From the IMG/VR virus record IMGVR_UViG_3300044615_000496, positions 1-39,423 of that record: a stretch of DNA of 39,423 nucleotides; one strand, given 5' to 3'. The stretch is from a virus. The position numbers were made by a program, and so were the translations under genes. Shown in pieces: positions 1 to 39,423 of this stretch; within the stretch, counting starts at the first letter, position 1; every line of letters begins with the position of its first letter. A model generated the notes under the pieces. It ran no database searches. It saw only the letters and a program-made list of their open reading frames with translations, and was not told the DNA's origin.

Positions 1-101
1 AGGCTACGGGTGCCCTTGAACCTCATGAGCTTGCCGTCTTTCTCGGCATTCTGGACCGCCTGTATAAGCAACCCTATACAAAGGCATCTCCATCCACCCA
101 T
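1..101 (-). CDS. Partial hypothetical protein (N-terminus only)
   Basis: An open frame starts at an ATG at 101, just after the stop of the DUF5664 gene, and runs off the left edge of the window. A GAGG element lies about 11 bases upstream of the ATG. The visible 33 residues have no recognisable domain; the part reading KDGKLMRFKGTRS has ordinary coding composition. The call rests on the tight spacing typical of this operon and on the open frame. The product cannot be named, and the start could instead be a later in-frame codon. Confidence 0.4.
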   Translation of the reverse strand, partial: MGGWRCLCIGLLIQAVQNAEKDGKLMRFKGTRS

Positions 102-108
102 CAGGATT

Positions 109-450
109 TCATCCTCGATCTTTTCCCTTGCTCTCCTCCGTGTGAATAGCCATAAGCAGATTGGCTGCGGCATGGCCAAGGTGATCTTCTGCCCGGTCCC
201 CGGACAGATACTTGAAGACATGAGCCAAGGCGTGGTTCAGGATGTCCGGCACGGGGAATCCCTTCTGCCAGTTGTGTTCCCCATACTTGGCGGCACCCTC
301 TGCCATGGTCATGGCGACTCGCTGGAGCCCGATGGTGGGCACAAGGTCGTATCGCTCTGGCAGGTGGGATCGGACTGCTCCTGAGGGGTAGCGGCGGCGA
401 CCATCATCGACAGCTCCCTCCAGTCCGACAGCCTCACCGTTACCATCCAC
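109..450 (-). CDS. MazZ-like dATP/dGTP diphosphohydrolase N-terminal domain protein (DUF5664)
   Basis: The C-terminal 75 or so residues match the DUF5664 pattern: ERYDLVP, then EGAAKYGEHNWQKG, then LNHALAHVFKYLSGD and DHLGHAAANLL. In cyanophage S-2L this family includes MazZ, an all-alpha nucleotide pyrophosphohydrolase that sanitises dATP/dGTP for the 2-aminoadenine genome. Related proteins are common in phages with ordinary DNA, so only a nucleotide-pool role is inferred. The start is uncertain. GTG at 450, with GGAGGG about 10 bases upstream, gives 113 residues. ATG at 498 and GTG at 342 are alternatives. With the GTG at 450 the gene overlaps the end of the resolvase-like gene by about 142 bases in another frame, and the shared part encodes only a non-conserved N-terminal extension here. 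It is the last complete gene of the early operon in this window. Confidence 0.72.
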   Translation of the reverse strand: MDGNGEAVGLEGAVDDGRRRYPSGAVRSHLPERYDLVPTIGLQRVAMTMAEGAAKYGEHNWQKGFPVPDILNHALAHVFKYLSGDRAEDHLGHAAANLLMAIHTEESKGKDRG

Positions 451-719
451 TCCTCCCTGTCCCTCCGGTGGAATACTACAGGGATAAGTCCATGGCATTG
501 GGCTACGGCTACCTTCATCGCCTCGCTCAGGTTCAGCCTGTTGACCAGCTTGCACTCGGGAAACACTCTCGGTAGCTGGGGAATCACCACATCCGCGTGG
601 CCTGCACTTCCATTGAATTGCTGCGCCCGTCTGGTTCCCGACCAACCCAACACAGAGATCAGCGAATGGCATAGGTCTAGCTCTCCTCTCTTTCCTTTTT
701 GTCTGCTATTTATTGGCAT
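309..719 (-). CDS. PD-(D/E)XK Holliday-junction resolvase-like endonuclease
   Basis: The 136-residue product starts KGKRGEL (an Hjc-like N-terminal glutamate), then HADVVIP (catalytic Asp) and FPECK (the E-x-K pair), followed by a helix and an IPVVFHRRD strand. This order is typical of Hjc-type and phage PD-(D/E)XK resolvases, which cut branched DNA during recombination or before packaging. The ATG at 719 is preferred over earlier in-frame codons because AAAGGGAAA sits just upstream and the upstream residues look non-coding. It overlaps the HNH gene by 14 bases. The last 35 or so residues (rich in Ser, Thr, Gln and Pro) look like an unstructured tail and are read in another frame by the DUF5664 gene. 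A restriction-like nuclease is the alternative. Confidence 0.75.
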   Translation of the reverse strand: MPINSRQKGKRGELDLCHSLISVLGWSGTRRAQQFNGSAGHADVVIPQLPRVFPECKLVNRLNLSEAMKVAVAQCHGLIPVVFHRRDREEWMVTVRLSDWRELSMMVAAATPQEQSDPTCQSDTTLCPPSGSSESP

Positions 720-1083
720 TGATTTCCCTTTCTTGAATGGCCCATTCCGGCAGCGGTGAAGGGTCTTCCCGCAGCCCCACCTTGCCGCACAGGCCGGCAA
801 GGAATGGGATGTCAACCTCCCCGTCCTCTTCCTCCTTGGCCTTGAGAATTTGGCCAAGCGTCAGGGCCTTCTGCCCACCGGAGTGATAGCCGTAATGGCA
901 TTGGTCACACACCATGATGATGTTCCTATGGTGATGTGGGTCTTTGCCTCGACGGCCTACGATATGGTGCAGTTCGCACCTTCTCCCCGGCCTGTACTTC
1001 CGCCACCAGCACACTGCACAGCGGGTGCATTGGATGGCATAAGTCTCCAGCATCCGCATCGAACGCTCCTTCTGTTTGCTCAT
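706..1083 (-). CDS. HNH endonuclease family protein
   Basis: The 125-residue protein has a CxxC pair at residues 22-25, an ELHHIVGR motif with His39/His40, Asn54 in HHRN, and a CDQC...YH segment (Cys59, Cys62, His67). Two CxxC knuckles around a His-Asn-His core match zinc-stabilised HNH nucleases of the beta-beta-alpha-metal fold. Phage HNH proteins nick or cut DNA and often assist terminase or recombination. Here the gene sits in the early recombination operon rather than beside the terminase, which favours a DNA-processing or homing role. AAGGAG eight bases before the ATG supports the start. The C-terminal third, after residue 75, has no recognised domain. Confidence 0.8.
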   Translation of the reverse strand: MSKQKERSMRMLETYAIQCTRCAVCWWRKYRPGRRCELHHIVGRRGKDPHHHRNIIMVCDQCHYGYHSGGQKALTLGQILKAKEEEDGEVDIPFLAGLCGKVGLREDPSPLPEWAIQEREINANK

Positions 1084-1112
1084 CAGCCTGCTCCTTCAGG
1101 TGGTGGTGGTGA

Positions 1113-1484
1113 CTACCGGCGGGCAGGCTTGGAGAAAGGATCGTCTTGATCGTCGTGCTGCGGGGCACCAGTCCACTTGGTCCAGCCGTTGTTGGGCAGC
1201 CAGTCCTGAGTCTTGGGGTCCTTGCGACGGGGGTAGATTTGGCCATCAGCCTTGCGGGTTCCGAAGTTCAGTTCGCATCCGCAGTCTGCACACCGAACCG
1301 CCCTATAGGTGTTGCCCTGTACCTGTCGCACTTGGAAGTGGACGTTCTTGGAATCACAGGCACCGCAGGTAGACACGCCAAAGATTTCTTGGGCACCAGC
1401 CAACTCGTCAAAGATAGCCTTGGTGTCATTGCCGTCCACCTCAATCGACAACCGGCCATCAGCACTCTTGTGGGTAACCTTCAT
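1113..1484 (-). CDS. Zinc-ribbon protein, possibly ssDNA-associated
   Basis: The 123-residue protein has an N-terminal KVTHKSADGRLSIEVDG strand pair and a helix. Two cysteine pairs follow, CGACDSKN and CADCGCEL, about 25 residues apart, with strands between them: a zinc-ribbon layout. The tail (YPRRKDPKTQDWLPNNGW) is basic and aromatic, ending in an acidic stretch. Similar small zinc-ribbon proteins occur in phage recombination modules, but no exact function is known to me; nucleic-acid binding is inferred. The ATG shares one base with the upstream stop (TGATG), and AAGGAG lies about eight bases upstream, so translation is coupled to the previous gene. Confidence 0.6.
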   Translation of the reverse strand: MKVTHKSADGRLSIEVDGNDTKAIFDELAGAQEIFGVSTCGACDSKNVHFQVRQVQGNTYRAVRCADCGCELNFGTRKADGQIYPRRKDPKTQDWLPNNGWTKWTGAPQHDDQDDPFSKPARR

Positions 1485-1861
1485 CAGATCATCTCCTTAG
1501 GGAACTCGCTGGGGGTAACGATTGGGGTGCCGCCGTTCCAGCCGATGGTCGGTCCCATGTACTTGTGGTCTTTCGTGTCAAAGGGGCAGGCGTCTGCATC
1601 TCCGTCAGCACGGTCGAACTCTGCCCGGAGCCTCTGGTAGTCGCGGCCAACAAACGTGCCCTTGTAGGTAAGAGGGTTTGCCTTGATAGCCTTGTACTTA
1701 TCAACTGCCTTTCCACTTACCCCACCAAGCTCTCCCCTTCGGTCCAGTTCTTGGATAACAAGAGGGCACTTTCTAAGGTTTTCTGCACACCACCTGAGGT
1801 AAGAGAGCGGTATCAAATCCATAGCCACTCCCTTGTGCTTTCCAAATTGCATCACATCCAC
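1484..1861 (-). CDS. DUF3820-like protein (FGKxKG motif)
   Basis: The N-terminus reads FGKHKGVAMDLIPLSYLRWCAENL, split here as FGKHKG then IPLSYLRW. This matches the DUF3820 / exonuclease X C-terminal motif, a small module thought to bind nucleic acid. The rest of the 125 residues is hydrophilic and ends in a Gly/Pro-rich stretch with no known domain. The start is GTG at 1861, chosen because AGGAG lies seven bases upstream. The same motif occurs at the C-terminus of the SF2 helicase encoded about 650 bases upstream in the same orientation, suggesting a shared partner or substrate. It is the first gene after the long gap, so it may have its own promoter there. Confidence 0.65.
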   Translation of the reverse strand: MDVMQFGKHKGVAMDLIPLSYLRWCAENLRKCPLVIQELDRRGELGGVSGKAVDKYKAIKANPLTYKGTFVGRDYQRLRAEFDRADGDADACPFDTKDHKYMGPTIGWNGGTPIVTPSEFPKEMI

Positions 1862-1915
1862 TGTTAATCTCCTCTGCCTAGTTAAAGGTCGGCCACTGTC
1901 CTATAGGTAGCGCAA

Positions 1916-1936
1916 CCCCCAAGGTAATTCAGGGGG
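1916..1936 (-). other. Small G/C hairpin in leader of DUF3820-like gene
   Basis: CCCCC at 1916-1920 can pair with GGGGG at 1932-1936 across an 11-base loop. It lies about 55 bases upstream of the GTG start of the next gene. There is no T-run after it on the minus strand, so it is not a convincing terminator. It could be part of a leader structure. Confidence 0.35.
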
Positions 1937-2120
1937 CAGTTTGTTATGTCCAAGGGTTTTAGTCCTCGGTGACAGCGTATTCCCTCCTACCGGACTTCAA
2001 CTTTAAGACGAAGCTGACCAATGCTCGCTCCGGTCTGACGGGCAGAAGTAAATGACTTCCTGCTTGGCCCCGTACCGGCACACTATTGGTCACGACTGGG
2101 AGACTGATGGAGCGGCAGCA

Positions 2121-2279
2121 CTAGGCGGCGGCGGCATCAGTGGCCATGTCGTTTGCTTCGTTCTTAAAATCCAAGTGATCGGGAACACGCTGCACCGCCC
2201 GCCATACCGGAGCCCCCTGTGGGTCGTTATGACGGCGTGATTCCACCCTATTGGCTGCGGCAGGATGGACTTGAAACAT
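2121..2279 (-). CDS. Possible small protein (52 aa), weak
   Basis: An ATG at 2279 opens a 52-codon frame ending in TAG after four Ala codons. The second half (APVWRAVQRVPDHLDF, then KNEAND) looks more protein-like than chance frames. However, no ribosome-binding site is visible before the ATG, and third-position GC is only moderate. It lies in the long gap between the helicase and the DUF3820-like gene. I do not recognise it; it may be a remnant of a longer gene or not coding at all. Confidence 0.25.
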   Translation of the reverse strand: MFQVHPAAANRVESRRHNDPQGAPVWRAVQRVPDHLDFKNEANDMATDAAAA

Positions 2280-2477
2280 TGCTATTGACGAGCCGCTGGT
2301 TACCACTCGCCTCAGACACCCCTTGCTTCTTCGTATAGGTTTGGCCTTCGTCCGACTCCCGTGGTAGGCCTTCGCCGCATGACGCCACCGTGTTGTCCCT
2401 GTCCGTCGTGCGGGAATCATTGAGTTGTTGGTGCTGCAATCTCCGGCCCCGTGCAGGCTCTCGGGGAAGTTGTGCGA

Positions 2478-2506
2478 GCGTTACTGTCCTCTGAAAAAAA
2501 TGTCAA
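2478..2506 (-). promoter_or_regulatory. Candidate promoter after helicase gene
   Basis: A perfect TTGACA (-35) lies on the minus strand at 2506-2501, directly after the helicase stop. A 17-base spacer separates it from TAACGC (2483-2478), a poor -10. Position and spacing suit a sigma-70-type promoter for the gap region or the genes below it, but the weak -10 limits confidence. Confidence 0.35.
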
Positions 2507-2514
2507 TCATTCGG

Positions 2515-4083
2515 TCAGTTGTTTTGTGTCCGCTTGCGGGCCTCTCTGCGCTCAAGCTCTTGTCGGTGAACTTGATGCCAGAAAGGAGTGAGCCTGCCCT
2601 TGTCTAACAGCCATCGGAGATAACTATCGGGAACCTCGGGGCTGCTAATTGGGTAGCCTTTGTATTTGCCGAAAAGAATCCGATAGGTCCTTACCTTCGG
2701 AGCCTTGGCATCAGCCTTGGCAAACAGGTCTCGGGATTCGGAGTCGAATGTCACGCCGACAACAAGCTCTGCACGACGCCGCTTCTCTTCTTCTCTGGCC
2801 AGCTTCTCCAGAGCCTCTTGCTCTGCGATGGCCTCTGCCAATGCCTCGTCCAGTTCCTCGGGCGTGGTCTCCTTGTCCTCATTCTTTTCCTTGACCTTTT
2901 GGATAATGTCCTTGGGGCCTTGGAGCAGGATGTCGATGGCCGTGATGGGCTCATGGAACCGCACTGTCGAGGTGATGTCGTGCATGTACCAGTGGGGCTT
3001 GCTGCTAGCCGCGATGGCGGCAGCCCTCTCCTCCAGACTCATGCCCTGCTGGAGGGTGCCTGTCAGTGCCCTAGTCCCACGGCCCAGACACTGGATGTAC
3101 CGGGCCTTACTCTTGGTGGGCTTGGCGTTGACGATGCACCTGATCTCTGGGCAGTCATAGCCCCTGCCTAGAACATTGCAGTTGACGATCAGCTTGTTGG
3201 TGCCGTCCTCAAATGCCTTGATCTCTGCGGCTCTTTCCTCTGGGTTCTGGGTTCCCCATACCAAGCTGGTCTTCACGCCATGCCTAGTGGACATGAGGTC
3301 CCGCATGATCCTCGACTGGAGAACGCTGTTGCAGAACAGGACGTTGTGGCTGTCCTGCATCACCTCCATGGCTAGGGCAGCAATGTCGTGGCTGACCTGC
3401 TCACTGGTGAGAAGCCGATCAAGCTGCTCGGGGCTGTAGTCGATTGACTTGGCCTTGGCCAGCTTGCTGAAGTCCACACTCTTGACCCGGTGGACGAACA
3501 CCTTGGGGCTGACCAACCAGTTCTGGGCAAGGGCATCTCGCAATTCCATGCAGAAAGGGACATCCTCGTAGAAGCCAAAGAGGCTGGCCTTGTCACCACG
3601 GAATGGCGTGGCCGTCACCCCCAAGACCCTCGCCCCGTGGGACACGAACTCTTCCATCATCGCCCGGAACGGGATGGAGAAGCTGGTGTCGCACTCGTCT
3701 ACCACCACCAGATCGATGTTGCCCAAGAACTTCTTGTAGCGTTCGTTGGAAACCAAGCTGGCGTAGCAGGCCACCGCCCAACTCTCACCGTCCCAGCGGT
3801 CGCCAGCCATCTCGATCCCGGCAGCCATCCTCCTGAGCGACCTGATGGACTGAACCGTCTGGCCAACAAGCTCCCTCTGTGGGCACACAACCAGCACCCG
3901 GGCTCCGTCCCGGGGCAGGATTGTGAACAAGCGAGTCTTGCCCATTCCGGTGGGCAGCACGATCATGACCCGCTTATTACCAGCACGGAAGCTAGCCCGT
4001 GCTTTAAGGATTCCTTCCCGCTGATAGTCCCTAAGGACATCATCAAACAGGGGAAGGTGGCACTGATTAGTAGCTGTTGTCAT
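2515..4083 (-). CDS. SF2 DEAD/DEAH-like helicase with C-terminal DUF3820-like module
   Basis: The 522-residue protein shows SF2 helicase motifs in order: a Q-type DYQREG near residue 20, Walker A GMGKT (46-50), DECD (129-132) in place of DEAD/DEAH, TATP (157-160), and motif VI QCLGRGTRAL in the second RecA domain. It resembles phage UvsW/Res-type helicases that remodel branched DNA. After the core come an acidic coiled coil (EELDEALAEAIAEQEALEKL) and a terminal FGKYKG...PDSYLRWLLDKG module like the DUF3820-like protein encoded downstream. The ATG at 4083 is chosen because AAGGA lies five bases upstream and the residues before it look non-coding. It overlaps the CsrA gene by 17 bases, so the two are probably co-translated. 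Role: strand annealing or branch migration alongside the ERF protein and exonuclease. Confidence 0.88.
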   Translation of the reverse strand: MTTATNQCHLPLFDDVLRDYQREGILKARASFRAGNKRVMIVLPTGMGKTRLFTILPRDGARVLVVCPQRELVGQTVQSIRSLRRMAAGIEMAGDRWDGESWAVACYASLVSNERYKKFLGNIDLVVVDECDTSFSIPFRAMMEEFVSHGARVLGVTATPFRGDKASLFGFYEDVPFCMELRDALAQNWLVSPKVFVHRVKSVDFSKLAKAKSIDYSPEQLDRLLTSEQVSHDIAALAMEVMQDSHNVLFCNSVLQSRIMRDLMSTRHGVKTSLVWGTQNPEERAAEIKAFEDGTNKLIVNCNVLGRGYDCPEIRCIVNAKPTKSKARYIQCLGRGTRALTGTLQQGMSLEERAAAIAASSKPHWYMHDITSTVRFHEPITAIDILLQGPKDIIQKVKEKNEDKETTPEELDEALAEAIAEQEALEKLAREEEKRRRAELVVGVTFDSESRDLFAKADAKAPKVRTYRILFGKYKGYPISSPEVPDSYLRWLLDKGRLTPFWHQVHRQELERREARKRTQNN

Positions 4084-4273
4084 GCGAATCCTTCCGCCTT
4101 TCTTTGTCGAGTAGCTCTTCCCTGATGATGTTGACGTTCTGCGGTGCCTCGATGTTGATCTTGATGTGGTTGGGGTTCTGGCCACGGCCAGTGATGGTGA
4201 CCTTGATCGGGCCAATCTCCCTGCACACAAGCAACACGGACTCTCCAATCCTTCTGGTCAATGCGAGACCCAT
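4067..4273 (-). CDS. csrA: CsrA/RsmA-family RNA-binding regulator
   Basis: The 68-residue product has the full CsrA pattern: LTRRIGES at the N-terminus (Arg7/Arg8 of the RNA-binding strand), a central IKVTITGRG...HIKINIEAP, and NIIREEL, which carries the arginine equivalent to E. coli Arg44. CsrA dimers bind GGA-containing hairpins near ribosome-binding sites and block or stabilise mRNAs. The ATG shares a base with the preceding stop (TGATG), and the 3' end overlaps the helicase start. Phage-borne CsrA proteins are known, but their targets are mostly not. Here many leaders carry GGA-rich ribosome-binding sites, so phage or host mRNAs could be targets. The family assignment is firm; the target is unknown. 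Confidence 0.92.
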   Translation of the reverse strand: MGLALTRRIGESVLLVCREIGPIKVTITGRGQNPNHIKINIEAPQNVNIIREELLDKERRKDSHDNSY

Positions 4274-4761
4274 CAGGCACCGCCTTTCAGTCTGGGAGTA
4301 GCCTCGATGCCGAGGAGTGAATCGAAACCTTGGGCTGGATCAGCCTCCCCACCCACCTCTTGCTGGCTTGCTCCGGTGTCCAGTGCGACTGAACCTCCAG
4401 CTTTCTTTGGGCGACCTCGCTTTCGTCTATGTGTTCCATCTCCCCGCTCTTGGGCCTCACCTTGTCCCCCAGCCACTGCCTGATCTCCACCTGCGTGGCC
4501 AGCCCCCGATACTTTCGGGCCAGCTTCCACAGGCTCATGCCGTGGTGGTAGTCCGCTATCACCTGCACCTTCACCCACCTCTTCTCGCTGGTCATGGATG
4601 CCTCCAAGAAAGTCGCCAACCTTGCTGTCGAGCGTGGCCCTCACCAGACGCAACTCGCTGAACAACAACGGGATGGCACGGGAAAGAATCAGAGGAAGGT
4701 TGTCCATGGTCGAAAACACAATCAGGTTTTCGAGGTCATTGACTTGGCGGTCACTAAGCAT
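4273..4761 (-). CDS. Small protein with possible AT-hook in overlapping frame
   Basis: An ATG at 4761 with GGAGG six bases upstream opens a 162-codon frame. Its first 60 residues (helical, MLSDRQVNDLENL...) are the only reading of that DNA and look genuine. From residue 55 on, the DNA is also read by the 102-residue gene below, whose third-position GC is far higher, so the tail here is probably less constrained. It nevertheless contains RRKRGRPKK (112-120), a textbook AT-hook core, and its stop is coupled to CsrA (TGATG). It could be a real DNA-binding protein, or a short protein whose tail is a by-product. A ribosomal frameshift joining the two frames is a third option. The function is unknown. 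Confidence 0.5.
   Translation of the reverse strand: MLSDRQVNDLENLIVFSTMDNLPLILSRAIPLLFSELRLVRATLDSKVGDFLGGIHDQREEVGEGAGDSGLPPRHEPVEAGPKVSGAGHAGGDQAVAGGQGEAQERGDGTHRRKRGRPKKAGGSVALDTGASQQEVGGEADPAQGFDSLLGIEATPRLKGGA
4287..4595 (-). CDS. Small basic helical protein (possible HTH)
   Basis: The 102-residue product starts MTSEKRWVKVQVIADYHHG and has a helix-turn-helix-like stretch, MSLWKLARKYRG...EIRQWLGDKV, near residues 20-45. The ATG at 4595 is supported by GGAGG five bases upstream. Codon third positions are about 85 percent G or C, the clearest coding signal in this part, so the frame is certainly used. It lies entirely inside the longer 4273-4761 frame. No family could be named; DNA binding is inferred from the helical basic composition. 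It sits between the ERF gene and csrA in the early operon. Confidence 0.65.
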   Translation of the reverse strand: MTSEKRWVKVQVIADYHHGMSLWKLARKYRGLATQVEIRQWLGDKVRPKSGEMEHIDESEVAQRKLEVQSHWTPEQASKRWVGRLIQPKVSIHSSASRLLPD

Positions 4762-5377
4762 TGGTCACCTCCTCTCCAACGCGGGTTGCGTACTCTTCCA
4801 GCATCTGCTTGCTGGCAGGAGAGATGTGGCCGTCCTTCACCGCCTTTTCGATCTTGTGTTCGATCTCGGTAAGGGCGTCACCGTCAGCGTTGTGAAGGGC
4901 ATCACTCAGTGCCTTCATTGCCTTCTCACACCACTTGCGGTCGGTATCGTTGGCATACCTGTGAGCCTGATGGTTGGCCTTTGCCTGCTTGCCATCGTCA
5001 TCCCAGTCGGCAGCCAGCCCCAGCAGTCCGCTCATGGCAATGCGGCGGGCATAGGTAGCCTCACCGGCAAGCTCCTGCATATTCAGTCCCGGCGTGAGCG
5101 GGATAGCCGAGATGAGGTACTGGCCTGAGGAATGCCCAAGGTGAGACACAACAGCCAGAGACCCGTCCGATCCATAAGGGAGAATAGGCTGAGTAAGGCC
5201 GAGCCCATTAGCAGCAAGAGCCTTCCGAACCTTGTCCCAGCAGGCACCAAGATCGGCATACAAACCGAACTCACCCTGTCGAGTCCGTTCAACATTGGTA
5301 ATGTCTCCATGGAACTTACTAAGGGCCTCAAACAACTGGTCAACTTGGGCCGAGCGTTCGCCATACATAGCAGTCAT
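4754..5377 (-). CDS. erf: ERF-family single-strand annealing protein
   Basis: The 207-residue protein matches phage ERF recombinases: YADLGACWDKVRKALAANGLGLTQ near residues 40-64, then LPYG..GSLAVVSHLGHSSGQ, and the ATYARRIAMSGLLGLAADWDDDG signature at about 128-150 (shown in pieces here; ERF proteins typically have Y-x-R-R/K-Y...G-I/L-x-x-D-x-D). ERF proteins anneal complementary single strands in recombination and genome circularisation. The ATG overlaps the exonuclease stop (ATGA), and AAGGAGGTGA precedes it, giving strong coupled translation. An exonuclease plus an annealing protein in one operon is the classic Red-like pair. The C-terminus (charged, helical) probably mediates partner binding. 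Confidence 0.88.
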   Translation of the reverse strand: MTAMYGERSAQVDQLFEALSKFHGDITNVERTRQGEFGLYADLGACWDKVRKALAANGLGLTQPILPYGSDGSLAVVSHLGHSSGQYLISAIPLTPGLNMQELAGEATYARRIAMSGLLGLAADWDDDGKQAKANHQAHRYANDTDRKWCEKAMKALSDALHNADGDALTEIEHKIEKAVKDGHISPASKQMLEEYATRVGEEVTNA

Positions 5378-6309
5378 GCGTCACCTCCTTGGTAATCCTT
5401 GAAACAGAATTCGGGCATATACAATTCATCGATGGACCCATATCCATCGGGGGTCCAATCACCGAACGACATCCGTGCAGACAGATCAGCCAATGCACGG
5501 TCCAACTGGGTCTTCCCAAGGTCGATAAACCTTTGGGGAAGGGTCTTGGCAATCACGCACGGAGAGGCCGTGCTGATGAGGACAAAGATGAGGGGCTCGT
5601 CACTGAACCCAGCGGCGGCTGCACCCTCTTGGTAAAGGGCTGATTGCAGCCCATACATGTAGTCCTTACATGCTCTCCAAAAATCCTTGGCAGGATTCCG
5701 GTACTTGGTGGTCTTGTAATCAACCACCCTGCCGTCATTGGTGATGGCGTCAGGCCTGCACCGCAGCTTGGTGCCGTTGCCTCTGGTCCATCGGATGGAG
5801 ACTTCCTTGTGGTCAATGCTGTCGAGCAGCTTGGCCACGGCCTTGTTCAGGGTGCATTGGGACTGAACCTCACCAAGAAAGTCTGCGTCCTGTGGAGTGA
5901 CCAAGATGGCGTCACCACCCTGATCGGCCACCCACTTCTTGCTGTCAGACTTAGTGGACAGAAGCCCAGTGCCGGTCAGATGCTCGGCGGGGATGACCTT
6001 GATGCGGTCGGCAACAGCATCCCACCCAAGCTCAAAGCACAGGTGAACAAGCGTTCCTCTGGCCATCGACTCCGAGTAGGGCGATGGTTCACACCGGAGG
6101 ATGTGCCGTCTATGGAAGTAAGACGGCGACTCGATGAAGTCCTTGATCTGGGAGCAGGACCAATGCTCCCGGTCGGCATGGTAGGCCTCGTTGGCCTCAC
6201 CATGACGGACTTCAAAAGAGCGGGCGAGGAGGGTCGAACTCCCGACATCTAGCTTGGGAAGCTGCGGGCCGTGAGAACCGGCAGCTTCAGCACAACTGGA
6301 GTTATCCAT
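5374..6309 (-). CDS. RecE/lambda-exo-like PD-(D/E)XK exonuclease; 5' part overlaps attP
   Basis: The 311-residue product has WSCSQIKDF...SPSYFHRRH near residues 50-70, typical of the first helices of RecE-type and Cas4-like nucleases. Glu169, Asp187 (CRPDA) and Asp197-x-Lys199 (VVDYKT) form the catalytic set. It would resect double-stranded ends so the ERF protein can anneal the strands. The only in-frame ATG/GTG/TTG before the domain is the ATG at 6309, and AAGGAT lies about 12 bases upstream. Codons 17-31 are the tRNA-Gly-like att segment, so residues 1-38 look like a non-conserved extension serving mainly to supply a start. The next ATG is codon 82, inside the domain. The start codon also overlaps that of the divergent integrase gene (CATG). 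Confidence 0.85.
   Translation of the reverse strand: MDNSSCAEAAGSHGPQLPKLDVGSSTLLARSFEVRHGEANEAYHADREHWSCSQIKDFIESPSYFHRRHILRCEPSPYSESMARGTLVHLCFELGWDAVADRIKVIPAEHLTGTGLLSTKSDSKKWVADQGGDAILVTPQDADFLGEVQSQCTLNKAVAKLLDSIDHKEVSIRWTRGNGTKLRCRPDAITNDGRVVDYKTTKYRNPAKDFWRACKDYMYGLQSALYQEGAAAAGFSDEPLIFVLISTASPCVIAKTLPQRFIDLGKTQLDRALADLSARMSFGDWTPDGYGSIDELYMPEFCFKDYQGGDA
6219..6260 (-). other. attP core: 3' half of tRNA-Gly(CCC)
   Basis: Read on the minus strand, the segment has a tRNA anticodon loop TTCCCAA (6260-6254, anticodon CCC), a 3' anticodon stem GCTAG (6253-6249), a five-base variable loop, T stem GGGAG / CTCCT around TTCGACC (6243-6227), 3' acceptor strand CGCCCGC (6226-6220) and U73 (6219), the usual discriminator of bacterial tRNA-Gly. 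The 5' half of a tRNA is absent: the bases above 6260 pair with only three stem bases and form no D arm or acceptor strand. A 3' tRNA half next to a tyrosine integrase is the hallmark of a phage attachment site. CCA is not encoded. Confidence 0.88.
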
Positions 6310-7282
6310 GAGGGTTCACAAATCCTTGTTTAGGCGGAAAAAACACAGTGGGGGAAGGCCCCCCAAAAAGAAGTCGCCATCTTCGGGGAGAACGGCACGA
6401 CCGCGAAAGATTGGTCAGGATAGTGGACGCCACGACGTACCACCAATGAGCGAAAAGACACCGCTGAAGGCAGTGCTGGACCGATACCTCTCGCAGAGAG
6501 AGGTCTGCCCCAACTACCGGCGGCATCTGTACAGGACAGTCGAGAGACTGTCCGCGTTTGGCGTGACATCCGTGGCCAACCTGAATCCTGAATCGATCAA
6601 CAACTGGCTCGACTCGCTGGCCTGCTCCAAGCAAACCAAGGCGAATTACCGGCGGCAGGCCTGTACGGTTGTGCGGGCTGCCCTCGGTCCCAGTGCCACA
6701 CATTTTACGGACGGGGTTCGCAGAGTCAAGGCACCGCTGTCACCGCCGGTTGCATGGACACAGGAAGAACTGCGGCGTCTGCTGCACCACGCCCGTCAAC
6801 TTTCTGGCAACCTACAGAGCGGGTGCCCGGCGGCCCTCTTCTTCAGCGGCTGGCTGTTGGCGGGGTACGAGGCCGGGCTGCGTTTCTCGGACTTGCTCAA
6901 CCTCAAGGCCCACCAGATTCGGGACGGCAGGCTGCACACCATCCAGCACAAAACCGGCGACGGCATCGTCCACGTTCTGTCACCGGAGTGCAGCCGGATT
7001 CTCAACGACCTAAGTGTCCGCTCAAAAGACGGCACCATTTTCCGCTGGGCACTGGCAGAGCGGTGGCTGCGGATCAGGTGGGCGCGTCTGGTGAAACAGG
7101 CGGGCGTGATTGGCACCTGCAAGTGGATGCGAAGGACCGGGGCAACGTGGGTCGAGGCGACCAATCCCGGTCAGGCCAGCCGCTGGCTCGGGCATCGCTC
7201 ACCGGAGCTTGCCATGAAGCACTATGTAGATAAGAGCCTACTGCCAAACTCCTGTCCATCACCGCCTCCAATAGCAGGCTAG
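6308..7282 (+). CDS. int: Tyrosine recombinase / phage integrase
   Basis: The only confident plus-strand gene encodes 324 residues. A basic N-terminal arm (GGRPPKKKS) is followed by a SAM-like core-binding domain (about 50-130) and the catalytic domain. The catalytic set is Arg192 (GYEAGLRFSDL), Lys215 (IQHKTGDG), Lys272 in place of the box II His, Arg275 (KWMRR), His296 (LGHRSPE) and the nucleophile Tyr306 (KHYVD). It would integrate the phage at host tRNA-Gly using the att segment 50 bases away. The ATG at 6308 has GGAG six bases upstream. The ATG at 6446 is an alternative without a ribosome-binding site, which would leave a 137-base divergent promoter region. Its start overlaps the exonuclease start (CATG) and its stop overlaps the convergent virion gene stop (CTAG). 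Confidence 0.93.
   Translation: MRVHKSLFRRKKHSGGRPPKKKSPSSGRTARPRKIGQDSGRHDVPPMSEKTPLKAVLDRYLSQREVCPNYRRHLYRTVERLSAFGVTSVANLNPESINNWLDSLACSKQTKANYRRQACTVVRAALGPSATHFTDGVRRVKAPLSPPVAWTQEELRRLLHHARQLSGNLQSGCPAALFFSGWLLAGYEAGLRFSDLLNLKAHQIRDGRLHTIQHKTGDGIVHVLSPECSRILNDLSVRSKDGTIFRWALAERWLRIRWARLVKQAGVIGTCKWMRRTGATWVEATNPGQASRWLGHRSPELAMKHYVDKSLLPNSCPSPPPIAG
6338..6369 (-). terminator. Possible minus-strand terminator upstream of exonuclease
   Basis: On the minus strand a GGGGG(G)/CCCCC hairpin (6364-6350) is followed six bases later by TTTTTT (6343-6338). It would stop virion-operon transcripts that run antisense through the integrase before they reach the exonuclease. The gap between stem and T-run makes it imperfect, and the DNA is also the 5' part of the integrase ORF. 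Confidence 0.3.
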
Positions 7283-10200
7283 TAATTGAGCGGGTTATAG
7301 CGGTCTGGCTTCACCTTCTGAATCTGCCTGCGTTCTTTCCGAAGCTGGCGGTCGAGTTGGTATAGCTGCCGGGTTCGCTCGTCCACCACCGGCAGGAGTT
7401 CTTTAGGGATATAGGTGCTTTCAAAGTTCCTGACGGCGGGATCGTCTGCCAGAATCTGGCTGATCTTATCCAAGGCGTCTCTGGTCTTTTCCTGATCGTC
7501 AATGTTTTCGATCTTGGCTCCAGTGAACGCATTAAAAAGAGCTTGCAAGCCAGCAGTTGCCGGGCTTTCCAGTCTCGGGTCTGTCATTCTGCGGACTAGC
7601 TGGCCTGTGCGGCTGTATCCCGGCAAGCCGAACTGGAGAGCGGTGTCTACGCCACCCAGAAAGTCTGCCCACTTGTAATCTTCTGGGCCCAGCACCCCGA
7701 GATTGGACAGGACCTTGGGCAGGGTCGAGCGGGCATAGTTCTTTTTGATGCCGGTGTATGTGTCCCGACCAGTGCCGAGTTCGACGCCAGCCTTAATAAG
7801 CGGATGGGCACCTTCTGCTAAAGAAAGAAGCGAGCTTGTTGCTGTTCCGACAGGCTTGAGTTGGCCTGTTTCTGCGTCAACTTTGGGCCGGAACATATTG
7901 ATTTGATCAATGCCCGGCAGGTCGATGTCTGAAATCCATGACGAAACACTGGCGTCGGCTGGTGCAAGAAGCTCAAGGACAGAAGAAGATATGCCTGTAG
8001 GGTCGTTCTTTAAGAGGGCCCTCATAGGCTCTAGCGAAATACCGTACTTGTCGGCAATGCGGGCGGGAACGTACTCGTCCTCGGCACCGTTTTGGGACAG
8101 CACATCAGGGGCCCGGATGCCAGCCTGAGTGAAGGCACCGCCCGGCTTGGTCACGATTTGCTTGAGTGCCCACTTGCCAATGCGGCTTTGGTAAGACCAA
8201 AACGGAATAGCGTTCCTGATCCAGCCCTTCTCAAACTTGGTTAGGGAGGAGTAATCAACATGAAACTCCATTACTCTCCTTGCCGCCTCTTCTGGGGACA
8301 CGCCTTGCATAAGAAGGCCGTTGTATCCAGCGATGCGGTTGAGCTTGTCAGTAGTGTCGCCAAGCTTGGCAGAGGCACGAAGCACCGGGTTGATTAGCTC
8401 TTCTGATTTCTTGCCTTGGTAGGCATCAGCGATTGTCTGCAAAGACCCCGACAACGACTTCTTCCAGTTGCCAGCATCGAATAGCTCGGCTGCCGCTGAG
8501 TGCCGAGAGGAAAGGGGCGTCGGCCCCAGCCCCAGATACCCCGGCAAGTCCGTTAGTTGGAACAGAGCAGTTGTCTGAGGTGCCGCACCAGCATGAAGCT
8601 CGGCCCTGATGCCTTCGCCCGACTGCTTGGCTAGTGCGGACTGGCCAACGTCCTCAAGCTGGCGACCCTTGCTGATACCGGCGGCGGCTAGGTCGCCAAG
8701 GTATTTCTGCATTCGTTCTTCTGGGGTCCCGTACTTCATGTACCGGGGCATCATTTGCAAGTATTTGTCAAGCTCTTCTGGCTGTGCCTGTATGAGCCTC
8801 TTGGCAGACGCATAGGCATTGGTGTAGGTGCCCGTGAAAGGTATGGAGTCAGACAGCAAAACAAAGTTAGAGAACGCACCTGAGTAAAAGTCCCTTACGA
8901 ACCGGGATGGCCAAGCCAAAATAGATGACTTCCATAGGGTTGTCACCGCATCCAGTATCTTGAACATGCTGCTCTGGACTTCTGGAACCTCGTAGAAGTC
9001 AGCGATTCTTTGCAGTGTCTTGATGGCCCGGGAATCAAACGACACGTTGGACAGGCTGTCCACATTCCCGTAGGCAAACTCTGTGATGCCGTTCTTCAGG
9101 CCGATGGCGTGCAGCCTGTCTAGAAGTTGAACCTTGGCCCCCTCGATGTCGGCTACTCCCGGCGGAAGCATCAGCCCTCGGCGGTCGATGGTGTTCAGGC
9201 CCAAGTCATTAAGAGTGTCGAGTGCAGAATCAGCACCACCACCAGTAACTTGCGTATGCCTGACCGGCATGGCTGACCTGCCAAGCGTGTTGTAGATCAC
9301 GCCCGCCCGGCCCATGGCCTTCTCCCTGCCGGTAATGTATTTGGCGACCGACTCTGCCGGGTGCTGCCCAAATATGGGAAGCTTTTTGGCAATGGCGTCT
9401 GGGTCTATTTCCCTCAGGGTCTTGGCTAGGCTAATGGCGTTCTGTCGGCTGTAGGTGAGCGGTGCCCCGGTGGCATCCACCATTGGGCGACCGGCTGCCC
9501 TAAGCTGACCGATCTTCTGCTGCATGACCTGCTGGATAATGTCCGCAGCAAGCTCGTCGTTTGCGGCAGTCCGCATCTGGCCAGCAAGACGGGGGTCAAG
9601 GCTCAACTCTTGGAGAGTGTTGGTGCCGCCCGGTACATGAAAGGAGGCCTTGCGGGCGATCTGGTCAGAGGTCATCCGACTGTAATCAGTGCCTCGACTT
9701 GGCCCGCCGCCGCCCTTATTGAATGTGGCATCGTCCAGAACTCGCGGAAAATACTGTGTGCCAAAGGTGTCATCCAATTCCCCGCCGCCTATGCCAACAT
9801 CCCGGCTGCGGTCTATGTACCTCTTGGACAAGTTCTTCCACTCGTCAATGAACTGCCCAATCTGTGCGGCTTCGCCAGTGGCAGTGCCAGCCCGGAAGTC
9901 GGTGAGAGCCTTTAGCACTTCGTCATGGGCAACCCGGGCATCACCCGCCAGAGTTGGCCCCACTTCTTCAATGACGTTGCGGATGGCGTTGCCCATCCTG
10001 ATGTCAGTGGCGGCGTCTTTAAACTGGGGTAGCAGGGAGACCACTCGGTTGGCTTCCCTTCTCCCGGCGGCAGAGGTGATGGCATCTGACCGGGATAGCT
10101 TTGCAAGTTCGATCTGGTCTGCGGCCTGAGTGGCACCGTGGACGCTCTGGTCAAAAGCAGCGTGGGCATAGCGTCCAATCCCTAGCGCGTCCCATCTAAG

Positions 10201-11073
10201 GTAATCGCCAACAGCATCGGCAGCCTTCATGGCCGACTCACCCAGCGGCACGTTGAATCCCACGTTCCAGCCGTTGACCGGCAAGCCAAAGTTGATGTCG
10301 TTGGTAAGCTTGGTGTCCTGAAGAGAGGCAAGGTCGCCGCCGTTGCGGGCAAAGAAGTCCTGAAGGTTCTCAAGAGACTCGTCGTAATGGGCCTGACCCC
10401 AGTCTCTCTGGCGTTCTAGCAACTCGCCCAGTGTCATGTCTCGGCGGGCCTGACCCTGACCAATGAGCGGTCTGGCAAACAGGTCTTCGTCGCTCAGTCT
10501 GGTGATTTCGGTGCCAGTGTCATCAAGGAACTGCTTCTGTGCCCTCTTGCCTATCCAGCTAAGGTCATCCGCCTTGGCTGCACCACTGATGATGTTGCCT
10601 ACTTGGGTTCGGCTAGCAGCACGGGCGGCATCGTCAAGAAACCCAGCCGCCTTGGCTGCCTTACCGGCCTGCGTGGCAGCACTGCCAAGAGCCCCAAGCC
10701 CGGTGTATGTCAGCGGGTCAGTTGCAATGCCAGCCGCAATCTTGGCAATCGGCCTGCCCCACCCACCCAATGCTTCTTCAGATGGGAGCAGACCGGCAGC
10801 CTTCAGAACTTCTTCTTCTGTGGCGTCTTCCTTGCCGGTGATGGCAGACCGGGCCTGAGACCCAAGCCAGTCCAGTCCATCGAACAGTCCGCTGACAGCC
10901 GGGGCACCGTATTCAGAAAGGGTGTCTAGGAGTTCGTTCCGTTCAGGGAGAGACAACTGCTCCTTCTGAACGTCCTCATCAAAGCCGTTGTATGTCAGGC
11001 CGTACTGCTGCCCGTACCCAATGATTGGCTTCTTGGGCTTGTCCGAGAACCCGGGGTAGGCAAACGGGTCCAA
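7279..11073 (-). CDS. Very large virion protein, probable internal/ejected protein
   Basis: The 1264-residue protein starts at TTG (11073) with GGAGGA upstream, directly after the previous stop. The N-terminal 200 residues are Ala/Gly-rich and helical, with IAKIAAGIATDPLTYTGLGALGSAAT resembling a membrane-active segment (given in pieces: IAKIAAGIATDP, LTYTGLGALG). A motif near residues 930-965 (FHVDYSSLTKFEKGW, then IRNAIPFWSY) resembles one I associate with very large phage virion proteins. Size, position at the end of the structural operon after the tail-tube genes, and composition suggest a T7 gp15/gp16-like internal protein that enters the host with the DNA. No lysozyme or transglycosylase active site was found. 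Its stop overlaps the convergent integrase stop. Confidence 0.65.
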   Translation of the reverse strand: MDPFAYPGFSDKPKKPIIGYGQQYGLTYNGFDEDVQKEQLSLPERNELLDTLSEYGAPAVSGLFDGLDWLGSQARSAITGKEDATEEEVLKAAGLLPSEEALGGWGRPIAKIAAGIATDPLTYTGLGALGSAATQAGKAAKAAGFLDDAARAASRTQVGNIISGAAKADDLSWIGKRAQKQFLDDTGTEITRLSDEDLFARPLIGQGQARRDMTLGELLERQRDWGQAHYDESLENLQDFFARNGGDLASLQDTKLTNDINFGLPVNGWNVGFNVPLGESAMKAADAVGDYLRWDALGIGRYAHAAFDQSVHGATQAADQIELAKLSRSDAITSAAGRREANRVVSLLPQFKDAATDIRMGNAIRNVIEEVGPTLAGDARVAHDEVLKALTDFRAGTATGEAAQIGQFIDEWKNLSKRYIDRSRDVGIGGGELDDTFGTQYFPRVLDDATFNKGGGGPSRGTDYSRMTSDQIARKASFHVPGGTNTLQELSLDPRLAGQMRTAANDELAADIIQQVMQQKIGQLRAAGRPMVDATGAPLTYSRQNAISLAKTLREIDPDAIAKKLPIFGQHPAESVAKYITGREKAMGRAGVIYNTLGRSAMPVRHTQVTGGGADSALDTLNDLGLNTIDRRGLMLPPGVADIEGAKVQLLDRLHAIGLKNGITEFAYGNVDSLSNVSFDSRAIKTLQRIADFYEVPEVQSSMFKILDAVTTLWKSSILAWPSRFVRDFYSGAFSNFVLLSDSIPFTGTYTNAYASAKRLIQAQPEELDKYLQMMPRYMKYGTPEERMQKYLGDLAAAGISKGRQLEDVGQSALAKQSGEGIRAELHAGAAPQTTALFQLTDLPGYLGLGPTPLSSRHSAAAELFDAGNWKKSLSGSLQTIADAYQGKKSEELINPVLRASAKLGDTTDKLNRIAGYNGLLMQGVSPEEAARRVMEFHVDYSSLTKFEKGWIRNAIPFWSYQSRIGKWALKQIVTKPGGAFTQAGIRAPDVLSQNGAEDEYVPARIADKYGISLEPMRALLKNDPTGISSSVLELLAPADASVSSWISDIDLPGIDQINMFRPKVDAETGQLKPVGTATSSLLSLAEGAHPLIKAGVELGTGRDTYTGIKKNYARSTLPKVLSNLGVLGPEDYKWADFLGGVDTALQFGLPGYSRTGQLVRRMTDPRLESPATAGLQALFNAFTGAKIENIDDQEKTRDALDKISQILADDPAVRNFESTYIPKELLPVVDERTRQLYQLDRQLRKERRQIQKVKPDRYNPLNY

Positions 11074-13092
11074 TTAGGTTCCTCCACCCCAAGCCTTGAC
11101 TTCTGGGGGGACGGCTCCGGGCTGTGCAGCCTGAGCAACGCCGGGGCCTGCAAAGCTATCAAACCACCGACCGATTGAACTGAATGCACCGCTCCACCCC
11201 TGCGGCACGGGCTTGCCGTGAATCTGCTGGTAAAGCTGGCCCACTCTTGGATCACTGGGCGGCAGGCCAATCTGGTAGGCGAAGTCAGCCGGGTCATCAG
11301 ACAAGACCTGCGAAGCCACGGTCGTAGCCTCGATGCTCAGGGGCTGGCCGCTGGCAATGTGGGTTCTGATCGAGGGCAGCATCTTGTTGGCAAGGGCAGT
11401 CCTCTGCTCTGCGGGCTTGGCGTTAGGCATCTCCCTTTGAACTTCAGCCCGAGCTTGGGAAAGGGTTGAAGATGCGAGCGGCCCATTGGCAATGGCTTGT
11501 CCGTTATTGCCAATCTGGGTGAGCGGGTCAGGCTTGGCATTCCCGCCCATGCTCTGTGCCCACTGAGTCAGGGCATCGTTGTCGATCTCGCCCTTCATAA
11601 GCAGGCCAGCCATCTTGTCCCAGCCCATCATGGGTTGAGCCCGGTGGGCCAGAGCGAAGATGTTGGCCCTCTCCTCCGGGGTCTTGGCGGCTTGGAGTGA
11701 GTCAAAGAACTGGACTGCACCAAGCGGCACACCAAAGTCTCGGGCACGGTTTCGTGCGTCAACCCGCTTGTTGTGGTTGATTGCAATCTGCTGGTCGCGT
11801 CCGTCTTTCAGGCCGTTGATTATCATCTTGTTGGCGGCACGGGAGCCAGCCAAGATCGGGTCGCCGCTCTGGTCTGACGCGACCCCGTAGTCATAGGCCT
11901 GCAACAGTTGATCGCGGGTGATTCCACGGGCTTTAAGCTCATCCGCATAACGCTTCATCATGGTGCTGACGTACTGCTCTCGCCTCCGGTCAACGTGGCC
12001 AGCATCCATTGGGGACAATTTGTTCAGGATCGGCATGGCTTCTGCGACCGGCATGTCGGGCTTAATGCCATTGCGGGCAAGCCAGTCCTCAAAAGTGTGC
12101 ATCCCCCCGGTTCTGGCGTCTTCGGGAACTTCTTTGTGGTATCGAGCCCTCAGTGCATTGAGACCGCCCTGACCACGCTCGGCTCTTCTCTGTGCCCAGC
12201 CAGCAACTGAGGGAGGAAGGGTCTCTTCTCCGGGCAGCGGGGCCTCCATGGGCGTTGACTCAATAGGGTCATTCCCATAGTCATCTTCAAAAATCTCTTG
12301 GTCATACTCGGCAGCCCTTTTCACATCCCTGTTTTCTTCGGTGGCTGCAAGGTCTGCTCTCTTTTGAACTGGATCAAATGTGAAATTTGGGTCTGTCGAA
12401 AGGTCAGCACTGATGCCCGCTTCAAATGCAGCCTCGGAGTCAGCGGCGTTCTGCCTCTGGGTTTCTTCGCGCTTCTTGGTCAGGAGAGCCTCTCGCTCCT
12501 TCTCGGCCTGTGCCATCCGCTCGGGCCTGCCAGCCATCCACTCTTCATACTCTTGGTTGCTCCGCTCTCGGACGGCAGCCCTTCTTTTAGCAACGGCCTC
12601 CCCTTGGGCGAACTTGGCCTTGTCGGCAGCTATAGCCTGATCGGACATGGCCTTCATGCGCTCTCTGCCAGTCATGCCGCCGGAAACCTCCCAGTCCTGC
12701 TGTGACAGGCCGGACTGGTCCCTGTATTGGGCATCTTGCTCCAGAGGATTGTCGAGCCCGTCCTCTTCCAAGGAGCGTCGGTTGTCAACGCCACGGCTGC
12801 CGCTGGCAACGTCATCAAGAAATCTGTATTGCCTGTGTGGGCTTTCCTCGCCGGGGGCGGGGTCTACTTCTGGGTACTGGGCCTCGCGTGCGGCCTGTAG
12901 GTCGGGCTCTCGTCGCGGCCAGAGTGGATTGGCAACAGGCAGCGGCACATCAGTATCACCCGCAGCATGGGGCGTAGTGACAGTGTGATGCGGGTCAAGC
13001 TGCCAAGGCAGCCGCTCAACGTCGGCCATCATTTCTTGGCCAGACTTACGGGCACGGCGAATGCGGTCAATAGACTGGGAAGTGCCGTCCAT
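11074..13092 (-). CDS. Large hydrophilic virion-block protein
   Basis: The 672-residue product starts at ATG 13092, supported by GGAG six bases upstream and a TAATG overlap with the previous gene; an in-frame TTG at 13104 is less likely. The first 300 residues are charged, low-complexity and probably disordered or coiled (KREETQRQNAADSEAAFEAG). Residues 330-560 are more regular and helical. The C-terminal part contains a compact GKPVPQGWSGAFSSIGRWFDSF segment (split: GKPVPQGW, SGAFSSIGRWF). No family was recognised. Position between two very large genes suggests an internal core or ejection protein. Confidence 0.6.
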   Translation of the reverse strand: MDGTSQSIDRIRRARKSGQEMMADVERLPWQLDPHHTVTTPHAAGDTDVPLPVANPLWPRREPDLQAAREAQYPEVDPAPGEESPHRQYRFLDDVASGSRGVDNRRSLEEDGLDNPLEQDAQYRDQSGLSQQDWEVSGGMTGRERMKAMSDQAIAADKAKFAQGEAVAKRRAAVRERSNQEYEEWMAGRPERMAQAEKEREALLTKKREETQRQNAADSEAAFEAGISADLSTDPNFTFDPVQKRADLAATEENRDVKRAAEYDQEIFEDDYGNDPIESTPMEAPLPGEETLPPSVAGWAQRRAERGQGGLNALRARYHKEVPEDARTGGMHTFEDWLARNGIKPDMPVAEAMPILNKLSPMDAGHVDRRREQYVSTMMKRYADELKARGITRDQLLQAYDYGVASDQSGDPILAGSRAANKMIINGLKDGRDQQIAINHNKRVDARNRARDFGVPLGAVQFFDSLQAAKTPEERANIFALAHRAQPMMGWDKMAGLLMKGEIDNDALTQWAQSMGGNAKPDPLTQIGNNGQAIANGPLASSTLSQARAEVQREMPNAKPAEQRTALANKMLPSIRTHIASGQPLSIEATTVASQVLSDDPADFAYQIGLPPSDPRVGQLYQQIHGKPVPQGWSGAFSSIGRWFDSFAGPGVAQAAQPGAVPPEVKAWGGGT

Positions 13093-15938
13093 TAGTGTCT
13101 CCAACTCTGTGCTGTTTGGGTGCCTGAACTTGGCTGCCAGCTATTCATTTGCTGCATGAGCTTGATTCGGTCGGCAGAACTCATCGGAGCAAAGCTAGAG
13201 CCAGCCGGATATGGGGACCCAGTGGCCGCCAAGCCGCCTTCGCCCTCGCCATCAGAGTCGCCTCCGCTCATGCCAGCACTGGCCGCACCGCCAAGTGGAT
13301 GGGCAAGGCCGCCTCTATTGCCAGAGCCAAGCATTGCCCTAAGGATGAGGCCAGCCACCGTAGCACCTGCACCCAGCTTTCCAGCCTGCCATGCACGATC
13401 TTTCCATGTGGCGGGAGTGCCGGGCGTGGCCGGTGAGTTCTGCGTGTTTGGGGTGTTGGGTGTGTTCGGCGTGGCCGGTGTCGATGGCTTAAAGCTCGGA
13501 CCCGGGACGCCTTGGGCAGAGCCTGCTGGCACCAAGCCGCTGGGTTGGTCAGGCTTCAACTCAAACTCGGCGTCCACGATTTCGTCTTGCACCCTACTGC
13601 TTGGGATCATCTCTCCGTCCATGGGAGTGGCGGCACTTTCCAGATTCATGTCTTCTGGTGAAGTTTCGTCTGCCCTGCGGAAGCTCAGGCCGTCAACGCC
13701 TTGAGCCTGACCGGAGGGGACAAGGCCAGTGCCGGGCTCGGGGTATCCATCGATGAGTGCCCCGTCCGGCTCGCCCATTGCATTGACAGGCGGGATGTAG
13801 TTGGGACTGTTGGGATCGTCGGCTGAGTTATCCAGCGGCGACACATAGTCATCGTTGGCAGCCTCTTGCAGGTCCGCGTTCGGGTCTTTGGGCGGGGCCT
13901 TCTGTCCGTCACGGGCTTGTTCAGCCATGAGACGAACCCTGTCCTTCATGTCCTTGTGTGGGTCGGCCCTTCTGCCTTGTCGGCCTCGGGTGCTAACGGC
14001 CTGACCGTCATCCTCTGTGCCAACTTGCGTGGGCTGGGCGGGATCGCTCTTGGCCCGGACGTTTTCAATCCTGCTGGTGATGCCGTCGAGAATCTTGGCC
14101 TGCCTCAATTCCTCCTGAAGACCGGCAATGTAGGCGTCATCAGCACCACGGTCATGGGCATCATTGATGTCAGCCTGCACTTCTCGGGCTGTGCGTCGGG
14201 TCTTAATGACCCCCTGCATGTTCTTGTCTTTTGAGTAGGAGTTGAACCGATCCGCTGCGGAGTTGCGGCGGCCCTCCCATGCGGCCTGCTTGTCGGCATT
14301 GTCCCGTTCGATTTGTGCGGGGCTGCGGTTGTCCGGCTTTTCTCGGAATCCAGATGACTTGGACGAACCCTCGGGGGTGCCGGGATTGTCCATGGGCAAG
14401 CCGCCAACACGGTCTTGCGTACCCTGCCGGTAAGCAGCTTGGCGAAACTCCTGAACCCTGTCGTACACGGGATCGTCGGGCTCTGGCTGCCACAGGCCCT
14501 GATCTGCCGACTGCTCGGGGAGCCTGCTCGGCCCCTCGGAGGTGACGGCGGGCATGTTGCTGGGCGTGTTGGATTCGCCAATCCCCGGCTCAACGAGGTT
14601 GCCAGCTTCGTCATACTTGCGGCCCCAGCCAGAGCCACCGTACCTGAGAGCCACCTCCTTCTCGATGGTCTGTAGGATGTCCTCTTCGGCTCGGGATCGA
14701 AGCTTGGTGTTGTCGGTTGGCATCCCGGCTTCTTGAGCCATGCGGGCAGCTTGGCCCGGAGTGGTGTCGGGCAGGCCAAGGTATCGGCTGCCAACATTCT
14801 CGCTCTCGATGTCGCCAGTTAGCCGCCTGCGGTCCAGAGGGCTGACGGGATTGCGGGCTTCCAAGAAAGAGACTTGATCAGCGTTCCTCCAGAGGGCCTC
14901 TGCCATTTGGCGTGGGCTCTGAAAAGCAACGCGGGGGTCTTCGTGGAAGTTGTCGTTGTTGCGGAGAGCCTCATACATGGAGCCAATGCGGTCGGCTTCC
15001 CCACGGGTGCCCTCAAGGACTTGCCTGAAGGTGTCGTTGTATACGTCATTCGGGGCCCGCTCTGTCATGTCGGCTGCACTGCGGCCAGCAAAGCCTTGGC
15101 CACTGACGCCAGTCTCTGGGTCCTTGTACGACTTGACGCTCTCCATGTCGTTGTCGCGGACACGCTGGCCAGCTTCGGCCTTTTTCTTTCGGGCTATGTC
15201 CTTGTCAGAGTATCTCCCCTCCTTCTCAACCAGCAAACTCTTCGTGGGCTTGCCAGTCTCGGGGTCAGGAATCTCCACAACCGACACCCGCCTCTCGGCA
15301 TGGAGCGGGGTCTGCTTGCTTATCTTGGAGGTGGACTTCTCTGAGTTAGGGTCTTTGAGCCCCAGCGCGTCAGGGTCCATGCCGTCCGGCAGCTTGCGCC
15401 GCTGCATGGTGGGGCGAGTGTCATCAGAGGGCCCCTCGGTCGGCACCTCGTCTGAGGCACCCCTCTCGCCTGCGTTCTCTAGGTTTTCGTCTACAGCACC
15501 CGGCTCCTTGTTGCCATCCACAACAGAACCTGCGGAACTGTCGCTCCCCTTCCTGCCTCCAGAAGCTTCGTCACCAGACAAGACAGCAATCCGCTCTGGG
15601 GGCAGGTCAACGCCCCTCATGTAGTCGAGTATTTCCTTGCCTTCAAGGCTAATGGTGTCGCCAATGCCTAGCTTCTCGCCCGGCTGGAGTTCCTTGAGCT
15701 TGGCGACCGGCATCTCGTTGGCCATGGACAGAGCAAGCTCTTGCTTCTGGCTGGGCTCTAGCTGGCCCCACATTTCCCGCAGGGCAGCACGGTCTGCATC
15801 CGAGCCCTTGAACATGGCACGAACGAGATCGACCTTTGGGATGTCAAAGGTCTTGCCGTTGATCACCCGAGTCCCCTTCTTAGCTGCAATGAGCGAGGGG
15901 ATACGACCGGCAGAGCTAGGCTTCTTCGGGAGGGTCAT
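13092..15938 (-). CDS. Large low-complexity virion-block protein
   Basis: The 948-residue product starts at ATG 15938 overlapping the previous stop (TGATG). The first 110 residues look folded (KTFDIPKVDLVRAMFKGSDA). Most of the remainder is Asp/Glu/Arg/Gly/Pro-rich and likely disordered, with repeated GLVPSGQAQGV / GLVPAGSAQGV segments near residues 720 and 800 and a Thr/Pro/Asn run (TPNTPNTPNT) near 830. A single hydrophobic stretch (LGAGATVAGLILRAMLG) near 860 could be a membrane-inserting helix, followed by a Gly-rich tail. No known domain was seen. A role as an internal virion protein or flexible scaffold is inferred from position only. Confidence 0.58.
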   Translation of the reverse strand: MTLPKKPSSAGRIPSLIAAKKGTRVINGKTFDIPKVDLVRAMFKGSDADRAALREMWGQLEPSQKQELALSMANEMPVAKLKELQPGEKLGIGDTISLEGKEILDYMRGVDLPPERIAVLSGDEASGGRKGSDSSAGSVVDGNKEPGAVDENLENAGERGASDEVPTEGPSDDTRPTMQRRKLPDGMDPDALGLKDPNSEKSTSKISKQTPLHAERRVSVVEIPDPETGKPTKSLLVEKEGRYSDKDIARKKKAEAGQRVRDNDMESVKSYKDPETGVSGQGFAGRSAADMTERAPNDVYNDTFRQVLEGTRGEADRIGSMYEALRNNDNFHEDPRVAFQSPRQMAEALWRNADQVSFLEARNPVSPLDRRRLTGDIESENVGSRYLGLPDTTPGQAARMAQEAGMPTDNTKLRSRAEEDILQTIEKEVALRYGGSGWGRKYDEAGNLVEPGIGESNTPSNMPAVTSEGPSRLPEQSADQGLWQPEPDDPVYDRVQEFRQAAYRQGTQDRVGGLPMDNPGTPEGSSKSSGFREKPDNRSPAQIERDNADKQAAWEGRRNSAADRFNSYSKDKNMQGVIKTRRTAREVQADINDAHDRGADDAYIAGLQEELRQAKILDGITSRIENVRAKSDPAQPTQVGTEDDGQAVSTRGRQGRRADPHKDMKDRVRLMAEQARDGQKAPPKDPNADLQEAANDDYVSPLDNSADDPNSPNYIPPVNAMGEPDGALIDGYPEPGTGLVPSGQAQGVDGLSFRRADETSPEDMNLESAATPMDGEMIPSSRVQDEIVDAEFELKPDQPSGLVPAGSAQGVPGPSFKPSTPATPNTPNTPNTQNSPATPGTPATWKDRAWQAGKLGAGATVAGLILRAMLGSGNRGGLAHPLGGAASAGMSGGDSDGEGEGGLAATGSPYPAGSSFAPMSSADRIKLMQQMNSWQPSSGTQTAQSWRH

Positions 15939-16195
15939 CAGTCTTCCTCTTTGTCCAGCTTGGAGTCTTTGGGCAGATCGTCTTTCGTTACCTTGGGCGG
16001 CTTAGAGTCGCCCTTCTTCTCCCGGTGCAGGTCAACGAGGTCTTCGTTCTCCTCGTCATCGGCATCGTCTTCGTCGTTGTCATCCTCGGGTGGACGCTTG
16101 CCCTTGGGCATGGAGTTCCGCATGGTGTGCCTCAGCAACTTGCGAAGCTGGGCGGGGCTCAGGTCTTCAAGGTCCAGTCCTACAACGTGACTCAT
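15938..16195 (-). CDS. Small acidic protein
   Basis: The 85-residue product has a short N-terminal helix pair (DLSPAQLRKLLRHTMRNS), then a strongly acidic run of Asp/Glu (about residues 38-52) and a Lys/Asp-rich tail. Its stop is coupled to the next gene (TGATG). The ORF starts with ATG at 16195. The family is unknown; the charge and position fit a small virion-assembly or chaperone-like protein. Confidence 0.55.
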   Translation of the reverse strand: MSHVVGLDLEDLSPAQLRKLLRHTMRNSMPKGKRPPEDDNDEDDADDEENEDLVDLHREKKGDSKPPKVTKDDLPKDSKLDKEED

Positions 16196-16206
16196 CGTGC
16201 GATCCT

Positions 16207-16668
16207 TTAAGCAAGTCCTTGGGACATGAGTGCAAGACGAAGGTTCATGGCAGCCCTTTGGCGGGCCATTGCTATCTCTGATTTGCCCTGACGGTTGGCA
16301 AACATTCTTTGGAAGTTGGCGTTGTTAAGCTCAGTGGCTTGGTTTTTGTCAAAGACGAGAGCTTGGTCCCTGAGCATCTGATGCGCATTCTTTTGGGACT
16401 CGTTGAACTGCTGGTCATCGGCACGAATTGAGGCTGCTGCTTGGGCCCCTTCGGCTGCACCGGCTGCCCGCTGCTGGTCGGCAAGCATCCGGTCTTTGCT
16501 GCCGACAGAGAAGCCCTTGCCAGCGTTCTGGAATTGAGCGTCGTAGCCCTTGGTCTGGCCCTGCTGGAGCTTTGAAGCATAGACGTTGTTGGCCATGCTC
16601 TCGGTGGCAGAGTCGGCCAGCAAGCGGGGCGGCTTGATTCGGAATGGAGTTTGGCTGGCACCGATCAT
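16207..16668 (-). CDS. Gln/Ala-rich virion-block protein
   Basis: The 153-residue product is helical and rich in Gln, Ala and Asn (AADQQRAAGAAEGAQAAAS-like composition, DQQFNESQKN, RQRAAMNLRLALMSQG). The ATG overlaps the preceding stop (ATGA). It has the same Gln/Ala-rich helical character as the next two upstream genes, suggesting a set of small coiled virion proteins, perhaps internal core proteins like T7 gp14. No family was recognised. Confidence 0.6.
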   Translation of the reverse strand: MIGASQTPFRIKPPRLLADSATESMANNVYASKLQQGQTKGYDAQFQNAGKGFSVGSKDRMLADQQRAAGAAEGAQAAASIRADDQQFNESQKNAHQMLRDQALVFDKNQATELNNANFQRMFANRQGKSEIAMARQRAAMNLRLALMSQGLA

Positions 16669-17078
16669 CTCATCATCCCCAAGACGCTAGTTTGCCACTG
16701 AGAATTGAGACCGATCTGTTGAGCTAAAAGGCTTTGGGCAAGGGAAGATTGCTGGGACTTCTGCTGAGACATGCTCTTGAATCTGTTCATCTGAGCTTGG
16801 CTCCACGCCTGATTCATTTGCTCCCCTTGGCTCATTCGTTCCATGTTCGTCTTCGCGTTCTGAGTGGCCGAGCTTCGGCCTAGTGCTGCACGGTTGGCAT
16901 ACAGCATCCCCTTGGCGTAGTCCTGAACGGCCCGATCTCCGGTAGCGGTCCCGGTGTTGGCGTTCACTTGTGACTCTCGCGTGAGGCCCGACAAAAGGCT
17001 GGCCGGATTAACAGCCTGACCGTTGGTCTGGACGTTTGAGCGAGGGGCTCCGGGTTGTTGTGCGGCAAAAGATGCCAT
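16665..17078 (-). CDS. Gln/Ser-rich virion-block protein
   Basis: The 137-residue product is polar and Gln/Asn/Ser-rich with a helical second half (RMSQGEQMNQAWSQAQMNRF, QQKSQQSSLAQSLLAQQIG). Its start is coupled to the upstream gene by a TAATG overlap and its stop to the downstream gene by ATGA. Composition resembles internal virion proteins of podoviruses, but no domain could be identified. Confidence 0.6.
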   Translation of the reverse strand: MASFAAQQPGAPRSNVQTNGQAVNPASLLSGLTRESQVNANTGTATGDRAVQDYAKGMLYANRAALGRSSATQNAKTNMERMSQGEQMNQAWSQAQMNRFKSMSQQKSQQSSLAQSLLAQQIGLNSQWQTSVLGMMR

Positions 17079-17722
17079 TAATCACCCAGTAGTGAGCGTG
17101 CAAAGGGGCTGCGGCCAAACGGATGTCGGCTGCGGCTGGTGTTCCCGCGACCGTCCGACCGCACAGTGACTCCACCTAGTCCCGCCGCCCCGAGAAGGCT
17201 GCGGTTTCTGGCCTGCCTAGCCGAGTTTTCCAACTGAGCGGACTCTTGCTGGCTGGCTTGCTGGTAGTTGTTCTGCTGCTGCTCCAGAGACTGCATTTCG
17301 TATGCGTGTTGCCGTGACCGCTCCGCTTCGGCCTGCTCCCTTCTGGAGTCCATCTCGTTAGCCCAAGCCTGATTGGTGGAGGCAACCATGTTCTGGAGCG
17401 CACCAAAGTGATGGGCTGGGTGCATCCCGGGCCACCGAATAGGGGCATCTCCCATGGCATTGCCGTGGGGGGCGGGTTGCTGGGCTGGCTGCTGCGGTGC
17501 GGGCTGGTCCTTCTTGGTTTCCTCTGGGGCAGCCTCGCCTAGCCTGCCTTGCCGCTCTTGCTGGGCCTGACGGAGCATGGCCTGCTGAAAGCCGTTCCGG
17601 TCTTTGTCCCACCGGGCGGCCATGTCCTCGTCCATCATCCTCATGGCTTCTTGCCGGTTGTCGCTGTACATGGACGGATTAACGCCCTGCGACCTGTACG
17701 CCAAGAATTTGTTGAATGCCAT
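17078..17722 (-). CDS. Gln-rich coiled-coil virion-block protein
   Basis: The 214-residue product is the first gene of the 17.7-7.3 kb block. It has a charged helical N-terminus, a Pro/Gln-rich linker (QPAPQQPAQQPAPHGN) near residues 70-90, and a long Gln/Glu/Arg coiled coil (about 120-180). It ends in a Gly/Arg/Ser-rich tail. Upstream lies the GTACATAAA motif, 23 bases before the ATG, suggesting a transcription start for this block. No family is known. An internal core protein or scaffold-like role is possible. Confidence 0.6.
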   Translation of the reverse strand: MAFNKFLAYRSQGVNPSMYSDNRQEAMRMMDEDMAARWDKDRNGFQQAMLRQAQQERQGRLGEAAPEETKKDQPAPQQPAQQPAPHGNAMGDAPIRWPGMHPAHHFGALQNMVASTNQAWANEMDSRREQAEAERSRQHAYEMQSLEQQQNNYQQASQQESAQLENSARQARNRSLLGAAGLGGVTVRSDGRGNTSRSRHPFGRSPFARSLLGD

Positions 17723-17742
17723 GAGAATGGTCCTCGCCTATC

Positions 17743-18183
17743 TCATTTATGTACCGACCCCTGACCGGGCGGGACATTGGCTTTTGTTTCAGCCAGCCTC
17801 ACTGCCAGCCTCACCAGAGCCTTGCCAGCCATGCGGCTAAACGGCAGGCCCCTCTTGATGGCTTCCTCCTCTAGCCATCCCACCACCATGTCTAGGTTCT
17901 CCCTAACCCATGGGCATCCCATCATGTCCATGTGGGCTGCCCTAGCGTTACAGGAGCAGGTTGGGCTGGCTGTAATCCCCACCCTATTCAGGAGCTTTTT
18001 GAGTTCCGTGCCGGCCAAGCACTCCGGGGCCCTTGGCGCGCGGGCGCGGGGGTATTTTTCGTGCGTTTCGTCAATGGTCCAAACGTCGCCGGCCTGCCTG
18101 ACAACGCAAGGCATGGCCTCTTGGAGGGAGTAGCCTCGCTCGTTACAGCGGGCGATCAGGAACTTCTTGTCGCAGGCAATCAA
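17743..18183 (-). CDS. Conserved-type Cys-containing hypothetical protein
   Basis: The 146-residue product starts at TTG 18183, overlapping the upstream stop (TTGA). An N-terminal IDETHEKYP segment is followed by ELKKLLNRVGI, a TCSCNARAAHMDMMG motif near residue 95 and a VVGWLEEEAIKRGLPF helix. A C-x-C followed by a Met-Asp and a GWL..EA helix is a pattern I associate with small proteins in planctomycete genomes, but no function is known to me. The cysteines could bind a metal. It lies between a Cys-rich protein and the virion block; its last codons carry the GTACATAAA motif. Confidence 0.55.
   Translation of the reverse strand: MIACDKKFLIARCNERGYSLQEAMPCVVRQAGDVWTIDETHEKYPRARAPRAPECLAGTELKKLLNRVGITASPTCSCNARAAHMDMMGCPWVRENLDMVVGWLEEEAIKRGLPFSRMAGKALVRLAVRLAETKANVPPGQGSVHK
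17746..17754 (-). promoter_or_regulatory. GTACATAAA motif, copy b
   Basis: On the minus strand GTACATAAATGAGATAGG lies 23 bases before the first gene of the large virion block. It shares 16 of 18 positions with copy a near 32.4 kb. It also encodes the last codons and stop of the preceding gene. Confidence 0.45.
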
Positions 18184-18917
18184 GGCAGAGGGTTCTCTGG
18201 ATAAAAGGAGTCATGGTCCACCCAGATAGGGGCCTCGCGCCTAGGCACTGGGCAGTCGAGAAAGGGAGGAACGACCTTCGGTGGCTCACTCGCTTGGCAA
18301 TCGTCATATGTGCCACCCCAGTTATCCGCGCAGCCTTCTGCCCTAAGGGAGTCGACGGGGCCGGAAAGCGCGTCCGACGTAACATCGCACAGGCTGCCAT
18401 CCTTGCAGTTGCCTAGGTAGACCCTAGCGGAAAATCGGTATTTCCGGCACTCGCAAGGCTTTCCGCAAGGCATGCCGTTCGGAAAAACAAATCCGGGCGG
18501 CGCGCTCCAGCACTCGGACGATGCTTCCCAGAGATAGACAAACCCACAGAAACCCCGCCCGGGGCCGTACAGTTTGGCTGGCCAGCCCTCCTTCCAAGTG
18601 ACCCCCGGAGGCAGCCGCCATCCAATATCGGCCCCGCCGGGGTCTCGCTCGGGCCCGACTTCAATAGAAGCCGACACCCCCCCGCCTTCACCGAATAAAA
18701 ACGTGCTTCTGGGAACGACAACTCGACAGTCGCCCAAGTTTATGGCGTTTGGGATTACGGGTAAGCCGGCAGTGTCAACCACAGGGCCTAAACACAAGGA
18801 ATCGCAAGTGCAAATATCCTTGCAGCATGGGCAGGAGCTAGGATCGCTGGTCTTGACCAGCTTGCCGTTTTTGGCGATCAGCTTGCCGCCTCTCTTCAGG
18901 AAGGTCTTCACGGGCAT
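18180..18917 (-). CDS. Cysteine-rich protein
   Basis: The 245-residue product has about twenty cysteines, beginning with CPCCKDICTCDSLC (residues 29-42) and including MPCGKPCECRKYRF near residue 150. The middle has a VPRSTFLFGEGGG...WRLPPGVTWKEGW section that could form a beta domain. There is no signal peptide, so disulfides or zinc binding in a virion-associated or host-targeted protein are both possible. ATG at 18917 is used; it overlaps the end of the collagen-like gene. No family was recognised. Position right after the collagen-like and tail-tube genes suggests a tail-associated protein. Confidence 0.58.
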   Translation of the reverse strand: MPVKTFLKRGGKLIAKNGKLVKTSDPSSCPCCKDICTCDSLCLGPVVDTAGLPVIPNAINLGDCRVVVPRSTFLFGEGGGVSASIEVGPERDPGGADIGWRLPPGVTWKEGWPAKLYGPGRGFCGFVYLWEASSECWSAPPGFVFPNGMPCGKPCECRKYRFSARVYLGNCKDGSLCDVTSDALSGPVDSLRAEGCADNWGGTYDDCQASEPPKVVPPFLDCPVPRREAPIWVDHDSFYPENPLP

Positions 18918-19525
18918 TCCTGCGGTGGCATGAATACCTCGATGGCATCCAGCCGCCGGTCGAGGGTCTTCAGGGTCTTCTCGATCTTCTCAAGCTGTTC
19001 CTTGATCCGGCCCAGTTCCCTCGCCTGCTGCTTAACAATGCTGCAAAGGCTGCGATTGCCGAAGAGTTGAAAGTTTTTGCACTGGGGCTCCCCCGGTTCT
19101 TTCTGTTCTAGGTCCCGCAGCCGCCTGAGAATGCTGTTCACCAGCCGCGAGTCGATGCCGGCACCTGCGGCCCCAGCTTCCCCGGCAGCACCGGCCTCGC
19201 CCGCAGCACCAGTCTGGCCATCCACGCCGCTGGTTCCGTCCTTGCCTGCCGTACCCTCCCATCCGGCTTGGCCTGCGATGCCGTCCTTCCCGGCCTCACC
19301 TACTTGGGCTGGCTGTTCGGGTTGCCGGAACTGGTTCCTGAACCGGGTGGACCGGGCGGTGTTGGAGTCGATCACCCTCTGCTCGTCTGAGCTAGAGGAC
19401 GATGACGAGGAGGAGCCCGCCAGAGACAGGAGCCGCTGGCCGATGTCGGTGGCATGACCCGATGGGATGCCCCCCTGAATCAGGAGACTGGCTATTTCCT
19501 GTGCCGCCCGCTGGCTAATAGCCAT
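18908..19525 (-). CDS. Collagen-like protein with C-terminal coiled coil
   Basis: ATG 19525 (GGAGG six bases upstream, TGATG overlap with the tail-tube gene) gives 205 residues; GTG 19528 is an alternative. A helical N-terminus is followed by a nine-Ser run. Then come 15 or so Gly-x-y triplets (GKDGIAGQAGWEGTAGKDG, then GAAGEAGAAGEAGAAG) that would form a collagen-like triple helix, and a Cys-containing coiled coil (ELGRIKEQLEKIEKTLKTL) at 165-195. Phage collagen-like proteins are trimeric fibre shafts. The position after tail-tube protein B suggests a tail or neck fibre. Confidence 0.7.
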   Translation of the reverse strand: MAISQRAAQEIASLLIQGGIPSGHATDIGQRLLSLAGSSSSSSSSSDEQRVIDSNTARSTRFRNQFRQPEQPAQVGEAGKDGIAGQAGWEGTAGKDGTSGVDGQTGAAGEAGAAGEAGAAGAGIDSRLVNSILRRLRDLEQKEPGEPQCKNFQLFGNRSLCSIVKQQARELGRIKEQLEKIEKTLKTLDRRLDAIEVFMPPQECP

Positions 19526-22434
19526 CACTCACCTCCGCTGGCAGCTACCCCGGCAACGTCGATCTGGTGGATGACCACGGGCCCGGCGTCGGTTTGTTGG
19601 CCGTAGAGCTTGATCGAGACATGGGAGTCAGACCCGTAGAAGTCGGTGATGGTCTTTCCCGAGAAAAGGGCTCTAGCAACACCGTGGGACTCTGCCTCTT
19701 GGTGGGGCAGCTTGACCATATCCACTGTGGCGGCAGGCTCGTCTGTCTGGTGAACGAACCCTACCCCTCGATCCCTCATGGCCACGTTGGCTCTGGGGAT
19801 ATTGGACCCGTTGTAGTAATTGGCCAGTTTCAATACGGAGCTAGAGTCCGTTGGCCGGTAGACCACCGAGACATTCCGGCTCTGCTGCTGGCCCCCGCTC
19901 TTGGCAGTCTCGTCGGTTTCGTAGGCCATGTGCCCGGTGCGGAACGAGTAGTCCACGGGGATGCCGTCATCGGTCAGGCCGGTTGAGAAGATGTGGAGAG
20001 CCTCTTCGCTGGCCGTGGCCATCTGGATAGAGCCGTCGCTGGCCCGCACCTGAGTGGCTGCCGAGAAAACGTAGGGGTATTTCTCCAGCCAATAAGTCTT
20101 GGAGTCCGGGTCGTAGACGATCTGCCGGGTGGGGAACGTACCCTCGTCCCCGGTGAAGCTGACATGGAACCGGATCAAGCCCTGATCCTTGTCGGCCCGG
20201 ACAAAGAACCACTTCCGCTTGGCAAAGTCGATGGTCGGCTGGGTAGGGTCGGTGTTGGTGCGGAACAGGGTCGAGATGGCAGCCGAGATGTCCTCTACCT
20301 GACCCTGCGGATCAAGGGTGTAGAACCCGCAATCGTCGGCAATGTATGCGGTCCCGAGCCAGATGTCCCAGCACCTCTGGTTCAGGCAGCCCCGGTAGGC
20401 CACTAGCGAGGAAGTGGCATCGAGTTCAGGCCGGTTCACAAAGTTTAACCGATGGCAGTGCCGGGACTGCATCACCATCAAGGCTCCCGCGTAGGGGATC
20501 AGGGCCGTGATGTAGTCGGTGTCTCGCAGGTTGGTCTGCAAGACTAGCTCGTTGATCTCTGGGATAGCTTCTGGGGCGTCGGCTTCTGAGTAGAGCAAGG
20601 TGTTGGGCCGCTTGCCGGTCGTGTCCACCCCCAAGAACGTCCTGTCTTGGAAGATCACGCCCACGGCAAAGTCGGTGCTTGCCGCCCCGTAGCGGTTCAT
20701 GTTCAGCCTCCCGTCTGACAACAGGATCGGCTGGCCCTCAAAGTCCTTGCGGTCGGCATTGGTCAGGTCGTAGTCCGAAAGCTCATCCACATAGGAGTCT
20801 GTGCCGATGGGCAGCTTGGCTACGCGGAACAGGGTGGTCGCCTGATTGCTGGTGGACCGCCAAAGCTCCACATGGGTGGCTTGAGAGGCAGGCGGGATGT
20901 TGCTCCATGTCAGCTTCTTGGCCGCTTCCCCGCAGTCTACCTCTGTGAGCGGAGACAGGTTGGAGTAGATCGGCCCACCTTGTTCCTTGGTGAGGCTCTC
21001 GTCAACGTAGCGGTAGTAGCACTGGTATTTGCCCCTGAAGTTGGGCCGGACAATCGCCAGTGCCGTGGCCCCGCCCACATCCCCGCTGGTGTCTACTAGC
21101 TTTGGCGGGAACAGGTAGAGCTTGTTCGGCTGCGCCACTTTCAGCTTGGTGACCGAGCCGTTGCAATCCACCTCCGTGTTGATTACGTCCCCGTCTTCCG
21201 TCACGAACTTCGGGGGTGTCAGGTAGCCAGAGCCACCCTTGGTGACCGTGGTCTTGAGCTTTCGCTGTTTGTAGGGATTGGAGTCAATAATGGTCAGCTT
21301 GTCGGGGGCCTTGGGATGGTAGAACCCAATCCCTTCGGCCTTGATCTGACACTGTTGCGGCGGCAGGTCGCAGCGTGGGCCATTGAACCCAGATCCAGCC
21401 TGAAAGCCGCTGGCCGTCTTGACGGTTGCCGTGACCACATCGTCTGGCTTGTATCCCTGCCCAAAGTCGTAGACCTGAACACGCACCCCGAAGTTCTCTA
21501 GGTCTGTGCCGTCTGAGTTTTGCTTGTAGCAGTTGCCGTCATAGAGGCCGTCGATCCAAAAGATTGCCTTGGCCCCTGTGCCAGAACCACCCACTGCGGG
21601 CACGATGATCCCCTTGCCTTCCCGGGCGTACTCGCTCAAGCACAGCCAGAACCAAGTGGGAAGCTGGCTGATCTCCCAGTAGACGATGCCAGTCTCCGAG
21701 TCGCCCTTGGCACATCCAGTCTCTAGCTCCAGTGCCGCAGCCGCACCTGTCCCCGTGGCAGGGCCGTTGGGGGTGTCGGTGAGCTTGACGCACGGTGCCT
21801 TGGTGTAGCCCGAGCCACCGTCAGTGACCTCGATCTCCGAGACTTGGGCATCGGCAATTCTGGTGATGGCCTTGGCCTGCCGACCTCCCAATCCGGGCTC
21901 GCCAATGTAGACAGAGGGCGGGATGTTGTAGCCATTGCCAGCATCAATGATGTCGATACGGGCTATGTAGTAGCTGACAGTGGAGTCGATCACCACCGTG
22001 GGCTTGGTGGCCGGGGCATCGAGCCCCACTGGACGGACCTTGCCATCAGAGGTTCTGACCAGCCCTCGCTTGCCAAACCCTTGATAGATGTAGATTTCCC
22101 CTCGCCTGCCCTGAGAAAACGACACGGGGTGCTGGCCAGAGAACTGCCCGGTGTAGAGGGTCTTCTGGGTGACCGTGCCCCCGATTCCAGAGAACTGGAC
22201 GATCTTGCCGTCATCGTCTTGGGCGAGGATCACATCGGTCTGAGTGGAGCCGACCGAGAGGCCCCACATTTCGATCATTCTGTCTTGGGTGCTGGCGATC
22301 TTCTTGCTGCCGCCACGAACGGTGAGTTGGCCCGGCGTCAGGCAGGTGGCATTGACCTGCTCGACCGCACCGCCAACTGGCAGGAGGTATCGAGAGAAGG
22401 CAGGGGCCCATCCCTTGAATTGGTTGATCCTCAC
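19525..22434 (-). CDS. Tail-tube (tubular protein B-like) protein with GxGY repeats
   Basis: The 969-residue product starts at GTG 22434, overlapping the upstream stop (GTGA). Its opening, GWAPAFSRYLLPVGGA followed by a CLTPGQLTVRGG strand and beta-propeller-like segments, resembles podovirus tail tubular protein B/nozzle proteins (T7 gp12-like). Between about residues 150 and 430 are inserted repeats with GxGY cores: DAGNGYNIPPSVYIG, DGGSGYTKAPCVKL, DFGQGYKPDDVVT and KGGSGYLTPPKF. These small beta modules are common in tail and surface proteins. A later YRYVDESLTKEQGGP segment and LWRST fold suggest a fibronectin-like domain. It follows tail-tube protein A, as in T7-like phages. Confidence 0.72.
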   Translation of the reverse strand: MRINQFKGWAPAFSRYLLPVGGAVEQVNATCLTPGQLTVRGGSKKIASTQDRMIEMWGLSVGSTQTDVILAQDDDGKIVQFSGIGGTVTQKTLYTGQFSGQHPVSFSQGRRGEIYIYQGFGKRGLVRTSDGKVRPVGLDAPATKPTVVIDSTVSYYIARIDIIDAGNGYNIPPSVYIGEPGLGGRQAKAITRIADAQVSEIEVTDGGSGYTKAPCVKLTDTPNGPATGTGAAAALELETGCAKGDSETGIVYWEISQLPTWFWLCLSEYAREGKGIIVPAVGGSGTGAKAIFWIDGLYDGNCYKQNSDGTDLENFGVRVQVYDFGQGYKPDDVVTATVKTASGFQAGSGFNGPRCDLPPQQCQIKAEGIGFYHPKAPDKLTIIDSNPYKQRKLKTTVTKGGSGYLTPPKFVTEDGDVINTEVDCNGSVTKLKVAQPNKLYLFPPKLVDTSGDVGGATALAIVRPNFRGKYQCYYRYVDESLTKEQGGPIYSNLSPLTEVDCGEAAKKLTWSNIPPASQATHVELWRSTSNQATTLFRVAKLPIGTDSYVDELSDYDLTNADRKDFEGQPILLSDGRLNMNRYGAASTDFAVGVIFQDRTFLGVDTTGKRPNTLLYSEADAPEAIPEINELVLQTNLRDTDYITALIPYAGALMVMQSRHCHRLNFVNRPELDATSSLVAYRGCLNQRCWDIWLGTAYIADDCGFYTLDPQGQVEDISAAISTLFRTNTDPTQPTIDFAKRKWFFVRADKDQGLIRFHVSFTGDEGTFPTRQIVYDPDSKTYWLEKYPYVFSAATQVRASDGSIQMATASEEALHIFSTGLTDDGIPVDYSFRTGHMAYETDETAKSGGQQQSRNVSVVYRPTDSSSVLKLANYYNGSNIPRANVAMRDRGVGFVHQTDEPAATVDMVKLPHQEAESHGVARALFSGKTITDFYGSDSHVSIKLYGQQTDAGPVVIHQIDVAGVAASGGE

Positions 22435-23501
22435 TGGGGAGCCCCGCAGTCATCAAACGAGGAACTGGAGGAGCCACCAAAGACCTCTGCCGGGATTGGG
22501 CAGGTTCCTTGAGCATTTGGGCCACCAAAGGGGCGAGAAGGGACGCCTTGGTCAACGCCCGGTCGGAGATACCACATGGCGTAGTACCCGCCGCCATACC
22601 CATTCCCGCCGTTGTCCCGTCTTCCAGAGAGCGGAGCCATGGCGTCAGACTCAAAGGCCATGCGGAGGTCACGCCCGTAGATGCCGGTGGCACCTTCGAT
22701 GTTGCGGCCCATCAGTCTTGCCAGCCAGACTTCCGCGCCGCTCAACAAGGCCGTGTACATCCCGGGAGACAAGTCCAAGTAGTCGGTGATGAGAAACTTG
22801 GTGCCCGCCGGGTACTTCATGTCACCGGCTGGACTGCGGGCGTGCAGGGAGGTGCCGTTGTTGATCCCGTAGATCAGTCCCTCGTCCGAGTAGGCGTTCA
22901 TCCCGGTGAGGGGCTCTGGGTGTCGCTTGGGGTCAGCCGAAACGCGGATCACACTGCCCACCATCAAGTTGGTGAAGGTGGTCCCGTCACCGGACACATC
23001 AACCCCATCCCAAGAAATCGTGCCGCCACGGGCCTGTGGCTCCCAGCCTGTGAAACGGAGGTCACGGGGGCGACGGCGATAGGTCACGGTCGCAGTGTTG
23101 TCGCTACTCCACCCATTGAACACGCACAGGTCAAACCTGTCAGGCAAGAGCGTCGAGGGCAGGATTGTCCAAGCAATCCGGGCAAACCCCCGGAACTGGG
23201 ACTCGATCAGGCGAGTCCATTCAGTAGGCCGCAGGTAGTCAGCTACCACCCCGGTCTGGGGCAGCATGAAGGCATCTATGGATTGGACGCCCCACGGCAG
23301 GGCATGCCGGGAGACTGTGTTCTGGCAGCACAGGCTGATTTCCTCTTCAGCCTGATACCACCGCCAATCTCTGACGGCCACCAAGTCCCTGTAGGCATGG
23401 AAGATCGACTGCCGCAGGACCCGGTGTTCTTGGTCTTGGGCACCACCCCCAGTGGAGTCCATTAGATACGAAAGTGCGTCGAAGGCCGAATACATGGTCA
23501 C
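22431..23501 (-). CDS. Tail-tube (tubular protein A-like) adaptor protein
   Basis: The product is 356 residues from GTG 23501 (354 from ATG 23495, which has GAGGGG upstream). The helical N-terminus (YSAFDALSYLMD...LRQSIFHAYRDLVAVRDWRW) fits head-tail adaptors such as T7 gp11: it is followed by a beta section with a CVFNGW...ATVTYRRRPRDL segment and a helical C-terminal part (MYTALLSGAEVWLARLMG). A poly-Ser run precedes the C-terminus. Placement immediately before tail-tube protein B matches podovirus gene order. Confidence 0.68.
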   Translation of the reverse strand: MTMYSAFDALSYLMDSTGGGAQDQEHRVLRQSIFHAYRDLVAVRDWRWYQAEEEISLCCQNTVSRHALPWGVQSIDAFMLPQTGVVADYLRPTEWTRLIESQFRGFARIAWTILPSTLLPDRFDLCVFNGWSSDNTATVTYRRRPRDLRFTGWEPQARGGTISWDGVDVSGDGTTFTNLMVGSVIRVSADPKRHPEPLTGMNAYSDEGLIYGINNGTSLHARSPAGDMKYPAGTKFLITDYLDLSPGMYTALLSGAEVWLARLMGRNIEGATGIYGRDLRMAFESDAMAPLSGRRDNGGNGYGGGYYAMWYLRPGVDQGVPSRPFGGPNAQGTCPIPAEVFGGSSSSSFDDCGAPQ

Positions 23502-23722
23502 CCCTCTGTGGCTAGGCCAGCCCGGTACGCATCACACTCATCCCTGACGGCTTGCAGGGCGGCATCCTGTTCGGCGGCGGCCTTGGCGTCTTCTGCAATG
23601 GCTTGCTCTAGATCAGCCTTGTATTTAGCATGGTCGAACGTCGCAACAGCATCGTCCGCAGGCTGGGTGTCGATCACTGGGGGGGCTGCCGATTCTGTAG
23701 CCGATTCGTTAATGGTGGTCAT
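23498..23722 (-). CDS. Small acidic helical protein
   Basis: The 74-residue product has a Thr/Ala/Pro-rich start and a long Ala/Asp/Glu helix (DHAKYKADLEQAIAEDAKAA). ATG 23722 has AGGA about nine bases upstream, and the stop overlaps the next start (GTGA). The family is unknown; its position between fibres and tail-tube proteins suggests a small assembly protein. Confidence 0.55.
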   Translation of the reverse strand: MTTINESATESAAPPVIDTQPADDAVATFDHAKYKADLEQAIAEDAKAAAEQDAALQAVRDECDAYRAGLATEG

Positions 23723-23733
23723 GGTGGCCTTTC

Positions 23734-24972
23734 CTAGATTGCGAACAGGGGGATTTTCTTCCAGCCGGAGAGCGTGTGTAGGTAAAGGAAGTTTTCATCC
23801 CATATCATTTGGCCCGCGCTGCCAGCCGATCCTGTGGCGGCAATGGTTACGGGAACTCGCCCGATGACCGCAGGCGACGGGATTGAATTAGGCTGAAACG
23901 AGTGGGCAGTTCCGGTCGAGACAATGTTGCCAACGACATTGCACTCGCCGCGAATGGTGGCGTCACCACCTACGTCTAGGGTCGTTGAAGTGCCTGTGCG
24001 ACCTACCGCAAGGTTGCCACGAAAGTAGCTCTCGTTAAGGTCTTGCGAGGCGAGTGCAAAGCTGCCGTTCTTGACCTCGCCGCCTTGTATTAAAATGCCA
24101 GTGTTGATCGTGCCGCTGCCGGTGGTGACGGCCACGCCAAACGCATTGCCGTCAACGCATGAATTTACAACCGAGACGCCTGTGCTTACGGCAGCCTGAC
24201 CGTCAAGAAAGGCTTGAAGTCCCGAGATGGATGCGGTAGCGGGGCTTGCCCCAGTGACCCTACCAATCAAGGCCACGCCAGCCTGTTCCGCCGCGACAGG
24301 TGTTTGCGTGAATCTGCCGTTCAAGCCGCTGATCACCCCAGTGGAAACGAGCGCACTTGCCGAAATGATTCCTGCGGAACTAACCGCAAAGTTTGCCGCA
24401 CTTACCTCAAAAAGACTGTTTGAGCTTGCATAGTTGGATAGCCTCACAAACGAGACAGCTTTGGCTGGGTCCGCAGCGGGGCAAGCTATCAATATCCGCG
24501 AGTCGTAACCCCTCAGCCCCTGACCAGACAAGACACTGCCAGCAATGTAAGGCCCGTTCCTCTCTACGGCATCCGTCCCAGCAAACGGGAAGTTAATGCG
24601 ACCAAGAGCATCGCCGTTGACCATCGGAAGCTGCGAGCCAGAAGAACCTCGCGTTCTGCGCAAGACGACGGCGGACAGGTTGGTGTTGCTGTGGGTGTTG
24701 AGCGTGACTGTTGCGCCGGCGTCTCGGGTTGAGGTAAATGTGCCGCTAGTGGTGAGGTCCCCCGTCATAGTGTCGCCGGTCACGTTGACGTAGCGGGAAT
24801 CCAGAACGTTGGAATCAATTTGTATCTGCCCGTCAGCACCGAGAGTCGCAAGGTTGTTGCTGTCAGCAGAAACGCCGCGTATAGGCCAAACCATCGTCGG
24901 CACGGAGCGGGGCTGTGGGTTTTTCACGCCCTCAAAAATCGTTTCTTCGGGCGGTAATTCTTCGCCGTCCAT
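23734..24972 (-). CDS. Tail-fibre protein with RYVNVTGD motif
   Basis: The 412-residue product has an N-terminal VSADSNNLATLGADGQI section followed by DSRYVNVTGDTMTGDLTTSG near residue 65, a repeat unit of phage fibres such as those of T-even and lambda-like phages. The rest is Ser/Thr/Gly-rich beta structure, ending in QMIWDENFLYLHTLSGWKKI, a tip-like motif. ATG 24972 has AAGGAG five bases upstream. It is paralogous to the next gene upstream over about 45 residues around the RYVNVTGD motif. It lacks the collagen-like start of its paralogues. Confidence 0.75.
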   Translation of the reverse strand: MDGEELPPEETIFEGVKNPQPRSVPTMVWPIRGVSADSNNLATLGADGQIQIDSNVLDSRYVNVTGDTMTGDLTTSGTFTSTRDAGATVTLNTHSNTNLSAVVLRRTRGSSGSQLPMVNGDALGRINFPFAGTDAVERNGPYIAGSVLSGQGLRGYDSRILIACPAADPAKAVSFVRLSNYASSNSLFEVSAANFAVSSAGIISASALVSTGVISGLNGRFTQTPVAAEQAGVALIGRVTGASPATASISGLQAFLDGQAAVSTGVSVVNSCVDGNAFGVAVTTGSGTINTGILIQGGEVKNGSFALASQDLNESYFRGNLAVGRTGTSTTLDVGGDATIRGECNVVGNIVSTGTAHSFQPNSIPSPAVIGRVPVTIAATGSAGSAGQMIWDENFLYLHTLSGWKKIPLFAI

Positions 24973-24985
24973 GTGGACTCCTTAG

Positions 24986-25927
24986 TTAATTGAACACGAC
25001 CCAAGTGTCTGCGGCGGTCTTTACGAGCAAGACCCGAGACAGGGGGCTAGGGAGAGTTACGGAAGCCGCTACACCACCAGCAACCGCCGCCGCCGCTCCA
25101 GTGAGGGTGGCATTCCAGTTCAAGATGACCCCTGCCGCCGCCGCCAAGGTAGTGGCTGAGGTGGGCGACAGATCAAAAATATTAAACGTGGTGCCAATCG
25201 GAAATGGTGCGGCTGAGTTTGCAGGAATCGTAATTACAACGTCGGCTGTGCCGGTCGAGGCATTGGCGAGGTTCCGGCAGCGGTCGGTGAGTGCCAACGC
25301 CCTAGAGGCTGTGATGGCCGTCAGCGGTCGGTCGGCCACTCCGTCGCCATTGAGGGATGCTTGCGGTACCGTCACGCCTGTGGTGCGCAGGATGAGCATG
25401 TTAGTCGCCGCAGCGGTTCCGTCACTGACGGCGAAGCTCATCTGCACTGGCGTGTTTGTCGCGGTCGTTGTGCCAGTTGCCGAAACCGAGATTTGGGCAC
25501 TGGTAATCGGCCCGGAGGCGGCGCGAGTCACAAACGCCATAGTGCCAAGGAAGTCGCCGGAAACAACTCCAGTAGGGGAACCGGAAGTACCCCGGCCCTT
25601 GTGAAGTTGGAAAAACGGCCCGCTTGCCGAAGAATCAAAGCGGACAGCTACAAGCTGCGCGGACGCTCCGTTATTTCCGGTGGCGCGAAACTCGACACCT
25701 TGGCTTGCGCCCGAACCGGATGTGGTGAGTATCCCCGTCATCGCATCGCCGGTCACATTGACGTACCTAGCGTCGATGTCAGTCTGCGAAACAAGGATGC
25801 GATTGTCGGTCCCCAGCTTGGCAAAGTTGCCAACGTCTGCGGAAACAACGGTGGGGCCTGCTGGGCCTTGCTGGCCCTTGAGAGACTCCCATGCGGTGCC
25901 TGTCCAAATTTTTACGTCGCTCGCCAT
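24986..25927 (-). CDS. Tail-fibre protein, W-GT-W N-terminus plus RYVNVTGD motif
   Basis: The 313-residue product starts SDVKIWTGTAWESLKG, a short tag also seen in the next gene upstream, followed by three collagen-like triplets (QQGPAGP) and a DARYVNVTGDAMTGILTTSG unit shared with the next gene downstream. The rest is Ala/Thr/Ser-rich with a C-terminal NIFDLSP...VLLVKTAADTWVVFN section typical of fibre tips. AGGA is seven bases upstream of the ATG. The combination makes it a link between the two neighbouring fibre types. Confidence 0.72.
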   Translation of the reverse strand: MASDVKIWTGTAWESLKGQQGPAGPTVVSADVGNFAKLGTDNRILVSQTDIDARYVNVTGDAMTGILTTSGSGASQGVEFRATGNNGASAQLVAVRFDSSASGPFFQLHKGRGTSGSPTGVVSGDFLGTMAFVTRAASGPITSAQISVSATGTTTATNTPVQMSFAVSDGTAAATNMLILRTTGVTVPQASLNGDGVADRPLTAITASRALALTDRCRNLANASTGTADVVITIPANSAAPFPIGTTFNIFDLSPTSATTLAAAAGVILNWNATLTGAAAAVAGGVAASVTLPSPLSRVLLVKTAADTWVVFN

Positions 25928-25988
25928 GTGTCTTTCCTGTGCCGGGAAGGGGAGGCCCTATTGCCATCCCCCGTGTAGAGACTGAAAG

Positions 25989-26780
25989 CTACGGCACCAA
26001 CCAGATCGCGCCGAGATTCATGCCGGTCGGCGGGCTGGCGGCGACGTTGGTGAAGCACTGAGCATTGGTGCCCGGGTCGCCCTTTGCACCCTGAGGAATG
26101 GTAAACGTCAGGGCGGCATTGTTCGGGCTGGCATCACCGTCAGTGACAACAGCCTGAGTGCCGGGTGCGCCGGTGATGGTTTGCACCACACTGACGGTAG
26201 CACTGGTCCCAGTTGCCCCGGTGTCACCCTTAACACCCTGCGGGCCTCTGATCTGTCCCACGTTCGTCCACGCAGTGCCATTCCAGACGATGCCGTCGCC
26301 GTCAGTCTTGGTGCCGGTGGTCGTGTTGTTGGGCGCGGCGGTTGGGATAGGGCTGGAGAGGATGTACATATCCCCAACCGCAGGCCCAGCCGGGAGTGCA
26401 GTGGCAGTTCCAGTAAGAGTTCCCTTGATCGTGACGCCGCTACCGGCATCACCTTTGTCCCCCTTCTGGAGGGTAAAATTAAAAACGGCAGCCGAACTTG
26501 TACCCGAATTTGTCACGGCAGGGGCAGCACCGGAAGTGACCGTGCCCACGGTAATAGTCGCCGCAGCACCAGCCGGACCAGCCGGAATGCCAAAGGTCAG
26601 GTTGGCAATGCTGGGATCGGGATTGCTGTCTGTGACGGTCGGTGGCGAGGTTGCCGGTAGGGCGGTAACGCCAGCCACGGTTACGGTCGCACCCGTTCCG
26701 GGGGAGCCGGTGTCACCTTTGGGGCCTCGCAGAGACACCCAGCTTGTGCCATCCCATACGCGAACATCTGAAGTCGGCAT
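25989..26780 (-). CDS. Collagen-like tail-fibre protein
   Basis: The 263-residue product starts TSDVRVWDGTSWVSLRG and is followed by Gly-x-y stretches (GPKGDTGSPGTG, KGDKGDAGSG, GPQGVKGDTGATG, GAKGDPG) separated by short beta segments (ITVGTVTSGAAPAV). It ends ...PTGMNLGAIWLVP. The layout is that of modular phage collagen-like fibre proteins. AAGG nine bases upstream supports ATG 26780. Its N-terminal tag matches those of the next two genes, suggesting they dock on the same virion structure. Confidence 0.75.
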   Translation of the reverse strand: MPTSDVRVWDGTSWVSLRGPKGDTGSPGTGATVTVAGVTALPATSPPTVTDSNPDPSIANLTFGIPAGPAGAAATITVGTVTSGAAPAVTNSGTSSAAVFNFTLQKGDKGDAGSGVTIKGTLTGTATALPAGPAVGDMYILSSPIPTAAPNNTTTGTKTDGDGIVWNGTAWTNVGQIRGPQGVKGDTGATGTSATVSVVQTITGAPGTQAVVTDGDASPNNAALTFTIPQGAKGDPGTNAQCFTNVAASPPTGMNLGAIWLVP

Positions 26781-26795
26781 AGCAAAAACCTTTCA

Positions 26796-27110
26796 TTAAC
26801 TGAGGTAAGTGACGTAGACAGTCTTGGGGGGGTCGGGAAGGAGCTTGACAACCACGTCGCTGGAGAATTGCAGGCCACCCGGCATAGCAATTCCGCCGGT
26901 CATTTCTGTGCCGCCAGATCGGGCTGGTTCAGCAAGCCAGTGGTCGCCCTTGCGGGGATTCAGAGGAGGGGTGGGCTGCGGGCCATACACTTCAACGGAA
27001 ATACCGTCAGCACCCGGGGGACCCTGAGGGCCTGTGCCAGTGCCATCACCGCCGCCGCCAGAGGCAACAAGCGACCACTCAGTTCCCGTCCAGTAATACA
27101 TTACTGCCAT
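26796..27110 (-). CDS. Short collagen-like fibre protein
   Basis: The 104-residue product starts MAVMYYWTGTEWSLV, a variant of the W-x-GT-x-W tag, then a Gly-rich hinge and a short collagen-like stretch (GPQGPPGADG), followed by a small domain with KGDHWLAEP and VVKLLPDPPKTVYVTYLS. ATG 27110, seven bases after the DUF1559 gene's stop, is used; the longer frame upstream is not coding. Short size suggests a fibre base or accessory spike rather than a complete fibre. Confidence 0.65.
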   Translation of the reverse strand: MAVMYYWTGTEWSLVASGGGGDGTGTGPQGPPGADGISVEVYGPQPTPPLNPRKGDHWLAEPARSGGTEMTGGIAMPGGLQFSSDVVVKLLPDPPKTVYVTYLS

Positions 27111-27114
27111 TGGC

Positions 27115-28080
27115 TTATTCCAGTACCAGTGTTTCGCCGCCCTTGGCAGTGCTGGCAGACCGCCAGACGGCAAGGTCAACTTGATTGGCAACGAGCCGGG
27201 TGGCCCCATCACAGTTCGCTATCACCACACCAGCCGGATGCTTGGAGCGGGCTGACAGCACCTGCAACTCCCAATCCTCCTGCGATAGCGTAGTACATCC
27301 GGCTGGCCTGCCGTTCAGGGCAGTCGGATACCTAACAGTTTCCTCGCAGGCAGTGCTGTTAGGAGTGAGCCATGAGGTGTATGTTTGCCCGCCGTTTGCA
27401 AAAGAGACATCAGAAGGTGGCCCCTGCCATGAGTCCTCTGGGCCTGTGACCGTTGTTTCGGACAGCAACATGGTCTTGGAGAGGCCGTCTGTGACATGTG
27501 CTGGCCTGACTCCCACCACCATAGTGAAAGGGGCACCGCCGTGGGCAACGCCGGACTTGGTGGCCTGACCGTAGTTGGTGTTGCCGTAGTTGCAGACGTA
27601 ATTCATGCGAACCCTAGCCCAGCGATCCAAGTCCCATTCGTTCTTCTGGAGCCCGATGTCAGAAGGGCAGGCCATGAATGACAAGCCAAGCATTCCCCTG
27701 CGGGCCTCTTTGTTGGCCTCGTTGGTGAAGCTCTTGTCCTGATCGAACCTCTTGATGGTGGCCTCTGACTCAATGTAAGGCAGGACGTAGCTCAAAAAGC
27801 CATGATCGTGATGCCAGTACAAATCCCCGTCTACCACCGGACTCTTCTTCGCCAGATTGGCATAGCTGCCGTCGTAACACTTGGTGCCTCTTGGGAATGT
27901 CTTTTGGGCCGATTCATGGTTGATGCAGGCCAGCGACAACTGCTTGAGGTTGTTGGTGCAGGTAGTCCTACGGGCCGACTCACGGGCAGCCTGAATGGCC
28001 GGGAGGAGAAAGCCAACGAGGGTGCCGATGATGGCAATGACCACCAGCAACTCAACGAGGGTGAAAGCTTTTTTGTGCAT
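27115..28080 (-). CDS. DUF1559 type II pseudopilin-like protein (planctomycete-type)
   Basis: The 321-residue product begins MHKKAFTLVELLVVIAIIGT, a type II secretion/type IV pilin N-terminal methylation site and hydrophobic helix. LPAIQAARESARRTTCTNNL and KQLSLACINHES follow: the DUF1559 signature of planctomycete proteins. It also has HHDHGFLSYVLPYIE, a NYVCNYGNTNYG segment and a C-terminal HPAGVVIANCDGATRLV section usual in this family. A prepilin peptidase and pilus machinery would be needed to export it; none is encoded here, so the host would supply them. It lies two bases after the PEP-CTERM-like gene, inside the fibre operon, which is unusual for a phage. Confidence 0.88.
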   Translation of the reverse strand: MHKKAFTLVELLVVIAIIGTLVGFLLPAIQAARESARRTTCTNNLKQLSLACINHESAQKTFPRGTKCYDGSYANLAKKSPVVDGDLYWHHDHGFLSYVLPYIESEATIKRFDQDKSFTNEANKEARRGMLGLSFMACPSDIGLQKNEWDLDRWARVRMNYVCNYGNTNYGQATKSGVAHGGAPFTMVVGVRPAHVTDGLSKTMLLSETTVTGPEDSWQGPPSDVSFANGGQTYTSWLTPNSTACEETVRYPTALNGRPAGCTTLSQEDWELQVLSARSKHPAGVVIANCDGATRLVANQVDLAVWRSASTAKGGETLVLE

Positions 28081-28082
28081 GG

Positions 28083-28739
28083 TCAGATTTTCTTTCTGGC
28101 TGCCAGCCAGCCGAGTGCCGCGATCAGTGCCCCGATGGGAGAGCCGCCAAACTCCGGTACTTCTGCGGGCGGTGCGGGGGCGACCTCCGCACTCAGCACA
28201 ATGTCGTTGAGTGCCATGTAGTCAGTCCCGCTATTGAGCCCCCCGGTGAACGCAGGGGCGATCCACCTGAGTTCATGGCTACCCGCACTCACCACCCCCG
28301 GGCCGGTCAGCGTCACTTGAAAGGGAACATTTGACTCAGAGTTGGTGAACGTCCCGAGCGAGAGCCCGTCGAAGAGGGCACTCACGGTATAGGAAGGGGC
28401 GGTCGGGTAGGAGTTGGTGTTGCCCTGATACCAGAAGGACAAGCCGGTGATGTTCAAGGAATCAGATGTCGTGAAGGCGATGCTCTGGTAGGTCGTGTCG
28501 CTGAAGTACCTGACCATGCCCGCATTGCCAAATGGAGAGCCCAAGTTTTCGATCCCGGCGTTGGGGGTGGTCCAAGTTGCACTAACTCCGGTAGCAGTCT
28601 CGCTTGCCGGTGCGGTCAGGGCCCCAACGCTGGCATTCTCAAAGCTGAAGCTGAAGACTTCGATGGTGCTGGCCTTGACTGGCTGTAGGAGACAAGCCAA
28701 AGCGAGAAGGATCGTGCCGATGGATGCGGTGGTCTTCAT
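28083..28739 (-). CDS. Secreted protein with PEP-CTERM-like C-terminal anchor
   Basis: ATG 28739, with GAGGA five bases upstream, gives 218 residues. The N-terminus (MKTTASIGTILLALACLLQP, then VKAS) is a signal peptide. The middle is a beta-sandwich-like domain (FSFSFENASVGALTAP...GTDYMALNDIVLSAE) of the kind found in PEP-CTERM and lectin-like proteins. The C-terminus reads PAEVPEF, a hydrophobic segment IGALIAALGWLAA, then RKK: a PEP-CTERM-type sorting tail in a VPEF variant. Such proteins are processed by exosortase at the cell surface. The gene is adjacent to the DUF1559 pseudopilin, and both sit between fibre genes, so it may be a captured host surface gene. Confidence 0.75.
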   Translation of the reverse strand: MKTTASIGTILLALACLLQPVKASTIEVFSFSFENASVGALTAPASETATGVSATWTTPNAGIENLGSPFGNAGMVRYFSDTTYQSIAFTTSDSLNITGLSFWYQGNTNSYPTAPSYTVSALFDGLSLGTFTNSESNVPFQVTLTGPGVVSAGSHELRWIAPAFTGGLNSGTDYMALNDIVLSAEVAPAPPAEVPEFGGSPIGALIAALGWLAARKKI

Positions 28740-28765
28740 GGTGTTCCTCGCGGTAATGTGGCTCA

Positions 28766-30766
28766 TCAGTACGCGGCCTTCCAACGAATGCCAGAGAATG
28801 CTGCCTCGCTTGACTGTGCGCCCGGACTTACGGAGATGTCGCGGTTTGTTTTGCTAACGGTGCAGTAGCCGTAGGTAACGGCACTCCCAACGAGCCGCAT
28901 GGCAAGCGGATATTTGGCTTCAAGTTCCGCCAGCGGGAATTGTGGCGGCAGTCGCAGCGGCACCCACGCGCCGCTGCCAGCAGTGAACGTCAGAGTTCCC
29001 TTGAGTTCGATGAACCCGCCAAGCATTCGGGCTTCAATCTGCGTTGAGGTTGTTTCCTTAGTGCCGTCCATTCGGATGATCGGTGTCCAGCTAATGTCTG
29101 CCGGTGGCATTTTCGTACCACCCGCAAGCATCAACTTCACCTCATCAAGCACAGACTTCTTGAAAGCGGCCAAGGCTGGGTCATTGATGTTGGCGGCACT
29201 AGTTGGGTTAATGGCAGCCAGCTTGGTGTCAACTTGTGCCTTCGTGTAGGCATCAACTGTCGTGCTCTCAAGGGCAGCAAGGCGGGCATTTACGGGCTCA
29301 AAGTCTGATTGATACGGGATGAGTTCCTTGCCGCCCGGGGTATCAAGCACCAGACGGGGGCCGTAGCCCTCATTGGTGTCGATGTAGACCAAGCCGGGAT
29401 TGCCAGTAGAGATGGCATCACCAAAGGTGTATCCCTTGGCGACCATAGCATTGGCGACGATGTTCTGGGTGTTGTCGGCCCTCTTGGCATACCGATCATC
29501 GCTCTCTGCCCGGGTGTAGATGCTGTCGAAGACTGCCTGAAGCTGGGTCGTGATGAGCGCGGTCGTGGTGATCGGGGCATAGCCAGACAGGTCAGACAGG
29601 TAGGCAACCGTGTTCTCGGGGCCACCAGCCACCTGAGTGATGAGCCGGTCACCGGCAGCACCCATAAACAGTTCGCTGAGTTCAAGCCCCCCGGTCTGAA
29701 GATTCGACACTGAAACGTCTTGGCTAACCAGCGCGGCAATGATATTGGCTGAAGTGAACTCGTCGCCATGAACAAGGGTGTGGATGGCCTTGCCGTCATT
29801 CCAATTCAGCCGCCAGTGGTCACCTTCTTTGGCCGGAGTCAGAGATAAGCCGCCCTTCCATGCAATCGGGGAGTTGGCATCCCCTGTGAGCGACACCATG
29901 GAGGGTTCGATCTCAACGTCCCGAATGGCATCCAGAACGTCGATCTGGCCAGTGCCGATCTCAGTGCCCAGATTGGACACGATCTCTTGGAGGGAGGTGA
30001 TCTGACCCAGAAGCACGTTGTCGTTGGCAATGGAGAAGTCCTTGTCGGCTTCCAGCTTGGCATCGACTTCGGTCTTGGTGTAAACGTCATCCTTCTGGAC
30101 AACCGTTGCAAAGCCTTGGTTCAAGAGTCGGAAGTATTCCCTAAACTCAGACTCCAACGTGCCGTACTGGCCTTGAAAGGCAGCGAACTCAGACTGATCG
30201 GCCTTGCCAGCAATAAGCCCATCAACCTCGGGCTTGGTGTAACCGCCGGTCAAGGCGAAGATGTCCACCTGCTGGGGCTTGCCAAAAGGCTCGTCCAACG
30301 CATCGCTGGTCAACTTCAGCCACTGGCCTTCAGCCCTCTGCATGACGATCATGGAGGGATTCTGGGGAGTGGGCAGGCCCGCTTCGCTCTTGACGATCTT
30401 GGCAAACGAAGTCAACTGACCAGACAGCACGATGGTGGTCTGGTATTCCTGCCGTGTAATTGACACAAGGGTGCCAACATCCTTGAAGTAGTGCAGGCCG
30501 TCATCCAGAACGGAAAAGCCATCTTCCAACCCCTGAGGCGTGTCGGCCCCGGCGTCGGGAACTGCACCGGCATGGAGGGTAATGGCAGATTCTGGGATGT
30601 TTGCCAGAGCGTCGTTCAGGTCAGTGAGGGTGGCGAACCCGCCGGCACCAATGGCATCGGTGACGAACTGCTCTGTTGCCAGACCAGCCGTGTCCACCGA
30701 GCCGCCAGCACCACCGGCTGCAACCCACTGACCATTCGACTTCACATAAAGCTGTTTAGCACACAT
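28766..30766 (-). CDS. Large tail-fibre protein
   Basis: ATG 30766 gives 666 residues; TTG 30772 is an upstream alternative. The protein carries several YTK-x-E/Q-VD fibre units (YTKPEVDGLIAG, YTKTEVDAKLEAD, YTKAQVDTKL) and the related YTRAESDDRYA, typical of phage fibre shafts. The C-terminal 110 residues begin PPADISWTPIIRMDG and form a beta tip with a W-x-P-x-R segment. That C-terminal region is related to the C-terminus of the next gene upstream (PPVDFDWTPLVSVKG). Its start overlaps the stop of that gene by 11 bases. Confidence 0.8.
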   Translation of the reverse strand: MCAKQLYVKSNGQWVAAGGAGGSVDTAGLATEQFVTDAIGAGGFATLTDLNDALANIPESAITLHAGAVPDAGADTPQGLEDGFSVLDDGLHYFKDVGTLVSITRQEYQTTIVLSGQLTSFAKIVKSEAGLPTPQNPSMIVMQRAEGQWLKLTSDALDEPFGKPQQVDIFALTGGYTKPEVDGLIAGKADQSEFAAFQGQYGTLESEFREYFRLLNQGFATVVQKDDVYTKTEVDAKLEADKDFSIANDNVLLGQITSLQEIVSNLGTEIGTGQIDVLDAIRDVEIEPSMVSLTGDANSPIAWKGGLSLTPAKEGDHWRLNWNDGKAIHTLVHGDEFTSANIIAALVSQDVSVSNLQTGGLELSELFMGAAGDRLITQVAGGPENTVAYLSDLSGYAPITTTALITTQLQAVFDSIYTRAESDDRYAKRADNTQNIVANAMVAKGYTFGDAISTGNPGLVYIDTNEGYGPRLVLDTPGGKELIPYQSDFEPVNARLAALESTTVDAYTKAQVDTKLAAINPTSAANINDPALAAFKKSVLDEVKLMLAGGTKMPPADISWTPIIRMDGTKETTSTQIEARMLGGFIELKGTLTFTAGSGAWVPLRLPPQFPLAELEAKYPLAMRLVGSAVTYGYCTVSKTNRDISVSPGAQSSEAAFSGIRWKAAY

Positions 30767-31436
30767 ATGCAATCATCCCGTCGAAGGAAACGTGAGTAAA
30801 TTTGCCGCCACTGGCCACTACGTTGAGGTCGCCAGAAGTAGTTAGGGTGACTGACACGAACTTGAAGGCCAGTCCGTTTTCCTTCCCCGTGACCACCGCA
30901 CTGCAATTCACCAGCGGCTTCGGCAAGCTGGCAGGGAGAGTACGAACGGTCGTGTAGGTTCCAGCAGACGAGTAGGTGAAAACCAATTCGCCACGCAGGA
31001 GGAGAACGCCATTGGTCTGCTTGGCTTCGATCAGGCCGGTGCCTTTGACAGAGACAAGCGGAGTCCAGTCAAAGTCCACGGGCGGCTCTTTACCACCAGC
31101 AATCATGGTGCGGACGATGGACTTAACTTCTGGCTCGGTCATGGACTTGCCCTGAGGCTGTCCCTCAATGACCGGCTGCGTGGCGGGGGCGGCGACTGGG
31201 GTGATCTCAGGTCCCAGCCACAAGTCACCGTCCTTGCCAACCGGCTCTGACTCCTGCTCGTAGACAATGGGCAGGTCTTCGGCCTTGGCATAGCCGGTGA
31301 GGTCAACATTCCCAGTGGCAGCATTGGCAAGCAGGGCGTCGATCTCAACGTCGCTGTAGACCCCCACAATGCCGTTGGTGAAACGGGCTGAGTCCGGGTA
31401 AACCTTGATCGGGGCTGGTCTGGCTGGGGCTGGCAT
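30756..31436 (-). CDS. Short fibre protein with shared C-terminal tip domain
   Basis: The 226-residue product has YSDVEIDALLAN near residue 28, a fibre motif like the YTKxEVD units of the next gene, and a middle section with a Glu/Pro-rich linker (QPVIEGQPQGKSMTEPEV). Its last 105 residues (PPVDFDWTPLVSVKG...KFTHVSFDGMIAYVC) correspond to the tip domain of the large fibre, showing the two genes share a duplicated module. ATG at 31436 lies three bases after the upstream stop. Confidence 0.72.
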   Translation of the reverse strand: MPAPARPAPIKVYPDSARFTNGIVGVYSDVEIDALLANAATGNVDLTGYAKAEDLPIVYEQESEPVGKDGDLWLGPEITPVAAPATQPVIEGQPQGKSMTEPEVKSIVRTMIAGGKEPPVDFDWTPLVSVKGTGLIEAKQTNGVLLLRGELVFTYSSAGTYTTVRTLPASLPKPLVNCSAVVTGKENGLAFKFVSVTLTTSGDLNVVASGGKFTHVSFDGMIAYVC

Positions 31437-31439
31437 GGG

Positions 31440-32372
31440 TTACTCTTCGATGAGGGGCAGCAAATATTTCTTCCCGCCAACTAGCACATAAACCCCGCCT
31501 ACCATGTACGGCTGGGTGATCTCGGTGCCGTCTGCGGACAGGCCTATGATCGTGCCGTCGAGTTGCTGAGTGACGGGCTGGTCTAGGTAAGTGAATAGCG
31601 GGGTGGGGTCGCCTCCGGGGGCAGGGGCCGGGGCCTCAAGGAGCGGCATCAAGAACCGCTTGCCGCCCACCAGCACAGGCACAGCCCCAATCATGTAGGG
31701 CTGGTGAATCTCCATGCCGTCTGGGGAGAGCCCGATTGGCAATCCGTTGTCCTGCTCGACTACAGGCTGCCCTGCATAGACCGGCGGGTTGGCATTACTG
31801 AACGAGGAGGTCGGAGTGGTGGCCCCAAGCTGGGCACGAACCCATTCTTCGGTGGCTATGTTCTCTTCGGTAATCTCCCTAAGGGGAGTGCCGTCTTTTC
31901 GGAGCGAGAGCTTGGCCGTGCCGTCAATGTCCGTGGTAATGAAGAGCGTGTTGGGGCCGTCAATGTCAATGGCCTTGGGGGCAATGACCTGACCCCGAAT
32001 GGCAGCCAGAACGTCGATAATGGTGAGGTCGCCAACGATCTCGGTGGGGTTGATCCACAGGTCGCCTTCGGCCTCGCCGGGCGGGGGCTCAACGTCCGAG
32101 ACAATGTGGCTGCCGCAAGAGCCGCCCGTGCCCTGACCGTCTACCAACCAAGGAAGCTGGGACCACCTGAGCCAGCCGTCACCGATCTTGAGGTTGGGGC
32201 CGTCAGTGGCACCAATGACGTAGCCCAGTTCTCCGCTTGCGAGTCGCGGATCATTCTTCAACCAATTCTCAGCCGTGTCCTGCCTGCACCTGATGCGCCA
32301 GTAGCCCCTCTCATCGGAGGCGCAGTTGGAGAACGTCGAGGGCGAGTGGCAGGGGGTGGCTGGAAGAGACAT
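31440..32372 (-). CDS. Tropism-determinant-like fibre protein with internal repeat
   Basis: The 310-residue product has an N-terminal TAENWLKNDPRLASGELGYV...LKIGDGWLRWSQLPW segment, the pattern of phage fibre N-terminal domains related to the Bordetella phage major tropism determinant. The C-terminal part is a tandem duplication: LPIGLSPDGMEIHQPYMIG with LVGGKRFLMPLLEAP, then IIGLSADGTEITQPYMVG with LVGGKKYLLPLIEE. AGGAG six bases upstream supports ATG 32372, and the GTACATAAA motif lies 17 bases upstream. It is the first fibre gene after the portal region. Confidence 0.75.
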   Translation of the reverse strand: MSLPATPCHSPSTFSNCASDERGYWRIRCRQDTAENWLKNDPRLASGELGYVIGATDGPNLKIGDGWLRWSQLPWLVDGQGTGGSCGSHIVSDVEPPPGEAEGDLWINPTEIVGDLTIIDVLAAIRGQVIAPKAIDIDGPNTLFITTDIDGTAKLSLRKDGTPLREITEENIATEEWVRAQLGATTPTSSFSNANPPVYAGQPVVEQDNGLPIGLSPDGMEIHQPYMIGAVPVLVGGKRFLMPLLEAPAPAPGGDPTPLFTYLDQPVTQQLDGTIIGLSADGTEITQPYMVGGVYVLVGGKKYLLPLIEE

Positions 32373-32389
32373 GGGACGCTCCTACCTCT

Positions 32390-32398
32390 TTTATGTAC
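32390..32398 (-). promoter_or_regulatory. GTACATAAA motif, copy a
   Basis: On the minus strand GTACATAAAAGAGGTAGG lies 12 bases after the preceding stop and 17 bases before the first fibre gene. It matches copy b at 16 of 18 positions and copy c in the first nine. Confidence 0.45.
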
Positions 32399-32409
32399 GG
32401 GCAGGGGCG

Positions 32410-32949
32410 TCAACGTGCAGGCTTCTTCCAGCGGGGGGCGTGCTTTTCTTTGACCTTCTCAAGGGCAGCGGCCATAGAAAGCTTGGGGTTTTTGGCGATC
32501 TCTTTCTTGGCAAGCTCCTTGGCGATTCGCGGGTTCAGGTCGTGCCTGACAACGGGAAGGTCGGTGGCCTCGATGTTCACCATGCCGGTGACACTGAGGT
32601 TCCTCGCCTTGGCCACTCGCTTCACATCAGACAGGTCGGACACCCAAGCCATAGGGTCACAATGGCCAAGTTTGTTGGCCAGCCCGCTTACATATTGCTT
32701 TCCTGAGATGTTGATGCCTGCCGCCTTGGCTTCGCGGATCATCTTCTTGGCCTGACGGGCAGGGAGTTCGTCCCACTGATTGCCTGCCAGACGGCCTTCT
32801 TGAAAGGCCCGGTCGGTGCCTTTGGTTCCGGGCGGCTGACCCAAGCTGCACATCAGGGCAAACGACTCAGACTGGCCGTTCGCAACCATCTTCTTGAAGT
32901 GGTCCTGAACTTCCTTGCTGGCATTCCTGATTTCATAGGGCAGCTTCAT
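32410..32949 (-). CDS. Basic virion-operon protein, unknown
   Basis: The 179-residue product directly follows the portal gene (ATGA overlap; GGAG eight bases upstream). It is helical and basic, with GQPPGTKGTDRAFQEGRLAG and a KKMIREAKAAGINISGKQYVSGLA section, and ends in a Lys-rich tail (EIAKNPKLSMAAALEKVKEK). The scaffold position after the portal fits an assembly or scaffold role, but nothing in the sequence proves it. It is not a recognisable capsid protein. Function unknown. Confidence 0.6.
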   Translation of the reverse strand: MKLPYEIRNASKEVQDHFKKMVANGQSESFALMCSLGQPPGTKGTDRAFQEGRLAGNQWDELPARQAKKMIREAKAAGINISGKQYVSGLANKLGHCDPMAWVSDLSDVKRVAKARNLSVTGMVNIEATDLPVVRHDLNPRIAKELAKKEIAKNPKLSMAAALEKVKEKHAPRWKKPAR

Positions 32950-35066
32950 GGCTGTAGCTCCGGTGGCATGGGCTGTGGCTCAGGGGGGGGAGCCCCGCCG
33001 CCGCTCTCTTCGGGCGAAGCCCCGCTCTCACCGGCTGGAGGTCCGGGTGGCGGGCCGGGAGGCGGCGGCGGGGGCGGCTCTGGGATCATGTACGGCTTGG
33101 GGTCAAGGTCGAGTGACTTGCACCAGTCAGACAGGAGGGCATTCATGGGGCCCACTTGGCCCATGGGGATGAGGCCTTGGAGAAGTGGCCCAAGATTCTG
33201 CATGGCCAAGTTCATCTGCTCGACTCTGCCCGCCTTGTTCGGCTTGCGGGCAGAACCGGCCTCGATCCTGTAGTCAAACTCCCGGGCAAGACCGTGAACG
33301 TCGATCTGCTGGATGATCCCGCTCCACACCTGAGCCCCAAGCGGTCCAAGGATAGGGGCAACGTCTTGGGGCTGGAGGAGCCAACGGGCAGCCAAGGCCT
33401 CTTTCCTAGACAAGGTGGACATAGCGTCTTCCAGTACATTGGCCATGTCATCCGGCCTTACTGAAATCTGCTCAGACTTGACCTGTGCCTCTGCGGCTGA
33501 CCTAAACTGGTTGCGAGTCATTCCGTAGACCAACTCTGTAAGTCCGACCCTTTTGTCGAACATCTCAGATACGGCTTGCAAAATGGTCCATATGTCCTGC
33601 GGGACGTTGGGCATCTGAAACACTGAAACAATGTCGTTGACTGACCGTCCGAGCGTTTCAGAGAGTTCCACAAGGGAAAACCCAGACTCTTCGTGCTTGA
33701 GAATCTGGTCTTTAATGTCATCCCCGGCAGCCTTGGCCACGCCCACCATGGTCTTGCAGGACACCATGATGCGGCCCGCCAAGAAGGACATGGCCCAGTT
33801 CAGGAACTTGAGTTCGCTCAGGCCCGGCTTCAGGTGGCTGATCGGCCAGATGTAGCCCGGCTTGCGGTGGAACTGGAGTGGGGTAAATGGCCAGCCGTTG
33901 ATGTCGGCGTAGAAGGGGATGGGCCACCGGGTCTTGGTGAACATGCTGTTCGGCAGGCCCGACTCGTCCGGCGGCTCAAGAGCCAGTTCCTTGGGGACAT
34001 TCAATGGGAAATTTACGCCTTCCGCCACAACCACATAGCAGTTCTGACCAAGGGCATCGAACATCCCGGCAAACTCTTTGGGGAATCCCTTGAGCGTGTG
34101 GCCGAATCCGGTCTTGGACCAAATCTTCCAGTAAACGCACAGGTCGTTGGTCTTGCCGTTCTGCTTCTTGGTCTTGTAGTCCCGGTCTTCTTCTTGGGAT
34201 CGGGCCACGAAGCTCTCTAGATGACCCTTTAGGTCCTCTTTGCTCAGGCCATACTGGGCCGCCACTTCGTCAATCGGGTGAACGCACCGCCGGGCACACC
34301 ACAGGATGTCCTCCTGCTCGTCTGCGTCCGGGTCCATCAAGAGATTGTCACAGGAGTCATAGAACGAGCCGACGATCCCGAAGGTCTGGCCGTCTTCTGT
34401 GGCTGGGAGTTCGACCAATTCGGTCCACCACACCCCCATGCCCTTGATAATGGCCTCGTCAACAGTCTTTCTGGAGTGTTCCTTGAGGTTCAACTCCACG
34501 GGCGTGTAATTCAGGTAGGTCTCTACAAGCTGGGCTACCGTTCGCCTCTGCTCCTCCATCATGTCTATCTGACTGGAGGCCTGCATGTACTGCTGGAGCA
34601 TGGGATCGGGCATGGGCTGCCCGGTCATCGGATCGATCTGGGGCGGCTGGCTGGGGTCGATGCCCATGGCCTGTGGCGGGATCGCCGGGAACGTCCTTGG
34701 GGTGACAGTCCTTACCGGGTTGCGGTGGTAAATGACTGACCCAAAGAGCTTTACAGCCTCAAAAGCCTTGTTGATGCACATCCTGAAGCTGGGCGGTGCC
34801 AGCTTGGAATAGCTCTTGTCGCTCTTGCCGTCAGACTTCCAGAACCAGTCCCCGTGACCGTCAAAGAAGTTCATGCACTCTTTGGAGTCATCGGAGAACG
34901 GCTTCTTGTGCTTCTGGGCCTGCTTGAGCTTCGACAGCCAAGAGGTAGAGATAGCCCTAAGGGCATCCTCCATCCTCTTTTGCGGGATAATGTCCTGCGG
35001 CGGGGCCTCAAACGGGCCACCATCGGAGCCCTCTGAGGGAAGCTCGGGATACAGGTTTTCGTCCAT
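32946..35066 (-). CDS. Portal-like protein
   Basis: ATG 35066 (GAGG six bases upstream, TGATG coupling) gives 706 residues; GTG 35069 is an alternative. After a charged N-terminus come a WFWKSDG...LAPPSFRMCINKAFEAVKLFGSVIYHRNPVRTV-like section (quoted in part: FRMCINKAFEAVKLFGSVIY), a WWTELVELP strand, YDSCDNLLMDPDADEQED, and long helices with LSELKFLNWAMSFLAGRIMV. This order resembles portal proteins of podoviruses. The C-terminus is a Pro/Gly/Glu-rich tail (PPPPPPGPPPGPPAGES). Position downstream of the terminase supports the call. No close family member was confirmed. Confidence 0.75.
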   Translation of the reverse strand: MDENLYPELPSEGSDGGPFEAPPQDIIPQKRMEDALRAISTSWLSKLKQAQKHKKPFSDDSKECMNFFDGHGDWFWKSDGKSDKSYSKLAPPSFRMCINKAFEAVKLFGSVIYHRNPVRTVTPRTFPAIPPQAMGIDPSQPPQIDPMTGQPMPDPMLQQYMQASSQIDMMEEQRRTVAQLVETYLNYTPVELNLKEHSRKTVDEAIIKGMGVWWTELVELPATEDGQTFGIVGSFYDSCDNLLMDPDADEQEDILWCARRCVHPIDEVAAQYGLSKEDLKGHLESFVARSQEEDRDYKTKKQNGKTNDLCVYWKIWSKTGFGHTLKGFPKEFAGMFDALGQNCYVVVAEGVNFPLNVPKELALEPPDESGLPNSMFTKTRWPIPFYADINGWPFTPLQFHRKPGYIWPISHLKPGLSELKFLNWAMSFLAGRIMVSCKTMVGVAKAAGDDIKDQILKHEESGFSLVELSETLGRSVNDIVSVFQMPNVPQDIWTILQAVSEMFDKRVGLTELVYGMTRNQFRSAAEAQVKSEQISVRPDDMANVLEDAMSTLSRKEALAARWLLQPQDVAPILGPLGAQVWSGIIQQIDVHGLAREFDYRIEAGSARKPNKAGRVEQMNLAMQNLGPLLQGLIPMGQVGPMNALLSDWCKSLDLDPKPYMIPEPPPPPPPGPPPGPPAGESGASPEESGGGAPPPEPQPMPPELQP

Positions 35067-35407
35067 CACCTACCTCGGATACAGGCGTACCACATCCCGT
35101 TCGGCCCCTGAGCTACACCCTGATCCTGAATGGCAATCTGCCCGTAGTAGCAGCAGTTTCTGACCGCTGCTTCCGGGGTGCTGGCCATCCCGATGCCTTC
35201 CATCATGCCGCCGTTGCCGCCCATGTGCTGAAGCCGACCCATGCGGGCACAGGCCTCGGCCACCCCTTGAGCGGTGTTGGTCATGGCTCGCACTACGTTC
35301 TGGACCGGCTGGCCTTGCTGGTACTGGCGGCGGGGCTTTGCATGGGCTTCCACCGTCCAGTTCAAACACATCCCGAAAGCCGTAGCTGCGATCAAAAACC
35401 GCTTCAT
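35066..35407 (-). CDS. Secreted small Cys-containing protein
   Basis: ATG 35407, with AAAGGAGA upstream, gives 113 residues. The N-terminus MKRFLIAATAFGMCLNWTVEAHA is a signal peptide (MKRFLIAATAFGMCLN shown). The mature part is Gln/Gly/Met-rich with a C-terminal STPEAAVRNCCYYGQ...GVAQGPNGMWYACIRGR motif containing three cysteines. The function is unknown. An exported protein between terminase and portal is unusual; it may act on the host envelope at the end of infection or be a moron gene. The GTACATAAA motif lies 16 bases upstream of the ATG. Confidence 0.65.
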   Translation of the reverse strand: MKRFLIAATAFGMCLNWTVEAHAKPRRQYQQGQPVQNVVRAMTNTAQGVAEACARMGRLQHMGGNGGMMEGIGMASTPEAAVRNCCYYGQIAIQDQGVAQGPNGMWYACIRGR

Positions 35408-35423
35408 GGAACTCTCCTTTGTA

Positions 35424-35432
35424 TTTATGTAC
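35424..35432 (-). promoter_or_regulatory. GTACATAAA motif, copy c
   Basis: On the minus strand GTACATAAATACAAAGG lies 16 bases before the secreted gene upstream of the portal. It shares the nine-base core with the other two copies but not the GAGnTAGG extension. Confidence 0.4.
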
Positions 35433-35454
35433 CTGTCGGGCTTCTGGACGCGCA

Positions 35455-35781
35455 TCAACCCTTCTTAGCGGCCTCGATCTTGGTCTTGGTCAAAAGAGCT
35501 TGGAGTTCCTTCAAGGCCTTGGTGTTGGGGTGAAGATCGAACGCACCCCACTTCTGCCACGCCTGTGCCGTTTCGCTCTCCCTCCAGAACGGGTCATCCC
35601 TGTGCCGGACGGACGGCTTCTCGACAAAGCCAGCGTCCTCGGCAAACACCAGCACCTTGATGGTCTGGGTGCCGGGCTTGCAGGTGACCCAACCCATCAC
35701 CGGATTCCCATCGGTGAAAGGGTTGTCGTAGAAGAGAACCATGTCACCCACCGACAGGGCGGGCATTTGAAAGGTGGCCAT
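35455..35781 (-). CDS. Small virion-operon protein, unknown
   Basis: The 108-residue product starts MATFQMPALSVGDMVLFYDN, with a GDMVLFYDNP...MGWVTCKPG beta section that could form an SH3-like barrel, and ends in a helix with a Lys-rich tail. GGAGG four bases upstream supports ATG 35781. It is located between terminase and portal; a head-completion or decoration role is possible but not shown. Confidence 0.6.
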   Translation of the reverse strand: MATFQMPALSVGDMVLFYDNPFTDGNPVMGWVTCKPGTQTIKVLVFAEDAGFVEKPSVRHRDDPFWRESETAQAWQKWGAFDLHPNTKALKELQALLTKTKIEAAKKG

Positions 35782-35859
35782 ATAACCTCCAGAAATTGGT
35801 GTTCAAGCAACGCTGACACCATTTACCGGGGCGAAACGCAAGACAACAAGAGGCTTTTG

Positions 35860-37536
35860 TCAGGCGTAGTACACTTCGGAATAGCTAGCAGGGGCTAAGT
35901 AAATAGCACCAGTTTTGCCATGCTCTTTGTCCCTACGCTCTTTCCATGCCTGCCACCATGGTGCTTCCACCTTTACCTCTGGCTTGTGGTAATCGGGGCT
36001 ATAAGCACACAGGTATCTGAGGCAGTCCACCAGATGGAACTCGCCTCTCTTGTTGGGCTCGTCTGTCACGATGGTGGTGCCCGCCACGCTCACGGTCTTC
36101 TTCTTGTACCGCTTCATCTCCCGCTCAAAGTTGGGCATCCTGCTCCTGACATACCGGATGCGAGGGGTTCCGTCCGGGCGGATGTGGAGCATCTGCCGGA
36201 CAGCGTGAAGGCCGGACTGGATGTCATCAGAGCCGGGGATGAAGCTTGAGCCAGTCACCTTGGACTTGATTCCTAGGGCTGAAAGCTGTTCGGAATACTG
36301 GTCCTGAGGGGATTTTCCTGATCCAATATCCGTCAGGCGGGCACCGTGCGAGTCAATCAAAAAGGCATAGAACTGCTTGCCGCCCGCCTTCTTATGAAAC
36401 TCAGTGGCAAATATGGTGGCGTTGCAGTTCCTTATGTAAAGCTCGTCGTAGCACACCACCCGGTCGCCTTCTGGTGGGACGGCTGCAAACAGCACAGCGG
36501 TGACGGCGTGACCCGGGTCCACCACGGCATACCGGCACCAATCGTCTGGGATGTCCGGTGTCTCTAGCTCGCAGGAGTGGATGTTGGGGTTGAAGTTCGG
36601 GTAGACGAGGATGCTGTCGATGACGAACTCGCCCTCGGACCTCTGCCTAAGAACGTCATCACCAATGGCCGACCACCGCTCGATGGCCTTCCGTTTCTCA
36701 TCGCCATCGATATGGGGGTTATCAAGAAACCTCAGGACAAACCGCCTGATGTCCTTGGTATTGCCAACTTCCTCTGCCTTGTCGGCTCGTTCGTTTAGCC
36801 CAAGCAGAGCCTCGTTCTTGGAATGTGGCATGGCTGACCAACAGAAGAGACCTTTCCTGTCGGCAAGGCGAGCTTGCATTTCAGGAACCCATGACTCGTT
36901 GTTAAGGTCTTCATCTATATGGACCCTATCAGCTTGAAAGCCTTGGGGAGGATCACCCTCTGAAGAGAAGCAATAGATTGTCCAGCCGTTATGTAGCTCG
37001 CAGGAGTTCAAGTAGCCTGCTGACTTCAGCACCCATGAGAAGCTCTTGACCATTCGGGGCGGGATCAGGGGCGGGGCTGGCTTGGCTTCCTTGGCTCGGT
37101 CGGCGTCGAGAACCGGATCGTAGGCTCGGAACTGGCCCGTCGCCTTGTCCTTGATGATCTTGAAGGCCCCGGCCTTGAACAAATAGGGCACTACGACTAA
37201 TCCGATGTGTTTCCAGTTCTGGCCGACGATGACGAGATTCCCGCCCTCTTTTCTGTACTTTCCTTCGACGGGATGGGTGCCAGTTGCGGCCCATGCGTCC
37301 TCTATGAATGAACAGAGGGACTTGCCGGAACGATTTCCACCCAGCACAAGTGTTTCACTAGAGCGGCACTCATGAAACTCCTTCTGCCTGTCGGTTGGCC
37401 TGTACAGCCTCAAGGCTTCTATGCGCCTCTCTGCTAGCTCGCTCTGCAAGCTCTTCAACTCGTCCCGCTGGAAGCTCGATATGCTCTGGACCGTTGGGAG
37501 TGGGGTTGGTGGAATCTGGTTCTTCTTCTTGGACAT
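35860..37536 (-). CDS. terL: Terminase large subunit
   Basis: The 558-residue product has the ATPase motifs GGNRSGKS (Walker A, 66-73) and HIDED (Walker B, 206-210), and a C-terminal RNase H-like nuclease domain with AVVDPG (Asp340), LIDSHGAR (Asp395) and HLVDCLRY. This is the packaging motor that cuts and translocates phage DNA. ATG 37536 is supported by TAAGG seven bases upstream, although it lies 167 bases inside the preceding gene. It is followed, after a 78-base gap, by the portal-region genes. Confidence 0.93.
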   Translation of the reverse strand: MSKKKNQIPPTPLPTVQSISSFQRDELKSLQSELAERRIEALRLYRPTDRQKEFHECRSSETLVLGGNRSGKSLCSFIEDAWAATGTHPVEGKYRKEGGNLVIVGQNWKHIGLVVVPYLFKAGAFKIIKDKATGQFRAYDPVLDADRAKEAKPAPPLIPPRMVKSFSWVLKSAGYLNSCELHNGWTIYCFSSEGDPPQGFQADRVHIDEDLNNESWVPEMQARLADRKGLFCWSAMPHSKNEALLGLNERADKAEEVGNTKDIRRFVLRFLDNPHIDGDEKRKAIERWSAIGDDVLRQRSEGEFVIDSILVYPNFNPNIHSCELETPDIPDDWCRYAVVDPGHAVTAVLFAAVPPEGDRVVCYDELYIRNCNATIFATEFHKKAGGKQFYAFLIDSHGARLTDIGSGKSPQDQYSEQLSALGIKSKVTGSSFIPGSDDIQSGLHAVRQMLHIRPDGTPRIRYVRSRMPNFEREMKRYKKKTVSVAGTTIVTDEPNKRGEFHLVDCLRYLCAYSPDYHKPEVKVEAPWWQAWKERRDKEHGKTGAIYLAPASYSEVYYA

Positions 37537-38041
37537 CGATGTGCCTTACTCCTCCATAGGTCAGGACGGCCTGCCTGAGACGCTTGTCAATCTCGGCCTC
37601 AAGCTCCTCCTCTGAATACAGGTCGATGGGCTTCTTGGCACCGCCCTGCTCGGTGTTCTTGGACGCCAGCCGAACGACCATTTCAAGCAGGGAGTTGCGC
37701 ATCCTGCTGCCCGGGGCGGCCTCAAAGTATTGCTTCATCACCAGACTGGCAAACCCGTTTGCACCACCAAAGTAGTGCATGATCCCCTCTAGAAGCTCTG
37801 CTGTGTGGGGGATGTTGGAGCCGCCCGAGACCGTCCGAGAGAGGTAGGTGCCAATGGCAGTCCTCTCCAGCCGCTCCATCTGGGCCTGCTGTTTGATCTT
37901 GACCTTGCAGGGGCGGCAGACCCATTGATAGCTGTGCTGGGTGCCCTTTACCCTAGGAAAATGCTTAGGGTTAAGCGGCTTAACTTGCTTGCAGTTGTCA
38001 CACTGCCGGGTCTGGTCGGGTGGTTTAGGTGTTTCGCTCAT
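37370..38041 (-). CDS. Zinc-finger helical protein, possible terminase small subunit
   Basis: The 223-residue product has an N-terminal zinc knuckle (CDNCKQVKPL, then WVCRPCKVKIKQQ) followed by a helical domain (GIMHYFGGANGFASLVMKQY, NSLLEMVVRLASKN) and an acidic EEELEAEIDKRL helix. A DNA-binding finger plus helices directly before the large subunit fits a small terminase or its substitute; the fold is not verified. ATG 38041 overlaps the upstream stop (ATGA). The last 55 codons overlap the terminase in another frame. Confidence 0.55.
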   Translation of the reverse strand: MSETPKPPDQTRQCDNCKQVKPLNPKHFPRVKGTQHSYQWVCRPCKVKIKQQAQMERLERTAIGTYLSRTVSGGSNIPHTAELLEGIMHYFGGANGFASLVMKQYFEAAPGSRMRNSLLEMVVRLASKNTEQGGAKKPIDLYSEEELEAEIDKRLRQAVLTYGGVRHIDVQEEEPDSTNPTPNGPEHIELPAGRVEELAERASREAHRSLEAVQANRQAEGVS

Positions 38042-38328
38042 CTGTCCAGTTGGCCAATAGATGCGATCATGGGTGCCATCCGTGGGTTGCCGTCCTCTGA
38101 CCGGGCCTGCCTGAGCATGTCGTGGACGGCCATGGCCTTGGCGTTCTTCAAGAGAATGTCTGCCATGCTGGGGCCATCCAGATAGTCAGCCGCCGGGTCT
38201 CCGATGGGATCAGCACCAATGTCAGGTGGCAGGCTGCTGTACTGGCCACCAGTGACCAAAAACTTGAGCAACTCCTGCTGCTGAGGAGACATCCTGCTTT
38301 CTCGCAGCGTTCTCAAAAGTCTGCTCAT
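38038..38328 (-). CDS. Small hypothetical protein
   Basis: The 96-residue product is helical with an Arg-rich start (MSRLLRTLRESRMSPQQQEL) and a MADILLKNAKAMAVHDMLRQ helix. GGAG six bases before the ATG supports the start. It ends overlapping the zinc-finger gene (ATGA). No family was recognised. It may assist packaging. Confidence 0.58.
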   Translation of the reverse strand: MSRLLRTLRESRMSPQQQELLKFLVTGGQYSSLPPDIGADPIGDPAADYLDGPSMADILLKNAKAMAVHDMLRQARSEDGNPRMAPMIASIGQLDR

Positions 38329-38346
38329 TCTTAACTCCTGAACCGG

Positions 38347-38387
38347 CTCCCCGGGGGACCATGCGCCGGAAGCATGGCCCCCCGGAG
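38347..38387 (-). other. Strong intergenic hairpin
   Basis: CTCCCCGGGGGACCATGC (38347-38364) pairs with GCATGGCCCCCCGGAG (38372-38387) with one mismatch and a small bulge around a seven-base loop. It lies between the secreted Lys/Ala-rich gene and the 96-residue gene. No T-run follows on the minus strand, so it may be an RNA processing or stabilising element rather than a normal terminator. Confidence 0.5.
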
Positions 38388-38399
38388 TGATGCCAACGA

Positions 38400-38816
38400 C
38401 TACTTGGAGTAGGCCTCGCGGACGGCTTCCTCAGCACCGGCTTCAAACTCGGCGTTGGCTTCCTTCTGGGCGGCACGGGCAGCCTTGCGTTCGGCCTTAG
38501 CCTCCGCAATGGTCGCTCGCTTCACCTTACGGGCAGCCTTCCGAGAAGCATGGACGCCGACAGGGCCACCGACCGGGCCCTCGTCCACCTCGATCTTCTC
38601 GACCACGGTCACGCCAGCCGGGCCCTCTTCGACGGTCACGGTGTCCTTCACCTTGACCTTGGCACCTTCGACAACGACATCTTCCTCCACGGTCACCGCC
38701 GTGGGGGTCGCCTTCTTCTTGCCGTGGCAGCCGGTGCCAGCCTGAACCTTGTCGGCAACAGGCAGTGCAAGGCAGCCAAGGAGAAGAGCAATGGCAAAGA
38801 TCACATACTTTTTCAT
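38400..38816 (-). CDS. Secreted Lys/Ala/Val-rich protein
   Basis: ATG 38816 (GGAG eight bases upstream) gives 138 residues. MKKYVIFAIALLLGCLALPV is a signal peptide; a GTGCHGKKK start of the mature chain follows. The middle has Val/Glu/Lys alternation (TVEEDVVVEGAKVKVKDTV, then EEGPAGVTVVEKIEVDEGP) that suggests beta strands. The C-terminal 50 residues are an Arg/Ala/Lys helix (AARKVKRATIAEAKAERKA). An exported, very basic protein could bind DNA or envelope polymers. No family was recognised. The longer frame upstream is not used. Confidence 0.62.
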   Translation of the reverse strand: MKKYVIFAIALLLGCLALPVADKVQAGTGCHGKKKATPTAVTVEEDVVVEGAKVKVKDTVTVEEGPAGVTVVEKIEVDEGPVGGPVGVHASRKAARKVKRATIAEAKAERKAARAAQKEANAEFEAGAEEAVREAYSK

Positions 38817-38842
38817 GGGAGTTACTCCGGGGGAAAGGGGGA

Positions 38843-39292
38843 CTATCGAAAGACTTGGGTGTGATAGGGGCGGCCATTGTTGACGTAGCCAACCCCAATC
38901 TCTGTGTATCTGCTGTTGAGGATGTTCCTGCGGTGGCCGGGGCTGGTCATCCACGCCTGCATTACTGATTGCGGTGAGGGCTGGCCGTAGGCGACGTTCT
39001 CAGCGTAGGGTCCTCTTGAGTGGCGCATTCGGGTTCGGCTTTGGACTGCTGACCAGTTTCTGGCGAAGGCCATCATCTGGGTGTTCATCTTCAACGGTCG
39101 AAGTCCACGGCGGGTTCGCTCTTGGTTGGTCAGCCTTATGACTTCATGCTCAAAGTGGTTGCCGACGATGATCTGGACTGGCGGCTTGGGCGGCCTTGGA
39201 GGCGGGCAGACAACAGGGACCACCACCTCCTTGATCCCGTAGAGGGCAAAGAGGATCAGTGCTGCCCCGAATAGCCCTCTGGCCCACTTCAC
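38843..39292 (-). CDS. CAP/SCP-domain (YkwD-like) membrane-anchored protein
   Basis: The 149-residue product starts at GTG 39292 with AAGGA seven bases upstream. An N-terminal hydrophobic helix (LFGAALILFALYGIKEVVV) anchors it. A Pro-rich linker leads to a CAP domain: EVIRLTNQERTRRGL, MRHSRGPYAENVAYG (His and Glu of the CAP site), AWMTSPGHRRNIL and TEIGVGY. CAP proteins are secreted or surface proteins of varied function. In bacteria they often sit at the cell envelope. Phage copies are rare, and its position among structural genes is notable. Confidence 0.85.
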   Translation of the reverse strand: MKWARGLFGAALILFALYGIKEVVVPVVCPPPRPPKPPVQIIVGNHFEHEVIRLTNQERTRRGLRPLKMNTQMMAFARNWSAVQSRTRMRHSRGPYAENVAYGQPSPQSVMQAWMTSPGHRRNILNSRYTEIGVGYVNNGRPYHTQVFR

Positions 39293-39295
39293 TGG

Positions 39296-39423
39296 TCAGT
39301 CCTTCTTTGGCTTCTCTCCGTACACAAGGGCGAACACAAGGTCTTTGGTGGAGTCGGAGGCAACCGTGCAGCCCTCTTTTTCCAGCCTGTTCTTCAACTG
39401 GAGAAGCTGGACCACCGTGCTGA
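39296..39423 (-). CDS. Partial hypothetical protein (C-terminus only)
   Basis: A frame open at the right edge ends with TGA at 39298-39296, just before the CAP gene. The visible 41 residues, including QLLQLKNRLEKEGCTVASD and LVFALVYGEKPKKD, look coding (a helix then a strand), but no domain can be named from this piece. Confidence 0.55.
   Translation of the reverse strand, partial: STVVQLLQLKNRLEKEGCTVASDSTKDLVFALVYGEKPKKD

Follow-up and report, generated by a model that had tools for sequence, protein, structure and literature searches.

Substrates of exosortase (EpsH), as captured by the PEP-CTERM models TIGR02595 and PF07589, share an N-terminal signal peptide, a beta-rich body without a recognised enzyme domain and a C-terminal region of about 24 residues that is composed of a PE motif, a hydrophobic helix and a basic end. 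The Pro-Glu-Pro motif is near-invariant in this family, and most of its genes form single-gene operons located behind large intergenic regions (PMC1569441, the family-defining paper). A related archaeal family, PEF-CTERM (TIGR03024), has a tail that opens with the tripeptide PEF. A different type of system is represented by phage morons and superinfection-exclusion surface proteins, for which a single host-like gene is found between phage genes and the product is predicted to act at the host envelope. Here we describe a phage gene for a 218-residue protein that resembles each of these systems in part. It lies in a 39.4 kb IMG/VR record, analysed over its entire length and referred to below as the window, which carries genes for a terminase, a portal protein, an Erf-type annealing protein, an exonuclease, a helicase and collagen-like fibres (Table 1).

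Table 1. Features of the window discussed in the text, with the basis of each assignment
Feature	Coordinates	Strand	Basis
Accessory gene, 218 aa: signal peptide, beta-sandwich body, C-terminal VPEF/hydrophobic helix/RKK tail	28083..28739	minus	ORF, sequence, codon usage, fold prediction, absence at the same site in 4 relatives
Leader from fibre stop to the ATG of the 218-aa gene: GAGGA Shine-Dalgarno-like site, alternative ATG	28740..28766	minus	sequence reading
Predicted signal peptide, residues ~1-23, MKTTASIGTILLALACLLQPVKA	28671..28739	minus	sequence reading; model helix 7-17
C-terminal anchor, residues 194-218, VPEFGGSPIGALIAALGWLAARKKI	28086..28160	minus	sequence reading; helix 201-215; no sorting-model match; chance test
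DUF1559 (SBP_bac_10)/H-X9-DG prepilin-like gene, 321 aa	27115..28080	minus	PF07596, N_methyl; kept in 4 relatives
Upstream tail-fibre-like gene, 668 aa, directly adjoining DUF1559 in relatives	28766..30772	minus	comparison with relatives
Tyrosine-integrase-like gene	6308..7282	plus	PF00589 at 6758-7234, E 1.2e-7, just under curated cut-off
Terminase large subunit, by which the phage was placed	35860..37536	minus	relatives of 41% and 38% in two planctomycete genomes

The reading frame from the ATG at 28739 to the TGA stop at 28085-28083 is a real coding gene, because it resembles the other genes of this phage in codon usage and GC3 (0.124 log-units per codon, compared with 0.10-0.17 for most phage genes); the original prediction had placed it correctly, leaving the strand unstated. 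The GAGGA site lies 5 nt upstream of this ATG, which is separated from the fibre stop by 26 bases, and a second in-frame ATG at 28766 overlaps the TGA stop of the fibre gene. At the other end, exactly two bases (CC) separate the stop codon from the ATG of the DUF1559 gene at 28080. The gene is co-directional with the fibre genes and sits within a run of same-strand phage genes; a scan for sigma-70-type promoters found no consensus promoter for it, and terminator-like sites around it occur at chance level.

Four other records hold close relatives of this phage, and in all four DUF1559 directly adjoins the fibre gene (TAC TGA CA ATG) with nothing in between, whereas in the window this junction carries an insert of about 680 bases that is flanked by a CTGA(C) microhomology repeat of 4-5 bases. 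No match to the 218-aa protein was found in these four relatives, and more distant ones (terminase identity 58-88%) gave no DUF1559 match and differ in their fibre regions. Since the two genes abut in the four relatives and the fibre regions differ, sequence comparison shows a clean single-gene accessory insertion in a variable tail-fibre cassette, that is, the moron arrangement of an extra gene between genes that abut in relatives. An assembly chimera is unlikely, as each junction falls at the edge of a gene and the sequence on either side is colinear with the relatives. Searches of viral contigs, phages, genome contigs and plasmids returned no homologue, with pattern searches reaching close relatives only and genome searches sampling each phylum. 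Only three weak matches came from 392 Planctomycetota and 289 Verrucomicrobiota genomes, and neither of the two inspected gave a protein with such a tail. A search with the tail alone in 265 planctomycete genomes gave a best E of 6e-4, which we judge to be chance given that the loci inspected encode no exported protein with such a tail; the only PDB sequence matches, to antibody light chains (E 0.14 and above), are likewise chance. As the gene is thus confined to one phage and has no homologue in these collections, there is no evidence of selection acting on it.

Both ends of the protein carry the features by which exported and anchored proteins are recognised. Sequence and hydropathy predict a signal peptide cleaved at MKTTASIGTILLALACLLQPVKA-S, and the C-terminus, VPEFGGSPIGALIAALGWLAARKKI, contains a hydrophobic helix, about 14 residues long, and then RKK, as expected of the helix and basic end of a PEP-CTERM protein. 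A single-sequence AlphaFold2 model places helices at residues 7-17 and 201-215 with nine strands between them, in line with the beta-sandwich-like body, signal peptide and VPEF-helix-RKK tail that had been proposed for this protein; its mean pLDDT is only 58, however, which is low. The nearest Foldseek neighbours of the body are carbohydrate-binding modules of families CBM36, CBM35 and CBM6 (best E ~1e-6, query-normalised TM 0.38), a weak resemblance that, with a model of this quality, may be taken as a hint. The two-ended architecture itself is far above chance: when the residues of the protein are shuffled 200,000 times, signal peptide and anchor recur together in 65 cases and a PE-x anchor in 5. 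No ORF combining the two ends is encountered among 648 from related phages (length at least 120 aa), whereas the window contains one, the 218-aa gene.

It is at the level of family membership that the comparison with exosortase substrates breaks down. No NCBIfam sorting-signal model, a set which includes PEP-CTERM, PEF-CTERM, VPDSG, MYXO-CTERM and similar models, matched either the full protein or the isolated tail at E<=10, and Pfam, including PF07589, gave no sorting-signal match at E<=1. The models work, because a consensus PEP-CTERM tail scores ~1e-8 in NCBIfam and three true PEP-CTERM proteins encoded on phage contigs are detected by PF07589 at 4e-9 to 2e-6. In addition, the tail reads VPEF, the second proline of the near-invariant motif being replaced by phenylalanine. 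Given the absence of a model match and PEF in place of PEP, we do not file the protein as PEP-CTERM: judged by its residues, it has the layout of an exosortase substrate and lies outside the family, and it may nevertheless function like such a substrate. The exosortase-type reading originally advanced, which was to fall if no sorting-signal model matched, is therefore supported only in part, for a phage gene whose predicted product is exported and anchored with a substrate-like layout.

Phages do carry proteins with the canonical tail. The pattern VPEPxxLALLG was found in 82 IMG/VR stretches (loci L086-L167), and 71 ORFs in them terminate with this tail (for example L165:903-1538, L116:363-1082 and L161:4122-4832). 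Their bodies fall into at least 15 groups without detected homology to one another (largest n=43), close pairs have dN/dS of 0.08-0.29, a terminase-family match is present on 26 of the 38 contigs checked, and on several contigs the PEP-CTERM gene stands among phage-type genes. None of ten such proteins had a PHROGs match at E<=0.01, the one compared with INPHARED phages had no match there, and the open literature searched yielded no publication on phages as carriers of PEP-CTERM proteins. On four of these contigs (G736, G730, G718 and G720; loci L159, L144, L123 and L125) the terminase match contains 2-3 in-frame stops of mixed type, which could reflect an intron, an intein or decay. One might propose that phages recurrently encode exosortase substrates that modify the host surface and that the window carries a diverged PEF tag accepted by a planctomycete exosortase; we consider this generalisation somewhat doubtful.

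Regarding the phage itself, the integrase-like gene, whose PF00589 counterparts in two relatives exceed the curated cut-off, suggests that it is probably temperate. The terminase of one close relative (G004) is 99.8% identical to that of the window, and terminase relatives of 41% and 38%, with portal genes alongside, occur in 2 of 392 Planctomycetota genomes; portal relatives in planctomycete genomes reach 32-40%. Relatives of the window's DUF1559 protein are present in 120 of 294 Planctomycetota genomes (best 41%), and the DUF1559 family has been described as apparently restricted to Planctomycetes (PMC10632474). Based on the terminase, portal and DUF1559 relatives together with this restriction, a planctomycete host appears likely. 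Exosortase (PF09721) is found in 3 of 8 candidate host-group genomes, including the two that carry a terminase relative, and one of these two (G005) has three exosortases and a classical PEP-CTERM protein (VPEPSS...). Several other features of the window deserve mention in their own right. An HNH/endonuclease-VII-like gene (37370-38041) overlaps the start of the terminase gene (35860-37536) by ~167 bases in a different frame, an overlap kept in relatives down to 58% terminase identity; the fibre gene at 31440-32372 has a weak match to Mtd_N, the N-terminus of a major tropism determinant (E 9e-5, below cut-off); and the frame at 38843-39292 matches phrog_16914 (E 7e-22), which carries a sporulation-protein annotation, the host of this phage being a likely non-sporulator.

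The adjacent DUF1559 protein (PF07596, 3e-43; prepilin-type N-terminus N_methyl, 4e-6) is confirmed as a member of its family, and its position two bases away was correctly predicted. It is 95-96% identical in the four relatives with dN/dS of 0.15-0.27, values indicating that the gene is under purifying selection. At the DNA level it is 95.9% identical to its counterpart in G001 (L002:9995-10963), while other DNA shared with G001 is mostly 72-83% identical apart from one fibre stretch at 92.6%; being more alike than most other shared DNA, DUF1559 may have been exchanged between phage lineages recently, as this comparison suggests. A hybrid origin of its 5' end (MHKKAFTL, as opposed to MQNRKAFTL in relatives), which would have signalled that the insert derives from a host locus where a DUF1559 gene came next, was considered; there are too few differences in this stretch to tell. 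DUF1559/H-X9-DG prepilin-like genes are common on viral contigs (loci L208-L279), which probably belong to planctomycete viruses and some of which are longer than 150 kb: the DUF1559-type prepilin-start pattern occurs in 72 other viral stretches, 48 of them with an ORF of the H-X9-DG type. That the 218-aa protein and its neighbour form a functional, surface-remodelling pair, as had also been suggested, might appear attractive in view of their two-base spacing, common strand and predicted export. Such spacing, however, is also to be expected from insertion into an operon; moreover, four relatives keep DUF1559 without the 218-aa gene, and no PE-x anchor tail was found in the fetched flanks of the 72 stretches. 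The pair is thus largely refuted and very improbable, DUF1559 not being dependent on the inserted gene.

The model that we favour, if only tentatively, is that the phage gained this gene recently as an accessory and that it codes for a protein anchored in the envelope and perhaps able to bind glycans. In this model, a single moron-type gene entered the tail-fibre cassette of a planctomycete phage that is probably temperate; the protein would be exported by the Sec machinery of the host and retained in the envelope through its hydrophobic C-terminal helix and basic end, possibly becoming a client of a host exosortase for which PEF can stand in for PEP. The beta-sandwich would then be exposed on the cell surface or lie in the periplasm and could most plausibly bind envelope glycans there, altering adsorption of other phages and resulting in superinfection exclusion or surface conversion. 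The gene, its anatomy and its insertion are shown by the sequence; Sec export, envelope anchoring, exosortase handling, glycan binding and the effect on adsorption are the steps that we infer. We favour this model because the two-ended anatomy is above chance, the codons are phage-like, the insertion is clean, an integrase-like gene is present and the terminase and portal have planctomycete relatives, and also because of the exosortases and PEP-CTERM protein of G005, the restriction of DUF1559, the CBM matches and the true PEP-CTERM proteins on phage contigs. Its weak points are the failure of every sorting model to match, the near-invariance of PEP, the occurrence in one phage only, the low pLDDT and the patchy distribution of exosortase among host-like genomes. 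Another explanation is possible and nearly as likely, namely that the tail is an ordinary envelope anchor: the signal peptide would be removed, the helix would stay in the inner membrane with RKK inside, and no exosortase cleavage would follow, while the function at the envelope may be the same. Neither PEP-CTERM, PEF-CTERM nor any other sorting model matches, whereas the controls do, phenylalanine replaces the diagnostic proline, and exosortase is found in only three of the eight host-like genomes. Nevertheless, a short hydrophobic helix with PE spaced from it as expected, and with basic residues clustered one position from the C-terminus, constitutes an exosortase-substrate layout that is atypical of generic anchors.

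Less favoured explanations question the function or the location of the protein. It could conceivably be a transient passenger, meaning a piece of a host gene that illegitimate recombination brought in and that, expressed or not, is of no benefit to the phage; this would fit a singleton among all relatives, without a homologue in any collection searched, in an insertion bounded only by the short CTGA(C) repeat. Yet the frame is intact, has its own ribosome-binding site and matches the phage in codon usage, and it was placed exactly between two reading frames without harming either of them, which makes this outcome unlikely. A role in the virion, for example as a fibre-associated or decoration protein, could be read from its position between fibre genes and from weak Foldseek matches to phage tail fibre proteins; a signal peptide and a C-terminal membrane anchor would, however, be out of place in a virion protein assembled in the cytoplasm, and near-identical phages do without it, so that we regard such a role as very unlikely. 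Finally, LALAC within the signal peptide fits the general lipoprotein pattern loosely, and if it served as a lipobox (Cys16), the N-terminus would be lipid-anchored. This can hardly be correct, given that the residues at -3 (Ala) and -2 (Leu) deviate from the consensus, the cysteine is followed by a hydrophobic LL, and a normal cleavage site, VKA-S, lies downstream.

If phages do supply substrates to the surface-sorting machine of their hosts, this would represent an additional way of converting the surface or excluding superinfection in bacteria with a poorly known surface biology. The 218-aa gene alone is of modest value in this respect, being a singleton with a putative sorting role for its tail; it is because true PEP-CTERM proteins recur on other phage contigs that the general question becomes testable.

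Taken together, the protein shares with PEP-CTERM substrates the signal peptide, the PE motif, helix and basic end of the C-terminal region, and a beta-rich body in which no enzyme domain is recognised, but differs from them in having PEF, in matching neither TIGR02595 nor PF07589 and in being encoded inside a co-directional run of phage genes. With archaeal PEF-CTERM proteins it has in common the tripeptide that opens the tail, yet it comes from a bacterial phage and is not matched by TIGR03024 at E<=10. The true PEP-CTERM proteins of other phages are, like the 218-aa protein, predicted to be exported, provided with an exosortase-type tail and located on phage contigs, whereas their tails are canonical VPEP and their bodies have no detected homology to its own. 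Without a detected sequence relation to any known moron or superinfection-exclusion protein, it nevertheless resembles them in being a single host-like gene placed between phage genes, with a product predicted to act at the host envelope.
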